Assembly (NCBI GenBank): GCA_005223075.1
Contig: NJBO01000013.1
Span: 1-63,422 of the forward strand
Length of the DNA: 63,422 nucleotides
Source: a candidate division TA06 bacterium B3_TA06
GTDB lineage: Bacteria; Hydrothermota; Tepidihabitantia; B3-TA06
Direction of reading: 5' to 3'
Numbering within the stretch: the stretch's first letter is position 1; each line of letters begins with the position of its first letter. The notes below the pieces were generated by a model that did not search any database, was not told where the DNA came from, and worked only from the letters and a program-made list of their open reading frames with translations. Shown here in pieces: positions 1 to 63,422 of the stretch. A program made the translations under genes and the position numbers.

Positions 1-172
1 ACCAGAGCTTCATGTCGTGGCATCCCTGGGAGGTGCGGAATCCTGAGGGCGAGGTCTCGTACACCTTATCCCAGTAACGTGAGAACTGAGCTATGTTGAC
101 ATCCATCCCCCAGTAAATGTTTGTATCCTCTGGCTGGGAAAAAGACAATAAGCCGAGCAAAACGATAACCAT
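1..172 (-). CDS. Secreted protein of unknown function, 3' part cut by the window edge
   Basis: Only the first 57 codons are present. Translation from the ATG at 172 gives a short hydrophobic signal peptide (MVIVLLGLLSFSQPED) followed by a soluble stretch with several Trp and Tyr residues, so the product is probably exported. An in-frame stop lies just upstream of the ATG, which fixes the start. A promoter (TTGACA, 16 nt, TAAAGT) ends 6 nt before the ATG, so the mRNA should be leaderless. It diverges from the gene at 439. No family is recognisable from this fragment. Confidence 0.6.
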   Translation of the reverse strand, partial: MVIVLLGLLSFSQPEDTNIYWGMDVNIAQFSRYWDKVYETSPSGFRTSQGCHDMKLW

Positions 173-178
173 AAGGAA

Positions 179-206
179 ACTTTAGCTGGAGAGATTCAAA
201 TGTCAA
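179..206 (-). promoter_or_regulatory. Promoter of the edge gene (leaderless type)
   Basis: Minus strand: -35 TTGACA at 201-206, 16-nt spacer, -10 TAAAGT at 179-184. The ATG at 172 starts 6 nt downstream, about where transcription should begin. Confidence 0.6.
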
Positions 207-402
207 GCCTGCCCTCAATGATATACCCTAGCCTTCCCAACGTCCTATCTCAGCGGGGATGAAAACTTAACTAATCGGTAAAAAGATTGATTGTTTGAGA
301 ACCGGTCTGGATTTCGCATACCGGTAGCCCCGCTTCCTTAAAAATCCTCAATACCCTAACCCCCACCTAGTAACGACCTCTTGGCGCACGAACTTCCAAC
401 TC

Positions 403-430
403 TTGACTTTAAAACTTCTCTCCTTATAAT
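403..430 (+). promoter_or_regulatory. Promoter of the 439/ileS/dksA-like operon
   Basis: TTGACT at 403-408, 16-nt spacer, perfect TATAAT at 425-430. The ATG at 439 follows after 8 nt and no Shine-Dalgarno site fits between, so the first gene is predicted to be leaderless. Confidence 0.75.
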
Positions 431-438
431 TATCGGCT

Positions 439-1008
439 ATGGGCGTATTGTTGATGCTTACAGTTTTGGCGGGAACCCCGACCGATTGGGACGTGGCAAG
501 GACGATGCTTTCAGGGATGTTTGCAGATCTTGGTGGGCTTGAGGGTATTGAAAGTGTAGTCCTTTACGACGCCAGATACTCTTCGGATGATGCTGGATAC
601 CTGGTGCGTACGCAGCTGGCCGAGGTTCTAAGAGAACGCGGCATAGAGGTTTACCTTTCCGCACCACTCGGCGCTGAGCCGGAGGTGGAGTTGCGCTACC
701 TTGTAAACCAACTGCGCGTGGTTCATAAACGCAGTTACCGCAAGCTGCTTCTGGGACGCAGGATGATCGAGCGATGGACACAGGCAGAAGTGGAGATAAC
801 CTTGATGAAGGACAACATGGTTATTTCACAGCAGCGTTTTGTTGACGAACAGAAAAGCGTGTTCCCTGAAAGCGAACTGGATCTGGTGCGTTCCCCGTTA
901 ACCCAGGAGTACTACACCTCATCGTCAGCGGGCAGCCTGTGGGAACCGCTGCTGGTAACCGCGATAGTGGGAACGCTCATCTATATCTTTTACGCCCCCA
1001 AGAATTGA
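439..1008 (+). CDS. Membrane-anchored protein of unknown function
   Basis: A 189-residue protein with a hydrophobic N-terminus (signal peptide or anchor, ending near residue 13) and a clear C-terminal transmembrane segment (about residues 167-185), leaving a roughly 150-residue domain outside the cytoplasm. I recognise no family. It is the first gene of an operon: its TGA overlaps the ileS ATG by one base (TGATG), indicating translational coupling with isoleucyl-tRNA synthetase. Its own ATG is 8 nt from a consensus -10 box, so it is probably translated from a leaderless mRNA. The coupling to ileS may be only positional. Confidence 0.75.
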   Translation: MGVLLMLTVLAGTPTDWDVARTMLSGMFADLGGLEGIESVVLYDARYSSDDAGYLVRTQLAEVLRERGIEVYLSAPLGAEPEVELRYLVNQLRVVHKRSYRKLLLGRRMIERWTQAEVEITLMKDNMVISQQRFVDEQKSVFPESELDLVRSPLTQEYYTSSSAGSLWEPLLVTAIVGTLIYIFYAPKN

Positions 1009-3797
1009 TGAACTACAGGGATACCATCCATCTTCCCAGCACAGAGTTTCCGATGCGGGCAAAGCTCCCCCAAAGAGAACCCGAGATCCTACGCTTCTGG
1101 AACGAGGCTATGATCTATGAAAAAACAATCAAGGCTAGACGTTCGGGCCAAACCTACATCCTGCACGACGGACCGCCCTACTCCAACGAGCATGTCCATC
1201 TCGGGACTGCACTCAACAAGGTGGTTAAGGATTTCATCGTTAAGTACCGTTCGATGAACGGTTTCTTCACACCCTTTGTGCCGGGCTGGGACAACCACGG
1301 TATGCCCATCGAAAACAACGTCCTGGCCGAGTTCCGTAAGCGAGGGGAACCTGTCGAACGAGGGGCGATCCGCAAACGCTGCCGGGAGTACGCGGCGCAT
1401 TTCGTGGATGTCCAACGCGATGAGTTCATGCGGCTCGGCGTGTTCGGCGAGTGGGAAAACCCTTACCTGACGATGTCACGGCTATACGAAGCCGAGATAC
1501 TACGAATCTTCGCCAAACTTGTAGAGCGTGGCTACATCTACCGCGATCTGCGGCCCATCCACTGGTGCACCACCTGCCAGACCGCTCTGGCCGATGCAGA
1601 GATCGAGTATCATGAGAAGAGTTCCTACTCCATATGGCTGCGGTTTCCACTGCTTGAAGACCCTGACCGTATCTTCGGCGGGGATAAGGAGGGCTCCTAT
1701 GCCCTTGTCTGGACCACAACACCATGGACTGTCCCCGCGAATCTGGCCCTGACGGTAAGGCCGGACTTCGAGTACTACGTTGTGAAGAGGGACGAAGAGC
1801 GCTACCTTCTGGCCAAGGCGCTCTATGAACAAACGGCTAAAGAGCTGGGATGGAACGAGGGAGAGATCGAGATAGAGCGCCGTCTGGAGGGCGAGCAACT
1901 CAGAAACCTCCAGTTCAGACATCCAATCTTCGATCGGCCCTCTCCGGTATTGGAGGGTGATTTCGTCACCGCGGATCATGGCGCCGGCATTGTTCACACC
2001 GCACCCGGCCACGGCGAGGATGACTTCCGGATAGGCAAGAAATACGGGCTAGAGATCCTCTGCCCGGTGGATGAGAAGGGGCACTTTACCGCAGAGGCAG
2101 GCAAACGTTTTGCAGGCCTGGATCTACAGCAGGGCAACGAGGAGGTGCTGGCCGCACTTAGAGAGGCCGGTAACCTTTTAAAACAGGACATCCTAGAGCA
2201 CCAGTATCCCTACTGCTGGCGCTGCCATAAGCCTTTGGTCCTCCGCACCACCATGCAGTGGTTCATGAACGTGGATCATGAAGGGCACCGGGATAAGGCT
2301 TTGGCTGAGATTGGGAAGGTGGATTGGGTACCGGCGGAGTCCTACGAGCGCATCAAGGCGGCAATCGAGACTCGTCCTGACTGGTGCCTTTCCCGGCAGC
2401 GGTTCTGGGGGGTTGGAATCCCTGCATTCTACTGCAACGAGTGCGGCGAAGCTATACTGGATGCGGAGTTGGTGCGGCGCACCGCTGACCTGGTAAAGAG
2501 GTATTCGGCCGACTTCTGGTTCGAGCCGGACGTTATGAAGCACTTTCCGGACCTCACCTGTCCTAAGTGCGGGGGTAAAAACCTCAGGCCGGAGCGAGAC
2601 ATCCTGGATGTGTGGTTCGACTCATCCTGTTCCTCGCTGATTGTTTGCCGGAACTGGGAAGGGCTGCGCTGGCCTGTGGATTTGTTCCTTGAGGGTCCGG
2701 ATCAGCATCGGGGATGGTTCAACGCCTCGCTTATGACCAGCCTGGGTGCGGAAGGACGCTCACCTTACCTGCAAGTGGCAACCACTGGCTGGGCGGTGGA
2801 TCAGGAGGGTAAAGCTATGCACAAATCGCTCGGCAACTATATAGCCACCGAAGAGATTGTGAATAGTTACGGTGCGGATGTGCTGAGATTGTGGGTTGCC
2901 TCATCTGATTTCACACGTGACGTTCGAGTAAGCCGCGAGATTCTGGATCGTGTAGTTGACGCCTACCGCAAGATCCGCAACACCCTCCGCTTCCTCCTGG
3001 GCAACCTCGCTGATTTCAGCGAAGAAGAGCGCGTGCCCTACAAAGAGCTTGGCTCGCTTGAGCGCTATATCCTTCACGAGCTGCAAAAACTGGTAAGCAA
3101 GGTGCGCAACGGGTTCGACAACCTGGCGTTCCACCGGGCGTTCCAGGCGATCCATGCCTTCTGTGGTGTCACGCTCTCCAGCTTTTATCTGGATGTGGTA
3201 AAGGATACCCTTTACACCCGGGGCAAGCGCTCGAAGATCAGATGCTCGGTGCAGACCGTGATGGCCGAGGTGCTCGATACGTTAATCCGGCTTCTTGCTC
3301 CTCTGGCCAGCTTCACCGCAGAGGGAGCCTACCGCGCATCCCCTTTGGAGAGGACCGAAGAAAGTGTTTTCTTGCTTAGCTTCCCCAAGGTAGACCCCTC
3401 GCTTGAGGATCGCGAGCTCGCCTACGAGTTCTCCCACCTCCTATCCGTACGCGAGGAGGTTCTCAAAGCGCTTGAAGAACGACGCACCGCAGGCAAACTC
3501 AAGGCGTCAATCGATGCAAAGGTTAGCCTCGCCGCTAAAGATGACTCCCTGGCTCAACTTCTAAAGAAATACGAATCCCATCTGCCGGAGCTATTTATCG
3601 TCTCCCAGGTGAATCTCATGGAGTGGGACAAGATGCCGGAAAAAAGCAGGAAAAACGATCTGGCAGTAGAGGTTCAAAGGCCCAAGGGAGAAAAATGCGT
3701 GCGCTGCTGGCTGTGGTCCGAGAGTGTGGGGACCCATCCAGACCACCCGGAGATCTGCGATAAATGCTATGAGGCTATAGCTGATGACCAAACGTAA
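1008..3797 (+). CDS. ileS: Isoleucyl-tRNA synthetase
   Basis: Class I aminoacyl-tRNA synthetase charging tRNA-Ile, 929 residues, normal for bacterial IleS. The HIGH motif appears as HVHLG near residue 48, preceded by the typical DGPPYSNEHVHLG. The KMSKS loop appears as GKAMHKSLGN, a variant with Ala for Lys and His for Ser in the first half. The CP1 editing region and the WCxxCQTAL Cys pair are present, and a C-terminal zinc finger (CVRC...CDKC) is intact. I chose the ATG at 1008, which overlaps the previous stop codon, because the family N-terminus (NYRDTIHLPSTEFPMRAKLPQ) begins there; an open frame extends 23 codons further upstream without family similarity. The downstream gene overlaps by 14 nt. 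Confidence 0.97.
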   Translation: MNYRDTIHLPSTEFPMRAKLPQREPEILRFWNEAMIYEKTIKARRSGQTYILHDGPPYSNEHVHLGTALNKVVKDFIVKYRSMNGFFTPFVPGWDNHGMPIENNVLAEFRKRGEPVERGAIRKRCREYAAHFVDVQRDEFMRLGVFGEWENPYLTMSRLYEAEILRIFAKLVERGYIYRDLRPIHWCTTCQTALADAEIEYHEKSSYSIWLRFPLLEDPDRIFGGDKEGSYALVWTTTPWTVPANLALTVRPDFEYYVVKRDEERYLLAKALYEQTAKELGWNEGEIEIERRLEGEQLRNLQFRHPIFDRPSPVLEGDFVTADHGAGIVHTAPGHGEDDFRIGKKYGLEILCPVDEKGHFTAEAGKRFAGLDLQQGNEEVLAALREAGNLLKQDILEHQYPYCWRCHKPLVLRTTMQWFMNVDHEGHRDKALAEIGKVDWVPAESYERIKAAIETRPDWCLSRQRFWGVGIPAFYCNECGEAILDAELVRRTADLVKRYSADFWFEPDVMKHFPDLTCPKCGGKNLRPERDILDVWFDSSCSSLIVCRNWEGLRWPVDLFLEGPDQHRGWFNASLMTSLGAEGRSPYLQVATTGWAVDQEGKAMHKSLGNYIATEEIVNSYGADVLRLWVASSDFTRDVRVSREILDRVVDAYRKIRNTLRFLLGNLADFSEEERVPYKELGSLERYILHELQKLVSKVRNGFDNLAFHRAFQAIHAFCGVTLSSFYLDVVKDTLYTRGKRSKIRCSVQTVMAEVLDTLIRLLAPLASFTAEGAYRASPLERTEESVFLLSFPKVDPSLEDRELAYEFSHLLSVREEVLKALEERRTAGKLKASIDAKVSLAAKDDSLAQLLKKYESHLPELFIVSQVNLMEWDKMPEKSRKNDLAVEVQRPKGEKCVRCWLWSESVGTHPDHPEICDKCYEAIADDQT

Positions 3798-4152
3798 TCG
3801 GCAAAGGTATGCGCGAAAACTTCTTGCAGAGAAACTGCACCTGCTTAGAGAAATAGGGGTGGAAGAGAAGGCCTTGGCCGAGTTGGCAAGGGAGGCCTCG
3901 GGAGACCTCTCGAGCTTCACCTTCCATATGGCCGATCAGTCCGGTGAAACCTACCGTAGAGAGCTGAAGGCAAGTTTGACCTCAGAACAGACACGCATCC
4001 TGCGGGCCATAGACGAGGCACTCAAGCGCATATACAACGGCACATTCGGGATATGCTCACGCTGCGGGGCTAAGGTTCAAAGAGAAAGACTGGACTACGT
4101 CCCCTATGCAAAGCACTGTATCAAGTGTCAGCGCTCGCTAGAAGGCTCCTGA
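3784..4152 (+). CDS. DksA/TraR-family zinc-finger protein
   Basis: A 122-residue protein with an N-terminal helical region and a C-terminal DksA/TraR zinc finger (CSRC, 17 residues, CIKC). Family members bind the RNA polymerase secondary channel and tune initiation, but many short relatives are uncharacterised. The coiled-coil tip residues of true DksA (DxxDxA) are not evident, so it is a DksA-like regulator rather than proven DksA. It starts inside the ileS 3' end (14-nt overlap), so it is co-expressed with ileS. Its 3' end overlaps the convergent hflX by 32 bp. Confidence 0.85.
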   Translation: MTKRNRQRYARKLLAEKLHLLREIGVEEKALAELAREASGDLSSFTFHMADQSGETYRRELKASLTSEQTRILRAIDEALKRIYNGTFGICSRCGAKVQRERLDYVPYAKHCIKCQRSLEGS

Positions 4153-5434
4153 ACTCCTTATTCAAACCCTCCAGCAAAGCCCTGTATCCCCTCACCTTCA
4201 AGGTCACGCTTTCAGGACACTCGATGCGTTCCAACACGTCTCCCGCCTCGTAGAAACGGTGCTCCCATTCAGGATGAGAGCGAGGGATCTTAACCTCCAC
4301 CTCTATAAGAATCTCTGCTGCAAGCTCTCGGATACGTCTGCGCAAGCCCTCCAGCCCCTGCGAGTGAAGGGCCGACACGAAGGTCGCCTCTTCGTATCTT
4401 CGTGCCAACTTCTCCTTCACGATCTCATCGAACAAGAGATCGCTCTTGTTAAGCACAAGCACCCTGGGAATCCCCTCTGCACCTAACTCTACAAGATGGC
4501 GCTCGACAACCTCTATCTTTTGATCGAGATGCCGGTCACTTGAGTCAGCAACGTGAAGAACAACGTCGGCCTCGGATATCTCTTGAAGCGTCGCCCGAAA
4601 ACTTGCCACAAGCTGGGTAGGGAGGTTCTTGATGAGACCAACGGTATCGGTGAGTAGCATGGGGATGTTTTCTTCAAGTTCCACCACGCGGGTTGTGGAG
4701 TCAAGGGTGGAAAAGAGCCTAGAGGAGACAAAGGTGTGTTCGGCGGCTAGTGCGTTGAGAAGTGTTGATTTCCCGGCGTTGGTATAACCGGCCATGGTAA
4801 CGGTTAAAAGCCTCTTGCGGCGCTTTCGCTGGGTGTCCCGCTCACGTTCGATGTGATCGAGCTCCTTCTTCAAACGGTTGATCCGCTCCTGGATACGACG
4901 TCTATCCACCTCCAATTTGGTCTCTCCAGGGCCGCGCGTGCCGATCCCCACGGCACGGCCGCCGAGTGCTCCTGAACGACCGCCCAGGCGCGAGAGCTCC
5001 CGTCCCCAGCCTGTGAGCTTAGTATACTGGTACTCGAGCTGGGCAAGCTCAACCTGGGTATTGGCCTCCCCGCTGCGCGCATGGAGAGCGAAGATGTCGA
5101 GTATCAACGCAGTGCGGTCTATGGTGCGGCGCTTGAGTTCCTCGGCGATGAAACGCAGCTGGGTAGGGGTAAGGGGGTTATCGAATATCACAAGGTCGAT
5201 CGCAAGCTGTGAGCATATCGCCTTAAGGTAGGCAAGCTTGCCACGACCTACGAAGCTGCGGGGATCGGGCTTTTGCCGGATCTGAAGGATCTTCTCTACA
5301 ACCTCTGCACCGGCGGTCTCAGCCAGTGCGGCGAGCTCGGCAAGGCTGTCCACGGCGTCCCAGCGTAAGCGGTTATCACGGGCAACCGCAACCAGAAGTA
5401 CGCGCTCAGCTTTCGGCTTTTCTTGTGAGAACAT
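4121..5434 (-). CDS. hflX: Ribosome-associated GTPase HflX
   Basis: A 437-residue HflX GTPase, which in other bacteria binds the 50S subunit and splits or rescues stalled ribosomes. Visible features: N-terminal HflX nucleotide-binding domain with FVGRGKL, the glycine-rich linker GGRSGALGGRAVGIGTRGPG (about residues 151-170), a coiled coil (175-208), then a G domain with Walker A GYTNAGKS (216-223), G3 DTVGLI and G4 NKSD. It is the last gene of a five-gene minus-strand operon starting with clpC. Its start overlaps the upstream phosphatidyltransferase gene by 29 bp. Confidence 0.95.
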   Translation of the reverse strand: MFSQEKPKAERVLLVAVARDNRLRWDAVDSLAELAALAETAGAEVVEKILQIRQKPDPRSFVGRGKLAYLKAICSQLAIDLVIFDNPLTPTQLRFIAEELKRRTIDRTALILDIFALHARSGEANTQVELAQLEYQYTKLTGWGRELSRLGGRSGALGGRAVGIGTRGPGETKLEVDRRRIQERINRLKKELDHIERERDTQRKRRKRLLTVTMAGYTNAGKSTLLNALAAEHTFVSSRLFSTLDSTTRVVELEENIPMLLTDTVGLIKNLPTQLVASFRATLQEISEADVVLHVADSSDRHLDQKIEVVERHLVELGAEGIPRVLVLNKSDLLFDEIVKEKLARRYEEATFVSALHSQGLEGLRRRIRELAAEILIEVEVKIPRSHPEWEHRFYEAGDVLERIECPESVTLKVRGYRALLEGLNKEFRSLLASADT

Positions 5435-6023
5435 AGATAAACCGCCTCGCAGCCGTGAATGCGGTGCCTAAAAGAAGACCTCGTATCACCCAATTCATAT
5501 AATACGGGATAGCTATCAAGGCCACCCCTATGATGAAGACCCGGGTCGGTCTGTCAAAGAACCCAACCTTGCAGTGGATACCTACCCCTTCGGCACGGGC
5601 GCGTACGTAGCTTATAGAGTAGGAGGCGAAAAGAAGGGCGAACAGCAACGCGGAGTCGAGTTTACCGAAATCGAAGAAAAGAAAGATCCCAAGGAAGATA
5701 ATGAACTCTGAGACCCGATCGAGTACCGAATCGAGGAAAGCTCCCTTGGCCGACGCCTTGCCAAGCGCACGCGCCACCTCGCCGTCCACGATATCCCAGG
5801 CCGCGGCAAAAAGGATAACCCCGCCTGCGGCACGCATCCAGCCGGAGACACCGCTGGCGAAACCACGGTACATGAGGATAAAGGCCACGCCGGTGAATAA
5901 AATCCCTGCCATAGAGATAACGGCGGGAGGCATCCCTAACCGGACAAAGCTCTTCACCAGCGGCGAGACAAGCCACCGGAAGCCCGCATAAACCTTACCG
6001 CGTGTTTCCCGAGACCAGGACAA
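5406..6023 (-). CDS. CDP-alcohol phosphatidyltransferase family membrane protein
   Basis: A 205-residue integral membrane enzyme with the CDP-alcohol phosphotransferase signature DG-xx-AR-x8-G-xxx-D-xxx-D, seen from DGEVARALGK to DSVLDR, with all four metal-binding aspartates present. Such enzymes transfer a phosphatidyl group from CDP-diacylglycerol to glycerol-3-phosphate, inositol phosphate or another alcohol. The acceptor cannot be told from sequence; PgsA-like or phosphatidylinositol-phosphate-synthase-like activity are the main options. Several hydrophobic segments are visible. It overlaps rsmI and hflX by 29 bp each, consistent with one operon. Confidence 0.88.
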   Translation of the reverse strand: MSWSRETRGKVYAGFRWLVSPLVKSFVRLGMPPAVISMAGILFTGVAFILMYRGFASGVSGWMRAAGGVILFAAAWDIVDGEVARALGKASAKGAFLDSVLDRVSEFIIFLGIFLFFDFGKLDSALLFALLFASYSISYVRARAEGVGIHCKVGFFDRPTRVFIIGVALIAIPYYMNWVIRGLLLGTAFTAARRFIYVLTRKAES

Positions 6024-6681
6024 CGAGCTCCCCTTTCAATACGATCTCACGCAAGGTTTCTGTAAGATGTTCGAGATCGGTACGTGCCACCTGTTCAAAG
6101 CGCTTGGTCAACTCACGCGCAAGCACAACCTGGCGATCAGGACCGAGAACTTCAAGGAGATCACGAGCTATTTTGGGCAAACGAAGTGCGGTTTCATAAA
6201 GGATTATGGTACCTCGTTCTTCGGCAAAGGAACGGATCTGGATCTTGCGTCTTCCCGACTTCTTTGAAAGGAATCCAACGAACAGGAACCGGTCGGTTGG
6301 GAGGCCGGAGACGACCAAAGCGGCAAGGATGGCCGAAGGACCGGGGATGGGAACAAGATTGATCCCCTGCTTTACGGCCTCGCGCACAAGGTAGAATCCA
6401 GGGTCTGATATAGCCGGGGTGCCGGAGTCGGATACCAGTGCAAGGATTTCTCCGTTCGAGAGTTTTGCCAGAAGAGAGGGAGTGCGTGAAGTTTTGTTGG
6501 CGTCGTTGTATGAAATGAGAGGCTTGTGAATGTCGTAGTGGGTAAGCAGCGATCTTGTCCGACGGGTATCCTCGCAGACCACAAGATCCACCGCTCTCAG
6601 GACATCAAGCGCCCGCAGGGTAATATCTGCCATATTCCCTATCGGGGTGCTCACGATGTAAAGGGTGCCGCGTTCGATCAA
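5995..6681 (-). CDS. rsmI: 16S rRNA (cytidine-1402-2'-O)-methyltransferase RsmI
   Basis: A 228-residue tetrapyrrole-methylase-fold SAM enzyme that 2'-O-methylates C1402 in the decoding centre of 16S rRNA. The N-terminal YIVSTPIGNMADITLRA, the CEDTRRT motif, VSDSGTPAISDPG and PIPGPSA are diagnostic of RsmI. It lacks the longer C-terminal extension of some homologs (E. coli RsmI is about 286 residues), so this is a compact form. The start codon overlaps the stop of the upstream gene by 4 nt (ATGA). Confidence 0.95.
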   Translation of the reverse strand: MIERGTLYIVSTPIGNMADITLRALDVLRAVDLVVCEDTRRTRSLLTHYDIHKPLISYNDANKTSRTPSLLAKLSNGEILALVSDSGTPAISDPGFYLVREAVKQGINLVPIPGPSAILAALVVSGLPTDRFLFVGFLSKKSGRRKIQIRSFAEERGTIILYETALRLPKIARDLLEVLGPDRQVVLARELTKRFEQVARTDLEHLTETLREIVLKGELVVLVSGNTR

Positions 6682-7631
6682 AAGATCTGTTCTTTGATGT
6701 GGTCAAAAAACTTTAGGTTATTGAGCGCAAACCGGTAGTCCTGAAGCGCCTTGCGGAAGACGGTGATGTGTCTGCCACCGGAGATGGTGGAAAGCGAGTC
6801 TGCCAGCAGGTTGAAGAAGGCGGCGAATCCACGCACCAGGCTATCTGTATCCACCTTGGGTGCGCCCGTGAACCTGGCGTCATCTGTGATCTTGAAACTC
6901 TCGAAGAAGGTATGCTCCTTGGCAACACCTTTAAGCGAGATCTCTGCTATCTTCTTCACGATGTTGCGTCCAAGGATCGCCGTGAACTCTTCAAGCAGAC
7001 GGTTTGCAGAGGTTATCAAAAGTTCAACCTGAGCAGATGTAGCGTATGCCGCCTCCTCAGGCACCTCCCGAATGATCTTGATGGAGAGCTCCGAACCCCA
7101 TTCCTTGAGGTACTTGAAGAGATCATCTGGGGTTCGCCCGCCTGGAGCCAGATATACGGTGGAAACCTCACCTTCCTTCACCAAAACGTAGGACTTCTCG
7201 TTGCGACGAGTTATCACCAGTATGCCTGAAAAGTTCTGCACCGACAGGTCACGCAGGAGATTTAGGGGAGGCACACTGCGAGCATCCACCTCCCGAACCA
7301 CGTTTTCATCCCGCAAGCCGACGATTATCATCACCAAAAGCTGATCGTCGGCGAACGCAACGTTCACAAGTGAGGAGTCGGTGTGCTTGATCTTCTCATC
7401 TACATCCATGAGGGCAACCTCTTTGGTAGGAACATTGTTGGCGACCCGCATAATAGTTGCAAGCTCCCCCTGGCGCACGAGCAGGATATCGAAGGAATCC
7501 GGGTAGTCTATGGTGATGTAATAGGAGCGCTTAAAAGCCCGGTGCTTCTTGGCAAAGTGCAGCAGCTCATTGAGATCGACGAACTCAGCACGCAGCGAAA
7601 AAAGCACGAGCTTTTCCCTTGGAAACCTCAT
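6678..7631 (-). CDS. Conserved-looking protein of unknown function in the clpC operon
   Basis: A 317-residue soluble protein without signal peptide or membrane segment. The middle part ([33 protein letters not shown]) resembles the DUF4388/PATAN type of module, in which a small beta-rich unit reports 'input' features in signalling proteins; this is a weak visual match. The C-terminal half is helical. It is translationally coupled on both sides by ATGA overlaps (clpC upstream, rsmI downstream), so it belongs to the clpC-rsmI-hflX operon. I cannot assign a function. Confidence 0.75.
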
Positions 7632-10018
7632 GCCTCCTCACTGTCAAATACCAGCTTGCCGCACGCAAGCCTGACGCGATAGGAGCGCCGCCCCTGACCG
7701 TTGATAAGTATCCTGGCTAAAGGATTGGCAACGAGCCGCTCTATAGTTCTCTTAAGGGGCCTTGCCCCGAATCGTTGATCAAATCCCTCGCGCATCAAAA
7801 GCTCCTTTACCTCATCTGAGAAACGAACCTTGATTCCTTTATCCTCCAGCCTCTCTTTAAGTCGCCCAAGCTCCAGTTCCACAATAAAACCCATATGTTC
7901 CAGCGTAAGCGGCTTGAACACCACTATCTCGTCAATGCGGTTGAGGAACTCCGGGCGGAAGTTCGCTGCCAGATGCCTATCCAGCTCATCCTTGCCGAGC
8001 TCGCCGCCGCTATCCAGTATCTCCTGCGAAGCGATGTTTGATGTCATAATAACCACTGTATTGGCAAAGTCAACCGTCCGACCCTGGCCGTCCGTAAGGC
8101 GACCGTCGTCCAGAAGCTGAAGGAGTATGTTGAACACGGCAGGATGAGCCTTTTCAACCTCGTCGAGAAGGATAACCTGGTAGGGTCTGCGGCGCACCGC
8201 CTCGGTAAGCTGACCTCCTTCCTCGTAGCCCACATAACCCGGAGGCGCACCCACGAACCGGGCGACCGAGTGTTTCTCCGAGTACTCGCTCATATCCATT
8301 CGCAGGAGCGCCGCCTCGTCGTCGAACAAAAACCACGCAAGGCTTCGCGCAAGCTCGGTCTTGCCGACACCTGTGGGACCTAGGAAGAGGAAGGAACCGA
8401 TGGGACGGGCAGGATCGGAAAGCCCTGAGCGCCCCCTGCGAATCGCGTCTGCCACCGCACGAACCGCCTCGTCCTGATCGATGAGCCGCTCGTGGATACG
8501 CTCTTCCATCCTTAAAAGCTTTTCGGCCTCCCCTTTGAGCATATTGGCCACCGGTATCCCTGTCCAGCGCGAGATAGTCTCGGCAATCTGCTTTGCATCA
8601 AGTATCTGGCCTATCCCCTTGTCTTTCAGGTATGCACTGCGCTCGGCCACGTAATCGGCCTGAATCTTGTCCGCCTCTTTCTTGAGCCGTGCCGCACGGG
8701 TGTAGTCCTGAATCTTGACCGCCTCCTGACCCTCACGGGTAAGCTCGGCCAGCCGCTGCCCCTTCTGGCGGATCTCAGGCGGCAGGGAGTACATATCCAG
8801 CTTGAGATAGGCTGCCGCCTCGTCGAGCACGTCGATAGCCTTGTCAGGGAGATGGCGACCGGCAATGTAGCGTGATGAGAGCCTGGCAGCGGCCTCTAGG
8901 GCGTCATCTGCGATCTTCACCCCGTGATGGGCCTCGTAGCGGTCGCGGAGTCTTGCAAGTATCAGGATCGTTTCCTCGATCGTAGGTTCATCCACGTATA
9001 CAGGCTGGAACCGGCGCTCCAAAGCCCCATCCTTCTCGATGTGCTCGCGGTACTCCTTGAGTGTGGTTGCGCCCACGCACTGAATCTCGCCGCGCGACAG
9101 GGCGGGCTTGAGCAGGTTGGCCGCATCAATCGCTCCCTCGGCAGCGCCCGCACCAACTATGGTGTGCATCTCGTCGATAAAAAGGATAACGCTACCGCGA
9201 TTCTCTTTGAGCTCATTAAGAACCGCCTTCAGCCGCTCCTCGAACTCACCGCGGAACTTGGTGCCGGCAACCAGCTGACCCATGTCAAGCGCCAGAACCC
9301 GTGAGTTGCGAATGATCTCAGGCACCTCGCCCGCGACTATCTGCTGCGCAAGCCCTTCAACTATAGCGGTCTTTCCGACCCCTGCCTCGCCTATCAGCGC
9401 AGGGTTGTTTTTGGTGCGTCGGGAAAGTATCTCAATCACCCGGCGTATCTCGTCGTCGCGGCCGATCACAGGGTCAAGCTTGTCCTCCTTTGCAAGTTGA
9501 GTTAGATCGCGAGTGTACTTTTTCAAGGATTGGTAGTGGCTTTCAGCATCAGGAGAGGTAATACGCTGCGTGCCTCGTATCTTCTGCAAGGCATGGTAGA
9601 CCTTATCGGTAGTGACCCCGAAGTCCGAAAGCACCCGTGCCGCCACCCCCTCGCGCTCCTCGGTCAGGGCAAGAAAGAGATGTTCTGTGCCTATATACTC
9701 ATCCTTGAGCCGCCCTGCCTCCTCTGAGGCACGATCCAGTACGCGCTTTAATCGAGGGGTAAGGTAGGCCTGCTCGGTCCCGCCCCCAGCCCCCACAACT
9801 TTCGGCAATCTATCGAGTTCACGTTCAAGACGCTCAACAAAGTATTCCGAGGCGATGCCCATCTCCGATAGAACCTGCGGCACAAGCCCCTGCTGTTGCG
9901 TAAGCAGCCCGAAAAGCAGGTGATGCGCGTCAAACTCGGTGTGCTGAAAGCGAGTTAAAGACTCCTGTGCCAGGGCCAGCGCTTGCTGCGCCCTCTGGGT
10001 AAAACGGTCTAATCTCAT
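7628..10018 (-). CDS. clpC: ClpC/ClpB-type AAA+ unfoldase
   Basis: A 796-residue Hsp100 ATPase: Clp N-domain (residues 1-145, two repeats), first AAA+ domain with Walker A GEAGVGKT (210-217), a short middle region with a UVR-like helix ([20 protein letters not shown]), and second AAA+ domain with [11 protein letters not shown]. Length and middle region match ClpC rather than ClpB. However, the stretch after IMTSN ([20 protein letters not shown]) lacks the [IVL]GF loop that ClpA/ClpC/ClpX use to dock ClpP, and reads like ClpB. It could therefore be a ClpP-independent disaggregase with a ClpC-type body. It leads a five-gene operon. Confidence 0.92.
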
Positions 10019-10028
10019 GACAACTAAT

Positions 10029-10056
10029 AGTTTAGCAGGATAGGTGGCTTTGTCAA
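10029..10056 (-). promoter_or_regulatory. Promoter of the clpC operon
   Basis: Minus strand: TTGACA at 10051-10056, 16-nt spacer, TAAACT at 10029-10034. The clpC ATG begins 10 nt after the -10 box, so the leader can be only a few nucleotides. No CIRCE or CtsR-like site is evident. Confidence 0.7.
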
Positions 10057-10701
10057 TACAAAAGAACCCTTCCTCCCAGGGATTGATGAGGCTTTTCCGG
10101 GGGGAAAAAAGGTGTACAAAAACTACCCGAAAGCTGGTCAGATGCTGGTCAAAAGTTGGTCAAAAGGTGGACATTTTGCGGGTCCGATGCCGAATAAGTG
10201 GGACAAAAGATGGACAAAGGCGCGACTGCGTCGCCATTGCAAATATCAAATTGCAAATTTTAAAATGCGATTGCTCCGCAAGCGTCGCCCTCCGGTGCAA
10301 AAGTCAAAGTGCAAAGTGTAAAATGGAAGGGTCAAGGGGTGACGCTCACAGCTGACAGCTCACAGCTGACGGCAGGGGACGCGACTTCGTCGCGAATGCA
10401 AATATCAAATTTACTCCGCAAGCGTCGTCCTTCGGACAAAATGCAAATTTCAAAATGATGGGGCGGGAAGCAGACGTCTGGGGTAAAAAAGTGGGACAAA
10501 TAACAGCTCACAGCGGACAGCTGACGGCAGAGGGCGCGACTGCGTCGCCATTGCAAATATCAAATTGCAAAATGCAAATTTTAAAATGCGAATAGCTCCG
10601 CAAGCGTCGCCCCTAAACTAAAATGTCATTGCGAGCGAACCCGGTGAGCGAAGCAATCTCGCCCCCTCACCGCCGCTTCGCGCCGTTGTGGGGACCCCAG
10701 G
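10057..10701. repeat. Repeat-rich spacer without genes
   Basis: About 640 bp with no credible gene. It holds two related copies of a GCGACTGCGTCGCCATTG-like block followed by runs of TTGCAAATATCAAATTGCAAA (near 10218-10280 and 10535-10610) and a weaker third at 10379-10450, the palindromic motif AGCAGACGTCTGGGGTA (10469-10485), several 'CAGCTGACAGCTCACAG' pieces, and a copy of the TCATTGCGAGCG...GAGCGAAGCAATC repeat (10624-10660). These look like dispersed intergenic repeats rather than decayed genes. Confidence 0.6.
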
Positions 10702-12240
10702 CTATCTCACAAGAACGACCTTGAGCGCAGGTGCTTGAGAGTCTTGCGGCACTATGAAGTAAACACCAGGGCTGTGATTTTCTCCCCAGGTCAAAGTTCC
10801 GTTTTGAGCCGGGGATTCTATCTCGTCAACCTTGCGGCCCGAGGCGTCGAAGATTGAAGCTCGAAAGCCATCGGGGCTATCTTGATATCGCAGCACTATT
10901 TGAGAACCGATGGAGGTTATCACTTCCCAGTTGGGCGGCTTTTCAACAATCGGTGGCTCCGCTACCCCTATCCCCATGTCCCAGTCGGTGATCATTGCAA
11001 AGGCCTCGAAGATGGTGTCCGGGTTGGGGCGGGTATACACCCACACGATACGATCGTTGCAGCAGGCAACCGCAGGAGGCTGAGTGTGGCCCCAACAGTT
11101 CACGGTATCCGCTCCCCAGGGCGGGGTGTACTCAAACAGGGTGGTGCGGCGTATCGGTTCGTTGTCCTGGATATATCCCAGTATCCCTCCACCATGATCC
11201 CAGGTACGCAGTTCTCCATCAGGATAGTCATAGCGGGTTCTTATGTGAGTGTAGGCAAAGCTGTCGTTAGGGGCAACGGCCGTGGAATACCAGCCTCTTG
11301 AACCGCCATGTGCACCCCACAAGGTATCTTGCCATATCAGCCCGCGTATGGGATGGCGCGTCAGGCCACGATCACTGAACACCCGACCTACAATAAGCGG
11401 ATAACAACTCGGATCTTTCCAGAACATCACGAAGCGGTCGTTATCCAGCCAGTAGGACTCAACCCGGTGGCCCCTAGAGCTATCCTCGTTCACCAGATGC
11501 CCCATCGGCTCCCAGGGTAGGATAGATTCATCCTCGGCGTCAAACACCTGAAACCTGGGATAAGATATTGCATTCGGAGGAAGGCGAAGCTCATGCCAGG
11601 TTACCACCAGGTCGCCTGCATCATTCAGCGCCACACCAGGATAGTTTAAATTGGCATCATCAGGGAGATCGCCGTGAACCCTGAATGGATCACCCTGCGG
11701 ACCGCCCTGGAAAGAATAACGTCTTGCGTAAATCGTATCACCATCCCAGACTATAGCAAACTCGGCCTGGTCGTTGAGACTCACCGCAACCGCTCTGTTG
11801 GAGCTGGGAACATATCCCTGATAGCCTGTCTGAGGAGAACCCAGGGGATTGCCGCTCGTGTCAAAAAGCTGTAAGCGTAAAAACGCCTCATCAGGATTCG
11901 GATAAGGATGCTCTGTCCAGAGCAGGACGGTATTTCCTGCTGAATCCATGTCAAGATGGGAACCGCCTATCCGGTGGGTGTCCGCAACCTTGGTTATCTT
12001 GTAGGCGTCGGTTAAAGGGCTGCCGTCCGGGTCAAAGAAACGCACGAAAAGCTCTAGCTCATCGAAGGGGGGGTAATCAACCAGCAGGTGGTCTACCCAT
12101 GCTACGGCAAACCGCCCGTCAGATGCCATTGCTGTGCGCAGGCACCTCTGATCATGGCCTGGCTCAGCCTCGGCGATGCGAAAGGGCCCTACGAGTATAT
12201 CACCCCACAGGGTTAAAGCTAAGAGGCTTATATTAAGCAT
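10702..12240 (-). CDS. Secreted protein with Por-type C-terminal sorting tail
   Basis: A 512-residue exported protein. The ATG at 12240 is chosen because a strong Shine-Dalgarno (AAAGGAGG) lies 6 nt upstream and a consensus promoter precedes it; the longer open frame upstream would cross that promoter. A short hydrophobic N-terminus (MLNISLLALTLWG) is followed by beta-rich, Trp/Asp-rich repeats of the kind seen in beta-propellers. The last ~70 residues (FRASIFDASGRKVDEI...SPGVYFIV...KVVLVR) have the shape of a type IX secretion C-terminal domain. No T9SS machinery genes are in this window. Function unknown. Confidence 0.8.
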   Translation of the reverse strand: MLNISLLALTLWGDILVGPFRIAEAEPGHDQRCLRTAMASDGRFAVAWVDHLLVDYPPFDELELFVRFFDPDGSPLTDAYKITKVADTHRIGGSHLDMDSAGNTVLLWTEHPYPNPDEAFLRLQLFDTSGNPLGSPQTGYQGYVPSSNRAVAVSLNDQAEFAIVWDGDTIYARRYSFQGGPQGDPFRVHGDLPDDANLNYPGVALNDAGDLVVTWHELRLPPNAISYPRFQVFDAEDESILPWEPMGHLVNEDSSRGHRVESYWLDNDRFVMFWKDPSCYPLIVGRVFSDRGLTRHPIRGLIWQDTLWGAHGGSRGWYSTAVAPNDSFAYTHIRTRYDYPDGELRTWDHGGGILGYIQDNEPIRRTTLFEYTPPWGADTVNCWGHTQPPAVACCNDRIVWVYTRPNPDTIFEAFAMITDWDMGIGVAEPPIVEKPPNWEVITSIGSQIVLRYQDSPDGFRASIFDASGRKVDEIESPAQNGTLTWGENHSPGVYFIVPQDSQAPALKVVLVR

Positions 12241-12259
12241 TACTGCCTCCTTTCGTCTC

Positions 12260-12288
12260 AGTATAAGCCAATTCTCCGGCAATGTCAA
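12260..12288 (-). promoter_or_regulatory. Promoter of the secreted-protein gene
   Basis: Minus strand: TTGACA at 12283-12288, 17-nt spacer, TATACT at 12260-12265, then a short leader carrying AAAGGAGG before the ATG at 12240. This is a leadered unit, in contrast to clpC. Confidence 0.75.
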
Positions 12289-12379
12289 ACTGTTTAGGGT
12301 TGGTCAGATCAAATAGTATCAGAATTTTAACGATAGGCGCCGCCGTTTTATGGGTATATGTACTGGCGGTTAAGGATTC

Positions 12380-13636
12380 TTACCGCGCCTTGCGTTTGGC
12401 GGCGGGCTTGCGAAAGCGCGGGACCTTACCCTTGGTTATTACCTCTTCGCCTATGGTGCACTCCACGTATCCTTTCTTCTTGCGATCGGGCAGCTCGAAC
12501 ATGATGTCGAGCATGGTCTGCTCCATGATCGAGCGCAGACCCCTGGCACCTGAGCCGCGTTCGTTTGCCCGCTGCGCAACCGCCTCGAGCGCCGCGTCTG
12601 AAAAGCGCAGCTTTATGCCCTCCATGTCGAAGTAGTGCTGGTATTGATTCAGTATAGCGTTGCGCGGTTCGGTCAGGATGCGCACCAGGGCGGCTTCGTC
12701 AAGGGATGTCAAGGATACGACAACCGGGATGCGCCCCACAAGCTCAGGGATAAGTCCATAGTGAACCAGATCCTCAGGCTCAACACGGGCAAGTATCTCA
12801 TCGTCTGAGAGGTCCTCCACCCTGTCGCGTTGGATACCGAATCCTATCGCGGTCTTGCGAAGCCTGGAGCGGATGATTGGCACCAGGCCGTCGAACATCC
12901 CTCCGAAGACGAAAAGGATACCGCGGGTGTCCACCGGTATGAACTGCTGCTCCGGATGCTTGCGCCCACCGCGCGGCGGCACGTTGGCCACGGTTCCTTC
13001 GATGATTTTGAGAAGCGCCTGCTGCACCCCTTCGCCCGAGACGTCGCGGGTGATCGAGGGCGAGTCAGAGCGCCGTCCCAGCTTGTCTATCTCATCAAGA
13101 TATATGATACCAGTCTGCGCTCGTTCCAGATCGTAGTTGGCGGCCTGCAGAAGTCTGAGTATGATATTCTCAACGTCTTCCCCAACGTAACCCGCCTCGG
13201 TAAGTGGGGTTGCATCGGAGATCGAGAACGGGACGTTCAGGTATCGCGCCATGGTCTGAGCAAGCAGGGTCTTGCCAACCCCGGTAGGACCGATGAGTAG
13301 TATGTTTGCCTTCTCGATCTCAACACCCTTGCGTCGGGTTATCAACCGCTTGTAGTGATTGTATACGGCGACCGAGAGCACCTTCTTTGCTCGCCCCTGG
13401 GCTATTACGTACTTGTCGAGATGCGCCTTGAACTCGGCGGGCGTGGGTAGGCTGGTAAGGGAAAACGTCTGCTCTGCCCGCTCCTCGTTATCTATGACAC
13501 CTGCAAACAGCTTAACGCATGAATCGCAGATGTAGCCCCGGCGTCCTGAGATCATACGCTTCACGACCTGCTTTGGCCGGCCGCAGAACGAGCAGACTAC
13601 CTCGTGACTAGCTCTTTTTTGATCCTTCTCGCTCAC
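12380..13636 (-). CDS. clpX: ATP-dependent Clp protease ATP-binding subunit ClpX
   Basis: A 418-residue AAA+ unfoldase that feeds substrates to ClpP. It has the N-terminal zinc-binding domain (CSFC...CDSC), Walker A GPTGVGKT, Walker [10 protein letters not shown] and sensor/arginine-finger segments typical of ClpX ([15 protein letters not shown]). The ClpP-docking tripeptide appears as IGF in TAIGFGIQ. Its start overlaps the clpP 3' end by 29 bp, completing the order tig-clpP-clpX common in bacteria. A basic C-terminal tail (KPAAKRKAR) is extra. Confidence 0.97.
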
Positions 13637-14216
13637 GGGTAGGTTCCAGTATCTCGTCTATCAAGCCATAGGCCTTTGCCTCATCCGGGCTCATGAAGTA
13701 ATCGCGATCGGAGTCTTGCTTGATCCTCTCCATATCCTGACCGGTAGTTTCGGCAAGTATCTCGTTAAGCTTCTTGCGCCACTTCAGGAGCTCCTTTGCG
13801 TGTATCTCCACGTCTGCGGCCACCCCTGAAAGCCCTGAGATGGAGGGCTGGTGCAGCATTATGCGCGAGTTGGGCAAGGCGTAGCGCTTGCCTTTCTTGC
13901 CTGCGGCGAGAAGCACCGCCGAGATGGAAGCGGCCATCCCAACACAGGTGGTCACGATGTTTGATTTGATGTAGAGCATGGTGTCGTAGACGGCAAATCC
14001 TGAGGTAACGATACCGCCCGGCGAGTTGATGTAGAGGTTGATGTCCTTCTGGGAGTTCTCGGCATCCAGGAATAAAAGCTGGGCGATAACCAGGTTGGCG
14101 ACGTTATCGTCCACCGGCGAGCCCAGGAAGATGATGCGGTCCTTAAGCAGCCGCGAGTAGATGTCGTAGGCCCGCTCACCGCGGCCCGTTTGTTCAATGA
14201 CTATCGGGATATACAA
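13608..14216 (-). CDS. clpP: ATP-dependent Clp protease proteolytic subunit ClpP
   Basis: A 202-residue serine protease of the ClpP family, forming the tetradecameric chamber that ClpX serves. The N-terminal [20 protein letters not shown] is canonical. The catalytic triad can be placed: Ser in GMAASISA, His in MLHQPS, Asp in DRDYFMS. The usual GQAAS is GMAAS here, a conservative change. The start overlaps the tig 3' end by 23 bp, and its own 3' end overlaps clpX. Confidence 0.97.
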
Positions 14217-15426
14217 TTAAACCTCCTTCTGCTGCTTGCTGTAGGAGAAAATCTATAATCTTGCGTCTGCGCGCTTCGTTCATTGCTACCTCACGCCTCC
14301 AGATGGCCTGCGCCTGGGGCAAGGGAATCCCCATCCGCTCGGCGCGTTCGGCAAACCAGGCTTCAAGCTCCTCATCGGATACGCTGATCTTCTCCTTTTC
14401 AGCGATCGTCTCAATGATGATATCGAGTTTGACGTGTTCTGCCGCCTTAGGCTCGACCTCTTGACGTGCCTCGGGTGTGTCCGGGATGCGAAGGCGTACC
14501 AGTAAGTAACGAATGCGCTCTTCGACCAGCGATGGTGGAGGATCAAACGGATGCAACTCCAGAAGCTGGGCAAATATCTGATCCTCGCGCCGCTCCTGCA
14601 TTATCCGTTCGGCTTCCTCGGTTGCGTCGGAGGCCAGTTTGGAACGCATCGCTTGAAGCGTCTCGAAACCCGTCTCCTTTGCGAACTCGTCCGAGAGTTC
14701 AGGCAGGCGGCGTTCCTTGATCTCGTGGATAAAGAACTTGAAGGTGGCCTCGCGTCCGGCAAGCTCACCCGCGTCGTCAGGATACCTTACCACGGCCTCC
14801 GCGATCTCATGCACCTTCTTGCCCACCAAGGCGGCGTTTATCTGGGGGAGGTTCTCCCGGTCGCCTATCTTCACAAGCACCCCGGTCTGTTTGTCCTGTT
14901 TCTTTCCGTCGCGGTAGACCGAGTAGTCGCAGCGAACGTAGTCGCCTTCCCTTGTTTCGCGATCCACCGGCTCGAACCGGGCCGAACGCTCACGCATGGT
15001 CTCCAGATGCCTTTCTACCAGCTCATCCCCGGAGGGTTTTGTGACAGGTTCCAGCTTAAGTTTGCGGTATCCACGCACCTCGATTTCAGGCATCACCTCG
15101 GCCTCGACCTCAAAGCGGAGCTCGTCTTGCTCTATGAAGTTCCAATGCGTCAGACGTCCCTGGGAAAGCGGACGGATGCGTTTATCCTCCAGCGCCTCGC
15201 GATACGCCCTTGATGCGAACTCCTCAACAAGCTCGGCCTTGACGTCTTCGGCATAGCGGGCCGCCACCATGGACACGGGCGCCTTTCCAGGCCGGAACCC
15301 AGGGAGCTTTACCCCGCGAGTGAACCGGCGCAAGAGCTTCTCGCGCTCTTTGCGAACCTCATCAGGCTCAACCTTGCCCTCGATAGCAAGAAGCCAATCC
15401 GTCTTGTGAACCACGTTGGTTTCCAC
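14194..15426 (-). CDS. tig: Trigger factor (ribosome-associated chaperone and prolyl isomerase)
   Basis: A 410-residue trigger factor. The N-terminal ribosome-binding domain carries the signature loop GFRPGKAP (the G-F-R-x-G-x-x-P motif), followed by an FKBP-like domain (about 150-235) and the helical C-terminal chaperone domain. It starts with GTG at 15426, preceded by AAAGGAAAG. A tRNA-Leu gene ends only 34 nt upstream on the same strand, so tig, clpP and clpX may share the tRNA promoter. Confidence 0.95.
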
Positions 15427-15459
15427 TTACTTCTTTCCTTTCATTATAAAGTATACCTA

Positions 15460-15541
15460 TGCGAGGAGGGGGAGTTGAACCCCCACGGGTTACCCCACTG
15501 GATCCTAAATCCAGCGCGTCTGCCTGTTCCGCCATCCTCGC
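15460..15541 (-). tRNA. tRNA-Leu (anticodon TAG)
   Basis: An 82-nt class II tRNA on the minus strand: acceptor GCGAGGA pairs with TCCTCGC, discriminator A, anticodon loop centred on TAG, a long variable arm (TGGGGTAACCCGTG) and a T arm with GGGGGTTCAACTCCCCC. CCA is not encoded. A perfect promoter lies just upstream and tig follows after 34 nt. Confidence 0.95.
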
Positions 15542-15552
15542 TTAATGATTTA

Positions 15553-15580
15553 ATTATAGGTGTGGCCAGGTGGGTGTCAA
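15553..15580 (-). promoter_or_regulatory. Promoter of tRNA-Leu (and probably tig-clpP-clpX)
   Basis: Minus strand: TTGACA at 15575-15580, 16-nt spacer, TATAAT at 15553-15558, ending 11 nt before the tRNA 5' end. Both boxes match the consensus exactly. Confidence 0.85.
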
Positions 15581-15631
15581 CCACGCGCCAATAATCAGAG
15601 TTAAGGATAACGAACTAGTTGAAGAGTTACA

Positions 15632-15895
15632 TTGAAACCTGACGAGCTTGACTTCCGTCGAGTGGCATGGTTGGTTCAGCTTTTCTCGTTGGAGCCATCA
15701 GCGCATCGCAGTGCTCGTGAGTTGGGAATGAACTACCGAACAGTTTACCATTTCTTTGATCGTATCCGCAGAGCTATAGCCGCAGATAATTGTAGGGATT
15801 GGCTTAGCGTCATTGCGAGCGGGAGCGAAGCAATCCCATATGTGGCACAGGACGGATGCGCCAGCAGACGTCTGGGGTATTTGTTCGTGGGGTGA
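15632..15895 (+). pseudogene. IS1595-like transposase, N-terminal remnant
   Basis: The first ~57 codons read like the helix-turn-helix start of an IS1595-family transposase (ARELGMNYRTVYHFFDRIRRAI). The reading frame then runs directly into a copy of the dispersed repeat TCATTGCGAGCG...GAGCGAAGCAATC (about 15808-15840) and the motif AGCAGACGTCTGGGGTA (15863-15879). The catalytic DDE part is absent, so this is a broken copy. No terminal inverted repeats are visible. Confidence 0.6.
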
Positions 15896-15934
15896 TTTAA
15901 AGGAAGAAAGTCAAGGAGATTGGGAGAGAAACAT

Positions 15935-17554
15935 TTAAGGAATACTAGCGGGACTGTATTCTATACGGCGTGGTTCTAAGGGAATCTTTGTTGGAACTTC
16001 GACTTTACTCTCATCTAGCTTTACCGTAAAAGTAAGGAAAGAAGCTTCAGTTATTGGCAAAACCATTGCTAAAAGCAAGAGAACGGCCAAAAGGACAAAT
16101 AGCCCCAGTAGGCCAAAAAAGAGCCACTTTAAACCTCTGAGTTTAATGGCCCCAATTATACATCCAAATGATAAGACAACCATGATAGGGATTACCCACC
16201 ATTTTGATTCCAGTGATTTTTTAGATAAATTTCGATATTTCGGAATATCTTCAAGAAGTTCTTCGGCAAGAGGATACTCCCTACCCCTCAATTCAAAAGC
16301 AGCATTGGTATATCTTTCAGCTTCACTCCACTTACATTTCAAGAAATAAGCATAGCCTAAGTTATAACGAGCACTGGCATCTTCTGGATTTAATACCAGT
16401 ACATATTCAAAGCGCTCAATGGCTTTGTTGAGTCTACGTTTATTTAGATAAACACACCCAAGCAAAAAACTCGCTCCGGATTCCAGATGCTTAGTCTCCG
16501 TATCAACAAAAATACCTTCATGTTGTTCAAGTAAATCAAATACTCTTTCGGATTTCTCTTGTGCTTGTTCTAAATCACCAAGTCTGAGTTTTGCAAATCC
16601 ATTTACAACAGATAATATAGCTAAATTCCCAATAACAATATTCCTATTAAGTGTATCCGTTTTGAACTCATCTCTATTTTCAAAGGCCTTATAGGCTTCC
16701 TTTTCTGCTTCATTAAAATTTCCTTTAAGAAATAAGACATAAGCCAAATTGCTACGAGCGTAGGGATGCATCGAATTAACATCAATCGCTGTACGAAACG
16801 CCCTCTCTGCTCCATCAAAATTCTTTTTCTCTAATAAAACCACACCAAGATTAGAATGAATGGACGCACTTTTGGGGTTACAAGTTATTGCTCGTCTGTA
16901 CAGTAATTCAGCACTATCCAGTTCACCTCTCCATTTAAGAAGCAAACCCAAAGCGTTATAGGCTTCGTAACATCCAGAGTCTAGATCTATTGCCAATCTA
17001 TATCTAATCTCAGCACTGTCCAAGTGGTTCTTATCTTGCATTATACATCCAAGACTATACTGTGCAGGTGCATAATTAGGTTTGGCTTCTATTGATTTTC
17101 GGTACATCAATTCTGCGGAATCGGGTTTGTTCTCTTTTTCTAACAGGATGCCTAAGTTGCAGTATGCCTCATAGTTAGTGAGGTCAAACTTTATTGCCTT
17201 AAGGTATTCAATCTTCGCACTGTCAAGTTTATGTTGCCATCTCAACAACAAACCCAAAGAGTTATGGGCTAAAGAATGTGTCGAGTCTAAAGCTATAGTC
17301 CTTCGAAACTCAATCTCGGCTTCTTTGAGTTTACCTTGTTCCTTCAACACTCCCCCCAAATGATAGTGGTATAGAGCGCGATTTGGTTCAGCCTCTATCG
17401 CTGCTCTGAATTTCCTCTCAGCACCCTCTAAGTCTCCTGCTCTATACAAACTAACGCCTTCTCTATTAAACTGGTAGGCAATTTTACTGGGAGTTACTGC
17501 AAATAAAGAAATCGCAACAATCGCAAGGGACAAAAGCCCTCTTCTTAAACTCAT
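15935..17554 (-). CDS. TPR-repeat membrane protein
   Basis: A 539-residue protein with an N-terminal signal/anchor (LLSLAIVAISLFAV), about ten tetratricopeptide repeats between roughly residues 25 and 420 (recurring DSAE, YRRAI and NLG motifs), a transmembrane pair near 450-505, and a short outer C-terminal tail. TPRs are protein-interaction scaffolds; the partner is unknown. The ATG at 17554 is preferred over one seven codons upstream because it lies 6 nt after a -10 box (TATATT). The gene is much AT-richer than its neighbours, hinting at transfer. Confidence 0.85.
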   Translation of the reverse strand: MSLRRGLLSLAIVAISLFAVTPSKIAYQFNREGVSLYRAGDLEGAERKFRAAIEAEPNRALYHYHLGGVLKEQGKLKEAEIEFRRTIALDSTHSLAHNSLGLLLRWQHKLDSAKIEYLKAIKFDLTNYEAYCNLGILLEKENKPDSAELMYRKSIEAKPNYAPAQYSLGCIMQDKNHLDSAEIRYRLAIDLDSGCYEAYNALGLLLKWRGELDSAELLYRRAITCNPKSASIHSNLGVVLLEKKNFDGAERAFRTAIDVNSMHPYARSNLAYVLFLKGNFNEAEKEAYKAFENRDEFKTDTLNRNIVIGNLAILSVVNGFAKLRLGDLEQAQEKSERVFDLLEQHEGIFVDTETKHLESGASFLLGCVYLNKRRLNKAIERFEYVLVLNPEDASARYNLGYAYFLKCKWSEAERYTNAAFELRGREYPLAEELLEDIPKYRNLSKKSLESKWWVIPIMVVLSFGCIIGAIKLRGLKWLFFGLLGLFVLLAVLLLLAMVLPITEASFLTFTVKLDESKVEVPTKIPLEPRRIEYSPASIP

Positions 17555-17560
17555 ATCTAA

Positions 17561-17588
17561 AATATACACCAACAAATTAAGTTGTCAA
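17561..17588 (-). promoter_or_regulatory. Promoter of the TPR gene (leaderless type)
   Basis: Minus strand: TTGACA at 17583-17588, 16-nt spacer, TATATT at 17561-17566, then 6 nt to the ATG at 17554. It diverges from the lepB promoter about 60 bp away. Confidence 0.7.
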
Positions 17589-17644
17589 TAGCACTAACTT
17601 AACGTTCTTTCCCATCGGAGTATCATCCTGAAAGATGTAACCGC

Positions 17645-17672
17645 TTGACTTACCCACAACCCCATTTATAAT
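17645..17672 (+). promoter_or_regulatory. Promoter of lepB (leaderless type)
   Basis: TTGACT at 17645-17650, 16-nt spacer, TATAAT at 17667-17672, then 8 nt to the ATG at 17681; no Shine-Dalgarno site fits in between. Confidence 0.75.
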
Positions 17673-17680
17673 CACAGCTA

Positions 17681-18541
17681 ATGGCGAAGCGGAAGAAGAA
17701 GAGAATGAAGCACGTGCCAAAGCCTGAAGAGGTGCAGGCCCCACCGAAAAAGCGCAAACCCTTCGGGCGCAGGGTGTGGGAGTTCGTACGCTCGTGGGGG
17801 ACGGTGATCCTTGTCGTTCTGGCGATCCGGGCGTTCGTTATCGAGGCGTTCACCGTGCCCACCGGCTCGATGGAGACAACCATCCTGCCCGGCGACTTCC
17901 TTCTGGTAAACAAGTTCGTCTACGGATTCAAGGCGCCGTTCACCAATGCGGGAATCATCGGCGGCCGGATGCCCCGCCGCGGCGAGATTATCGTTTTCCG
18001 CTACCCGCGCGACCCACGCTGGCCCCAACCTGAGGGACGGTATGCCCGATTTTTCCCCAAGTGGTTTCCCCTGTTGCCGATCTTCTGGGACAAACAGCTA
18101 AAGAAGTTCCACTGGTACTCGCCGCGTAACTACGTGAAGCGCTGCGTGGGCCTGCCCGGGGATACGGTGGAGATCATCAACAAACGTGTTTACGTGAACG
18201 GCGAGCCATTCGACAATCCGCACGCGGTGCACATGGACCGCAGGCTGATCCCGCGCACGGTGGAGTACGAGGGCTTCAACGAGCGCTGGCAGAGCCTTGA
18301 GTTTGAGGGACACTACGAGGTGCGCGACAACTTCGGCCCGATCATCGTGCCCGAGGGCTACGTGTTCGGGATGGGCGACAACCGCGACTTCTCAGACGAC
18401 TGCCGCTACTGGGGACCGATACCTATCAGGTTCCTGAAAGGCTCGCCTGTGGTGATCTACTACTCCCTGGGCGAGGGCTCAAACATCCTTGAGCGCATCG
18501 TTCGCACCCAGTGGAAACGCATCGGCAGGGTGGTCAGATAA
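17681..18541 (+). CDS. lepB: Signal peptidase I
   Basis: A 286-residue membrane-bound type I signal peptidase that removes signal peptides from exported proteins. A basic N-terminus is followed by one transmembrane helix (VILVVLAIRAFVIEAF), the catalytic serine in PTGSMETT, the catalytic lysine in YVKRCVGLPGD, and the C-terminal box MGDNRDFSDDCRYWGP. The basic N-terminal run (AKRKKKRMKH) makes a cytoplasmic N-terminus likely. The mRNA appears leaderless. Confidence 0.96.
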   Translation: MAKRKKKRMKHVPKPEEVQAPPKKRKPFGRRVWEFVRSWGTVILVVLAIRAFVIEAFTVPTGSMETTILPGDFLLVNKFVYGFKAPFTNAGIIGGRMPRRGEIIVFRYPRDPRWPQPEGRYARFFPKWFPLLPIFWDKQLKKFHWYSPRNYVKRCVGLPGDTVEIINKRVYVNGEPFDNPHAVHMDRRLIPRTVEYEGFNERWQSLEFEGHYEVRDNFGPIIVPEGYVFGMGDNRDFSDDCRYWGPIPIRFLKGSPVVIYYSLGEGSNILERIVRTQWKRIGRVVR

Positions 18542-18548
18542 TCCTCGC

Positions 18549-18890
18549 TCAAATCTTTCTACCCACACTGAATCCCAGACCAAGATATTTGCCGATTCCA
18601 TGATAGGTGCGAGCCATGGGGGTGTAGACGATCGGTTTTGCTTTCTCAATGTCCGGATACCCGCTTTCGCCAAGCACCTCCTCGTCGGCCTTAACGTCGG
18701 CAATCTCGCCAACGAACTGCGTGTGCAGCCCAAGTTCAAAGGCGTGCAGCAGCTTGCATTCAAGCACCAACGGAAACTCCTTGACATACGGTGCGTCTAC
18801 CAGATCGCTTTTAACCGGCGTCAATCCGGTGGCTGCAAACTTATCCGTATCCCTGCCTGAGACGATGCCGAAGTAGTAGGGGCACGGCAT
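18549..18890 (-). pseudogene. Flavin reductase-like protein, N-terminus lost
   Basis: The 113 codons match the C-terminal part of flavoredoxin/flavin reductase-like proteins (YFGIVSGRDTDKFAATGLTP, LHTQFVGEIADVKADE, GIGKYLGLGFSVG). Family members are about 190 residues and bind FMN through the N-terminal half, which is missing. The break falls exactly at a perfect palindrome (18877-18904, GTAGGGGCACGGCATG and its complement), and the apparent start MPCPY is encoded by that palindrome. This is a gene truncated by a repeat element. Confidence 0.75.
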
Positions 18891-18904
18891 GCCGTGCCCC
18901 TACG
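18877..18904. repeat. Perfect palindrome of the GTAGGGGC type
   Basis: GTAGGGGCACGGCATG continues into its own reverse complement, giving a 28-bp perfect palindrome ending GTGCCCCTAC. A related element with the same GTAGGGGC ends occurs at 27623-27687. It marks the point where the flavin reductase gene is cut. Confidence 0.8.
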
Positions 18905-19033
18905 GATTAACCCCTGGGGGCTGAGTAGGAGTTAAAGACCTTTGGGATGCAAGGGCTACAACGGACTCGATGACCTCAACCCCCTCATACCTGGTAACGA
19001 TGTCTTGACCATGAACAGGAGCTATAAGGCGGG

Positions 19034-19061
19034 TTGACTGCGGGGAAGTCTTAATTAGACT
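19034..19061 (+). promoter_or_regulatory. Promoter of dgt (leaderless type)
   Basis: TTGACT at 19034-19039, 16-nt spacer, TAGACT at 19056-19061, then only 5 nt to the ATG at 19067. Confidence 0.65.
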
Positions 19062-19066
19062 ACTAC

Positions 19067-20218
19067 ATGAGCCAATCGATCCGCGAGCGCAGAGAAGAGC
19101 TTGAGGGAAAGATCTTCTTTCACCCCTATGCGACGCTTTCGGCAAACTCCAAGGGCAGGCTGAGTCCTGAGCCACCGGATCCGGTTCGCACCGTTTTCGA
19201 GCGCGATACTCACCGCATCCTCTACAGCCTTTCGTTCCGTCGGCTGCGGCACAAAACCCAGGTTTTCCTTCTGCCTGAAAACGATCACATCGCCACCCGC
19301 ATGGAGCACGCTTTATACGTGGCTTCCATATCAACGACCATTGCCAGGGCGCTGGGACTGAACTCTGATCTTGTTAACGCTATAGCCCTTGGCCACGACC
19401 TTGGGCACGCGCCGTTCGGCCACGAGGGAGAGAAGGCATTGAACGAGGTGGTCGAGCCTTATGGGCTTCGCTTCGAGCACGAGCTGCACTCGCTGAGAAC
19501 GGTCGATCACCTGGCAAAGCTGATCGGCAAACAAGAGGCAGGGCTGAACCTCTCCTTCGAGGTAAGAGACGGCGTCGTGTCGCACCTCGGGGAGACCGCC
19601 GAGCCTTTGGTGGAGCCTGACTTTGAAAAGGCCCCGTCACGTTTGTATGAAACTCGGCGCGGGATTGACAAGCCTGTGACCCTTGAGGGATGCATCGTGC
19701 GGATCGTGGATAGGGTTGCCTACCTTGGCCGCGATCTTGAGGACGCGCTCCGCGCGCATCTTATTAAGGAGGAGGACGTGCCGCAGGTTGTCCGCAAGAC
19801 GCTGGGGACAAACAACGGGCGGATAATCGGGACCCTGGTCGAGGATCTGATCGAGGGCAACGAGGAGCACCCGCGCTCGATTGGCTTCAGCCCAAAGATC
19901 AACTCGGCGGTTCGCTCGCTTTACCGCTTCAACTACGATCGCGTCTACCTGCATCCACGCGTGGCAAAGCATCATGAGAACGTGCACGGCATCATCAGAC
20001 TCCTCTTTGAGAGACTCCACGAATACCTGGTGAAGGGAGGGTATGAGGAAGGCGATAAGCCGAGTGTTTTCACGCAGTTGGATTACTTTGTTCGCTACAC
20101 CTCCTGCGAGCAAGGTGCTGACCCGGCCCAGGTGGTGATGGACTTTGTTTCCGGCATGACCGACAACTACGCGGTCCGCTGCTTCGAGGAGCTGTATATC
20201 CCGCGAGGGATTAGGTAA
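19067..20218 (+). CDS. dgt: dGTPase-like HD-domain triphosphohydrolase
   Basis: A 383-residue HD-superfamily protein of the deoxyguanosinetriphosphate triphosphohydrolase group, which splits dNTPs to nucleoside and triphosphate. The N-terminal RTVFERDTHRILYSLSFRRL, the metal-binding His in TRMEHALYV, and HD in ALGHDLGHAPFGHEGE are all present; the conserved IVDRVAYLGRDLEDA follows. It belongs to the shorter class (about 380 residues) rather than the 505-residue E. coli enzyme. The last ~16 codons are duplicated just downstream (20258-20310). Confidence 0.93.
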   Translation: MSQSIRERREELEGKIFFHPYATLSANSKGRLSPEPPDPVRTVFERDTHRILYSLSFRRLRHKTQVFLLPENDHIATRMEHALYVASISTTIARALGLNSDLVNAIALGHDLGHAPFGHEGEKALNEVVEPYGLRFEHELHSLRTVDHLAKLIGKQEAGLNLSFEVRDGVVSHLGETAEPLVEPDFEKAPSRLYETRRGIDKPVTLEGCIVRIVDRVAYLGRDLEDALRAHLIKEEDVPQVVRKTLGTNNGRIIGTLVEDLIEGNEEHPRSIGFSPKINSAVRSLYRFNYDRVYLHPRVAKHHENVHGIIRLLFERLHEYLVKGGYEEGDKPSVFTQLDYFVRYTSCEQGADPAQVVMDFVSGMTDNYAVRCFEELYIPRGIR

Positions 20219-20257
20219 TCATTCCAAGGACAAAAGTTGGTCGTTTGTTCGACGCCG

Positions 20258-20310
20258 TCTCGCCGTTCGCTGCTTTGAGGAGTTGTATATACCGAGAGGG
20301 ATCAGGTAGC
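20258..20310 (+). pseudogene. Second, diverged copy of the dgt 3' end
   Basis: The end of dgt (AVRCFEELYIPRGIR, stop) is encoded again here as GCCGTTCGCTGCTTTGAGG... through CCGAGAGGGATCAGGTAG. Nearly all differences are at third codon positions, so the copy came from a functional gene, either a degraded tandem paralog or a homologous import. Only about 50 bp are recognisable. Confidence 0.7.
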
Positions 20311-20748
20311 CGCCATTTATTCCCCTCCCTTGACGGGAGGGAGTGCTCTGTAAACCCCACCGTCTGGGACCGTCGGGTAGGGAGAGGGTGATTCCTGTCA
20401 TTGCGCTGATAGGAAATAATCGTTGACCGCCCTCAATAGCAGAGAGATTGATGATAAAAGTATGGGGATGAATTCTCGGATTGCGCTCCATATGAGATCG
20501 CCACCCTCCATTCGGTCGGTCGCGATGACACTCACCCCAGCCTTTGTCCTGCCAGACACTAGACGGTAGTGCAAGCGTTGGCACTTCGTCCCCCATCGAG
20601 TGGGAGGAGATGAGCACCCCACGCCGTTGTTTCACATCCTGGACGGCAGGACAGGTGACGTCGCGGGGACCCCGAATAAATGCCCCTTTTGCACCAGCGG
20701 CAAAAGATCGCAATAGTGAGGGGGACAGGCGTTTGGTCGGAGAGTCTG
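20311..20748. other. Spacer with scraps of dispersed repeats
   Basis: No credible gene on either strand. It contains palindrome-like bits such as CCCTCCCTTGACGGGAGGG (20327-20345) and the recurring CGCGGGGACCCCG motif (near 20660-20673). Confidence 0.5.
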
Positions 20749-20886
20749 TTATGCGCCGAAGATCGCTTCGCGGAAGAAGAAAAACACCAGGATAGCGAAG
20801 AAGATAAGCACCACGCTCACCACCACAGCTATGATGCCTATGCGGAAACCGCGGCGATGACTGACCCTTGGAACCCTTTTAATCAT
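20749..20886 (-). CDS. Small single-pass membrane protein (45 residues)
   Basis: A 45-codon ORF with a basic N-terminus (MIKRVPRVSHRRGFR) and one long hydrophobic segment (GIIAVVVSVVLIFFAILVFF). The support is positional: a promoter (TTGACG, 16 nt, TATACT) ends 6 nt before the ATG, the same leaderless arrangement as many genes here. The size and shape suggest an accessory membrane peptide, but there is no family match I can name. Confidence 0.65.
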   Translation of the reverse strand: MIKRVPRVSHRRGFRIGIIAVVVSVVLIFFAILVFFFFREAIFGA

Positions 20887-20892
20887 CGTATA

Positions 20893-20920
20893 AGTATACC
20901 GACTCTAACCCGGCCGTCAA
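20893..20920 (-). promoter_or_regulatory. Promoter of the 45-residue membrane protein
   Basis: Minus strand: TTGACG at 20915-20920, 16-nt spacer, TATACT at 20893-20898, then 6 nt to the ATG at 20886. Confidence 0.6.
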
Positions 20921-21376
20921 GGGAACACAGTTCGTGCGCCAAGAGATTGTTACCAGGGTAGCGGGATGGGGTGAGGGAAAGATGTGGAACAGCCTCACCT
21001 GCCTCTGTGCACGAGGGTGTCGCTCAATTCAAATTGCAAACTGCAAATTCTAAAAATTGCAAATTTGTCTGGACTGTTTGACGATGAACAGTTGGCCTCC
21101 AAGTGCTGTGATTATTGGAAGGTTCTTCTTTAATCAATATTCAACCCTCTGCATCTTCAATTTGATATTTGCACCCTTGAGGGGGCACTTTGCATTTTGA
21201 TTTTCAATTTGCAATGAGCATGCCCAAGTCGTCCTCCTCGACGAACTCAACTCCCTATTACCTGGTAATGATGTGTTGACCATGGACATCACCCCACGAA
21301 GTCACTGCGTCGGTTTGCGCCGTCGCGGGGACCCCGAAGAAACATTCAAACCCAATTCTCCCAGCTTCGGGGTGAA
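20921..21376. repeat. Repeat-bearing spacer
   Basis: No gene seen. It holds runs of the TTGCAAATTT/CAAATTGCAAA repeat (about 21030-21070 and 21165-21215), a ~50-bp segment (21239-21290) that repeats one at 18969-19020, and a CGCGGGGACCCCG motif near 21325-21340. Confidence 0.55.
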
Positions 21377-21820
21377 TCATCTTTCGACTATGGTTACCGG
21401 GAAGCTTACGGTGCCGAACGGCGTGTCAAAGTAGACCGTGCCAACGATCTTGTAGCGTGCCCCAAGGTTCTTAATGGTAGAGATGATTGCGGCACCAACC
21501 TGGGCGTAGTCGATGGTAATCACCGGCGATATCTTGACCGACTCCCCCGAAGGGATGCGAGTCTTAAGGTTGGAAACACCGTTGGCCACATGCTCATCGT
21601 TTACGTATAGGTCAAAGCGCATCCGGTCAAGCACGACGTCTATCCTGTTCGGGTTGGTGACGTCTATGTTGATAGCGATCCGCAGGTAGCTAAGGGTGAT
21701 CTCCTTGATTGAGGTTCCTGCCAGCCGGAACTCGCATTTCTGAAGCTGGGCTCGCCGGAATATAAAGCAGCCCGGCAGCATCGCGGCCAGAAACACCGCA
21801 GGGAGTATCTTTCGCATCAC
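21377..21820 (-). CDS. LEA14-like lipoprotein (second of a pair)
   Basis: A 147-residue lipoprotein: signal peptide ending in the lipobox LPGC, then an LEA14/WHy-type immunoglobulin-like beta domain (SYLRIAINIDVTNPNRIDV, IPSGESVKISPVITIDY). LEA-2 domains occur in envelope lipoproteins linked to desiccation or stress, but the bacterial role is poorly known. It is a paralog of the gene immediately upstream (3-bp gap), with the same order of conserved DVTNPN and GESVK motifs, so the pair arose by duplication. Confidence 0.85.
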   Translation of the reverse strand: MMRKILPAVFLAAMLPGCFIFRRAQLQKCEFRLAGTSIKEITLSYLRIAINIDVTNPNRIDVVLDRMRFDLYVNDEHVANGVSNLKTRIPSGESVKISPVITIDYAQVGAAIISTIKNLGARYKIVGTVYFDTPFGTVSFPVTIVER

Positions 21821-21823
21821 CCT

Positions 21824-22282
21824 CTACAGAAGTGGGAGGTAAAGGCTTGAGATGGTCGTCCAGGAGTGATATGCGCCGAGCGGGGTCTCGTAGTAAACCT
21901 TTGCCCTGATGCTGTAGGAAGCGGAGTGTGATTTGATCATATTGAATATGGCCAGGCCTGCGCTGAGGTAGTCGATGGCAATGTCGGCTTTGAATTTTAC
22001 CGACTCGCCTGGCGGGATGGGTTTATCCTTGAAGCTTGCCGCACCGCTGCCTATCTCCTGGCCGTTGGCGTACACCCTGAGTTGCATGCGGTCGACTATT
22101 ACCCCAACCCCGTTAGGGTTGGTGACGTCCAGCTCCAGCTGTAGCTTGGCATAGGTAAGAGCTTTCTCAGTGGTCTTGACGTCGGCCACGCGGAAATCGC
22201 AGTCCTTGATTCCCTTGGGCCGCATGCCAACGCAACCGAAGAAAAGAGCCAGGACTAAAGTTAGCGGTAATGTCTTTTTCAT
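21824..22282 (-). CDS. LEA14-like lipoprotein (first of a pair)
   Basis: A 152-residue lipoprotein with lipobox LFFGC and an LEA14/WHy-like domain (LQLELDVTNPNGVGVIVDRM, IPPGESVKFKADIAIDY). It is transcribed with the paralog at 21377. A strong ribosome site (GGAGGAG) precedes the ATG at 22282, and a promoter (TTGACA at 22322-22327, 16 nt, TAGTCT at 22300-22305) lies back to back with the nitroreductase promoter. Confidence 0.85.
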   Translation of the reverse strand: MKKTLPLTLVLALFFGCVGMRPKGIKDCDFRVADVKTTEKALTYAKLQLELDVTNPNGVGVIVDRMQLRVYANGQEIGSGAASFKDKPIPPGESVKFKADIAIDYLSAGLAIFNMIKSHSASYSIRAKVYYETPLGAYHSWTTISSLYLPLL

Positions 22283-22299
22283 AACTCCTCCAATCAGGA

Positions 22300-22388
22300 A
22301 GACTACGTTCTAAAACCTGCTTGTCAAGTGGCCCCTTCAATCGAGCCCAGACGGTCGGTGTTGACTTGAGGTTTCAAGGAGGTATTCT
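22300..22388. promoter_or_regulatory. Divergent promoters of the LEA pair and the nitroreductase
   Basis: Minus: TTGACA (22322-22327), 16 nt, TAGTCT (22300-22305), followed by a leader with GGAGGAG. Plus: TTGACT (22361-22366), 16 nt, TATTCT (22383-22388), then 5 nt to the ATG at 22394. An AAGGAGG inside the plus-strand spacer lies upstream of the -10 box and would not be transcribed. Confidence 0.7.
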
Positions 22389-22393
22389 TACCT

Positions 22394-22969
22394 ATGGATA
22401 GATGGAATACCTTTTTTGAGATCGTAAGTAGACGCCGAAGCATCCGTCGCTACGAGGATCGCCCGGTCGAGGAAGAAAAGATCCGAAAGATGCTTGAGTC
22501 GCTCAGGCTTGCGCCCTCATCCTCGAACTCGCAGCCCTGGCACGTGGTGGTGGTGAGAGATAAGGAGGTAATCTCAGCACTCTCAAAGGCCGCACCTTTA
22601 GGGTCGCGCTTCGTGATCTCCTGGATGTCCGGGGCTCCGTTGGTGTTCGTCTTAACAGTGCGCCGGAAACTAACACACAGGGTGGCCCATGTATTCGGAC
22701 ACTCAAACCTCTGGCTCGATGCAGGGATAGCCGGTGAGCATCTTGTATTGGCAGCGCACGCCCTCGGGCTCGGCACCTGCTGGATCGGCTGGTTCAACGA
22801 GAAAAAGGTGCGCGAGCTTGTGGATATACCTCGTTCCTACGAGGTGGTGGCTTTGATACCGTGCGGTTATCCGGCTGAAGAACCCGAACCCCGGACACGG
22901 AAAAACCTGAACCAGATATACTCAATTGAGCGATTCGGCACCTCAGAGGGGATGGATGAGATATCCTGA
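22394..22969 (+). CDS. Nitroreductase-family flavoprotein
   Basis: A 191-residue FMN-dependent oxidoreductase of the nitroreductase superfamily. The N-terminal RRSIRRYEDRPVEEEKI, the FMN contact region APSSSNSQPWHVVVV and the C-terminal GLGTCWIGWF...ALIPCGYPAEEP are typical. The natural substrate is unknown. An unusual extra segment (LTHRVAHVFGHSNLWLDAGIAGEHL) keeps the D-x-G-x-A-x-E-x-L motif. It appears to be a single-gene, leaderless unit. Confidence 0.92.
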   Translation: MDRWNTFFEIVSRRRSIRRYEDRPVEEEKIRKMLESLRLAPSSSNSQPWHVVVVRDKEVISALSKAAPLGSRFVISWMSGAPLVFVLTVRRKLTHRVAHVFGHSNLWLDAGIAGEHLVLAAHALGLGTCWIGWFNEKKVRELVDIPRSYEVVALIPCGYPAEEPEPRTRKNLNQIYSIERFGTSEGMDEIS

Positions 22970-22987
22970 AACACTTATCCTGGGGTA

Positions 22988-23015
22988 TTGACAAGTTGCG
23001 TTACTTCATTATCAT
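22988..23015 (+). promoter_or_regulatory. Likely promoter of the PorV-OmpA gene, giving a ~250-nt leader
   Basis: TTGACA at 22988-22993, 16-nt spacer, TATCAT at 23010-23015. The next gene starts at 23268, leaving about 245 nt of untranslated leader with no convincing ORF. Confidence 0.55.
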
Positions 23016-23267
23016 TGTGAGAGTGAAGAATTGCGTGGGAGAGTATAAGTGGATTTAAGGATTTACGATCGTGCTGGGGATTGTCTTGGCACGCGGGTCG
23101 AGGATCACAGCTATAAGGCTAAGGGACAGTTTGAGCCCTGCAATGATCTTAACCCTCAAACCGATCAGGCAGGCGGTTATGCCTTATAGCTTTAAGTGCA
23201 TCCCCGACAGTTATGGACATAAACCAAGAAACGTAGTTAAAAAAGCACTCTGCCAAGGAGGGGGCTT

Positions 23268-25124
23268 ATGAAGAAAACCCTTCTCATTTTATTGCTTGTA
23301 GCAGTAGCGGCGTCTGCTCAGTTCAGCGACGTCAGAGGTACTACTGCCCATCCTCTTTTAAAGATAGGATTCGGGCCGCGTGCGGCTGCTATGGGCAACG
23401 CCTATGTAGGACTCGCACAAGACATCACGGCCCTTTGGTGGAACCCCGCAGGGCTCAACCAGCTCAACACCTACGAAGCCCTGATCTCGCATCACGAATG
23501 GCTGCGGGGCATAAGAGACGAGTTTGCAGCACTCATATGGCCGCAATCGCCCTCGAACACCTTTGGTTTCGCCGTGAACTTTACAAGTGCGGTAGGCATA
23601 GAACACTGGGATGAGCAAAACCAGCCCTACACTGGGGCAGATTCACTCGTCATGGCCTACGAGGCTATGCTTGTGGGTTCATACACTCGTCTACTGGGTG
23701 AAAGATTCGGCGTAGGAGCAAGCGTTAAGGGTCTTTATGAGAATCTCAACGGCCCGGCAGGCTACGGCGGAGCGGTTGATCTCTCGCTTCACTGGAAGGC
23801 CTCTCCCGTCTTCGGTCTGGGTCTTGCCGTGCAGAATCTCGGACCCGGGATGTTCTATCCAGGCGGCATGTACCTGTTCCCGATGCAGGCTCAGATAGGA
23901 GTTGCACTGACATTTGAGGATGTACTCTACGGAACGAACTTCCTTGTAGATGTCCGCTTGCCCTTTGACAACAACGTGAGCGTGCATGCCGGCGCCGAGG
24001 TTTGGCCGCTTGAGATCCTGGCGGCGCGTATAGGGTTCCAGTCAGGTCCTCAGACATTGGGAGAACTCAACTACCTTGCCGGCCTGACCGGAGGGGTCGG
24101 ACTCCTCCTGGGCAACTATCGTGTTGATTACGCGATTGCCCCCTACGCCCACCTTGGATTGACTCATCGACTGGCCCTTATCGCGGCCTTCGGCGAGAGG
24201 CCGCGTTACGGCGGTGTAATAGTTCGTGTGATCGATGCAGAGACGAAAAAAACGCTTGCGGCCCACATTAAAGTGGAAGGGGTTACCAGGGTAGAGAAGG
24301 ATCTGGCCGAGAATGAAACCTGGGAGCGCAAGGGACTCGCCACAGGAAGGGTCTCTGCAACCGCCAGCAAGAAAGACTACTTCCCATCCTCCGCTCAAGC
24401 CGAGATCAAAGCCGGCCAGACAGCCAAACTCGTCATCGCCCTCTCAAAGATCCCGCCTGGAGGGATAACAGGTCGTGTCTTCGACGTGAAGACCAACGAT
24501 CCCCTCGTGGCCACGATCACCTACGAAGGACCCAAAGGGATCAAGGGCGAGGTCAAAACCGACGAAGACGGCAACTACACCATACCTGCACTCTACAGAG
24601 GCGACTATGCGCTGTTTGCTCAACCACAGCACCCCAAGTACTTCCCACAGGATGCCGCGGTTAAGGTAGAGGCGGCAAAAGGCGCCAGGAAGGACTTTGC
24701 GCTGCTGCGTGAGAAAGAGGTAATCGTCTTCTACAACGTCAACTTCGAGACCGGCGAGGCCAGGGTTCTGCCCGATTTCTACGACGTGCTCGATGAGATC
24801 GGCCAGATTTTTGTGGATAACCCCGCGATCGCGGTGGAGCTGGCTGGACACACCGATTCACGTCCCATAAAGACCCCGGAGTTCGCAGACAACTTGGAGC
24901 TCTCCCAGGCGCGTGTAGAAGCGGTCCGTGAGTATCTCATAGACAAGTTCCAAATCGATGAAGAACGACTCGCAGCCAAAGGCTACGGAGACACACAGCC
25001 TGTCGCCTCCAACGAGACCGAAGAGGGCATGGCGAAGAACCGCCGCGTGGAGTTCAAGGTACTGACCGGGATCGAATACTTCCACGAGATCCGCAACATC
25101 AGACTAGAGGAAGAGGAAGACTAG
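23268..25124 (+). CDS. PorV-like / carboxypeptidase-regulatory / OmpA-domain fusion protein
   Basis: A 618-residue outer-membrane protein. Signal peptide (residues 1-18), then a PorV/PorQ-like beta-barrel region (about 25-310: LKIGFGPRAAAMGNAYVGLAQDITALWWNPAGL is the family start), two carboxypeptidase-regulatory-like beta domains (about 315-395 and 397-480), and a C-terminal OmpA peptidoglycan-binding domain (GHTDSRP, LSQARVEAV, KGYGDTQPVASN, AKNRRVEF). The layout suggests a barrel tethered to the cell wall. PorV shuttles cargo in type IX secretion, but here a structural role is equally possible. A strong AAGGAGG precedes the ATG. Confidence 0.9.
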   Translation: MKKTLLILLLVAVAASAQFSDVRGTTAHPLLKIGFGPRAAAMGNAYVGLAQDITALWWNPAGLNQLNTYEALISHHEWLRGIRDEFAALIWPQSPSNTFGFAVNFTSAVGIEHWDEQNQPYTGADSLVMAYEAMLVGSYTRLLGERFGVGASVKGLYENLNGPAGYGGAVDLSLHWKASPVFGLGLAVQNLGPGMFYPGGMYLFPMQAQIGVALTFEDVLYGTNFLVDVRLPFDNNVSVHAGAEVWPLEILAARIGFQSGPQTLGELNYLAGLTGGVGLLLGNYRVDYAIAPYAHLGLTHRLALIAAFGERPRYGGVIVRVIDAETKKTLAAHIKVEGVTRVEKDLAENETWERKGLATGRVSATASKKDYFPSSAQAEIKAGQTAKLVIALSKIPPGGITGRVFDVKTNDPLVATITYEGPKGIKGEVKTDEDGNYTIPALYRGDYALFAQPQHPKYFPQDAAVKVEAAKGARKDFALLREKEVIVFYNVNFETGEARVLPDFYDVLDEIGQIFVDNPAIAVELAGHTDSRPIKTPEFADNLELSQARVEAVREYLIDKFQIDEERLAAKGYGDTQPVASNETEEGMAKNRRVEFKVLTGIEYFHEIRNIRLEEEED

Positions 25125-25290
25125 AAGAAACCTAAATAAACGAGACGGGACTTTCAGCCTCCGTGAGAAGACCTCAGAGGGGCTGGTATTATGCAATCCT
25201 CAAGTAAGGTATCCAAAAGGCCCCCACTCGATACCACAAAAGCAAGTCCCCTAACCAGGGGCTCTGGCCTTTAGAAACAGAATCCGCTAG

Positions 25291-25530
25291 CTAATCAGCA
25301 CCCAGATACCTGTCAATGTCGTCAACATGTGCCCATATCTCATACTCACGCTGTGGGATATCACAGCCGCATAGCTGCTCAAGGACAGAGATAAGTGAGG
25401 GGGCATCCTCGGGCCAAGACTTGCCTCCCAACCCGTTGAGGGGCGTTTGTACACTCACCTGATCCACCGACACACCCGCCCATGCAGCCACCGCCTGATG
25501 AACCTGTTCTTTAGAACAAGAGCTAAGCAT
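25291..25530 (-). CDS. Acyl-carrier-protein-like small protein
   Basis: A 79-residue protein with the size and pattern of an acyl carrier protein: helix (EQVHQAVAAWAGVSVDQV), TPLNGLGGKSW, helix (APSLISVLEQLCGC), and a final VDDIDRYLG resembling the TVGDxxxYI end of ACPs. Ser38 in GGKSW sits where the phosphopantetheine serine would be, but the usual DSL is KSW, so modification is uncertain. It follows the TPR gene by 14 bp with a strong ribosome site (AAGGAGG), so the two are one unit. A non-acylated structural ACP fold is the alternative. Confidence 0.6.
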   Translation of the reverse strand: MLSSCSKEQVHQAVAAWAGVSVDQVSVQTPLNGLGGKSWPEDAPSLISVLEQLCGCDIPQREYEIWAHVDDIDRYLGAD

Positions 25531-25544
25531 AATTTCCTCCTTAA

Positions 25545-26807
25545 CTATATGTTTTTATCCTCCTCAACATCTGAGCTGGGCACTTGCTTAAGCCACTCGT
25601 CCAGCTCGTTCTTCAGCCCCACAGAGGGGTACCCCCGACGAGCTCGCTTAAGAAGCCGCTCCAAGCCAGGGACCTTAAACCCTAGTTCCTTCACCATTTC
25701 ACCAAGCCTTCCGTGAAGCGACCGAAATCGCTCCACATCATCCGCTTTCTCAGCATAGGACAAAGCCTCGGTAAAGTAACGTATCGCCCGATCCCCGGCT
25801 CCCTCGTAGACGGCCATCTCACCACGAACCATTTGAATATTACTCATCAGCGAAGCCGAGTCAACCCCTTTTGCCAGCCCTATAGCCTCCCTCAGGAAAG
25901 GACCAACCTTACCGATCTGCTTCAACCCGATGTGAATCCGGATAAGATTACACAAAACAATGGCCCGATTCTTACGATCCCCTAACCTCTTAAAAAGTCT
26001 GTATGCCTCTTCCAAAGGTTCCAGCGCCTCGGTGAACTCGTCTTGCTTAAGGTGCAGAGCACCCCGCCGGAAGTGGGTGATTGCATCGAGTTTCTTATCG
26101 TCAAGTTGTCGAGCGAGCTCCTCAAGTTTCTCGAAACTCTGCATGGCGAGCTTCGGTTCATCCTTTTCCATATAGGAGTAAGCGATGCACTCATAGCACC
26201 CGGCAAGCCCACGCAGATCGCCAACCTTCTCCAATCGCTTCCTCGCGTCCTCAAGGATTGCAAGGGCCTGGCTGTGGTCCCCGCGACGTTGATTGAGGGC
26301 AGCCCTGTTTACCAGGATACGTCCTTGAAGACGGACATCCCCATTGATGTTTGCAAGGGTTAAAGCTTCGCTCCACGCCTTATCGGCCAGGGCGTAACGG
26401 TTCATGCGTCCGTAAACCCTGCCTAAAGCCAAGATACTCTTGCAGAGCACCTCAGAATCCCCGCAGGTAAGAGCATACCTGCGTGCAATTGTAACGTAAT
26501 CAAAGGCCTCGTTCAGTTGACCACGGTTAAGAAACGCCTCTCCCGCGATCCGATTCAACTCTGCGCTCTCTACAGTTGTAGGGGCGTGCTTAAGTCCCTG
26601 CACAGCGCAACGCAAGGCATCCTCCGATTTGCCCTTTCCGAGATACTTACAGGCCTCGGCAAGGAGCCTCGCACTCTTGGTCTCTCTAGAGCCCGTATCG
26701 TGTCCCTTGTTATTCAGCGTATCCTCTCCACACTTTAGACTCGATGCATTATTTAATAACTGTAGTCTACTAAAGATGGGGCTCTTGTCAAGTTCGCACA
26801 TCGTCAA
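25545..26807 (-). CDS. TPR-repeat protein, partner of the ACP-like protein
   Basis: A soluble protein of up to 420 residues made almost wholly of tetratricopeptide-like repeats from about residue 45 onward (recurrent LGRVYGRMNRYALADKAW, ALAILEDARKR, AMQSFEKLEELAR). No enzyme domain is visible. The start is uncertain: the longest frame begins with TTG at 26807, but a promoter-like TTGACA-16-TAGACT lies inside its first 25 codons, so the true start may be 25-35 codons later. The ACP-like gene follows after 14 bp. Confidence 0.78.
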   Translation of the reverse strand: MTMCELDKSPIFSRLQLLNNASSLKCGEDTLNNKGHDTGSRETKSARLLAEACKYLGKGKSEDALRCAVQGLKHAPTTVESAELNRIAGEAFLNRGQLNEAFDYVTIARRYALTCGDSEVLCKSILALGRVYGRMNRYALADKAWSEALTLANINGDVRLQGRILVNRAALNQRRGDHSQALAILEDARKRLEKVGDLRGLAGCYECIAYSYMEKDEPKLAMQSFEKLEELARQLDDKKLDAITHFRRGALHLKQDEFTEALEPLEEAYRLFKRLGDRKNRAIVLCNLIRIHIGLKQIGKVGPFLREAIGLAKGVDSASLMSNIQMVRGEMAVYEGAGDRAIRYFTEALSYAEKADDVERFRSLHGRLGEMVKELGFKVPGLERLLKRARRGYPSVGLKNELDEWLKQVPSSDVEEDKNI

Positions 26808-26820
26808 CCGGGGAGGATAG

Positions 26821-27211
26821 ATACTTATTTATTTTAAATATTTATACTGTTAGTTGCGCACCAAGGGTCTCAGTCAATCCGAAACCCTTCCAAAGGATAG
26901 AACCTCATACTTCTCCGTAGCTAACCCTACTCATAGCTCCCAGGCAGCTTTCTGACTAAGACGTGCCCATAGTGATATAGCCCGGCTGGATTGCTTGGGC
27001 TGCGTCGCTTGTCGGTATCCTTATAGGCGTAGAGAGTCTTCGTCAGGAGAAGGGCAAGAGTCTATTTAGCCAATAACCGCCTCAGCTTCCTATACCTTAG
27101 GGGTATCTTACACCTTAGTATAGGACACCTGTCTTTGATCAACAAAGTAGCTTCCGTTGAAAGACAAACAAGGTTTTAGCAGGTTTGATTTAGAGGTCCT
27201 ATCCTCGGAAC
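26821..27211. other. AT-rich spacer with inverted repeats, no gene seen
   Basis: No coding frame is convincing. An inverted repeat of CCTATAC and GTATAGG arms surrounds a CTTAG direct repeat near 27089-27125. A weak minus-strand promoter (TTGTTG, 17 nt, TATACT) could be read there. A second structured RNA is possible but not supported. Confidence 0.4.
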
Positions 27212-27250
27212 AAAAAAGATCCCGGTCTGAGACAATCTCAGACCGGGATC
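27212..27250 (-). terminator. Rho-independent terminator with 15-bp perfect stem
   Basis: GATCCCGGTCTGAGA and its exact complement flank a 3-nt loop (27218-27250), followed on the minus strand by six T residues (27212-27217). It points to a transcript coming from higher coordinates. Confidence 0.9.
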
Positions 27251-27407
27251 AGAGGAGGCATTTAATGCGTTATACCTGTTGCGCGTAAATCCTACATTAT
27301 TTGAACCAGCCTCCTTCAGAGCAGGCAATGTCCTTACAGATCGTGGCTCAGTACCTCGCTTTCTCTGCCGAGGCTTTAAAGTCCAGGAATCAACGATCAA
27401 AAAGTCT
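27212..27407 (-). ncRNA. Candidate stand-alone structured RNA, about 195 nt
   Basis: A minus-strand unit with a perfect promoter (TTGACA, 16 nt, TATAAT), no ORF longer than a few codons, and a strong intrinsic terminator. Internal pairings can be drawn: GATCGU near the 5' end with ACGAUC about 45 nt later, enclosing a CCUCG/CGAGG hairpin; and GGAGGC with GCCUCC in the 3' half. It does not carry the signatures I know for tmRNA, RNase P RNA or SRP RNA. Length and isolation fit 6S RNA, but I cannot confirm the 6S fold. Confidence 0.6.
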
Positions 27408-27413
27408 ATTGTA

Positions 27414-27441
27414 ATTATAGGAATTTTTTGCCCACTGTCAA
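27414..27441 (-). promoter_or_regulatory. Consensus promoter of the candidate RNA gene
   Basis: Minus strand: TTGACA at 27436-27441, 16-nt spacer, TATAAT at 27414-27419. No gene start follows; the unit runs into the terminator at 27212-27250. Confidence 0.8.
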
Positions 27442-27801
27442 GGTGAATTTTTGCACCTCGCAAAGCTGCTTCGCTACTTTGTGGGGACCCCTCCATCCTC
27501 CTTTTCGCCTGCGGCGAAAAGATCGGAGCTTCGTTCCAGTAACTCCCTACATGACATAGCTGAGATCCTGTCTGGAATGAATATACTAAGGTTGACTTTT
27601 TAAGAAGGGGTAAGAATACGTAGGGGCGACGCATACCCTATGAGATGTACAACATCTCAAGGGGCAGGCCCTGCGTCGCCCCTACAACTTTGGAGTTTGG
27701 AGTAGATTTTTACGTGAGGCAACCAGCCAACTTCGTGTTGATTTTTGATGAGGCAATGCTGCATCTTGACATCAGCAGAATTCTGGCTAAAGTTATAGGG
27801 G
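27442..27801. repeat. Spacer with a GTAGGGGC inverted-repeat element
   Basis: At 27623-27687 the arms GTAGGGGCGACGCA and TGCGTCGCCCCTAC flank an inner inverted pair (GAGATGT/ACATCTC). The ends match the palindrome at 18877-18904. The rest holds CTTTGTGGGGACCCC-type motifs (about 27478-27490) and no convincing gene. A TTGACA at 27766 lies upstream of the next gene but lacks a well-spaced -10 box. Confidence 0.6.
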
Positions 27802-29100
27802 ATGAGAGGTTTAATCTTTATCTTAAGTGCGCTTGTATCAGCAAGCAACTATCATCCTTCAACCCTGTTGGTGCCGCCCTACCGTCATACCCTGGGATAT
27901 AACCGTGCAAACCGCTTCTATCTCTCGCTGTATCTGGGGGGAAGCTTCCATTTCCAGGATCCTCAAGGGCTTGCTGGCATAAAACTTCGTATGTATGACG
28001 ACACCATAACCAAACGCGACGATGACGAGTTGACGCTCTTTGCCGTTCACTCCGGGGCCGGGGAGATAATCTATAACGTGGAGTTCAAGCGCCTGGAGCG
28101 TTACGGGGAAAAAGGCTCAGGGGTGGGTCAGTTCAACCAGCCCATGGGGATAGCGGCAACCCGTGATGGAGACGTTTATGTGGCGGACGTAGGCAATAAC
28201 CGGGTGGTTCATCTTCGCTACGCAGAGGACGGCAGCATCGCCTGGCTGCAAACGATTGGCTCAGGCTACAATCATCCGACCGACGTTGCGGTAGACTCCA
28301 AGGGAGCAATATACGTGGCGGATGAGGGCAACAATCGTGTGGTTGTCTTCAATCCCGATGGAAGTGTGCGCTCGGTATGGAAGCGAGATCTCTTCAAACC
28401 TCGTGCTTTGGCGGTGATTGATCGTGACGCACCAGCCAACGACAACAAGGACAACTTCGTAGTAGTGATCGACAGCCGCCAGAAGCGCATCTCGATGTTC
28501 GACCCCTACGGAGATCTGAAGGTAAGGGTTACACACAAGGAAATGGGATATGAGGACGTGCGTTTTGCTTACGTGGCGATTGACCGTTCAGGAAGCATCT
28601 ACGTCACGGATATGCATAACCACCAGATTCATAAGTTCGACAGGCACCTTCACTACATTATCAGTATAGGACGAGAAGGAAGCGATGACTACGAGTTCTA
28701 CTCCCCACGTGGAATCGTTATCAACCCGCCTACGGGCCAGGTATTTATCGCCGAGGCGGAAGGAGGTCAGTACTACTGGATCGGAGCCGACGGTTTCATC
28801 GCGGGATGCTACCCGAACCCATTTGATGCAGATCAGGGAACAACCATCTCGATCTATCTCACCGAAACCGCCACCATCTCCGTTGAGATATACGACGAGG
28901 ACGGCTTCCTTGTTCGCAAGCTTAGCCCGCGTCATAAATACCCCATCGGAGAGGCTCTGATTGTATGGGACGGACGAGACGAACGAGGAGAACGGGTGAA
29001 AGCCGGTAGATACACGGTAAAGGCCGAGCTCAAACCCGCAAACATATCAAAACGCTACTTCAAAAAAGAGCTCCAAACAACGGTGAGATGCACAGAATAG
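27802..29100 (+). CDS. Secreted NHL-repeat protein with FlgD-like Ig tail
   Basis: A 432-residue exported protein. After a signal peptide (LIFILSALVSASN), a six-bladed NHL beta-propeller is visible from repeated PxGIAxxxDGDVYVADxGNNRVV units (about residues 110-325), followed by a C-terminal FlgD-type Ig domain (YPNPFDADQGTTISIYLT...WDGRDERGERVKAGRYTVKAE). Such tails are common in extracellular proteins of FCB-type and candidate-phylum bacteria. It overlaps the next gene by 13 bp, so both are made together. Ligand and function unknown. Confidence 0.85.
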   Translation: MRGLIFILSALVSASNYHPSTLLVPPYRHTLGYNRANRFYLSLYLGGSFHFQDPQGLAGIKLRMYDDTITKRDDDELTLFAVHSGAGEIIYNVEFKRLERYGEKGSGVGQFNQPMGIAATRDGDVYVADVGNNRVVHLRYAEDGSIAWLQTIGSGYNHPTDVAVDSKGAIYVADEGNNRVVVFNPDGSVRSVWKRDLFKPRALAVIDRDAPANDNKDNFVVVIDSRQKRISMFDPYGDLKVRVTHKEMGYEDVRFAYVAIDRSGSIYVTDMHNHQIHKFDRHLHYIISIGREGSDDYEFYSPRGIVINPPTGQVFIAEAEGGQYYWIGADGFIAGCYPNPFDADQGTTISIYLTETATISVEIYDEDGFLVRKLSPRHKYPIGEALIVWDGRDERGERVKAGRYTVKAELKPANISKRYFKKELQTTVRCTE

Positions 29101-30029
29101 TGATACTGGGCCTTGCGCCCCTTCTGCTCGCTGCGGCTTTAACGGATATAGGCGCAGATTTCGAGGACTATCGTGAGAGCCCGGCAACCGCAGGATTGGG
29201 CGGGTGTGGATTAAGCATGGGGCAGGACCCCGCTGCCTGGGGCTATAACCCGGCCACCGGTCTCGATGCAGGTTCGGGCATTCTTCTTAAACATACCGAG
29301 GCGTTCGGGGGAGAGGCGAGAGTGACAAACGACCTCCTCGCCGCAAGCTACAGAACCTCTTTCGGAGGTATAGGATTAATGGCTCTACGTAACGGGGCTG
29401 GCAACATCCACTTCACCAGCTTGCCCGATACAACCCGGCCGGTCGGTCCGGACAACCGGCCACAGATTGATTCAACCGTCACCGCCTCAGACTGGATCGG
29501 CCAGCTCTCAGCAGCGCTTGTCCGCAATCGCCTCTCGCTTGGGGCAAGCCTAAAGATATTCTACAGGGATCTTGTCGCGGCAAAGGGTTTTGGGCTGGGC
29601 GCAGATATTGGAGCGCGTTACCGCTTTGAGTGGGGCCTGGCGCTTGCCGCACGGATCAAAAACGCCTCTGCCAGCCCTGTGTTCTGGAGCACCGAGGAGA
29701 CCGACCTTCTTATCCCGCGCGGCGCGATCGGAGTAATGCAGGAGTTCAAGCTGGGCCGCCAAACACTCCGCCTGCTTCTTGAAAGCGAGGTGAGTTTCAT
29801 GGGTCTTGACAGCCTCGAGACTCACCTGGGGCCCTTCTACCTGAGGCCACGTGGGGGGATGGAGTTTGTTCTCTATGATATTATCTCGCTGCGTTTAGGG
29901 CGCGCTGACTACGGATGGAGTGTTGGTGCAGGTGGCCGGTATAGAGGTTTCTTTATTGATTATGCATACCGAGGTCATGACGGCGGCCTTGGGGCAACGC
30001 ATCTGGTAGGGGCAGGATATACATTCTGA
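29088..30029 (+). CDS. PorV/PorQ-like outer-membrane barrel protein
   Basis: A 313-residue protein with a signal peptide (IVILGLAPLLLAAALT) and the PorV/PorQ-family opening (ESPATAGLGGCGLSMGQDPAAWGYNPAT), followed by alternating beta-strand patterns to the end (VGAGYTF). It starts within the last codons of the NHL protein gene, suggesting the two work together at the outer membrane. Compared with the gene at 23268, it lacks the regulatory-like and OmpA domains. Confidence 0.8.
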   Translation: MHRIVILGLAPLLLAAALTDIGADFEDYRESPATAGLGGCGLSMGQDPAAWGYNPATGLDAGSGILLKHTEAFGGEARVTNDLLAASYRTSFGGIGLMALRNGAGNIHFTSLPDTTRPVGPDNRPQIDSTVTASDWIGQLSAALVRNRLSLGASLKIFYRDLVAAKGFGLGADIGARYRFEWGLALAARIKNASASPVFWSTEETDLLIPRGAIGVMQEFKLGRQTLRLLLESEVSFMGLDSLETHLGPFYLRPRGGMEFVLYDIISLRLGRADYGWSVGAGGRYRGFFIDYAYRGHDGGLGATHLVGAGYTF

Positions 30030-30124
30030 AAGATATTTGGAAAAAAGGGGGTATTAGAAGACCAGAAGCGGAAGAGGTAATTGATAGGTAAAGGATCGTG
30101 GTTCAAGGAACCGAAAGGAGCATC

Positions 30125-32197
30125 ATGAAACTAGCAATGGCTGTTCTGGGGCTTCTTCTGACAGCTTCAATTATTGGAGCCAGGGATATAGAGGATGCAC
30201 TAAAGGCTGCCAGGAGGATGTGTGTAAACGACTCCCTGCCTCAGGCACTTACCATGCTGGAGGAGGAGGTGAAAGGAGAATGGAAAGAGCAAGAAAAGTT
30301 TCTTCTGCACCTGGAAAAGGCGGATATTCTCCTGTATCACGCCGGGCTGCCGCGCAAGGCCTACAAGGTTTATACTATGCTTACCAGACTGACCCTCCCT
30401 AAAGACAAAGAAGCCAGGCTCTACTACTGCCTTGGGTTGGGTCTCGAACGCAGCGAAGAGTTCAGACGTGCGGCGCGTTCATACGAAAAGGTCATAACCG
30501 AGTATCCTGACTCGCCCTTCTATGAAGGTGCCCTTTCGGCAATCGAGAGATGTTTCCTTAAGAACTATCAGATGAAGGCAGCCGAAGTAGACGACTATCC
30601 CATAACCGAGCTGGAGTTGGAGGAGATTGCCTCAAAAAAGCTCTCTCCTTCTGAACAGGAACACGTCTCGACCCCGGAAGGTCGTAAGGAACTTACAGAT
30701 CGCATCATCTACGAACGTCTTCTAAAGCTGGCAGCCGCCCAGGAGTTCGCACCGATTGAGTCCACAGAGGTACGTATCAAACTAAGATGCGGTACCTGCA
30801 GACCGAAACGTGTCCTCATACCTGGCCATTTGAGCGATGCCGATCTTGCCTATCAAATAAAGAAAGCTACGAGTGGGGTTCTACTAAAGGAGCTTTACCA
30901 GAAGGAGGTGCTGGATAAGATCGAGATAACTGAGAAGGACAAGAAGCGTTACTACAAGGAGAATCAAAAGCGCTTCATCCAACACGCGAAATACACCATT
31001 CGCGAGATTGTAACCGACTCGACGATGCTGGATTCTGCGCTTGCGGCCCTGGATGCAGGCATACCATTCGACTCGGTGGCCAAGCTATACTCAACTGCTT
31101 CAACAAAGATAAGAGGCGGTCTGCTGAGCCCGCGGCCTCTACATACATTTTCCCAAAGCATGCAGCCTGTGATAGAAAACCTGGGGGTAGATTCTGTAAG
31201 TGAGCCTTACGAGACCGAACGAGGCTGGGAGATCCTTTTGCTCGAGGACAAAACCGAGGAGACGCGCACACCCTATGAGGAGGCTAAGCCTTCGATTGAA
31301 GAGCTCTTGCGGCGCGAGGAGATAGATGAGTTGAGCGAGGAGGCGCTCGAGCGTTTCCGCGAGAACGCAGACCTCGATTCAATATCTTCGGCTGATACCC
31401 TGGCTCGCGTGGCAGGTAAAGTGATACTTAATGCCGATCTGGATGCATACATTGCAACGATGCCGCTCGGAACCCCTGAGCAGGCCGAAGATACCCTTTT
31501 CCGCAAGCAAGCACTCCAGCAGTTAATCGGCGAGATGGTCTTCGATCACGAACTTGCCCAACAGAGGTTCTATCTCAGCGACAGCCTGTCGGCTATAACG
31601 GAATCCAAACGCATCCAGCTTCTGGTAGACGCCTTCCTGCACAAGGAAGTAGACTCAAAAGCCGAGCCAACGGCGGAAGAAATCGCCGCTTATTACAAGG
31701 AACACAAAAAGGAGTTCTGGCGTCCGGCACAGGTCCGGCTCCGCGAGATACTGGTTTCCTCAGCCGACACCGCCAAGATGATATATCATCTGCTTCAGGA
31801 AGGAGCCGGGTTTGACTCGCTGGCAAAGGTCCTCTCAGAAGCCGAGACAGGGTCGAGAAGCGGATATGTAGGTTACATCAAAAAGGATCAGAGTGACAAA
31901 CCATACGAACGTCAGGCCTTCAGACTCAAAGAGGGCAAGTTCTCCAAACCAATTCAAACCGACGAGGGTTACTGGTTAATCACGGTGGAAAAGAAGAATG
32001 AAGGCTATCAACGCTCGCTTGAGGAGTCCCAAGCACAGATCCGTTCCATCCTCTATCGTGAGAAGAAGCAAAAAGCAGAACAGGAATTGAAAGGGCGCTT
32101 GATGGCCGCAGCCCGGATCGTGTACTTCCTGGACGAGCAAGAACCCTCGTTTAAGGTCACCCCAGAGGAAACGGCACCTGCAGACGAAGAAGAATAG
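30125..32197 (+). CDS. Exported protein with two PpiC prolyl-isomerase domains
   Basis: A 690-residue periplasmic protein. The ATG at 30125 is chosen because GAAAGGAG lies 5 nt before it and a signal peptide (MKLAMAVLGLLLTASIIGA) begins there. The N-terminal ~140 residues are TPR-like. Two parvulin/PpiC-type modules follow, near residues 295-390 (TIREIVTDS...GGLLSPRPLHTFSQSM) and 535-630 (LREILVSS...GYVGYIKKDQ). SurA/PrsA-type proteins of this layout chaperone outer-membrane proteins, fitting the barrel genes just upstream. The tail is acidic. Confidence 0.88.
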   Translation: MKLAMAVLGLLLTASIIGARDIEDALKAARRMCVNDSLPQALTMLEEEVKGEWKEQEKFLLHLEKADILLYHAGLPRKAYKVYTMLTRLTLPKDKEARLYYCLGLGLERSEEFRRAARSYEKVITEYPDSPFYEGALSAIERCFLKNYQMKAAEVDDYPITELELEEIASKKLSPSEQEHVSTPEGRKELTDRIIYERLLKLAAAQEFAPIESTEVRIKLRCGTCRPKRVLIPGHLSDADLAYQIKKATSGVLLKELYQKEVLDKIEITEKDKKRYYKENQKRFIQHAKYTIREIVTDSTMLDSALAALDAGIPFDSVAKLYSTASTKIRGGLLSPRPLHTFSQSMQPVIENLGVDSVSEPYETERGWEILLLEDKTEETRTPYEEAKPSIEELLRREEIDELSEEALERFRENADLDSISSADTLARVAGKVILNADLDAYIATMPLGTPEQAEDTLFRKQALQQLIGEMVFDHELAQQRFYLSDSLSAITESKRIQLLVDAFLHKEVDSKAEPTAEEIAAYYKEHKKEFWRPAQVRLREILVSSADTAKMIYHLLQEGAGFDSLAKVLSEAETGSRSGYVGYIKKDQSDKPYERQAFRLKEGKFSKPIQTDEGYWLITVEKKNEGYQRSLEESQAQIRSILYREKKQKAEQELKGRLMAAARIVYFLDEQEPSFKVTPEETAPADEEE

Positions 32198-32210
32198 TCC
32201 GGATCGTAAG

Positions 32211-33152
32211 ATGAGCCTGAAGGAAAGAGACTGGCTTATGCTCGAGGACACCCTGGGTTCCTCCTGGGTTCTGATCTCACCTGGGCGCTGCTCAAGACCA
32301 AAGGACGCAAAGGGTAAATGTCCCTTCTGCCCAGGCTCAGAGCACCTCACTCCACCTACCTTGTTCAAACTACCTGAAGAAGGAGATTGGCAGGTTCGCG
32401 TCTTTGCCAACCGCTACCCCTTCTTTCCATCAAACGAGAATGATGAGGTCTACGGGATACACGAGGTTATAGTTGAAACCCCGAAACACGACGCACTCTT
32501 GCACCAGATGTCCGTTCAAACCATATCCAGGGCGATGCGCGTGATTCGCGACAGGATGAGCCATCATGGTTCCAACGAGCGCCTGCGTGCACTCATAGCC
32601 TTCCGCAACGAGGGATTACGCGGCGGTGCATCACGTAAACATCCACACACACAGCTGGTCGGACTCTCATGGCTGCCTCCTCGCCTGGCTAAAGAATCGG
32701 AGGCTTTCTTGAACATGGCCGAGCAAAGCCGTTGTCCCTTGTGTCTTGCGCCAACCGATCCTCTTATAATCGTTGAAGAGGAGTCTTTCAGGGCATTCTC
32801 CCCACCCACCCCCCGCTTCCCGCATGAAACCTGGATAGCACCTGTACACCACGAGCCCGCCTTCACTAACCTCAAAAACGCAGAGATCGACGATCTGGCT
32901 GCACTTTTAAAGAAGGTGCTTTCAGCCATTGCCAAGCTCTCATCACGAGGACAAAAACCCAAGCCCTTCGACTACAACCTGGTGCTGCATACCGAACCCC
33001 TTGACGAGGAGCAGGGAACCTTCCATACTCATATAGAGATACTTCCGCGTCCTGAGGCGCTGGCAGGGTTCGAGATAGGAAGCGGTCTTATGGTAAACCC
33101 GATAGCTCCACAGCAGTCGGTATCCGAGTTACGCGAAATTCTCTTCACCTGA
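32211..33152 (+). CDS. galT: Galactose-1-phosphate uridylyltransferase-like protein (HIT superfamily)
   Basis: A 313-residue GalT-family nucleotidyltransferase. Visible: CPFCPGSEHLTP near the N-terminus (zinc Cys pair), FANRYPFF, GIHEVIVETPKH, the active-site segment RKHPHTQLVGL, a second Cys pair CPLC, and HTHIEILPR near the end. The catalytic HPHGQ of classical GalT is HPHTQ, so the nucleotidyl acceptor may differ (for example ADP-glucose phosphorylase-type activity). It lies 13 bp after the PpiC gene. Confidence 0.87.
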   Translation: MSLKERDWLMLEDTLGSSWVLISPGRCSRPKDAKGKCPFCPGSEHLTPPTLFKLPEEGDWQVRVFANRYPFFPSNENDEVYGIHEVIVETPKHDALLHQMSVQTISRAMRVIRDRMSHHGSNERLRALIAFRNEGLRGGASRKHPHTQLVGLSWLPPRLAKESEAFLNMAEQSRCPLCLAPTDPLIIVEEESFRAFSPPTPRFPHETWIAPVHHEPAFTNLKNAEIDDLAALLKKVLSAIAKLSSRGQKPKPFDYNLVLHTEPLDEEQGTFHTHIEILPRPEALAGFEIGSGLMVNPIAPQQSVSELREILFT

Positions 33153-33179
33153 CGGGTGGGAGATTCGGAAGACACGGGG

Positions 33180-33208
33180 TTGACAGAATACACTTGCCTG
33201 GGTAATAT
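33180..33208 (+). promoter_or_regulatory. Promoter of tRNA-Gly
   Basis: TTGACA at 33180-33185, 17-nt spacer, TAATAT at 33203-33208; the tRNA starts about 60 nt downstream. Confidence 0.75.
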
Positions 33209-33267
33209 TCTGTGTCTGGGAGAGGTTTCGAACAGAAGCAAGGACTCGAGGCCTCGAACACTAACAA

Positions 33268-33339
33268 GCGGGAGTAGCTCAGTGGTAGAGCATCACCTTG
33301 CCAAGGTGGGGGTCACGGGTTCGAAACCCGTCTCCCGCT
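33268..33339 (+). tRNA. tRNA-Gly (anticodon GCC)
   Basis: A 72-nt tRNA: acceptor GCGGGAG with CTCCCGC, discriminator T, D arm GCTCAGTGGTAGAGC, anticodon arm CACCTTGCCAAGGTG, T arm GGGTTCGAAACCC. CCA is not encoded. A run of seven T (33339-33345) directly follows and may end the transcript. Confidence 0.96.
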
Positions 33340-33391
33340 TTTTTTACCCCACGTCTTTACCTCGTAAAGCCGCTGGGACCCCGAGGGAATC

Positions 33392-33448
33392 TTACTCAAC
33401 AACTACAACCTTACGACTCGGCGGGTTCGTCCGAAGGTTGACGACCAT
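33392..33448 (-). pseudogene. Possible tail remnant of a sorting-domain protein
   Basis: A short minus-strand frame ending RTNPPSRKVVVVE and a stop resembles the very C-terminus of Por-type sorting domains (compare ...KVVLVR and ...KFVVLD in this window). Only ~18 codons survive; nothing upstream in frame continues the domain. Confidence 0.3.
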
Positions 33449-33484
33449 AGGGAGTCACACCGGAGGGAAGCGACCGAAGAGAGC

Positions 33485-33512
33485 TTCAAACCCGTCTCCC
33501 GCTTTCCTTTTT
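33485..33512 (+). repeat. Partial copy of the tRNA-Gly 3' end
   Basis: TTCAAACCCGTCTCCCGCTT repeats the end of tRNA-Gly (TTCGAAACCCGTCTCCCGCTT) with one base lost, 165 bp downstream, again followed by a T-rich run. The layout resembles an integration footprint (attL/attR), but the insert is tiny and no integrase is present. Confidence 0.7.
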
Positions 33513-33574
33513 TGACTCCTTCCGTCTCTCTCATGTCTTCCTATCCTCCACCCACCCCCTATCGATCCGAGGCG

Positions 33575-34807
33575 TCATTTTTCTCCTAGCTTTTTGGTCA
33601 AGAAGTACCAGAAGTAGGCCGACTGTCCGTAGAATGCCAGACGGTACGCCACTTGCGGCAGAAAGAACTCGAACTTTTGGTTCCACACCACATTGGCCCC
33701 ATTCATCTCGGACAGAGGTGTATCTATGAGGGTTTTGTTATCCTCGGTTCGAGTAAACACCATTCTGAAGTCCGGGGTGAGACTGGCCGTACCCTCCTGG
33801 GGGACCTTAAATCTGCGGTCGCTTCGTGTTTGGATGGAAGAGGACCACATCCTGGCAGCAAGTGAAACCAGAGGATTCCTGCCTTTCCTTTTGCGATCAA
33901 GTAGCATGGGCATGGTCACAGCGTCGTTGTAATGCGCCCAATCTATGTATCGCTTGAAGTTGCGTGCTTCAGGCACTGCCGGCTCGCCAAACCTCTTTAA
34001 TACGAACGTTCCGTTCCCACTTAACTCCCAGCGCGCCCCGCAGTTGGAACAGTAAAGATGCCTGCCTTTGGATTTAAGCACGAAGAAGTTCCTGCAGTGC
34101 GGACAGAGCCAGAACCGAAGTTCCAGGTGCTCGGCGATGTTGCGGCCGCCGAAGGTATGTTTCGTAATCTCAGGATCTTCAAGCTCGCTGTAGCGAAGTT
34201 TCTCATCTATCATTAGCGCGATCTCGGCTACGCCGTCCGGGATCTCGGCCGGGTTCTCGAACAGATGGCTGAACTGAAGGATAATCTTTCCCCGGCGAGG
34301 CCGGTTTGTCCAGCGAGGCCAGGTAAGGTAGGATCCCCTCTGTTTCACACAGATAACAGGCAGGCGCAGTTTCTTCACAAGGCGAGGGATAGTTTCATCT
34401 AAGGGGAGCACCTCACCGTCCCAGTTGCGGCCGCCTTCAGGGGAAACAGCTACTATCTGTCCCTGTTTGACCGCTTTAATCAACGTGCGCATGGTAACGT
34501 AGTCAGGTATGTTTTTGGCTGTGGGAATGACCTTTAGCCAGCCAAGCAGGATGCGGGTAATCTTATATCTGAAGTCATCGTCCGTGACAACGAAGCATAT
34601 GGGCCGCTTGATAAAGGAGGAGATAATGAAGGGGTCAAGTGTGTTTGTGTGATTACCTACCAAAAACGCTGGCTGACCCCTATGGGGGTTGAATATCTTG
34701 CCTTCGCTTTGTGTATGAAGTAAAAAACGCAGGGGTAGCCCGACGAAGATCTTTAACCACCACCATAAGATGTCCCTCCACATGAAGGAGAGGCGTCTAC
34801 CTATCAT
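33575..34807 (-). CDS. PlsC-type acyltransferase with internal zinc ribbon
   Basis: A 410-residue protein with a glycerolphosphate-acyltransferase domain in its first half: catalytic NHTNTLD (the N-H-x4-D box), then SPEGGRNWDGE, typical of PlsC (1-acyl-glycerol-3-phosphate acyltransferase). Unusually, residues ~235-275 form a zinc ribbon (CPHC...CSNC) followed by ~130 residues unlike known PlsC proteins. Phospholipid acylation is likely; the extra half could bind an acyl donor protein. A hydrophobic N-terminal segment suggests membrane association. Confidence 0.82.
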   Translation of the reverse strand: MIGRRLSFMWRDILWWWLKIFVGLPLRFLLHTQSEGKIFNPHRGQPAFLVGNHTNTLDPFIISSFIKRPICFVVTDDDFRYKITRILLGWLKVIPTAKNIPDYVTMRTLIKAVKQGQIVAVSPEGGRNWDGEVLPLDETIPRLVKKLRLPVICVKQRGSYLTWPRWTNRPRRGKIILQFSHLFENPAEIPDGVAEIALMIDEKLRYSELEDPEITKHTFGGRNIAEHLELRFWLCPHCRNFFVLKSKGRHLYCSNCGARWELSGNGTFVLKRFGEPAVPEARNFKRYIDWAHYNDAVTMPMLLDRKRKGRNPLVSLAARMWSSSIQTRSDRRFKVPQEGTASLTPDFRMVFTRTEDNKTLIDTPLSEMNGANVVWNQKFEFFLPQVAYRLAFYGQSAYFWYFLTKKLGEK

Positions 34808-34915
34808 AGTCTAAGCAAACGCAAAATTCAGCAAAAGTCAAGGGTTGAGAGATGATAATCTGTGGTTTTGAAGAGCAAGTACTTGAGTTCAGCAGTTGCA
34901 GGGACTAAGTGTTTA

Positions 34916-35488
34916 TCACCGACTTTCAACGTAACGCTTGAAGTTTTTCATGATGCGTCGGCCGTCGCGTTTGGCGATAGGGGTGTAAAGCCATTCCATA
35001 CCTGCGGCCTGGACCTCAAGAACGTTCTTGAAGTAAACTCGAGAACGATTAGGCCCCAAGGAGTCCAACCGCCAAAACCCTTCTGCACATATGAAGGCAA
35101 AGGGAAGAGGTGATTTAACCACAAAATTGACTAATTTAGTCCCTACAGATTTTCCTTCATCAATTATCCATTTGCGGTTTGTGATCTCGGCATGAAGAAG
35201 AGGGAAGTCGCCGACATATCTCACGTCATACCAATCTTCGCCTCCCCCAAGGGAGTCGATGCGTTCGACGTTATCCGCATATCCCTTAATGTGTCGAAAC
35301 TCCCACATGAAAGGCCAGACTTCCTCGACAGAGCGTTCGATTTCTATGGAGGTAATAACGGTAAAGATCCCGCCGTCACGAGTTATCTCAACATAGGGCT
35401 CGGCAAGGGCTGTTGGAAAAAGGAAAAGCAAAAGGAGGAAGGCGACCGTAGTCAATCTGGGTTTGAAGACCAAGACCATGGCTCTCAA
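34916..35488 (-). CDS. Exported SRPBCC/START-like protein
   Basis: A 190-residue protein with a signal peptide (TVAFLLLLFLFPTALAEP) and a SRPBCC-fold pattern (TSIEIERSVEEVWPFMWEF at the start of the domain, a long final helix with RRIMKNFKRYVESR). The fold binds hydrophobic ligands in a deep cavity. Its ATG overlaps the purC stop by 4 nt (ATGA), so it is made from the purC mRNA, though no functional link to purine synthesis is evident. Confidence 0.72.
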   Translation of the reverse strand: MRAMVLVFKPRLTTVAFLLLLFLFPTALAEPYVEITRDGGIFTVITSIEIERSVEEVWPFMWEFRHIKGYADNVERIDSLGGGEDWYDVRYVGDFPLLHAEITNRKWIIDEGKSVGTKLVNFVVKSPLPFAFICAEGFWRLDSLGPNRSRVYFKNVLEVQAAGMEWLYTPIAKRDGRRIMKNFKRYVESR

Positions 35489-36339
35489 GACCCCCGGGGT
35501 AGAACACGGGGAAAGCGGTCGGTGAGGTCGGCGACTACGGCATATTTCGAACGGGTGCTTTCAAGATCGCGCGTGTCGCGGTAGACCTGCTTGTCAAGTT
35601 GCTTTGTCTTATCCCCACCCGGCCAGATGCGCCATGAGTCGTTATCAATCACGTCGGCAACCACCAGCTTGCCCTCATCACTGCGACCGACCTCGATCTT
35701 GAGATCGATGAGCTTTATGTTCAGCTTGGCCCAAGCTGCGAAGAGGACATCGAAAACCTGCCGGGCGAGGCAGGTTACCTCTTTTATCTCTGCAGGATTA
35801 AGGAGGGGCTCCATCTCATCGATAACGTTTGAATCCGACACTGGCTCCTTGGGAGGATAAAGATACCAGCGGTCCTGGCCAAAGCTGATGATGGGATCGT
35901 GACGGGCGTCGTCCTTTATAAAGAACTCCACCGGCCTAGGATCGAAGTCTTGCCCTTCGACAGCCTCTGGATTGCGCTTGAGGTAGGAACCAGCGGCGGT
36001 GCCGCGGATTACCACCTCTAAAGGAATCATCTTGCAGCGCTTGCAGAGGAGCCTCAGAGAGTCGATCCGTTTGATGTAGTGAGTGGCGACGCCGTGGCGG
36101 TCCAAAAGCTCGAAAACGTTGGCGGTGGTTCTGGTGGCAAGCTCCGCCTTACCCTGGATAACGTCATGCTGGGCACCGTCGCCTGAGGTGATATCGTCCT
36201 TGGAGACCATGTGAACGGTGCCGTCGCCAAAGGGGTGGAAATAATGCACAAGTACATCGTAAAGGCAGAAGACCATCTCGACCGTGCCGTTCCCCCGATC
36301 GTAGATTATCTTGGTTTTGCCCTCAATTAATTTTTTCAT
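35485..36339 (-). CDS. purC: Phosphoribosylaminoimidazole-succinocarboxamide synthase
   Basis: A 284-residue SAICAR synthetase, step eight of de novo purine synthesis (CAIR + Asp + ATP). The N-terminal LIEGKTKIIYDRG, the SGDGA motif, IPLEVVIRGTAAGS, and the C-terminal LIDLKIEVGRSDEGKLVVADVIDNDSWRIWP with DKQVYRD are diagnostic. No other pur genes are in the window. A weak promoter (TTGACT at 36367-36372, 16 nt, GAGAAT at 36345-36350) ends 5 nt before the ATG. Confidence 0.96.
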   Translation of the reverse strand: MKKLIEGKTKIIYDRGNGTVEMVFCLYDVLVHYFHPFGDGTVHMVSKDDITSGDGAQHDVIQGKAELATRTTANVFELLDRHGVATHYIKRIDSLRLLCKRCKMIPLEVVIRGTAAGSYLKRNPEAVEGQDFDPRPVEFFIKDDARHDPIISFGQDRWYLYPPKEPVSDSNVIDEMEPLLNPAEIKEVTCLARQVFDVLFAAWAKLNIKLIDLKIEVGRSDEGKLVVADVIDNDSWRIWPGGDKTKQLDKQVYRDTRDLESTRSKYAVVADLTDRFPRVLPRGS

Positions 36340-36372
36340 TCCTAATTCTCCGGATTATATTGGGAAAGTCAA

Positions 36373-36551
36373 CCTCCTTGCCGGTAGAGACTACCAGATT
36401 CCTTGCGTGCCACGTATCGCTTGAAAGTTGCTACGAACTCGTCAGGCTTACATGGCACTCGTCACGATTAAGGTGGACAAAAGATGGACATGTGTAAGGT
36501 CTTGGATATCCCCTTCCCCCGACTCTTCTGCGAAGAGTCGACCCCTCCCAC
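36373..36551. other. Spacer, no gene seen
   Basis: Contains an inverted repeat around CGACTCTTCTGCGAAGAGTCG (about 36518-36540) and the phrase GGTGGACAAAAGATGGACA also seen in the 10.1-10.2 kb repeats. Confidence 0.4.
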
Positions 36552-36630
36552 CAGGGGAGGGGAACCCTTTGTGTAGAAGTCATTCCTTAACCTCCCCCTC
36601 CCTTTGTGGAGGGGGTAGGGGGAGGGGATT
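36552..36630. repeat. Left direct repeat flanking the DUF559 gene
   Basis: About 79 bp, ending in CCTCCCCCTCCC...GGGGTAGGGGGAGGGGATT, which can fold as a hairpin. The right copy is at 37014-37092 in the same orientation; shared landmarks include AAGTCATT and CTTA before the C-rich block. Confidence 0.8.
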
Positions 36631-36639
36631 CGACTCATC

Positions 36640-36969
36640 CTACTCAATCTCCCTTCTGATAGTTTTCATCACCCCTTCAATGTTCCTCAAAACCTCGTTG
36701 TCCCAGAACCTCAACACCTTGAATCCCTGAGATCGAAACCACTCGTCCCTCACCTTATCAGCTTCGGAACCAGCATGTTGACTGCCATCCACCTCTATAA
36801 CCAGCTTTGCATCAAAGGAAATGAAGTCCACTATGAACTCTTTGATCGGATACTGTCTTCTAAAGATTACGCCAAGCTGTTTGCGGCTGAGATACTTCCA
36901 GAGTTTGATCTCTGCATCGATCATGCGTTTGCGAAGGGTTCTGGCCAAAGGTGTGAGTTTTCTCTTCAT
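36640..36969 (-). CDS. DUF559 endonuclease-fold protein
   Basis: A 109-residue protein of the DUF559 (MTES_1575/Vsr-like) group: LRKRMIDAEIKLWKYLSRKQLGV, FRRQYPIKEFIVDF, then VIEVDGSQH and VLRFWDNEVLRN. The D-x(n)-E-x-D pattern of a PD-(D/E)XK-type nuclease is visible (FIVDFISF, LVIEVDGSQH). DUF559 genes are frequent stand-alone passengers in bacterial genomes with unknown role. Here the gene sits alone between two ~80-bp direct repeats, like a small mobile cassette. Confidence 0.85.
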   Translation of the reverse strand: MKRKLTPLARTLRKRMIDAEIKLWKYLSRKQLGVIFRRQYPIKEFIVDFISFDAKLVIEVDGSQHAGSEADKVRDEWFRSQGFKVLRFWDNEVLRNIEGVMKTIRREIE

Positions 36970-37013
36970 CGTAAATTCTTCTCTTCTCCCCGACCCTTTT
37001 ATCCCCCTCCACC

Positions 37014-37092
37014 GAGGAGGGGGGAAACCTCTATGTGCAAGTCATTTCTTATCCTCCCCCTCCCTACGTGGAGGGGGGTAGGGGGAGGGGAT
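37014..37092. repeat. Right direct repeat flanking the DUF559 gene
   Basis: About 79 bp, matching 36552-36630 with a few changes. It ends at the stop codon of the FAD oxidoreductase gene (37092), so the cassette abuts that gene exactly. Confidence 0.8.
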
Positions 37093-38318
37093 TATATTAC
37101 TATCTCCTCATGAACAAGGTCGCCCTCAGTGAACCGCTCGAAGCGGAGCGGCTTGGCGTCAATGGTCCTGTAGGAGCCGTGAACCACAAACTCGGCCAGA
37201 GCCTGAGCGGCGGCAGGTGCAACCATGGCGCCGTGTCCTGACCATCCGCATGCCAGGTAGAGACCCTCATATGCCGGATGGGTGCCCAGGATGCCGTTGT
37301 GGTCGCCCCGGGTTATGCTGTACAGACCGCCCCACATGGATTTCACGTTGCAGTGCTCGGTGCCTGGGATACGTTCCTGCATGTAGGGACCGATCTCATC
37401 TTTATAGTAGGCAAGCGACGCATCCTGATCGAACCCCGACTTCTGTTCAGGATCGGCACGACCTATCTGCAGGTTGCCGGTCTCGTACTTGAAGTAGATG
37501 CCGCGATCGATGATCACTAAGGGTATATTCTCGTAGCCGGGGATATCGGGCAGGTTGGTGACGAAGAGCTGACGTTTGATGGGATCAACAGGAAGGTTCT
37601 CGTCGTCGTGCAAACCGGAGGCTGCAAGAAGCTGCATTGACCAGGGACCGGCGGCAAGAACTACACCTCCGGCACCGATGCGGCGCCCGTTGGAAAGCTC
37701 CACACCCTTCACCTTGTCCCGCTCAAACTCGATGCGCTTTACCTCGGTGCGCAGGTGAACCTCGGCGCTTTCGGCAAACTCGCGCTGGGCACGCTCGGTA
37801 TACCCCTTGGCCGCAGCAGAGGGATCAAAGCTGCCGCAGTCAGGGCCGAAAAGCCCACCTACCAAAGGCTGGAACCCTGCAAACTCAACGATCTCAGGAT
37901 CCATGTGATCTACACCTGCCTTAAGGCCCGGAACCATGGGCTCGATCTCTTCAGGGGGGACAAGCTCGGCGCGGACACCTACCTCATCGAACGTCGGCTT
38001 GTAGGCCTTTACCCGCTCCCACTGCTCGGCATAGAAGGTGAAAAGATAGCCGTGCTTGTGAAAGCCAATGGGTATATTGAACTCCTTTTCGAAGGCCTCC
38101 AGGAACTTGATGGAAGCAGTGGACATCTCCATGTTGATGCGTGAGCCCCACAGGTTGCGGAAAGCGCCCGCGGATTTAGCCGATGTTTCTTCGGCTAACG
38201 CGTCGCCCCGCTCGAGGAGTGCCACGTTTCCCTTAAAACCCTCGGATTTAAGATTCCAAAGGATTGATGTTCCAATAATGCCTCCTCCGATAATCACAAG
38301 ATCGTATGAGTCACGCAC
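37092..38318 (-). CDS. FAD-dependent amine/glycine oxidase-like protein (DAO family)
   Basis: A 408-residue flavoprotein of the D-amino-acid oxidase/sarcosine oxidase superfamily. N-terminal dinucleotide-binding fold YDLVIIGGGIIGTSILWNL, FAD region GAFRNLWGSRIN, middle VVLAAGPWSMQLL, and C-terminal GLYLACGWSGHGAMVAPAAAQALAEFV are typical. The closest well-known types are sarcosine oxidase beta, dimethylglycine dehydrogenase and proline dehydrogenase beta; the substrate is undetermined. The start is GTG at 38318 with GGAGG 5 nt upstream. It has its own promoter and diverges from the secreted protein at 38510. Confidence 0.9.
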   Translation of the reverse strand: MRDSYDLVIIGGGIIGTSILWNLKSEGFKGNVALLERGDALAEETSAKSAGAFRNLWGSRINMEMSTASIKFLEAFEKEFNIPIGFHKHGYLFTFYAEQWERVKAYKPTFDEVGVRAELVPPEEIEPMVPGLKAGVDHMDPEIVEFAGFQPLVGGLFGPDCGSFDPSAAAKGYTERAQREFAESAEVHLRTEVKRIEFERDKVKGVELSNGRRIGAGGVVLAAGPWSMQLLAASGLHDDENLPVDPIKRQLFVTNLPDIPGYENIPLVIIDRGIYFKYETGNLQIGRADPEQKSGFDQDASLAYYKDEIGPYMQERIPGTEHCNVKSMWGGLYSITRGDHNGILGTHPAYEGLYLACGWSGHGAMVAPAAAQALAEFVVHGSYRTIDAKPLRFERFTEGDLVHEEIVI

Positions 38319-38341
38319 TGTGGCCTCCGATTTTTAGGTTG

Positions 38342-38369
38342 AGTCTATTCCCAACCAGTAATTTGTCAA
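38342..38369 (-). promoter_or_regulatory. Promoter of the FAD oxidoreductase gene
   Basis: Minus strand: TTGACA at 38364-38369, 16-nt spacer, TAGACT at 38342-38347, followed by a ~20-nt leader with GGAGG. Confidence 0.75.
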
Positions 38370-38453
38370 CCCGTAACACACCCGTAACGCACTCGTAACA
38401 CGCTCATAACACATCCTGATATCGATCAGAATGTGTGTTACGGGTGTTGCGTG
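38370..38453. promoter_or_regulatory. Operator-like array: four 11-bp direct repeats plus a dyad
   Basis: CCCGTAACACA, CCCGTAACGCA, CTCGTAACACG and CTCATAACACA lie end to end at 38370-38413, immediately upstream of the leftward -35 box. A dyad CTGAT-ATCG-ATCAG (38416-38429) follows, then TGTGTTACGGG (38434-38444), the exact reverse complement of the first repeat, 9 bp before the rightward -35 box. The 11-bp period would place sites on one face of the helix. Confidence 0.75.
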
Positions 38454-38482
38454 TTGACAGACTGATGTATAACGTCTATACT
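38454..38482 (+). promoter_or_regulatory. Promoter of the secreted protein gene at 38510
   Basis: TTGACA at 38454-38459, 17-nt spacer, TATACT at 38477-38482, then a short leader with AAGGAGG before the ATG at 38510. Confidence 0.8.
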
Positions 38483-38509
38483 GGGGCAAAATCACAAGGA
38501 GGAACCATT

Positions 38510-39574
38510 ATGAGAAAAGCGTGGACGATCTTATTCCTTCTCGTTTTCCTGCCTCTTTCGGCGCAGCCGGTGTTTACTGCCGATGACCTGCCGCGAATCG
38601 GGTATGAAACTGAGTACTTGAGTGACACCTCAGAATACATAATCGTAGATGTAGGCACCACTGGTGGACCTCAAACCTGGGATTTCTCTCGTGAAGTAGA
38701 GGGCGAAATTATACCGTTTGAGGTACTCGACCCTAATGCTACACCTGTAGGATTCCTTTTCCCTGATGCCGAGTTCGCTTACCACCTTGCTGGGACGCTC
38801 ATTGATACTCTCAGTGGTGAAATCTGGCAGTACTACAAAACCACCTCGACCGAAATGTTAATGGTCGGGGATTATATCGAGTCCTACCACCCGATACTCG
38901 ACAGCATAAAGATAACCCATAATTACGAACCTGACCGCATGAACTCCGTATTCCCCCTTCAAATGGGTGCACAATGGCAGGACTTTTTCCACACTGTGGA
39001 TTCACTTGATCCTACCGGTGTATTTACCATAGAAACGACATCATCGAGTTCAAGCAGAGTGGACGCATGGGGAACCGTCATCACTCCAGCAGATAGCTTT
39101 AAAGCCCTCCGTTATGTCACCTATGACACAACCCTCATTATCGTGAGAATCATGGCTGCTCCAGATACTATACTAAACCGTACTATCAACTACACCTGGG
39201 TGGCGGCTGATGTAGGACCGGTGATGCTCATCGCCAGTCTTAACGATGAAATCAACCCGGAGTTCAACGCAGCATCAACCTACAGAGTGCTTAACGGAGA
39301 CTCGGGTGCGGTCGCGGAATCGGGCTTGATAAAGTCCTCGCTTCACCTGGGAATAACCGGGGACAATGTTTACTTCAGCGTTCCTCACACGGACGAGGTA
39401 AGACTCGATATCTACGATGCCACCGGTCGCAGGATGAGTGCACTCTATCATGGAGTGTTACCAGCTGGCAATCACAATTTGACATTACCCACTGATCTAG
39501 CACAAGGAGTTTACTTTATTAGGCTGCGCACATCCGGTGCAAGCCTGGCAACCAAGTTTGTAGTCCTGGATTAA
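38510..39574 (+). CDS. Secreted protein with Por-type C-terminal sorting tail
   Basis: A 354-residue exported protein. The ATG at 38510 is set by AAGGAGG upstream and the signal peptide AWTILFLLVFLPLSAQP. The central part is beta-rich without a recognised fold. The last ~75 residues (EVRLDIYDATGRRMSALYHG...LAQGVYFIRLRTSGASLATKFVVLD) match the type A sorting domain of type IX secretion. A promoter and an operator-like repeat array lie just upstream, so expression is probably regulated together with the divergent FAD oxidoreductase. Confidence 0.85.
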   Translation: MRKAWTILFLLVFLPLSAQPVFTADDLPRIGYETEYLSDTSEYIIVDVGTTGGPQTWDFSREVEGEIIPFEVLDPNATPVGFLFPDAEFAYHLAGTLIDTLSGEIWQYYKTTSTEMLMVGDYIESYHPILDSIKITHNYEPDRMNSVFPLQMGAQWQDFFHTVDSLDPTGVFTIETTSSSSSRVDAWGTVITPADSFKALRYVTYDTTLIIVRIMAAPDTILNRTINYTWVAADVGPVMLIASLNDEINPEFNAASTYRVLNGDSGAVAESGLIKSSLHLGITGDNVYFSVPHTDEVRLDIYDATGRRMSALYHGVLPAGNHNLTLPTDLAQGVYFIRLRTSGASLATKFVVLD

Positions 39575-39674
39575 AAAGGCTTTAGCACTCCAGGCGGGGG
39601 TGATCCTCCGGCCTATTATTCTATGGGGGTTCCTGCCATATCTCAAGATGGCCCTCGAATTGCTAAAGAAGTGC

Positions 39675-41338
<1,664 letters not shown>

Positions 41339-41355
41339 AAAAGAGGAATGACCCC

Positions 41356-42111
41356 GTGTTGGTCGTATTCTTTTTGATTCTGCTGCGTGTAACACCCTTT
41401 GAGCTGGCAGTGATGCTCGCAAGGCTGCTTGTGAGGATGTATACGGTTATTTCTCCCATCGCCCGCTCCCAGTTGCGCAAGGCAAAAGAAACACTGGGGC
41501 AAGGCCGATTCCCGGCAAAGGCTTACATTAACCATGCGGCATTTAACCTGACCCTCGCGGCACGCATGGGAACAGGCTTCTCAAGGGAGTTAACTGAACG
41601 TGTGGTAATCGAGGGAGAAGAGAACGTGCGCACTCTTAAGGACAGAGGAGATTCAGCCGTGGTGGCGACGTTTCACTATGGGCCGTGGGAGCTTCTTGCC
41701 GAGGTATTTACAAAAAAAGGCTACCCCATTGCCGCGCTTGTAGGTCGTCAGCGCATGCCTATCTTCGAGGGTTATCTTGCGGCCTTACGACGCAGGGTGG
41801 GGCTTTTAACCGTAAATGACCTTAGCAAGGCATCGCGCGCACTGGGTAACGGAATGTTTCTTGCAACACTTCTGGATAAGACCCGCCGTGCGAAGGGAGG
41901 GGCTTGTGGATTGTCCTACTCCGACTATACTGTATCCGTGATACCTGAACGTCTTGCAAAGAGAACCCGCACGGCTCTACTGCCGGTGATCTGTCGCTTC
42001 CGCAACCGAAGGCTAGAGATAACGATAGGTTCTTCTGACCAGAACCTTCGTGAGTTCTTTGCCCCCTTCTTTGCCGAAACCCCGTTCGAGTGGCTCGTGT
42101 GGGGGGAATAA
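41356..42111 (+). CDS. LpxL/HtrB-type lipid A acyltransferase-like protein
   Basis: A 251-residue protein of the lipid A biosynthesis acyltransferase family. An N-terminal membrane segment precedes the catalytic HYGPWE box (H-x4-E, near residue 108); the segment VGRQRMPIFEGYLAALRRRVG follows the family pattern. It is shorter than E. coli LpxL (306). The start is GTG at 41356 with GAGGAA upstream. Its TAA overlaps the lptC ATG by one base, which places it in the LPS transport operon and supports a lipid A role. Confidence 0.8.
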   Translation: MLVVFFLILLRVTPFELAVMLARLLVRMYTVISPIARSQLRKAKETLGQGRFPAKAYINHAAFNLTLAARMGTGFSRELTERVVIEGEENVRTLKDRGDSAVVATFHYGPWELLAEVFTKKGYPIAALVGRQRMPIFEGYLAALRRRVGLLTVNDLSKASRALGNGMFLATLLDKTRRAKGGACGLSYSDYTVSVIPERLAKRTRTALLPVICRFRNRRLEITIGSSDQNLREFFAPFFAETPFEWLVWGE

Positions 42112-42659
42112 TGCGAAAGATCCTTTGGTTAACTTCCTGGATGTTGGGCTGCGTATTGCTTCTTGGGTCGTGTTCAGATGAAGAACGGGAAAAGGTCGCC
42201 GAAGAAGAACTGCCAAGCCAGATAGTAGATAACTTCCAGATGCAGGAGTCTAAAAGCGGCAGGGACCTTTACTTCCTGCGGGGCCGCCGCGCGTTCTACT
42301 ACGATAAACGATCGGAGATCGTCGTTCTTGAGCCGCACATAACCTTTTACGGCCCTGGTAGGGAGATAACCTCCAAGGTAGTATGCGACTCAGGTGTGAT
42401 ATCGAACCGCACAGGCGACCTTGTGGCCTACGGGAACGTTGTTGTCACTGCGCAGGATAGCACGATCCTTCGCACAGACTCACTCGCCTGGTTCAACCGA
42501 CGCGCCAAGATAGAGACCGACGCAGAGGTGTCGATCTCTTCACCCCAGGGGACCATCAGGGGTAAGGGACTGATATCCGACGCCGACCTGAATCGCATAG
42601 AGATCAAGGAAGAGGTCAAGGGAACCACCCCATTCTCGGTGGAGGAGGAGAGTGAATGA
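42111..42659 (+). CDS. lptC: LptC-like lipoprotein of the LPS export system
   Basis: A 182-residue protein with a signal peptide and lipobox LLLGSC, followed by a single beta-jellyroll of the OstA/LptC type (ITFYGPGREITSKVVCDSG, GDLVAYGNVVVTAQDST, IRGKGLISDADLNRIEIKEEVKG). LptC passes LPS from the inner-membrane LptBFG complex to LptA. A lipobox rather than a membrane helix anchors this version. Starts and stops overlap by 1 nt (TAATG) and 4 nt (ATGA) with its neighbours. Confidence 0.85.
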   Translation: MRKILWLTSWMLGCVLLLGSCSDEEREKVAEEELPSQIVDNFQMQESKSGRDLYFLRGRRAFYYDKRSEIVVLEPHITFYGPGREITSKVVCDSGVISNRTGDLVAYGNVVVTAQDSTILRTDSLAWFNRRAKIETDAEVSISSPQGTIRGKGLISDADLNRIEIKEEVKGTTPFSVEEESE

Positions 42660-43561
42660 TGATTGTATTCTTCCTGCTCTTTTCGGCTCTTGAGTTCGAG
42701 GCGGACAAGATGGAAAGCCTGCGTGAGGGATCGGGCAGGACAACCCATCTTACGGGCAACGTGCATCTTTATGAAGAAAAGCTCGATATCCGCGGTGCCG
42801 AGGCGTGGTTTAAGCCAGCAGAACAGAGCCTTATCGTATACGGCTCGCTTCGCATAAAGGCGCAGGATGCGGATATCACCGCGGACTCGCTGTGGTTTGA
42901 GACCGAGAACCGCATCTCGCATCTCTACCGTCGAGTGGTCGTAAAAAGAGGGAACACGGAGATAAGAGCCCCTGAAATCTCAATATACCACCGCTCAAGG
43001 ATTGCCAAGATCCCCTACGCGGCCCAGATACGCGACCTCAAAGAAGGAATCCTTATCACAGGGGATGATGTCTTCTACGACCTGGGGAAGGACAAAGGCA
43101 GCGTTTCACGTAATCCCATTCTTAGAGAGGAGCGGGATTCGTCCGATTTCAGAATCACAAGCGAGCGCATGCATCTCGACCAAGGTGCAAAATCTGCAAG
43201 TGCTGCAGAGGATGTACGTATAGTTACTGAAGATGCGACCGTTTACTGCGACACGCTCGTTCTTTTCTACGAGAAGGATTTTGGGCATGCTTTTGGGAAT
43301 ACAGCGATAGAAAGCCCTGAGGGAAGGATCGAGGCCGACTCGGCTGACTTCAAACTTTCAGGCAGGAATCTGGAGGAGATTTTTCTGTATCCGTGGGTCA
43401 TCACCCGTTACCGGGCTGAAGGCCAAGACTCGGTGGTAGTTAACTCCCCTTACCTGACCATCGACCTCAGTAAAAAGAACGCAGAAATCCTGATCTTTAC
43501 CGGAGGAACAAGTGGCACCTACTTCTGGCGAGAAGAAGAAGCAGCACCGCAGCAAGACTAA
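42656..43561 (+). CDS. lptA: OstA/LptA-like LPS transport protein
   Basis: A 301-residue exported OstA-domain protein: short signal (MMIVFFLLFSALEFEAD), then repeated GNVHLYEEKLDIRGAEAWFKP-like and VRIVTEDATVYCDTLVLFY-like units forming an extended beta-jellyroll, roughly twice the length of E. coli LptA. LptA bridges the periplasm and passes LPS towards LptD. Position between lptC and lptB supports the call. Its last 50 bp overlap the annotated lptB start. Confidence 0.85.
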   Translation: MMIVFFLLFSALEFEADKMESLREGSGRTTHLTGNVHLYEEKLDIRGAEAWFKPAEQSLIVYGSLRIKAQDADITADSLWFETENRISHLYRRVVVKRGNTEIRAPEISIYHRSRIAKIPYAAQIRDLKEGILITGDDVFYDLGKDKGSVSRNPILREERDSSDFRITSERMHLDQGAKSASAAEDVRIVTEDATVYCDTLVLFYEKDFGHAFGNTAIESPEGRIEADSADFKLSGRNLEEIFLYPWVITRYRAEGQDSVVVNSPYLTIDLSKKNAEILIFTGGTSGTYFWREEEAAPQQD

Positions 43562-44297
43562 AGTTAAGGCCAATACAAGTGTCTTGCGCACCGAAGGTCT
43601 GTGTAAGGAGTTCGGCAAACGGCCGGTTGTACAGGATGTATCCTTACAGCTGCATCAGGGTGAGGTGGTAGGGCTCCTGGGGCCCAACGGAGCGGGCAAA
43701 ACCACAACCTTCTCGATGATCATCGGATTCCTGCAGCCGACAGCAGGAGAGATTAGATTAGACGACCGACGGATCAACGATCTGCCTATCTTCCGCCGTG
43801 CCCGACTGGGGATAGGCTATCTCTCACAGGAAGCATCCATATTCCGCAAGTTAAGCGTTGAGGATAACATAAAGGCCGTTCTTGAGCTAAGAGGCTACTC
43901 CAAGGAAGAGATCGGGGAACGCACAGAGACCCTCTTAAAGAAGTTCGAGATCGAGAACATACGGCGGTCGAAGGGAAACACTCTATCAGGTGGCGAAAGA
44001 CGCAGGGTGGAGATAGCCCGCGCGCTTGCCACCCAACCCAAGTTCCTCTTACTTGACGAGCCCTTCACCGGTATCGACCCGATAGTGCGAGGTGAGATAC
44101 AGGAGATGATCCTCCTTTTAAAGAAAGAGGGGATCGGGATATTCGTAACCGACCACAACGTGCGAGAGACCCTTGAGATCACCGACCGTACATACCTGAT
44201 GTACGACTCACGGATCCTTGTCTCAGGTACACCTCACGAGCTTGTCTCGAACAAGAGGGTGCGCGAGGTTTACCTGGGCAAAGAATTCAAGATATGA
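43512..44297 (+). CDS. lptB: LPS export ABC transporter ATP-binding protein
   Basis: A 261-residue ABC ATPase powering LPS extraction. Walker A GPNGAGKTT, Q-loop YLSQEASIF, signature LSGGERRR, Walker B FLLLDEPFTGID and the switch H in TDHNVRETLEI match LptB closely. The GTG at 43512 adds a basic 24-residue extension and overlaps lptA by 50 bp. A TTG at 43584 would give the usual LptB N-terminus (MRTEGLCKEFGKRPVVQDV) and is a real alternative. The stop overlaps rpoN by 4 nt. Confidence 0.94.
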   Translation: MAPTSGEKKKQHRSKTKVKANTSVLRTEGLCKEFGKRPVVQDVSLQLHQGEVVGLLGPNGAGKTTTFSMIIGFLQPTAGEIRLDDRRINDLPIFRRARLGIGYLSQEASIFRKLSVEDNIKAVLELRGYSKEEIGERTETLLKKFEIENIRRSKGNTLSGGERRRVEIARALATQPKFLLLDEPFTGIDPIVRGEIQEMILLLKKEGIGIFVTDHNVRETLEITDRTYLMYDSRILVSGTPHELVSNKRVREVYLGKEFKI

Positions 44298-45655
44298 GAC
44301 CCCCGCCCCCTTACGGAACACAGCGCCTTGAGACCTCGCTTCGACCTGAACTCACCCTACACCTTACCCCCCAGATGCGTCTGCGGCTTGAGATACTGCA
44401 AGCCAATATACTCTCCCTTGAGGAGATGCTCTCACTTGAGGTTCAACAAAATCCAGCTCTTGAGTTGATCGAGGGGGAGCCGGAAGGGGAGGAAGCAAGG
44501 ACCACAGAGGAGTTCTCGATCGAGGACTTCTATCCCCACAACCCTGGTGCAGGTTATGAGGGGGCCGAAGAAAAACCTGAACCCGGACCACAATGCGCGG
44601 ATCGTTCATCTCTTGAGGAACATATGATGTTAACCGTAGTGCATGAGTTCTCAGGTTGCGAGAAAGACTACCGAATTGCACGCTATATCCTCGAGGGTCT
44701 TGACGAGGACGGGTTTCTGCACGAGGACTCTAACTCTATAGCCAAAGCCCTTGGTATAACAGAAGAACAAGTAGAGAATATAAGGCGACGTATCCAGCTC
44801 CTGGATCCGATCGGGATAGCCTCACATGATATTCCTGAAGCGCTTTTGGTCCAGCTCGAAGCCATGGGATATAACGAGGAAACCCCGGAGGTCCGTATCA
44901 TTAAGGAAGGCTTCGATGCCTTGCTCCAGAAAAGGATCACATCCCTATCCAAAAGGTTAAGGCTTCCAACCGAAGTAATTGCTGAGGCATTTGAAACGAT
45001 CTCCAGCCTTGATCCAAAACCTGGGCGCAACTTCCATGAGATAGCATCTCGTTCTGTTCAGCCGGATATAACGATTCGTTACCGTGAAGGAAAGCTGGAG
45101 GTGGTTATAAATGAAAGCCCGTTGCCCGGCCTGAAACTCGCAGCAAAGTTCAAGGAGATCCTTATAAATCCAAAAAAATTCTCCAACGAGGAGATCGAGT
45201 TTGCCAAGCGCAAGCTTGAGAGCGCGCAACTCTTTATCAAAGGAATCCTGCAGCGCCGCGATACCCTGGAACATCTGGCTCAAAACATACTTCTTCGCAA
45301 CTACGACTTCTTCAGCGGACGAACCAACCAATCAACCCCCCTTCTTATGAAGGATGCTGCCGAGGAGTTGAGGTTGCATGCTTCAACGATCTCACGCGCG
45401 GTGCGGGACAAGTATATTGAAACCCCGGTCGGCATCTTCCCATTGCGCTCCTTCTTCGCCAAGGGCGAGAGAAACCCTGTAATGGAGAAGCTTAAGAACA
45501 TAATAAAAAATGAAGAAAAAACCAATCCTCTCACCGACGCGGAGATAACCGAGCGGCTGCGAAATCTGGGGGTTCGTATCTCACGCAGGACAGTCGCCAA
45601 GTATCGCCTCCGCCTCAATATCCCGGACCGTTTCCAGCGCAAAGCACTGGGGTAG
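44294..45655 (+). CDS. rpoN: RNA polymerase sigma-54 factor
   Basis: A 453-residue sigma-54. Region I (LTPQMRLRLEILQANILSLEEML) is the glutamine/leucine-rich activator-binding part, followed by an acidic linker, the core-binding domain, and the C-terminal RpoN box seen as ISRRTVAKYRLRL. It recognises -24/-12 promoters (GG-N10-GC) and needs an AAA+ activator; no such activator is encoded in this window. Linkage of rpoN to lptB is common in proteobacteria, and here the genes overlap by 4 nt. Confidence 0.95.
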   Translation: MRPPPPYGTQRLETSLRPELTLHLTPQMRLRLEILQANILSLEEMLSLEVQQNPALELIEGEPEGEEARTTEEFSIEDFYPHNPGAGYEGAEEKPEPGPQCADRSSLEEHMMLTVVHEFSGCEKDYRIARYILEGLDEDGFLHEDSNSIAKALGITEEQVENIRRRIQLLDPIGIASHDIPEALLVQLEAMGYNEETPEVRIIKEGFDALLQKRITSLSKRLRLPTEVIAEAFETISSLDPKPGRNFHEIASRSVQPDITIRYREGKLEVVINESPLPGLKLAAKFKEILINPKKFSNEEIEFAKRKLESAQLFIKGILQRRDTLEHLAQNILLRNYDFFSGRTNQSTPLLMKDAAEELRLHASTISRAVRDKYIETPVGIFPLRSFFAKGERNPVMEKLKNIIKNEEKTNPLTDAEITERLRNLGVRISRRTVAKYRLRLNIPDRFQRKALG

Positions 45656-46126
45656 TAAATCGGGCGAACGCTCCCTTTCAAACAATACCAGAAAGCCGAG
45701 AGTTTCGGCGACAATGAAAACCGCTCCCTGGCCCCATCCCTGCCAGAGGGCGGCACTTCGTCTCCCATTGGGAGAGGGCGGCTCCGCAGGAGTCGGGTGA
45801 GGGGGTGTCATCGCGAGGATGCCCCAGCATCCGCGGCGATCTATTCCCGAAGGGAATGTTCCTTAGGTTCTCCCCCTGCGATCTTTTCCGTGCAGCGGAA
45901 AAGGAGCACTTATTTCCCCCTCCCTTTGTGGACAGCGTGCCCCTTGGGGTGCCAATTTTACTGCACCCCATAGGGTAGGGGGATTAAGGGGGAGGGGGTT
46001 TTCTGCGATCTTTTTGGCCGAAGGGCAAAAAGGAGCATCAACTTCGTGGGGTGCTTAAGTGATTTGGTGGAGATTAAGGGGGAAGTCAAGTGTATTGGGT
46101 AGCGCAAGAAGTGCGTCTAAAATCAC
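45656..46126. repeat. Repeat-bearing spacer after rpoN
   Basis: No gene seen. It contains CCCCCTCCCTTTGTGG (45925-45940) and GGGTAGGGGGATTAAGGGGGAGG (split over 45974-45998), like the DUF559-flanking repeats but interrupted, and GCGATCTTTT...AAAAGGAGCA blocks repeated at about 45880-45908 and 46006-46038. Confidence 0.5.
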
Positions 46127-46154
46127 TTGACATTTTTCGATTCCCGATTAAACT
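46127..46154 (+). promoter_or_regulatory. Promoter of the HTH/HEPN island
   Basis: TTGACA at 46127-46132, 16-nt spacer, TAAACT at 46149-46154; a leader with AAGGAGG leads to the ATG at 46178. Confidence 0.75.
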
Positions 46155-46177
46155 GATAGTATACAAGGAGGCCAAAT

Positions 46178-46495
46178 ATGGGCGAGTATGAGATACTTGA
46201 ACCACAAGAGTTGATGATAAAACTCTTAGCCAGAATTGCATACCCACCAGAGAAAGTTAGAGAAATTGTAGCAGGTGGTAAGCAAAAAGTAGTTCCTTGG
46301 CTTAAAGCCTATAACCTTTGTGACGGGAAGCACGACAAACAAAAAGATATGGCCAAAGAAGCGGGTGTGGATGGAGGTGCTTTCAGCCGTGCGTTACAAG
46401 AATGGGAGAAGTTGGGAATTATTTTCCAAGTTAAGAACAATGATGGGAAGGTTTGTTACAAAGCAATTACTTACCTTGAAGAAAAGGAGGATTGA
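46178..46495 (+). CDS. Small winged-helix-like protein (island gene 1)
   Basis: A 105-residue protein that reads as a winged helix: helices (ELMIKLLARIAYPPEKVREI, KQKDMAKEAGVDGGAFSRALQEWEKLGII), then a beta wing (FQVKNNDGKVCYKAITYLEE). This pattern is usual for MarR/replication-initiator-like DNA binders. It is AT-rich and first of four tightly packed genes ending in a HEPN protein. A strong AAGGAGG precedes it. It could be the autoregulator of the unit; no exact family is recognised. Confidence 0.72.
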   Translation: MGEYEILEPQELMIKLLARIAYPPEKVREIVAGGKQKVVPWLKAYNLCDGKHDKQKDMAKEAGVDGGAFSRALQEWEKLGIIFQVKNNDGKVCYKAITYLEEKED

Positions 46496-46956
46496 TGGCT
46501 GAGGAACTCGTTGAAAGAAGGCTAAACCAGATTGTTAGAATTCTAGCTCTGAACGCCACCAAAGATGATGAAAAAGACAAGGACAAGGTTTTGAAGTTAA
46601 CGAAAATGGGCTTTAATACGGAAGAGATTGCTGAATTTCTAGGAATGGGTACGAATGAAATAATCAAAATTCACCTTGCGGATGTTCTCGACAGTGAAAA
46701 AAAGAAACAAGCCTATCTACTAACAACAGCCCAGAAAACCCAGTCCCAAATCTGTAAGGCGCTTAAAATAAGCCCCCCCACTTTAAGTGAGCTTTGGCAG
46801 GAATGTGCCCGCAGGGGTTTAATGAGCAAAGAAGGAAAGAGGTACAAACCTCTATTTGACCTGCAAAAGTACAAGTTGATTGCCAAGGGGTCCAGACCTA
46901 TAGAACCTCAGGAGGACGACAATGACCAAGAAAAAGAAGGAACCGAAAACAACTGA
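46495..46956 (+). CDS. HTH protein, sigma-70 region 4-like (island gene 2)
   Basis: A 153-residue protein with two helix-turn-helix segments: LTKMGFNTEEIAEFLGMGTNEI (about 34-56) and TQSQICKALKISPPTLSELWQECARRGL (about 82-110). The first resembles region 4 of sigma factors. The ATG at 46495 overlaps the previous stop by one base (TGATG) with AAAAGGAGG upstream. The C-terminus is acidic (QEDDNDQEKEGTENN). The first HTH is related to that in the next gene, suggesting duplication. Confidence 0.72.
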   Translation: MAEELVERRLNQIVRILALNATKDDEKDKDKVLKLTKMGFNTEEIAEFLGMGTNEIIKIHLADVLDSEKKKQAYLLTTAQKTQSQICKALKISPPTLSELWQECARRGLMSKEGKRYKPLFDLQKYKLIAKGSRPIEPQEDDNDQEKEGTENN

Positions 46957-47170
46957 AGAATTACTTGAGGAAATCTCAAGCAAATTAAACTGTGTCATTT
47001 ATTTGTTAGGGGCGGATATATTCCAAGAAGGTACTCAGAAAAACCATGTTAAAAAACTAAAGAAGGTCGGTTTTAACTACAAAGAAATCGCCCTAATGCT
47101 TGGAACTACACCAGGTTCTATCAGTGTAGCAACGGCACCAAGTCAAAGTAAGAAGAAACCAAAAAAGTAA
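46922..47170 (+). CDS. Small HTH protein (island gene 3)
   Basis: An 82-residue basic protein: Lys-rich N-terminus, a helix (ELLEEISSKLNCVIYLLG) and a single HTH (KKVGFNYKEIALMLGTTPGSISVATA) that parallels the HTH of gene 2 (K-x-G-F-N-x-x-E-I-A-x-x-L-G). It overlaps gene 2 by 35 bp with CAGGAGG in front of its ATG. It may pair with gene 2 or act as antitoxin or DNA-binding partner of the HEPN protein. Confidence 0.7.
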   Translation: MTKKKKEPKTTEELLEEISSKLNCVIYLLGADIFQEGTQKNHVKKLKKVGFNYKEIALMLGTTPGSISVATAPSQSKKKPKK

Positions 47171-47171
47171 T

Positions 47172-48005
47172 ATGCCCAGAACAAGACTTCTTCCTAAACC
47201 TCTAACTGATTACCTTAAACCGATTCTAGGCGTAGAGAAAAATGAGTCTGTCCGCAATAAACTTATGCGGGAAGTAGGCACTCAATATCCACTTGAACTA
47301 GCAGCAGCAATTTTCTTAGTAAGAAGGAAGGATAACCCCTACGATAAAAGCTTGGGAATAAGCAACGAAACACTTGAGAAATTAGGGAAGTTAGATCCTA
47401 TTGTAACTGCCCCTCGCGCTCAACCCAAGAAGACTTCAAAACCTAGCCTAGAACCAACTAAAGAACCAACCAAGCGACCAATAAATGTATACATAGCTCA
47501 GAAATTTAAACTCACAGACCCAATCTTACCAAAAGCACGTTTAGATGAAGCCAAAATTATGGCTGGAATCTACCCTCTTTTGTATGTTCTGGAAAACTCT
47601 ATACGTGCGTTCATGTTGAGGGTTCTAAATCACCATATAGGTAAAAACTGGTGGGATGAACCTGATCTATTAAACCTCGAATTAAAGAGAAGAGTAGAGA
47701 AAAGAATTGCGGATGAAAATAAAGAACCTTGGCACGGGAAACGTGGAAGTGGTGTGCATCAAATCTACTATACGGACCTTGGTGAACTTCCAGAAATAAT
47801 GACTTCAAAAAAGTGTTGGAAATTCTTCAAAAACATAATAGGAACACAAGAATCTATCAAAAGAAGAATAAGAGAAATCTGTCTGTCTAGAAATATAATA
47901 ATGCATTGCAATCCATTAAGTAAACATGATCAAACAAGGCTTGAAGTCTACTTCCGTGATTGGGAAAATCTTCTTGAGGAGAAGATGGATAGTATCCCAA
48001 ATTAA
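47172..48005 (+). CDS. Swt1-like HEPN-domain protein, putative RNase (island gene 4)
   Basis: A 277-residue protein. The N-terminal 75 residues are helical, then a Pro/Lys/Thr-rich linker (about 80-103) leads to a C-terminal HEPN domain: the helix GIYPLLYVLENSIRAFMLRVL, then a ...GKNWWDE segment, and the RNase motif R-x4-H at Arg240-His245 (RNIIMH). HEPN domains with this motif are metal-independent RNases found in toxin-antitoxin, abortive infection and CRISPR-associated proteins. The resemblance to Swt1-type HEPN proteins is by pattern only. It starts 1 bp after gene 3. Confidence 0.78.
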   Translation: MPRTRLLPKPLTDYLKPILGVEKNESVRNKLMREVGTQYPLELAAAIFLVRRKDNPYDKSLGISNETLEKLGKLDPIVTAPRAQPKKTSKPSLEPTKEPTKRPINVYIAQKFKLTDPILPKARLDEAKIMAGIYPLLYVLENSIRAFMLRVLNHHIGKNWWDEPDLLNLELKRRVEKRIADENKEPWHGKRGSGVHQIYYTDLGELPEIMTSKKCWKFFKNIIGTQESIKRRIREICLSRNIIMHCNPLSKHDQTRLEVYFRDWENLLEEKMDSIPN

Positions 48006-48103
48006 AATTCCTTGTCCAGCTTTTGGGTAGCTTTTGACCAGCTTATTTTTTACCCCGGACGTCTGCTTAGCGGGGACAGAATGGATGCTGTGGGTAATCT
48101 TAG

Positions 48104-48132
48104 TTGACTTATACTCTTCGGCAGGTTAGAAT
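48104..48132 (+). promoter_or_regulatory. Promoter of the YitT-family gene (leaderless type)
   Basis: TTGACT at 48104-48109, 17-nt spacer, TAGAAT at 48127-48132, then 5 nt to the ATG at 48138. Confidence 0.65.
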
Positions 48133-48137
48133 TTAAT

Positions 48138-49016
48138 ATGCGGGAAAAGAAGTTTGTACTCAAGATAAATTGGAGACACGAACTGCGCGATGCCGCGTTT
48201 ATTGTGGTAGGAAGTGCTGTCTGCGGCATAGCCTACGCGATGTTCCTCATCCCCCATCATATAGTCTCCGGAGGGGTAGGCGGCATCTCCATAATAATCA
48301 ACTATCTGACCGGTTTGCCGATGTCCCTCTTTTACGTTGCCATCAACATACCGATCTTCTTCCTCGGGCTGCGCGGGATGGGAAAACGCTACGCTCTAAA
48401 GAGCCTGGCCGGTATCCTGGCCGTATCAGGGTTCATCTTTCTCTTTGAGAATATACTTCACCTCCCCTCGGCTACCCAGGATACCATCCTGGGAGCGGTT
48501 TACGGCGGGGCGATTCTGGGTGCTGGACTGGGGATAGTTTTCCGCGGACACGGCTCCACCGGTGGAACCGACGTCGCCGGTCAGTTCTTAAACAAGCATA
48601 CCAACATCTCGGTGGGCGGATGGATACTGATCATCGATGCCGTCATCATCGGTTCAGCAGGGGTAGTGTTCGGCACCCTTGAGGCCCCCTTGTACGGGGC
48701 TTTGGCACTGATCGTGAACACCAAGGTAATAGACCTAGTGCTTGAGGGCTTCAGCTACGCGCGAGCCGCGCACATCATTACATCCAAGCCTCAGGAGGTC
48801 TCCTGGGCGATAGCACTGGAGATGCGCAGAGGCGTCACCTCGCTTCAAGGACATTCATATTTCTCAGGCGAAAAAAGGGAAGTGCTATACGTGGTGCTTA
48901 CCCGCAGGGAGATTTCGTACCTCAAGTATATCGTTAAGCAGATAGATCCCGACGCGTTCGTGGTCATCTCCGACGTCTACGAGGTGCTGGGCAAGGGGTT
49001 CAGGCCAAGGACTTAA
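48138..49016 (+). CDS. YitT/DUF161-DUF2179 family membrane protein
   Basis: A 292-residue membrane protein of the YitT family. About five or six hydrophobic segments occupy residues 15-210 (family motif IPHHIVSGGVGGISIIINYLTG near the start, GSTGGTDVAGQFLNK in the middle). A cytoplasmic C-terminal DUF2179 domain (residues ~215-290, GVTSLQGHSYFSGEKREVLYVVLTRREISYLK) follows. Function in bacteria is not established; transport is presumed. It seems to be a single-gene leaderless unit. Confidence 0.92.
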   Translation: MREKKFVLKINWRHELRDAAFIVVGSAVCGIAYAMFLIPHHIVSGGVGGISIIINYLTGLPMSLFYVAINIPIFFLGLRGMGKRYALKSLAGILAVSGFIFLFENILHLPSATQDTILGAVYGGAILGAGLGIVFRGHGSTGGTDVAGQFLNKHTNISVGGWILIIDAVIIGSAGVVFGTLEAPLYGALALIVNTKVIDLVLEGFSYARAAHIITSKPQEVSWAIALEMRRGVTSLQGHSYFSGEKREVLYVVLTRREISYLKYIVKQIDPDAFVVISDVYEVLGKGFRPRT

Positions 49017-49067
49017 ATGAATCCCAGCCTTGCCTGATTAAGATGGCAAGGTACAGAAACCCCCGAA

Positions 49068-49097
49068 TTGACAACCTCCTCTTATCCAAAATATACT
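49068..49097 (+). promoter_or_regulatory. Orphan promoter-like sequence
   Basis: TTGACA, 18-nt spacer, TATACT, pointing right into a gene-free 110 bp before the convergent gene at 49208. No ORF follows; a small RNA or decayed gene are both possible. Confidence 0.35.
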
Positions 49098-49207
49098 TTA
49101 ATGTTATTATAGAGACCCTTTCAAATTGGAGAATCAGATATAGCCCAGTGGGCTCCTACATTCAACATTTATCTCCAAAGGATAATTTAGTTTGAGTGCC
49201 CGTTTCT

Positions 49208-50473
49208 TCATGAATCCAATTTTTCTCTTACTGATTTGATGGCCTTTTTCAGATTTACTAAGGGAAAGGTCTTCAGTCTTTTGAGAATATTATCTTCGGT
49301 TAATTCCGTTAATATCCCGGCACATTCTTTACCAGTAGGTGATTCTACTTTGGATATTCGGTCAATAAATTCGGGAATCGCCTTTCCTCCAAAATTCTCT
49401 TCAATTCCATACCAGAAATAGTGTGCTAATGCATAGCCCAAACCCAATTTTAGCATATCTGCTTCCTTAGTGGGAAGGGGATAGGTTGGGCTAGTTAATG
49501 GCCAATCCAAAAGGTTAAATTTGATTATTTTTTCACCGTTTCTAATTTGTTCGTCCACATATCTCTCGTAATTATTCAATTCTTTTTTAATATCATCTGA
49601 AATTCCGGTCTCGCCACGCTGATCATTAGTCAACCTCCGAGCGAAAGAGTAACTCACATATTCGGCAATGCCGTCAGTAATCCACCTGACTTTGTCATCG
49701 CCAAATTTGATGTTATTATTGAGTGTGATTTCTGTCCACTCGTGCACAATACTCAAGTAAATACGAGCGAATTCTTTATCGTAGATTGAGAAGGCAAAAA
49801 GGTTGTATTCCGTTCCTTCTTCTATAACCCAATTCTGAGGCAATAATATCGGCTCCTTTTCATTAGTTATCACGATTCCAAATGGTTCGGGCGCAAATCC
49901 GATTCGTTCTTCGATAATGATCCTCATAACCGGAATATATTTTTTAATCTGCAAAGAGAACTCTTCGTAACCGGCTGGATAGTAGACAATATCCTTTTCT
50001 GCCTCTAATCGATTCAACTCTGATAGATTTACCAACTGGAATTCCCGTTTTTCTGGTGTGTCTAACGGAGTAGCGAAGGTGAAGCCAAATTTGAGCCGCT
50101 GGGCGCGGTCTTCAGCCATAATTGTCGGGTTAAGTTCAATAGTCTCAATATCAAAATAGAACTTTGTTTCCCCGCGGTTGTCAGTATTTATAACCCTTGT
50201 GCTATCTTCGAATTTTAGAATGATATTCCCAAAGGGGCAAGGGTTGCCGAGGGAATCTACCACAGCAAAGGTAAAAGGGATTTTCATTAAATCAGTATAA
50301 TCCTTAAAAATTCCGCTTTTAATAAAACCATCGCACATATCCTTCGTCTTAAAACCTCTGCCTCCTTCAATGGTAGGAATAGTGAAAGTCCGATGGGGGG
50401 CGCAGGAGAAGCAGCCCCACATTGAGATGCCAATCCCAAGTATGAGTATCCACTTCCTCACAACCACCAACAT
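49208..50473 (-). CDS. Envelope protein with a degenerate gluzincin-like motif
   Basis: A 421-residue exported protein with a hydrophobic signal containing a possible lipobox (SMWGC). The first half carries a beta domain (VVDSLGNPCPFGNIILKFEDS), the second a helical domain with VHEWTEITLNNN and, 20-30 residues on, WITDGIAEYVSY. That spacing resembles gluzincin peptidases (HExxH...E), but the motif is HEWTE, so the second zinc His is replaced by Glu. It may be an inactive or altered metallopeptidase. The gene is AT-rich. The ATG at 50473 has TGGAG upstream. Confidence 0.72.
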   Translation of the reverse strand: MLVVVRKWILILGIGISMWGCFSCAPHRTFTIPTIEGGRGFKTKDMCDGFIKSGIFKDYTDLMKIPFTFAVVDSLGNPCPFGNIILKFEDSTRVINTDNRGETKFYFDIETIELNPTIMAEDRAQRLKFGFTFATPLDTPEKREFQLVNLSELNRLEAEKDIVYYPAGYEEFSLQIKKYIPVMRIIIEERIGFAPEPFGIVITNEKEPILLPQNWVIEEGTEYNLFAFSIYDKEFARIYLSIVHEWTEITLNNNIKFGDDKVRWITDGIAEYVSYSFARRLTNDQRGETGISDDIKKELNNYERYVDEQIRNGEKIIKFNLLDWPLTSPTYPLPTKEADMLKLGLGYALAHYFWYGIEENFGGKAIPEFIDRISKVESPTGKECAGILTELTEDNILKRLKTFPLVNLKKAIKSVREKLDS

Positions 50474-50673
50474 TCTACTCCAACTTCTTGATAGACTACC
50501 GCTTCGCCGGTTATCGGATTGGCTTCAACCCCGCTCTTAGCATATCCACGAACACCCTTTAGAGTATCACCATCCCCATACTGAACGAGCTTTACCGTGA
50601 GTCCGTAGTTTCCTTCGAATGCATAGGCAATAATATGCCCCATCTCCGAAACGAAATCTGAAAAGCAAATCAC
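50458..50673 (-). CDS. Small protein of unknown function upstream of the peptidase-like gene
   Basis: A possible 71-residue product starting with GTG at 50673 and overlapping the next gene by 16 bp. It lacks a signal peptide. The sequence (TLKGVRGYAKSGVEANPITGEAVVYQEVGVE) looks like a genuine beta-rich protein rather than noise, but it could also be the tail of a decayed larger gene. A consensus promoter lies about 110 nt upstream. Confidence 0.35.
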   Translation of the reverse strand: MICFSDFVSEMGHIIAYAFEGNYGLTVKLVQYGDGDTLKGVRGYAKSGVEANPITGEAVVYQEVGVECWWL

Positions 50674-50785
50674 GACCTGTGACCTAATATGTAGAACCGC
50701 CCCTTAGAGGAAACTTATCTACGAACTTTCTCAGGTCTAAGACTATCCCTTCAACCTTAGACGAGCGGGTATCGTCTATACTTGG

Positions 50786-50813
50786 AATTATAGTAAATTT
50801 TTGCCGTATGTCA
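50786..50813 (-). promoter_or_regulatory. Consensus promoter upstream of 50673
   Basis: Minus strand: TTGACA, 16-nt spacer, TATAAT. The spacer contains GGCAAAAA, as does that of the RNA gene promoter at 27414-27441, and both are followed by ATT-C-AA sequence. Confidence 0.7.
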
Positions 50814-51023
50814 AGACCCTTCATGCTGCCTTCGATAGGGCAATGGGTTTTATCCCTGAGAGAAAGAGCATTGCCGGAGGTCTAACCTCTTGCCCTTCTC
50901 CCCCGATTTGGACGCTTATAGTTGTAACTTCACATAAATTCATCAAGGTCACTCTGTAGTTCCTCCACAGATTCATCTCGCTTCTTCCTGAGGGTTATAG
51001 AGAAAACCTCATGCCATATTCTC
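50814..51023. other. Spacer, no gene seen
   Basis: No ORF with a plausible start or composition and no strong hairpin in this stretch. Confidence 0.4.
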
Positions 51024-51051
51024 TTGACACGACCCGATCTACCAATATCAT
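51024..51051 (+). promoter_or_regulatory. Promoter of the 48-residue membrane protein gene
   Basis: TTGACA at 51024-51029, 16-nt spacer, TATCAT at 51046-51051, giving a ~85-nt leader that ends in AAAGGAG before the ATG at 51143. Confidence 0.65.
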
Positions 51052-51142
51052 AGCGGGATCAGAAAGGCGAAGAGCAACTGCTTCAGACGATTCAGACGAC
51101 AGGGAAAATAAACCAGTTTGTCAGGGTAAGAAAGGAGTTACC

Positions 51143-51289
51143 ATGCAGCCACGAGATGCGGAAAACCAGGAAGCTAAAGTCGACAAAACTCTTATCACAG
51201 TCTCCGTCGTTTTGGGCGGCATATACTTCCTTCTAATATTCGGGTACATAGCTTTGATTGCGTTTCTGTTTTCACGAACCTGGTGGTAA
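51143..51289 (+). CDS. Small single-pass membrane protein (48 residues)
   Basis: A 48-residue peptide: charged N-terminus (MQPRDAENQEAKVDKT) and one hydrophobic helix (LITVSVVLGGIYFLLIFGYIALIAFLF) ending RTWW. AAAGGAG lies 7 nt before the ATG. The open frame extends further upstream to 51011, but that part is uncharacteristic and overlaps the promoter, so the short form is preferred. Function unknown. Confidence 0.65.
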   Translation: MQPRDAENQEAKVDKTLITVSVVLGGIYFLLIFGYIALIAFLFSRTWW

Positions 51290-51463
51290 TTCACAAGGAA
51301 GAGCAAGCACACCAATCTCTGCTTCTATCTCTTCCAATGAACACCCGGGATTAAGGGACGAAAAAGTCAAACCCTCATTTGCGGTCACTCCTTCTTCGTG
51401 GCCTTGAACTCCACCCCCTTCTCGGAACTCAACCGGCCATAGCACAATAAAGAAAACTTCTCA

Positions 51464-51492
51464 TTGACATTTTTCCTATCACCCCTTATGAT
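51464..51492 (+). promoter_or_regulatory. Promoter of the zinc-ribbon membrane protein (leaderless type)
   Basis: TTGACA at 51464-51469, 17-nt spacer, TATGAT at 51487-51492, then 6 nt to the ATG at 51499. Confidence 0.65.
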
Positions 51493-51498
51493 ACGGTG

Positions 51499-51999
51499 AT
51501 GTTGGAGTCTAAACGGGTGTGCCCCCAGTGCGGTTCAGGCGAAATCATCGAGGTAGGGGTTTCCCGTCTCATGTGTCAGAACTGCTATCACGTATTCAAT
51601 TCCGATACATCTGCAGCGAAAAAAAGGCAATCACAAGAGATTCCTCTACGCAGGTGTCCATACTGTATGAAGATGAAGCCAGCCCACCTATTCCAGGGCG
51701 GCATCTGCAGCGACTGCATCAAAAAATATAAAAAGGCAGCACAGGCATCTGAGGATGAGGTGCTTCGCAGACGTATTGCTGAAGAACACCGTCGTGAGAT
51801 CCGAGAGGATTCCGCCGATTTCGGATGCCTGGTAGGGCGTGAACTAGGCTGTTTGCTGGGCTTGTTAGCCAGGATAATAGGGCCGGAAAGATACTTTGAG
51901 TACCGCCATCATCGCAGGTACAGGTGGCTGAGGATACTTATCTTCCTGGTAATCCCTGCCCTGATATTTATTGTGTATCTCTTGATAGTATTACTTTAG
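51499..51999 (+). CDS. Double zinc-ribbon protein with C-terminal membrane helix
   Basis: A 166-residue protein: a first zinc ribbon (CPQC...CQNC, residues ~8-30), a second (CPYC...CSDC, ~50-72), a charged helix (KKAAQASEDEVLRRRIAEEHRREI), and a C-terminal transmembrane segment (RILIFLVIPALIFIVYLLIVLL). The ribbons should face the cytoplasm. No family is recognised. ATG at 51499 is preferred over GTG at 51496 because of the spacing from the -10 box. Confidence 0.7.
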   Translation: MLESKRVCPQCGSGEIIEVGVSRLMCQNCYHVFNSDTSAAKKRQSQEIPLRRCPYCMKMKPAHLFQGGICSDCIKKYKKAAQASEDEVLRRRIAEEHRREIREDSADFGCLVGRELGCLLGLLARIIGPERYFEYRHHRRYRWLRILIFLVIPALIFIVYLLIVLL

Positions 52000-52064
52000 T
52001 CATCGCCAGCATCATCCCCTGAGCCTTAACCAGGCTTGAATAGAAAAAATTTGTGATCAAGTAA

Positions 52065-52529
52065 CTACTTCTCGACCTTTTTGAACTCCACCGACTTATC
52101 CGAGCGGGGTACTACGATGATCTGACAGGGATAGGTAAGTGCCATGGTAACCATGGCGTCTGGGGGCGGGGATTTCTCAAGATACTCAACCACAAGTCTC
52201 TTTGGCCCATCTAGCACGCGCTGAATCGAAATACTGTAGCCACCGGTGGGCTTCTCGCCGGAAAAAACACCCACAAGCATCCGGGCAGAGAAATCTACCT
52301 TGGGTGGCGCAAGCTTGGTTCCTTCTCCTGTTATCACCATACAGTAGCGATTCCAGAACGCCTCCCAGCTTCCGGCGTCGCGGAAGACCATACCGCCGGA
52401 TTCAGGATACTGCAAACCACTACAAGGTATCGATTCAAGTGGGGAGACCGGTTTAAGGGTCTTCACGTTGGAACACCCCATCATCAATAAGAGGGCCACA
52501 ATGGACCCCAAGATGAATTTGCTTATCAT
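52065..52529 (-). CDS. PrcB-domain lipoprotein
   Basis: A 154-residue lipoprotein: signal peptide with lipobox LLMMGC, then a PrcB C-terminal-like domain (GMVFRDAGSWEAFWNRY, ARMLVGVFSGEKPTGGYSISIQRV, IIVVPRSDKSVEFKK). PrcB-type domains occur in envelope lipoproteins, and in Treponema PrcB partners a protease. Its ATG overlaps the stop of the FrhB-like gene by 4 nt, so it is the last gene of the hdr operon, although no redox role is evident. Confidence 0.8.
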   Translation of the reverse strand: MISKFILGSIVALLLMMGCSNVKTLKPVSPLESIPCSGLQYPESGGMVFRDAGSWEAFWNRYCMVITGEGTKLAPPKVDFSARMLVGVFSGEKPTGGYSISIQRVLDGPKRLVVEYLEKSPPPDAMVTMALTYPCQIIVVPRSDKSVEFKKVEK

Positions 52530-53626
52530 ACTTTCTCCTCGCCCATCTGGCAGAACTCCTCCTCTCTGAAGGTTGCCAAGGGCAATGGATCGGTCACAGA
52601 CATACCGGCGTGGATATCCAGCTCCTTCTGGGCAATGGTGCTTATAAGGGTAAAGAGCTGCCCCACCTTGATGTCGTGGGGACAGGCCTGCTCGCACATC
52701 CCGCAGCCAACGCAGGAGAGTCCGATGTGGTTCATCCGACCGAGGTGAAAGAGCATCTCGTCGCGCGGCATTTGAAGAACCACGCGGCGGGCGGCCCACT
52801 CCTCGTAGCGCGGACCCTCGAAGTGGAAGGTGGCGGAGTCGAAGAAACACTCGTTGCAGTAGCACACCGGACACATGCTCCGGCAGTTATGGCAGTTGAT
52901 GCAGCCCGCGAAGAACTTCACCAGATTATCTATACTGGCGACTTCCTTCTGTAACTCCGCAAGATGCTTTTCTGCGTATGCGGTGCGTTTGTCTTTTTCT
53001 TCCTTGAGTGCTGCATCGCGTGCGGAGGTATCTTCGAGTTCCTGTTCGAGTTTGATGTGCTTGAGGATCTCTGCACCCTTCTCGGTCTTGGCTTCCAAAA
53101 TGATGCCGCCTTCGGCTCCGAAGGTACCGATGTTGATGTCGGCAACCGGGGCTTCGGGATAGGAGCACATACGACAAACAGGGCGAAGGTCGTCTTCGGT
53201 GAAGTCGGCGAATGTAGGAAGGGTATCGGACGCTTTCTCTTCGAACGTCTCAGGTTCAACCGTACCCGGGCAGTCGCGGGTGATTAAAAGAACGTTATCC
53301 AGGCTTATCTGGCGGAGCTTAACCAACTCCACCGCGGCACGGGACTCGCAGGGACGAAGCAGCACGGCGACGGTATTGGTTGGATTAGCAAACCGAGTGA
53401 TCTTGGAAAGCTGAACGGCGGTAGAGAGAGGCATAACCGGAGCGAACGGAAAGGTTTCATCGAGGGAGTCCTGGGAGGAAAGGAGAGCGGGGAATATCTG
53501 GTTCAAGCCAGCCTTGCGTGCGGGTAGGAGAGCTGAGGAGATAAGATTGGCCCCGAAGAGCTCGGCAAAGAACTCCCTCGTTGCCTCGCGAGGATTCAGA
53601 CCCTTCGCATAGATTCCAATCATCAT
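52526..53626 (-). CDS. FdhB/FrhB-like iron-sulfur subunit of the Hdr complex
   Basis: A 366-residue cytoplasmic iron-sulfur protein. The N-terminal half resembles the coenzyme F420 hydrogenase/formate dehydrogenase beta fold (VAVLLRPCESRAAVELVKLRQ, VLLITRDCPG). A Cys-rich block follows (CINCHNCRSMCPVCYCNECFF) and a C-terminal [4Fe-4S] motif (CVGCGMCEQACPHDI). Subunits of this type pass electrons between NAD(P)H, F420 or formate modules and HdrA. It lies 5 bp after mvhD. The physiological donor cannot be told, since no catalytic hydrogenase or formate dehydrogenase subunit is nearby. Confidence 0.85.
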   Translation of the reverse strand: MMIGIYAKGLNPREATREFFAELFGANLISSALLPARKAGLNQIFPALLSSQDSLDETFPFAPVMPLSTAVQLSKITRFANPTNTVAVLLRPCESRAAVELVKLRQISLDNVLLITRDCPGTVEPETFEEKASDTLPTFADFTEDDLRPVCRMCSYPEAPVADINIGTFGAEGGIILEAKTEKGAEILKHIKLEQELEDTSARDAALKEEKDKRTAYAEKHLAELQKEVASIDNLVKFFAGCINCHNCRSMCPVCYCNECFFDSATFHFEGPRYEEWAARRVVLQMPRDEMLFHLGRMNHIGLSCVGCGMCEQACPHDIKVGQLFTLISTIAQKELDIHAGMSVTDPLPLATFREEEFCQMGEEKV

Positions 53627-53631
53627 TACAC

Positions 53632-54057
53632 CTAGGTCTGCGGGGATTTACCCATCGGGTTCGGGCCTTTTTGGCTAAGCTCTTCGGTCATCTGTCTGAT
53701 CACCTTGGCGAACCGCAAACCTTCGGACGCGGATATCCAGCGCAGCCACACCCGTTCAGGGTCAAGCTTAAGGGTGTTGAAGATGGAGTTAAGAAGTGCC
53801 ACCCTGCGCCTGGCCTTATAGTTTCCGTTAACGTAGTGGCAGTCTCCGGGATGGCATCCGCCGATGAGCACACCGTCGGCACCTTCAAGAAGTGCTTTGA
53901 TAACGTAGCTTGCATCCACCGAACCGGAGCACATCACCCGTATGGGCCGCACGTTGGCCGGATACTGGATACGCGAGGTGCCGGCCAGGTCCGCGGCAGC
54001 AGCGGTGCACCAGTTGCAGAAGAATCCCACGATCTTTGGTTCAAAATTCTCACTCAT
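53632..54057 (-). CDS. mvhD: MvhD/FlpD-like electron-transfer subunit
   Basis: A 141-residue MvhD-family protein binding a [2Fe-2S] cluster. Conserved cysteines appear in FFCNWCTAAAADLAG, VMCSGSVD and GGCHPGDCHYVNGN. In methanogens MvhD links hydrogenase or formate dehydrogenase to HdrA. Here it is flanked by the double HdrA and the FrhB-like gene, with no MvhA/MvhG hydrogenase subunits in the window. It overlaps hdrA by 8 bp. Confidence 0.93.
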   Translation of the reverse strand: MSENFEPKIVGFFCNWCTAAAADLAGTSRIQYPANVRPIRVMCSGSVDASYVIKALLEGADGVLIGGCHPGDCHYVNGNYKARRRVALLNSIFNTLKLDPERVWLRWISASEGLRFAKVIRQMTEELSQKGPNPMGKSPQT

Positions 54058-57034
54058 CTACGCCCCTTTCTTGCTGGGCCGCTAAAACGTCAATCATCGC
54101 AAAAGCCTGATCACTTTCTAAAGTCAAAAGATGTGCTGCCTGCGACGGGCAGGCGGAAGCACAGACTCCACACCCCTGACAGATGCTCTCGATCACACGA
54201 GCAGACTCGAGTTCCTCATCCATCACCCTTGCCTTATTGGGACAGGCATCGATACAGATGCCGCAGAAGGCACACCGACGGGTGTTGGTTCGCGCAACGT
54301 AGTACTTGGGTTCAAGCTTTTCGCGGCGGAGGAATACCAGGGCTTTGGCCACAGCGGCGGATGCCTCGGTTAGGGCCTCGGACAACCGTTTAGGTCCTTT
54401 GGCCAGGCCGGCGGCAAAAAACCCATCCGCTTCAAGCTCGGTGGGCCTGAACTTGGGGTTAACCTCGGCAAAGAACCCGAACTTATCGAACGCGATCGGC
54501 TTATCGTTGTAGAGGATGGGAGGCGTAGATGCGGTGATCCCGTTAGCAAGCACCACGTTATTGGCAGTGAGTTCTACGGTGGCCTCGAGGAGTCTATCAT
54601 AAACGGACACAACCAGCTTGCCGTCGCGCTGGGAGACTTCGGGCGGGCTGTCCTTCTCGTAGCGGATGAAGTTCACGCCCAGCTCGCGCGCCTTGAGATA
54701 GTAAATTTCACTAAGTCCCCAGGTCATCACATCCCGGGCAAGGATGGTGACCTCCGCCTTGGGATCCGCTTCCTTGAGTGCAATGGCGTTTGCCAGAGCC
54801 CGCCGGCAGCACACCCGTGAGCAGTAGGGATGCTCCTCGTTGCGCGATCCCACGCACTGGATCATGACGACAGATTTCAGATTCTCGGTCTCTCCCTGAG
54901 ATATCCGCCCGGCAAAATCTCTTTCACTTATCACACCTTCCAGTCCCCAGCCGAATTCGCCCTCCTTGGGTTCGTACTCTTCGGCTCCGGTAGCAAAGAG
55001 GATTATCGCAGCACCCCGTATCAGTTCTTCCTCACCCCGTTTGAGGTAGCAGGTGAACTTACCAAACTCACCCTCTATTCGGTCAAGAGTGATATCTGTG
55101 AGTAGTTCGATCTTTTTGGATTTCTTTACTTTCTTGATGAGTTCGTCGAGGAAAGGCTTAGCCTCGAACCCCTCTAAAGTCCGGGTGAGCTTGCTCGCCT
55201 GACCTCCGGGCTGCTCGGTCTTCTCGATAAGTGTTACCGAGGCTCCAAAGTCTGCAAAGTGCTTGGCCGCCCACAGCCCTGTTGCACCACCACCAACTAC
55301 CAGCGCTCTGCCAATCAACAGCTGGGGTTCTGTCTGTTCAAAGCTGAGAAGTCGCAGCTTTTCGGCATGGGCAAGGGCAAGAGAGAGCGCGGCCTCGTTG
55401 ACCCTGGATTGATCTTCAAATCCCCAGATGACATACTCGCGGAAATCCAAAAGCTCAAGCTGTGCAGGATGCCAGCCAAGTTTCTGAACACGTTCCTTGA
55501 GTAAACGCTCAGCCTTGTTTGGCGAGGGACCTGCAACCACCAGCCGACCAACCTCCTTCTCTTTGATAAACTGCTCAAGCTCATCCAAACCCTGCTCGGT
55601 CTCGGTATAGTTGATGAATACTGCCGGGATGCCTTTAGAGGAGAAGAATGTTTTTATCTCGTCCTGGTTCAACCCGGTCTCACCGCAAGGATCAAAGACA
55701 ATACCGACCTTGGGAAACGGTTCCACCGATTTGCTCGGTACAGCAGACTTTTTGGATATACCGAGGATAGAAGCGATGCGTCCTGCTGCGGCCTGGGCCT
55801 CGGTTATCGAATCGGGCAGATCCTTTGGCCCTCCTGCCGAACCGATAGCGAACACCCGCGGGTTGGCTGTCTCAATCTCGGTCCCTTCCTTGATCTTGAT
55901 AAATCCTTCTGTGGTCTCAAGCTCAAAGAGCTCTGCAAAATCATCTGCCCTGCCTTCCTGCCCCACCACCAGGGTCAGCAGATCGAACTCCTCTTTGTGG
56001 AACTTGCCGTCTTCTGATTCGTAATGGACGATGAGGTTGTTGTCTTGAGCCTCCTCTACCTTTGCCGGGCGGCAGGGAACCCAGCGAACGTCGGTCTCTT
56101 CCATATAAGAATAGTATGGCTTGCCGAAGTCTCTTCGATCCATATAGAAAATGGTAATCTCTGCATCAGGGTAGCGCTCCTTAAGCATACGCACCTCCTT
56201 GGCCCCATACATACAGCAGGCTGAAGAGCAGTAGGGATGCAGGCGGTCGCGCGAGCCGGCGCAGAAGATGAAAGCGATCTTATCAGGTGTGGAGCCGTCG
56301 GACGGGCGCTTGAGCTCGCCCTGGGTGGGTCCGAAACACGAGAGGATGCGTTCGAGTTCCAGGCTGGTAACAACGTTGGGGAAGCGCTCACCCAGCTCGG
56401 TGAGATATGAAGGATCGATAAGCGAGAAGCCGGTGGAGATTACGACCGCGTCGGCTTCGATTGAAAACTCCTCCGGCTGCATTCCCATGTCAATGCAGTC
56501 TGTGGGACACACCTTTACGCACTCACCGCAGCGGGTGCAGTTGGAGCCGTCAATCACCCAGGTTGAGGGAATCGCCATGGGGTAGCGGATGTAGGCCGCC
56601 TTGCGCTTACCCAAGAGGTTGAAATCGTCCGGGACCTCTACCGGGCACACATCCTCGCACAGGCGGCAACGCACGCACAGCTCAGGCTTGATGTATGCCG
56701 GCTCGGCGTTGAAGTAGAGTTTAAGCCGATCGCCCTTGGCCTTTTCAACGTTCCAGAGGGTGGAGAGGTTGTAGATGTCAAGACCCTCCGCTCCAAGGTC
56801 ATGGCGCAGGCAGAGCTCGGAGGAACCCGGCTCGATGCGCGAGCGAAGCTGACAGAACCCGCAGGCGTCGTTTGGAAACTGCTTGTCAAGCTGGCCGATT
56901 GTGCCGAGCAAGTGGGATTGCTTCTCTACAAGTGAGACGCGGAACCCCAAATCGTTGAGAGCCAGTGCCGCCGCGATGCCTGCCGCTCCCCCGCCCAGAA
57001 CCACTATGTGTTTTTCGACTTCCTTGGCCATCAA
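54050..57034 (-). CDS. hdrA: HdrA-like flavoprotein with two tandem FAD modules
   Basis: A 994-residue protein made of two HdrA-type modules. Module 1: FAD fold VVLGGGAAGIAAALAL (residues ~10-25), two ferredoxin-like motifs (CVRCRLCEDVCP, CTRCGECVKVCP), and FCAGSRDRLHPYCSSACC. A linker (~430-545) includes FDPCGETGL, a degenerate N-terminal HdrA domain. Module 2: VVGGGATGLWAAK, QCVGSRNEEHPYCSRVCC, then C-terminal CAFCGICIDACP and CQGCGVCASACP. HdrA is the bifurcating flavoprotein of heterodisulfide reductase; duplicated forms occur in sulfate reducers and other anaerobes. ATGA overlap joins it to the next hdrA. Confidence 0.93.
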   Translation of the reverse strand: MMAKEVEKHIVVLGGGAAGIAAALALNDLGFRVSLVEKQSHLLGTIGQLDKQFPNDACGFCQLRSRIEPGSSELCLRHDLGAEGLDIYNLSTLWNVEKAKGDRLKLYFNAEPAYIKPELCVRCRLCEDVCPVEVPDDFNLLGKRKAAYIRYPMAIPSTWVIDGSNCTRCGECVKVCPTDCIDMGMQPEEFSIEADAVVISTGFSLIDPSYLTELGERFPNVVTSLELERILSCFGPTQGELKRPSDGSTPDKIAFIFCAGSRDRLHPYCSSACCMYGAKEVRMLKERYPDAEITIFYMDRRDFGKPYYSYMEETDVRWVPCRPAKVEEAQDNNLIVHYESEDGKFHKEEFDLLTLVVGQEGRADDFAELFELETTEGFIKIKEGTEIETANPRVFAIGSAGGPKDLPDSITEAQAAAGRIASILGISKKSAVPSKSVEPFPKVGIVFDPCGETGLNQDEIKTFFSSKGIPAVFINYTETEQGLDELEQFIKEKEVGRLVVAGPSPNKAERLLKERVQKLGWHPAQLELLDFREYVIWGFEDQSRVNEAALSLALAHAEKLRLLSFEQTEPQLLIGRALVVGGGATGLWAAKHFADFGASVTLIEKTEQPGGQASKLTRTLEGFEAKPFLDELIKKVKKSKKIELLTDITLDRIEGEFGKFTCYLKRGEEELIRGAAIILFATGAEEYEPKEGEFGWGLEGVISERDFAGRISQGETENLKSVVMIQCVGSRNEEHPYCSRVCCRRALANAIALKEADPKAEVTILARDVMTWGLSEIYYLKARELGVNFIRYEKDSPPEVSQRDGKLVVSVYDRLLEATVELTANNVVLANGITASTPPILYNDKPIAFDKFGFFAEVNPKFRPTELEADGFFAAGLAKGPKRLSEALTEASAAVAKALVFLRREKLEPKYYVARTNTRRCAFCGICIDACPNKARVMDEELESARVIESICQGCGVCASACPSQAAHLLTLESDQAFAMIDVLAAQQERGVDE

Positions 57035-60000
57035 TAATCCCTGGTTGCTTCGTCAATCATTGCAAATAGCTGGGTCCTGGTATAGTTGCGGTGCTTGACC
57101 GCCTGTGAAGGACACGCCGCAGCGCACGCCCCGCAGCCCTCACACAGCGCCTCGTTGACATATGCCTTGCGCTTGACCGGATCGACCTTGGGCGCATCGT
57201 ATGGACAAATCTCCTCGCAGACTCCGCACCCGGTGCAGATATCGGCATCAACCTCGGCGATCAAAGGTTCACGCTCAAGCGTTTCTTTGGAGAACATGAC
57301 CAGCACCTTGCCTGCCGCACCCGAAGCCTGGGATACGGCATCGGTTATATCCTTGGGAAACTGGGTCACCCCGGCAACGAAGATGCCAGCGGTGAGGGTT
57401 TCAATAGCGCGAAGCTTGGGGTGTGCCTCGGATACCCAGCCGTATTCATCGGTGGCCAGACGCAATTTGGATGCAAGCTCTGTAGCACCTTTGGAGGGCA
57501 GCATGGCAGGCGCCGCCACCACCAGATCTGCATCCATCTTGATGGGCTGGCCCGTAAGGGTGTCCTCGGCGAACACGGTCACCACCCCGTCATGCTCGTA
57601 CAAACGTGAGACCTTGCCGCGGATGAAGGTGGCGTGCTCCTCCTCCATTGTGCGTGCGTAGAACTCCTCGTAGCGCTTGCCGTTGGAGCGGATGTCGATG
57701 TAGAATAAATACGGCTCGCCGTCCTGAACCGCGTGCTTGTAGAGCATCGCCTGCTTAACCAGATACATGCAGCACACGCGCGAGCAGTAGGCAACACCGT
57801 GCTCGGGATCGCGCGAGCCGGCGCAGTGCACGAACGCAACCTTTTTGGGAACCTTGCCGTCGGAGGGCCGGCGCACCTCGCCCGCGGTGGGGCCGGAAGC
57901 GCAGAGCAAACGTTCGAACTGGAGTGCGTTGATCACGTTGGGGAACCGACCCCCGCCGTATTCAGGCATTGCCGATAACGGCATCAGCTCGAATCCGGTG
58001 GCGACCACGATGGCACCAACGCTTATCTCCTCTATCCAGTCTTTGAGGTCGTGGGCGATAGCGTCGGGCTCGCAGGCAGCCTCGCACAGCCGGCATTCGG
58101 AGCACCCGCCGCAGTGGATGCAGCGCTTGGCCTGCTCAATGATCTCTTCTTCCGAGTAGCCGAGCTCAACCTCGTTGAAGTTGGAGATTCTGTCCGCCAC
58201 TTCGAGCTCAGGCATGGGTTTAAGGGGTGAGGGATAAGCGAGGTCTTTATCACCCACCAGGTCGCTCTTACGTGAGAGTTCGTTGGCACGATCAAGGGTG
58301 AAGTCCTTGCCTTCAAGCATCAGGTTGATGGAGCGTGCCGCCTTTCTGCCCGCGCCCGCCGCATCTATGAAGGTGGCCGGGCCGGTAACGCAGTCCCCGC
58401 CTGAAAAGACTTTCGGATTCGAGGTAGCGAGGGTCTCATCATCCACAGCGATGGTTCCCCATGGGGTAAGCTCGATCTTGTCTTCCTCGGTGATGAAGGA
58501 TAGATCCGGCTTCTCGCCGATGGCCAAAAAGACATTGTCAAACTCCAAGACCTCTTCCGAACCCTCGATGGGTATGGGCCTGCGGCGGCCTGAGGAGTCC
58601 AGTTCGCCCAGCTTCATGCCGATGACTTCGACAGCCTTGAGCTTACCGCCCGAGCCGATGAACTTTGTCGGGTTGGTGAGCAGCATGAACCTGATGCCCT
58701 CCTCTTTTGCGGCCTTGACCTCCTCGGCGATGGCAGGCATCTCCTTCTCTGTGCGGCGGTAGAGAACGGTAACATCAGCACCCAACCGGAGAGCTGACCG
58801 GGCCGCATCCATTGCCGAGTTGCCGCCGCCAACCACGGCCACCCGCTTACCGATCTCAGGTGTTTCGCCCTTATTTATGCTTGCGAGAAAATCAATTGCT
58901 CCACCTACCCCGTCCAGATCCTCACCCGGAATGCCCATCTTACCTTCCTTGTAAGCTCCGACAGCAAGGAACACCGCGTCGTGTGAATCTATGAGTTTCT
59001 TTAGTGAGATATCCTCACCGATCCTCGTATTGCCCTTGAACTTCACCCCCAGCTTGAACACCAGTTCGCACTCTTTTGCCAGAATATCCTTGGGCAGGCG
59101 GAACGCCGGAATACCGGTCCGTAACATACCTCCCGGTTTATCCTGTGCATCGTAGATAGTAACCTCATGACCGGACTTTCTCAGGTCGACCGCCGCCTGC
59201 AGTCCGCCGGGACCGGCACCTACGATAGCGACCTTTTGTCCAGACGGAGACTCAATCTCAATCTCCATACTAGCCTCACCCTTCTCCTTCAACTCCCAGT
59301 CCGCGAGCCAGCGCTTGATATGCCTGATGGTTACCGAGTTGGAATCAACCTCCTGCCTTTTGCAAGCCTCTTGGCATGGATGGGTGCAGATGCGTCCGGC
59401 CACACCGGCAAACGGGAAGCGGGCTTCGTTACGGATGAGCGAGAGCGCCTGCTCATACTTACCTACGGATATCGCGGCCACGTATCCGTGCGCGTTGAGA
59501 TGCACCGGGCATGCTGCTCGGCAGGGCGGCTCACCCTGTTTATCTATGGTGAACTTGTTGGGCACGGCCTGTTCAAACGGGCGGTAGGCGGCCTTTCTTA
59601 AAGCCAGTCCTTCGTCCCATTCGCTCTTCATGTTAACGGGACAGACCTCGGCACAGTCCGCGCATCCGTTGCACTTGACCCAGTCGATGAAGGGCGAACG
59701 GTGTTTGACCTTCACCTCGAAGTTGCCGATGTAGCCTGAGACCTCCTCAACCTCAGAGCAGGCCATGATGTGGATATTTGAATGCTGGGCTGCCTCGGTC
59801 ATCTTGGGGGTCATGATGCACTGCGGGCAGTCCAGGGTAGGGAAGGTCTCGGAGAGCTGAAGCATCCTGCCGCCGATGGAAGGTGTGCGTTCGACCAGGT
59901 AGACGTCGTGTCCGGCATCGGCGATATCCAAAGCGGCCTGGATGCCGGCCACACCGCCGCCTATAATCAGCGCCTTATGAGTAACCGGAATCTGGAACGG

Positions 60001-60408
60001 CTCGAGCTCCAGGTCGCCGGCAAGCTTGCGCACCGTCTCCCGGACAACAACCATTGCCTTGCGGGTGGCTTCTTCTTTATTATTAAGGTGCGGCCAGGAT
60101 ACCTGCTCCCGGATGTTGGCGACCTCAACCTTGAAGGGATTGAGCCCGGCGCGCTTGGCCAGGTTGCGGAAAGTCTTCTCGTGAAGGGAAGGCGAGCAGT
60201 TGGCCACCACGATGCCGTCCAGGTGTTCTTCCTTGATGGTCTCTTCAACCATATCCTGACCAGGCTCAGAGCACAGGTAGATGTAGGACTTGGCATAAAC
60301 CACCCCGGGAATAGCCTTGGACTCGGAGGCCACACGCTCCACGTCCACCGATTCAGCGATGTTAAGACCGCAGTGGCAGACGAAAACGCCTATCCGGGGT
60401 CTCTTCAC
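57031..60408 (-). CDS. hdrA: HdrA fused with an internal GltD/NfnL-like NAD(P)H module
   Basis: A 1125-residue protein. Order: N-terminal HdrA iron-sulfur domain (VFVCHCGLNI, VANCSPSLHEK), HdrA FAD fold (IIGGGVAGIQAA, ~148-160), ferredoxin motif (CNGCADCAEVCP), then an inserted GltD-type module (about 290-700: CRAACPVHLNAHGYVAAI, IVGAGPGGLQAA, VVGGGNSAMDAARSALRLGA), then the rest of HdrA (CIHCGGCSECRLCEAACEP, HCAGSRDPEHGVAYCSRVCC) and two C-terminal [4Fe-4S] motifs. The GltD part carries a second FAD site and an NAD(P)H site, suggesting direct pyridine-nucleotide input. It overlaps hdrB by 4 nt. Confidence 0.93.
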   Translation of the reverse strand: MKRPRIGVFVCHCGLNIAESVDVERVASESKAIPGVVYAKSYIYLCSEPGQDMVEETIKEEHLDGIVVANCSPSLHEKTFRNLAKRAGLNPFKVEVANIREQVSWPHLNNKEEATRKAMVVVRETVRKLAGDLELEPFQIPVTHKALIIGGGVAGIQAALDIADAGHDVYLVERTPSIGGRMLQLSETFPTLDCPQCIMTPKMTEAAQHSNIHIMACSEVEEVSGYIGNFEVKVKHRSPFIDWVKCNGCADCAEVCPVNMKSEWDEGLALRKAAYRPFEQAVPNKFTIDKQGEPPCRAACPVHLNAHGYVAAISVGKYEQALSLIRNEARFPFAGVAGRICTHPCQEACKRQEVDSNSVTIRHIKRWLADWELKEKGEASMEIEIESPSGQKVAIVGAGPGGLQAAVDLRKSGHEVTIYDAQDKPGGMLRTGIPAFRLPKDILAKECELVFKLGVKFKGNTRIGEDISLKKLIDSHDAVFLAVGAYKEGKMGIPGEDLDGVGGAIDFLASINKGETPEIGKRVAVVGGGNSAMDAARSALRLGADVTVLYRRTEKEMPAIAEEVKAAKEEGIRFMLLTNPTKFIGSGGKLKAVEVIGMKLGELDSSGRRRPIPIEGSEEVLEFDNVFLAIGEKPDLSFITEEDKIELTPWGTIAVDDETLATSNPKVFSGGDCVTGPATFIDAAGAGRKAARSINLMLEGKDFTLDRANELSRKSDLVGDKDLAYPSPLKPMPELEVADRISNFNEVELGYSEEEIIEQAKRCIHCGGCSECRLCEAACEPDAIAHDLKDWIEEISVGAIVVATGFELMPLSAMPEYGGGRFPNVINALQFERLLCASGPTAGEVRRPSDGKVPKKVAFVHCAGSRDPEHGVAYCSRVCCMYLVKQAMLYKHAVQDGEPYLFYIDIRSNGKRYEEFYARTMEEEHATFIRGKVSRLYEHDGVVTVFAEDTLTGQPIKMDADLVVAAPAMLPSKGATELASKLRLATDEYGWVSEAHPKLRAIETLTAGIFVAGVTQFPKDITDAVSQASGAAGKVLVMFSKETLEREPLIAEVDADICTGCGVCEEICPYDAPKVDPVKRKAYVNEALCEGCGACAAACPSQAVKHRNYTRTQLFAMIDEATRDY

Positions 60409-61280
60409 ACTTCTACCTTTTCTTCGAGGAGTTTGAGGACACGGCTGTCCTCTATGCCTAATTCCTTGGGTTCGATGCCCAGCGCCAGTCCAATGAGTTG
60501 GGTGAAGTAGAGGACAGGTATTCCCTTGAAACCGTAAACATGCTCTGTCACCTCAGGTTGTCGTGCGCCTACGTTGAACTCGCACAACGGACAGGAAAGC
60601 ACGATGACATCAGCACCGGCCTTTAAGGCCTCGCTTACAATCCGCTCGGTGCGCTCGAAGACAAGCTCCTTATGACCGATGGTGTGGTAAGAACCGCAGC
60701 ATTCCAATCTGGACAGCCATGCCACAGGCTCGGCACCGAGAGACGACACAAGGTCCTCCATGACTGTGGGATCTTCAAGGGAGTCCACCCCCGCACCCTC
60801 AGGCCGAACCAGCGCGCATCCATAATAAGATGCAACCTTGAGAGCGGTGAGAGGATTGGTGACCTTCGCTTTGAGAGCGTCCCAGCCCACATCGTCGCGC
60901 AGGACCTCAAGAAGGTGCCGCACCTGAACATGACCCGAATATTTCAAATCTTCCTTATACATGAAGTCGTTGAGCTCGGAAAGCCTTACCGGGTCAGAGG
61001 AGATAAACTCGTTGGCACGCTTGAGGGTGTTGTAGCACATCGAGCACAGGGTTAGCACTTCGCTCTCACCCATGGCCTCGACCCTTACCAGGTTGCGTAT
61101 CGTGGCCATATGGTGCATGGTATCATCGATGGTCAGGGAGAAAACCGTGCCGCAGCAGTTCCAGCGCTCGATCTCCCGCATCTGGATGTCAAGAACCTTG
61201 GCAATGGCAAAGGCCGACTGCTCAAACGCCTTGCCGGTTGTCTTCATTGTGCAGCCAGGGTAGTAAGCAAAGCTCTTCAT
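60405..61280 (-). CDS. hdrB: Heterodisulfide reductase subunit B
   Basis: A 291-residue HdrB-like protein with two CCG domains: WNCCGTVFS with LCSMCYNTLKRAN, and LECCGSYHTIGHKEL with SCPLCEFNVGARQ. In methanogens these bind the two noncubane [4Fe-4S] clusters that split CoM-S-S-CoB; in bacteria the substrate disulfide is unknown. Both motifs are intact, so it is probably catalytic. It follows hdrC with a 1-nt overlap (TAATG). Confidence 0.95.
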   Translation of the reverse strand: MKSFAYYPGCTMKTTGKAFEQSAFAIAKVLDIQMREIERWNCCGTVFSLTIDDTMHHMATIRNLVRVEAMGESEVLTLCSMCYNTLKRANEFISSDPVRLSELNDFMYKEDLKYSGHVQVRHLLEVLRDDVGWDALKAKVTNPLTALKVASYYGCALVRPEGAGVDSLEDPTVMEDLVSSLGAEPVAWLSRLECCGSYHTIGHKELVFERTERIVSEALKAGADVIVLSCPLCEFNVGARQPEVTEHVYGFKGIPVLYFTQLIGLALGIEPKELGIEDSRVLKLLEEKVEV

Positions 61281-61687
61281 TATCCGGATAACTTCCTCAA
61301 GGCCGACACCCAGGCGATAGTCGGGTATCGTTCGCGCTCCTCCTCGGGTATGTTGTTAAGGTCCAGTTCGTCTATATTCTTTCTCAGACAGACCTGGCGC
61401 AGCGCCTCAAGTACGCGCGCGATGTCTATCCCCTTGGGACAACGGGAGGTGCAGGTAAAGCAGGAGGCGCATATCCAGATGGTTTTGGATGCAAGCACCA
61501 GCTCCACCTCGCCCAACTGCAGAAGCCTGATCGCCTGGTTGGGTAGGATGTCCATGAGGTTTATAGACGGGCAGTCGCCTGAGCAGCGCCCGCACTGGTA
61601 GCAGCTAAAGACGTCAACTTCAGAAATCCGCTCCACCTTGTCAAGGATGTCGCGGCGGGACTTGGTATGTGTGCCAAGTTCAATCAT
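61280..61687 (-). CDS. hdrC: Heterodisulfide reductase subunit C
   Basis: A 135-residue HdrC-like protein with two ferredoxin [4Fe-4S] motifs (CYQCGRCSGDCPS and CASCFTCTSRCPKGI). It lacks the cytochrome-linked HdrE type membrane part, so the complex is cytoplasmic. It is the first gene of a seven-gene operon (hdrC, hdrB, hdrA-gltD, hdrA, mvhD, frhB-like, PrcB lipoprotein) with mostly 1-8 nt overlaps. The start codon lies 9 nt after the -10 box. Confidence 0.95.
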   Translation of the reverse strand: MIELGTHTKSRRDILDKVERISEVDVFSCYQCGRCSGDCPSINLMDILPNQAIRLLQLGEVELVLASKTIWICASCFTCTSRCPKGIDIARVLEALRQVCLRKNIDELDLNNIPEEERERYPTIAWVSALRKLSG

Positions 61688-61696
61688 TTAGCGGTG

Positions 61697-61725
61697 ATTA
61701 TAGGAGCAAGAAGGGTGGTTGTCAA
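61697..61725 (-). promoter_or_regulatory. Promoter of the hdr operon (near-leaderless)
   Basis: Minus strand: TTGACA at 61720-61725, 17-nt spacer, TATAAT at 61697-61702, then 9 nt to the hdrC ATG. Both boxes match the consensus exactly. Confidence 0.8.
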
Positions 61726-61730
61726 CCAGA

Positions 61731-62009
61731 ATGGGAGAGAGAGGCTGGGATTTCGAAACCAAAGGTAACTGGAACGATCTGCTTGATGCGGGCTGGGTGG
61801 TGTTTGACGACCTGGGGACTGAAGATCCAACAAATCTCCGGTTCAAGACAAAGTTCAACCATCTCTTCGAAACGCGGCATCGAGAGCAGCGTACATTGAT
61901 CATCCTTACAAACGTGAGGATCGAGGAGTACGGTGAGCGGATAGTCTCACGGATACGCGATTGGGGAGTTGAAGGATCAGTCTGGGAGATTCCTCACATC
62001 AAGATTTGA
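61731..62009 (+). pseudogene. DnaC/IstB-like ATPase fragment
   Basis: About 92 codons match the C-terminal half of DnaC/IstB-type AAA+ proteins (Walker B WVVFDDLGTED, then FNHLFETRHREQRTLIILTN and sensor region RIRDWG). The Walker A half is missing, and the frame begins inside the divergent hdr promoter region, so it is a truncated remnant of a helicase loader or IS accessory gene. Confidence 0.65.
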
Positions 62010-62112
62010 AAGAGTGTAAGATTTAAGCAGGAGGATATAGAAGTATGGCTCAAATCCCGTCGTGTTATGCAGACAATTTCCAATCAAGACAGCGCTAAAC
62101 TTCTCTCTGATG

Positions 62113-62140
62113 TTGACAAACCACATTGTCCGATTAGAAT
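62113..62140 (+). promoter_or_regulatory. Promoter of tRNA-Met
   Basis: TTGACA at 62113-62118, 16-nt spacer, TAGAAT at 62135-62140, about 60 nt before the tRNA. Confidence 0.7.
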
Positions 62141-62153
62141 TTGGACTTCCCTT

Positions 62154-62199
62154 CACGGGGTCCCCGCGAAGCTGCGGAGCAGATTCGTGGGGTGAATAT
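62154..62199. repeat. Left copy of a ~46-bp repeat flanking the tRNA-Met cluster
   Basis: Starts ACGGGGTCCCCGC and ends GTGGGGTGAATA. The right copy at 62527-62573 has the same start and end and a similar middle. Confidence 0.65.
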
Positions 62200-62273
62200 G
62201 GCGGTGTAGCTCAGTTGGTTAGAGCAGCGGAATCATAATCCGCGTGTCGGGGGTTCAAATCCCTCCACCGCCA
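62200..62273 (+). tRNA. tRNA-Met, elongator type (anticodon CAT)
   Basis: A 74-nt tRNA: acceptor GGCGGTG with CACCGCC, T8-A9, D arm GCTCAGTTGGTTAGAGC, anticodon arm GCGGAATCATAATCCGC, T arm GGGGGTTCAAATCCCTC, discriminator A, no encoded CCA. The body closely follows bacterial elongator tRNA-Met rather than initiator (paired first base, no GGG/CCC anticodon stem) or tRNA-Ile2. Confidence 0.94.
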
Positions 62274-62475
62274 CTTGATTATGTCTTGCACATGTTTAGA
62301 GCAGCGGACGCGAAGCGGCGATGACTATCGCCATCATAATCCGCGTGTCGGGGGTTCAAATCCCTCCACCGCCACTTGATTATGTTTTGCACATGTTTAG
62401 AGCAGCGGACGCGAAGCGGCGATGACTATCGCCATCATAATCCGCGTGTCGGGGGTTCGAATCCCTCCACCGCCA
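62274..62475 (+). repeat. Two 101-bp tandem units derived from the tRNA-Met 3' part
   Basis: Units 62274-62374 and 62375-62475 each contain a spacer, TTTAGAGCAGCGGA, a 24-nt insertion, then the remaining anticodon arm, variable loop, T arm and acceptor 3' strand of tRNA-Met. The 5' acceptor and D-arm 5' half are absent, so they cannot form a normal tRNA. The insertion includes a hairpin GGCGAT-GACT-ATCGCC. The two units differ by only a few bases. Confidence 0.85.
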
Positions 62476-62526
62476 GTTGGTATACTCAAGGTTAAGAAAA
62501 GTGCGATTACAAAAGGAACCGTCGCT

Positions 62527-62573
62527 TACGGGGTCCCCGCAAGAGCGCGCAGCGATCTTGTGGGGTGAATACC
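62527..62573. repeat. Right copy of the repeat flanking the tRNA-Met cluster
   Basis: ACGGGGTCCCCGC...GTGGGGTGAATA, matching 62154-62199 in direct orientation. Confidence 0.65.
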
Positions 62574-62604
62574 GCCAGTTGATCTACCTAAGGAGAATTA
62601 AGGA

Positions 62605-63054
62605 ATGACCATATCTATCGGTGCGGATCATCATGGTTTTGTTCTCAAGAATTCCCTGAAAAGATGGCTCCAGCTTAAAGGCCACAAGCTAATTGATGCC
62701 GGAACCGACGATCCCACATCCACAGATTACCCCGACTATGCGCTCGCAGTAGGCAGTCTGGTAGGCTCGGGCGAAGCCGAACTGGGGATACTGATCTGCG
62801 GGACAGGTATAGGGATGTGCATCGCCGCCAATAAGGTGAATGGTGTGCGTGCCGCCAGGGTATGCAGCGAGAAGGACGCCCAGATGGCCCGCCGTCACAA
62901 CAACGCAAACGTCCTGTGTTTTGGAGCCGAGATCGTGAACGAAGCGCTTGCCCGCAGGATGGTTACTGCATGGATGGAGAATGAGTTCGAGGGCGGGCGC
63001 CACGAACGCAGGGTGGAAAAGATCACCGCTTTTGAAAATAAAAACGAAGGCTAG
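62605..63054 (+). CDS. rpiB: Ribose-5-phosphate isomerase B
   Basis: A 149-residue RpiB/LacAB-family isomerase converting ribose-5-phosphate and ribulose-5-phosphate in the pentose phosphate pathway. IGADHHGF at the N-terminus, catalytic Cys in LICGTGIGMCIAANK, and RRHNNANVLCFGAEIV are diagnostic; the GTGIGM is the usual phosphate loop. AAGGAGAATTAAGG precedes the ATG. A short ORF and a MoxR gene follow closely. Confidence 0.95.
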   Translation: MTISIGADHHGFVLKNSLKRWLQLKGHKLIDAGTDDPTSTDYPDYALAVGSLVGSGEAELGILICGTGIGMCIAANKVNGVRAARVCSEKDAQMARRHNNANVLCFGAEIVNEALARRMVTAWMENEFEGGRHERRVEKITAFENKNEG

Positions 63055-63055
63055 G

Positions 63056-63247
63056 ATGTATCTTTATCCAGCGGCAAGGAAACCCATCCCACAGAACACA
63101 AACCACAGCCCTGGCTATCAGGATAAACCGGTCAATCAATCAAGAACCAATTCGCAAGTGGCCTCAAAACGTCTCAAATTGCCAACACCCGGTGTGAATA
63201 ACTTCTTAAAAATGGTGGAAAACACCTTAAACCACACAGGAGCATAA
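63056..63247 (+). CDS. Possible small protein between rpiB and moxR
   Basis: A 63-codon frame starting 1 bp after the rpiB stop and ending 1 bp before the TTG start of the MoxR gene. The tight fit suggests translational coupling, but the composition (Pro/Asn/Lys-rich, MYLYPAARKPIPQNTN) gives no family and could be chance. Treat as hypothetical. Confidence 0.4.
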   Translation: MYLYPAARKPIPQNTNHSPGYQDKPVNQSRTNSQVASKRLKLPTPGVNNFLKMVENTLNHTGA

Positions 63248-63248
63248 G

Positions 63249-63422
63249 TTGAGGAAATCCCGAGAAGAAAAGAGGGGAATCTTATCCACACCCAAAAGCT
63301 CAGACCACACGCTGTTGCTCAGCTTACGAGCGGCAAGGGAGAGGCTGGATAAAGAGATCGGCAAGGTTATCGTTGGGCAGAAAAAGGTGATCGAACGCAT
63401 CTTGATCTCCCTTCTCTGCGAG
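63249..63422 (+). CDS. MoxR-family AAA+ ATPase, start only
   Basis: Fifty-eight codons are present before the window ends. The stretch LDKEIGKVIVGQKKVIERILISLLCE is the typical MoxR/RavA N-terminal helix just before the Walker A. The start is read as TTG at 63249 because AGGAG lies 6 nt upstream and an in-frame ATG is lacking. MoxR ATPases act as chaperones, usually beside DUF58 and von Willebrand factor genes. Confidence 0.75.
   Translation, partial: MRKSREEKRGILSTPKSSDHTLLLSLRAARERLDKEIGKVIVGQKKVIERILISLLCE

What the first reader, a model, noticed from the sequence alone, without database searches (positions are those of the whole stretch)
62154..62573. tRNA-Met followed by two 101-bp copies of its 3' part carrying a 24-nt hairpin insertion
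Each unit lacks the 5' acceptor strand and most of the D arm but keeps the anticodon arm 3' side, T arm and acceptor 3' strand, with a 24-nt insertion in the anticodon stem that forms its own hairpin. The whole cluster is bracketed by ~46-bp direct repeats. Tandem exact-length copies with a shared insertion show duplication of an already modified copy. They could be a repeat element that lives on tRNA 3' ends or a source of tRNA-like RNAs.
Basis: seen in the sequence. Interest (0 to 1): 0.68.

Follow-up and report, generated by a model that had tools for sequence, protein, structure and literature searches.

The report
Integration scars stacked behind a tRNA-Met
Two extra back halves of a methionine tRNA gene, each joined to a small hairpin, sit behind the intact gene; they are most likely footprints left by mobile DNA that repeatedly inserted at the gene's anticodon loop, a site that related bacteria show being attacked from both sides.

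Summary
In detail: an intact tRNA-Met(CAT) (62200-62273) is followed by two 101-bp units (99% identical), each holding the tRNA 3' half from the first anticodon-loop base, a 59-bp spacer, and a hairpin ending flush with the next copy. The "46-bp bracketing repeats" are two members of a dispersed REP-like hairpin family, unrelated to the cluster.

Related WOR-3 genomes explain the copies. In this order one tyrosine-integrase family sits at tRNA genes in three geometries. One restores the tRNA 5' half (int upstream of the tRNA). One restores the 3' half, leaving an orphan 3' half that starts at the anticodon stem/loop. One is tail-to-tail. This tRNA-Met carries such junctions in G002, G003, G004 and G007; outgroups have bare tRNA-rpiB. 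The window also holds decayed dnaC-xis genes of a 5'-type element upstream of the tRNA. So the array is best read as attachment-site scars at a two-sided integration hotspot, later amplified. It is not a tRNA source.

Unresolved: the hairpin abuts the crossover core in three species with different stems, and G003 has an ectopic 135-bp unit between 10-bp core repeats. A tiny mobilised unit is therefore not excluded.

The parts
62200..62273 (+). intact tRNA-Met(CAT); CCA not encoded
62232..62238 (+). anticodon loop ATCATAA: inferred crossover (core) region; the ectopic copy in G003 narrows the shared core to ATCATAATCC (62232-62241)
62274..62332 (+). 59-bp spacer 1: 19-bp unique sequence, D-arm/anticodon-stem remnant (62293-62308), 24-nt insert (62309-62332)
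62317..62332 (+). hairpin GGCGAT-GACT-ATCGCC ending flush with the core
62333..62374 (+). orphan tRNA-Met 3' half, copy 1 (starts at first anticodon-loop base)
62375..62433 (+). 59-bp spacer 2 (one mismatch to spacer 1)
62418..62433 (+). hairpin, second copy
62434..62475 (+). orphan tRNA-Met 3' half, copy 2: followed by the sequence that follows the tRNA in G001 (TTGGTATACTCAAGG), so the displaced older 3' half
62571..62577 (+). ACCGCCA + GTTGATCTACCTAAGG before rpiB: probable last remnant of a still older tRNA 3' end (23-bp repeat, 83%)
   Evidence: D6; outgroup tRNA-rpiB spacing
61719..62009 (+). fragment of a DnaC-like helicase-loader gene of a 5'-type integrative element (94% aa identity over 82 aa to dnaC beside such an integrase in G001:C61)
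62010..62123 (+). fragment of an excisionase-like gene (43% over 37 aa to the gene upstream of the integrase remnant at tRNA-Thr, G000:C3)
62113..62140 (+). promoter-like TTGACA-16-TAGAAT, probable tRNA promoter
   Evidence: 1 found, 0.6 expected
62157..62193 (.). dispersed REP-like hairpin (upstream flank)
62530..62566 (.). dispersed REP-like hairpin (downstream flank)
62605..63054 (+). rpiB: conserved downstream neighbour of this tRNA in the order

Best explanation
The 3'-half copies are attachment-site (att) scars of integrative elements whose tyrosine integrase recombines at the anticodon loop of this tRNA-Met. An element carrying its own tRNA 3' half inserts between anticodon stem and loop. 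The tRNA is rebuilt with the element's 3' half and the old 3' half is pushed downstream. The element body was later lost, leaving only its fused ends (59 bp: short left end, D-arm-like remnant, hairpin, core), and the resulting 101-bp unit was duplicated, probably by unequal crossing-over between the 42-46-bp tRNA repeats. A second class of element, which rebuilds the 5' half, has decayed on the other side of the same tRNA. Shown: the boundaries, sibling elements at other tRNAs, empty outgroup sites, and dnaC/xis debris. Inferred: the deletion and amplification steps, and which integrase made this particular scar.
For: (1) Boundary: orphan 3' halves next to integrases start at tRNA position 31 (Thr-TGT G002:C65, Arg-CCT G002:C37, Met G004:C43) or 27 (Thr-CGT G000:C3); the units here start at 33, the first loop base. 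(2) The same genome holds an apparently intact element of this kind, tRNA-Thr(CGT) + ~9.2 kb + integrase + 46-bp 3'-half repeat, G000:C3. (3) Same tRNA-Met in relatives: G004 integrase fused to its 3' half; G002 integrase 30 bp upstream plus two extra 3' halves at 127-bp period; G003 tandem 57-bp tRNA 5'-half units beside an integrase remnant; G007 a 3' half with a hairpin at the same point before rpiB. (4) Empty sites: G005 and G008 have tRNA-Met with rpiB ~20-35 bp downstream. (5) dnaC-like and xis-like fragments upstream in the window match genes beside 5'-type integrases. (6) The last copy, not the first, carries the native downstream sequence, as displacement predicts.
Against: No intact element with the hairpin-type end was found, so the parent of this unit is unknown; 3'-type elements found here end in CTCCGGTAA..., without a hairpin. 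Short collapsed units in three lineages are a little too regular for random deletion. The unit has D-arm sequence on the wrong side of the crossover, which a plain 3'-half att site need not have.
Confidence: 0.78

Rival explanations
1. The units are tiny non-autonomous mobile units (100-135 bp: core, tRNA 3' half, hairpin) moved in trans by a resident tyrosine integrase, a cassette-like array seeded at a tRNA.
For: A homologous unit (76% over 110 bp) sits at an unrelated place in G003:C95, between 10-bp core repeats (ATCATAATCC...135 bp...ATCATAATCC) and next to a subtilisin-like protease gene, with no tRNA identity to the right of the second core. The hairpin is flush with the core in the window (x2), G007 and G003, with different stem sequences.
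Against: Only one ectopic copy found; CGCCATCATAATCC occurs in that setting only in G000, G003 and G007 among 147 genomes of the phylum. No empty site for the ectopic copy was found. A 101-bp circle is physically unlikely to form.
Confidence: 0.1
2. Plain tandem duplication by replication slippage or homologous recombination at a tRNA, with the hairpin brought in by chance; no integrase involved.
For: Exact 101-bp period and near-identity; 46-bp repeats would recombine readily.
Against: Does not explain why orphan halves of several tRNA types start within a few bases of the same anticodon position beside integrases, or the homologous unit in another genus at the same locus.
Confidence: 0.08
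3. The array is a functional locus: a source of tRNA-like small RNAs or decoy att sites kept by selection.
For: No terminator is predicted between tRNA and array, so read-through transcripts are possible; unit sequence is largely preserved.
Against: No acceptor 5' strand, Rfam score below cut-off, folding no better than shuffled, absent in G005 and G008.
Confidence: 0.03
4. Assembly artefact of a metagenome-assembled genome.
For: Several relatives break contigs exactly in this tRNA (G001:C5/C62, G003:C39, G007:C8).
Against: Copies carry different bases; related arrays are assembled independently in G002 and G003.
Confidence: 0.03

Closest known systems
tRNA-targeted integrative elements and genomic islands (Islander, PMC4383910; tRNA gene fragments from element integration, PMC9897764)
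   Same: Intact tRNA at one end, displaced tRNA fragment at the other; crossover in the anticodon loop; fragments scoring as poor tRNAs.
   Different: Here the element body is gone and only 59 bp remain between fragments, in two tandem copies with a hairpin flush with the core.
Recurring tRNA 3'-end repeats of additive flexible genomic islands (tRNA-Lys in Methylophilaceae, PMC10872708)
   Same: Repeated tRNA 3' ends marking successive insertions at one tRNA.
   Different: There the repeats are the last 20 bp and precede islands of 330 bp to 42 kb; here they are the whole 3' half at a fixed 101-bp period with no cargo.
5'-half-restoring integrases (pTN3-like in archaea; described as seldom encountered in bacteria, PMC8371274)
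   Same: In relatives, int lies just upstream of the tRNA and supplies its 5' half and probably its promoter.
   Different: Bacterial, several tRNA species, and the same integrase family also has 3'-half-restoring members acting on the same tRNAs.
Tycheposons (tRNA-associated elements with tyrosine recombinase, as cited in PMC10872708)
   Same: tRNA-Met and tyrosine recombinase at island border.
   Different: The original description could not be read here; no membership test was made.
Integron cassette arrays (attC hairpins; own knowledge)
   Same: Tandem short units, hairpin next to a crossover, tyrosine recombinase nearby.
   Different: No attC-type sequence was looked for, no cassette gene, no integron integrase, and the repeated part is a tRNA half.

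Membership tests
att-site scars of tRNA-targeted tyrosine-integrase elements | Direct repeat of a tRNA part with one end at a known integrase crossover point | tested here: met
   Copies start at the first anticodon-loop base; sibling orphan halves next to integrases start at positions 27-33
att-site scars of tRNA-targeted tyrosine-integrase elements | Integrase-bearing element at the same tRNA in relatives | tested here: met
   G002:C100 and G004:C43
att-site scars of tRNA-targeted tyrosine-integrase elements | Empty site in outgroups | tested here: met
   G005 L039, G008 L069: tRNA-Met followed by rpiB with no array
Complete integrative element (as opposed to a scar) | Integrase or element body present between the repeats in the window | tested here: not met
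   Only 59 bp between repeats; element genes survive only as dnaC/xis fragments upstream, so it can be a scar but not an element
att-site scars of tRNA-targeted tyrosine-integrase elements | Recombination at the anticodon loop by this integrase | not testable with these tools
   Needs an in vitro or in vivo recombination assay
tRNA gene (functional extra copies) | Complete cloverleaf above the Rfam cut-off | tested here: not met
   18.8 bits against 29
Dispersed REP-like repeat (flanking 46-bp repeats) | Many similar palindromic copies across the genome | tested here: met
Non-autonomous mobile mini-unit | Copies at several unrelated sites with target-core duplication | tested here: inconclusive
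   One ectopic copy with 10-bp core repeats in G003:C95; no empty site found
Integron cassette array | attC sites and an integron integrase | not tested
   Resemblance only; nearby integrases match phage-type Pfam/PHROG models, but no attC search was made

The most novel reading that the evidence does not exclude
A minimal, gene-free mobile unit of about 100-135 bp, made of a tRNA 3' half and a hairpin abutting the crossover core, is moved in trans by tyrosine integrases and accumulates in tandem at a tRNA, with occasional insertion at other places sharing only the 10-bp core.
Probability: 0.1. Interest if true: 0.75.

Novelty: new variant of a known kind. Interest (0 to 1): 0.4.

Why it matters
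It turns an odd repeat into a readable record of repeated integration at one tRNA in an uncultured lineage (WOR-3). It also exposes a bacterial integrase family that uses the anticodon loop from both sides: some members rebuild the tRNA 5' half, others the 3' half, even on the same tRNA. The review read here'-half replacement seldom encountered in bacteria. The hairpin flush with the crossover core in three species is a specific, testable oddity.

Tried and rejected
Bracketing repeats as target-site duplications: rejected, dispersed REP-like family. Hairpin as a dispersed repeat: the best extra genomic match to GCGGCGATNACTATCGCC looks like it lies inside a ferredoxin-like coding region. Viral contigs with GCCATCATAATCCGCG: 9 hits, none followed by a tRNA 3' half. 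Genome contigs with CGCCATCATAATCCGCGTG: besides the WOR-3 record matching G007, hits in Ruegeria, Solirubrobacterales, Thermoleophilia and Hyphomicrobiales look like orphan tRNA-Met 3' halves; the pattern selects for CGCC, so this says nothing about a shared hairpin. Phylum-wide pattern hits outside the family look like coding sequence. tRNA-like RNA source: rejected on Rfam score and folding. Fusion of two element ends (5'-type left end plus 3'-type right end) as the origin of the spacer was considered: G003:C39 shares TTAGAGCAGCGGACGCGAAG exactly, but this could not be settled.

Full report
CHECK. The window is contig C13 of a 2.41-Mb, 42-contig genome. Its order appears to be candidate division WOR-3, because a named WOR-3 record (L074) matches contig C8 of the same-family genome G007. 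The tRNA-Met(CAT) at 62200-62273 is intact. Behind it come two 101-bp units, 99% identical. The block from the anticodon loop to the tRNA end is present three times at exact 101-bp spacing. The 24-nt insert (62309-62332, 62410-62433) carries the hairpin GGCGAT-GACT-ATCGCC. It sits at the 5' edge of the anticodon loop, not within the stem. The flanking 46-bp repeats are members of a dispersed palindromic family (GGGGTCCCC...GCGAAGC...GGGGTGA-like) found throughout this genome and its relatives.

THE SAME tRNA IN RELATIVES. Order-level searches show that the tRNA-Met next to rpiB is bare in G005 and G008 but disturbed in five genomes. G002 has an integrase ending just upstream of the tRNA and two extra 3' halves at a 127-bp period, each preceded by a REP-like hairpin. 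G004 has an integrase whose end is joined to the tRNA 3' half. G003 has tandem 57-bp units of the tRNA 5' half, next to an integrase remnant, and an ectopic unit elsewhere. G007, of another genus, has a 3' half preceded by a different hairpin at the same point. G001 breaks between two contigs inside the tRNA and has a partial tRNA-Lys 5' half upstream.

THE INTEGRASE FAMILY. A protein search found relatives of the G002 integrase in 8 of 9 genomes of the order; the two integrases tested match Phage_integrase and PHROG integrase models. Most lie beside a tRNA. In one geometry the integrase reads into an intact tRNA about 10-60 bp downstream (Met, Thr-TGT, Thr-CGT, Arg-TCT, Arg-CCT, Lys, Ala). 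In G004:C173 the other end of the element is a 42-nt tRNA-Thr 5' half 9.5 kb away, so this type rebuilds the 5' half. In a second geometry the integrase reads into an orphan 3' half starting at the anticodon stem/loop (Met, Thr-CGT, Thr-TGT, Arg-CCT), so this type rebuilds the 3' half. In G000:C3 such an element spans ~9.2 kb between tRNA-Thr(CGT) and its 46-bp repeat, with a restriction-modification-like and an ATPase cargo. A third geometry is tail-to-tail with the tRNA (Gly, and one Arg-TCT). In G004:C173 the tRNA-Thr has a 5'-type element upstream and, downstream, the same left-end sequence that starts the 3'-type element of G000:C3.

THE WINDOW READ IN THAT LIGHT. Upstream of the tRNA are fragments of a DnaC-like gene (94% identical over 82 aa to one beside an integrase of this family in G001) and an Xis-like gene (43% over 37 aa to one upstream of an integrase remnant at tRNA-Thr in G000). 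The integrase itself is gone. Downstream, the last 3' half, not the first, is followed by the sequence found after the tRNA in G001, as expected if newer 3' halves were inserted at the loop and the old one was displaced. A 23-bp partial repeat of the tRNA end just before rpiB may mark a still older event.

HOW IT WORKS (inferred). An integrase crosses over at the anticodon loop, the element brings a replacement 3' half, and the tRNA stays functional. Loss of the element body leaves [3' half - short spacer - core], and the repeats then allow unequal crossing-over. The deletion and amplification are inference; the boundaries and relatives are shown.

WHAT REMAINS ODD. The hairpin ends flush with the core in the window (twice), G007 and G003, with different stems. 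None of the 3'-type element ends found here has such a hairpin. G003:C95 has a homologous 135-bp unit away from the tRNA between 10-bp core repeats. These leave room for a small mobilised unit, at about 10%.

NOVELTY. tRNA fragments from element integration, anticodon-loop crossovers and repeated tRNA 3' ends at islands are known (PMC9897764, PMC8371274, PMC10872708). The original sublocation paper and the tycheposon paper were not held and could not be read. The tandem, cargo-free units with a core-abutting hairpin, and one integrase family approaching the same anticodon loops from both sides, are a variant on that theme.

Noticed in passing
window 62157-62193 and 62530-62566; dozens of places in G000: Dispersed REP-like hairpin: constant ends (GGGGTCCCC / GGGGTGA), variable but complementary inner stem, GCGAAGC-like loop. 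The upstream copy lies between the predicted promoter and the tRNA.
   Followed up: partly
L119 (G000:C3) 5926-15251: Apparently intact 9.2-kb element between tRNA-Thr(CGT) and its 3'-half repeat, carrying a type IIG/DrmMI-like restriction-modification protein and an LmuB-like ATPase.
   Followed up: partly
L117 (G004:C173) 124-165, 8600-9742: About 9.5-kb element flanked by tRNA-Thr(TGT) 5' halves, integrase 28 bp before the intact tRNA; the 3' side of the same tRNA shows the left end of a different element class.
   Followed up: partly
L161 (G003:C95) 13187-13229: Orphan tRNA-Arg(TCT)-like 3' half (93%, position 33 on) on the same contig as the ectopic Met unit.
   Followed up: no
L162 (G001:C62) 11634-11685: Partial tRNA-Lys 5' half about 100 bp upstream of the tRNA-Met, diverging at the anticodon loop.
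   Followed up: no
L072, L075, L077, L079, L080: Orphan tRNA-Met 3' halves starting at ATCATAATCC in Ruegeria, Solirubrobacterales, Thermoleophilia and Hyphomicrobiales, probable attachment-site fragments in other phyla.
   Followed up: no
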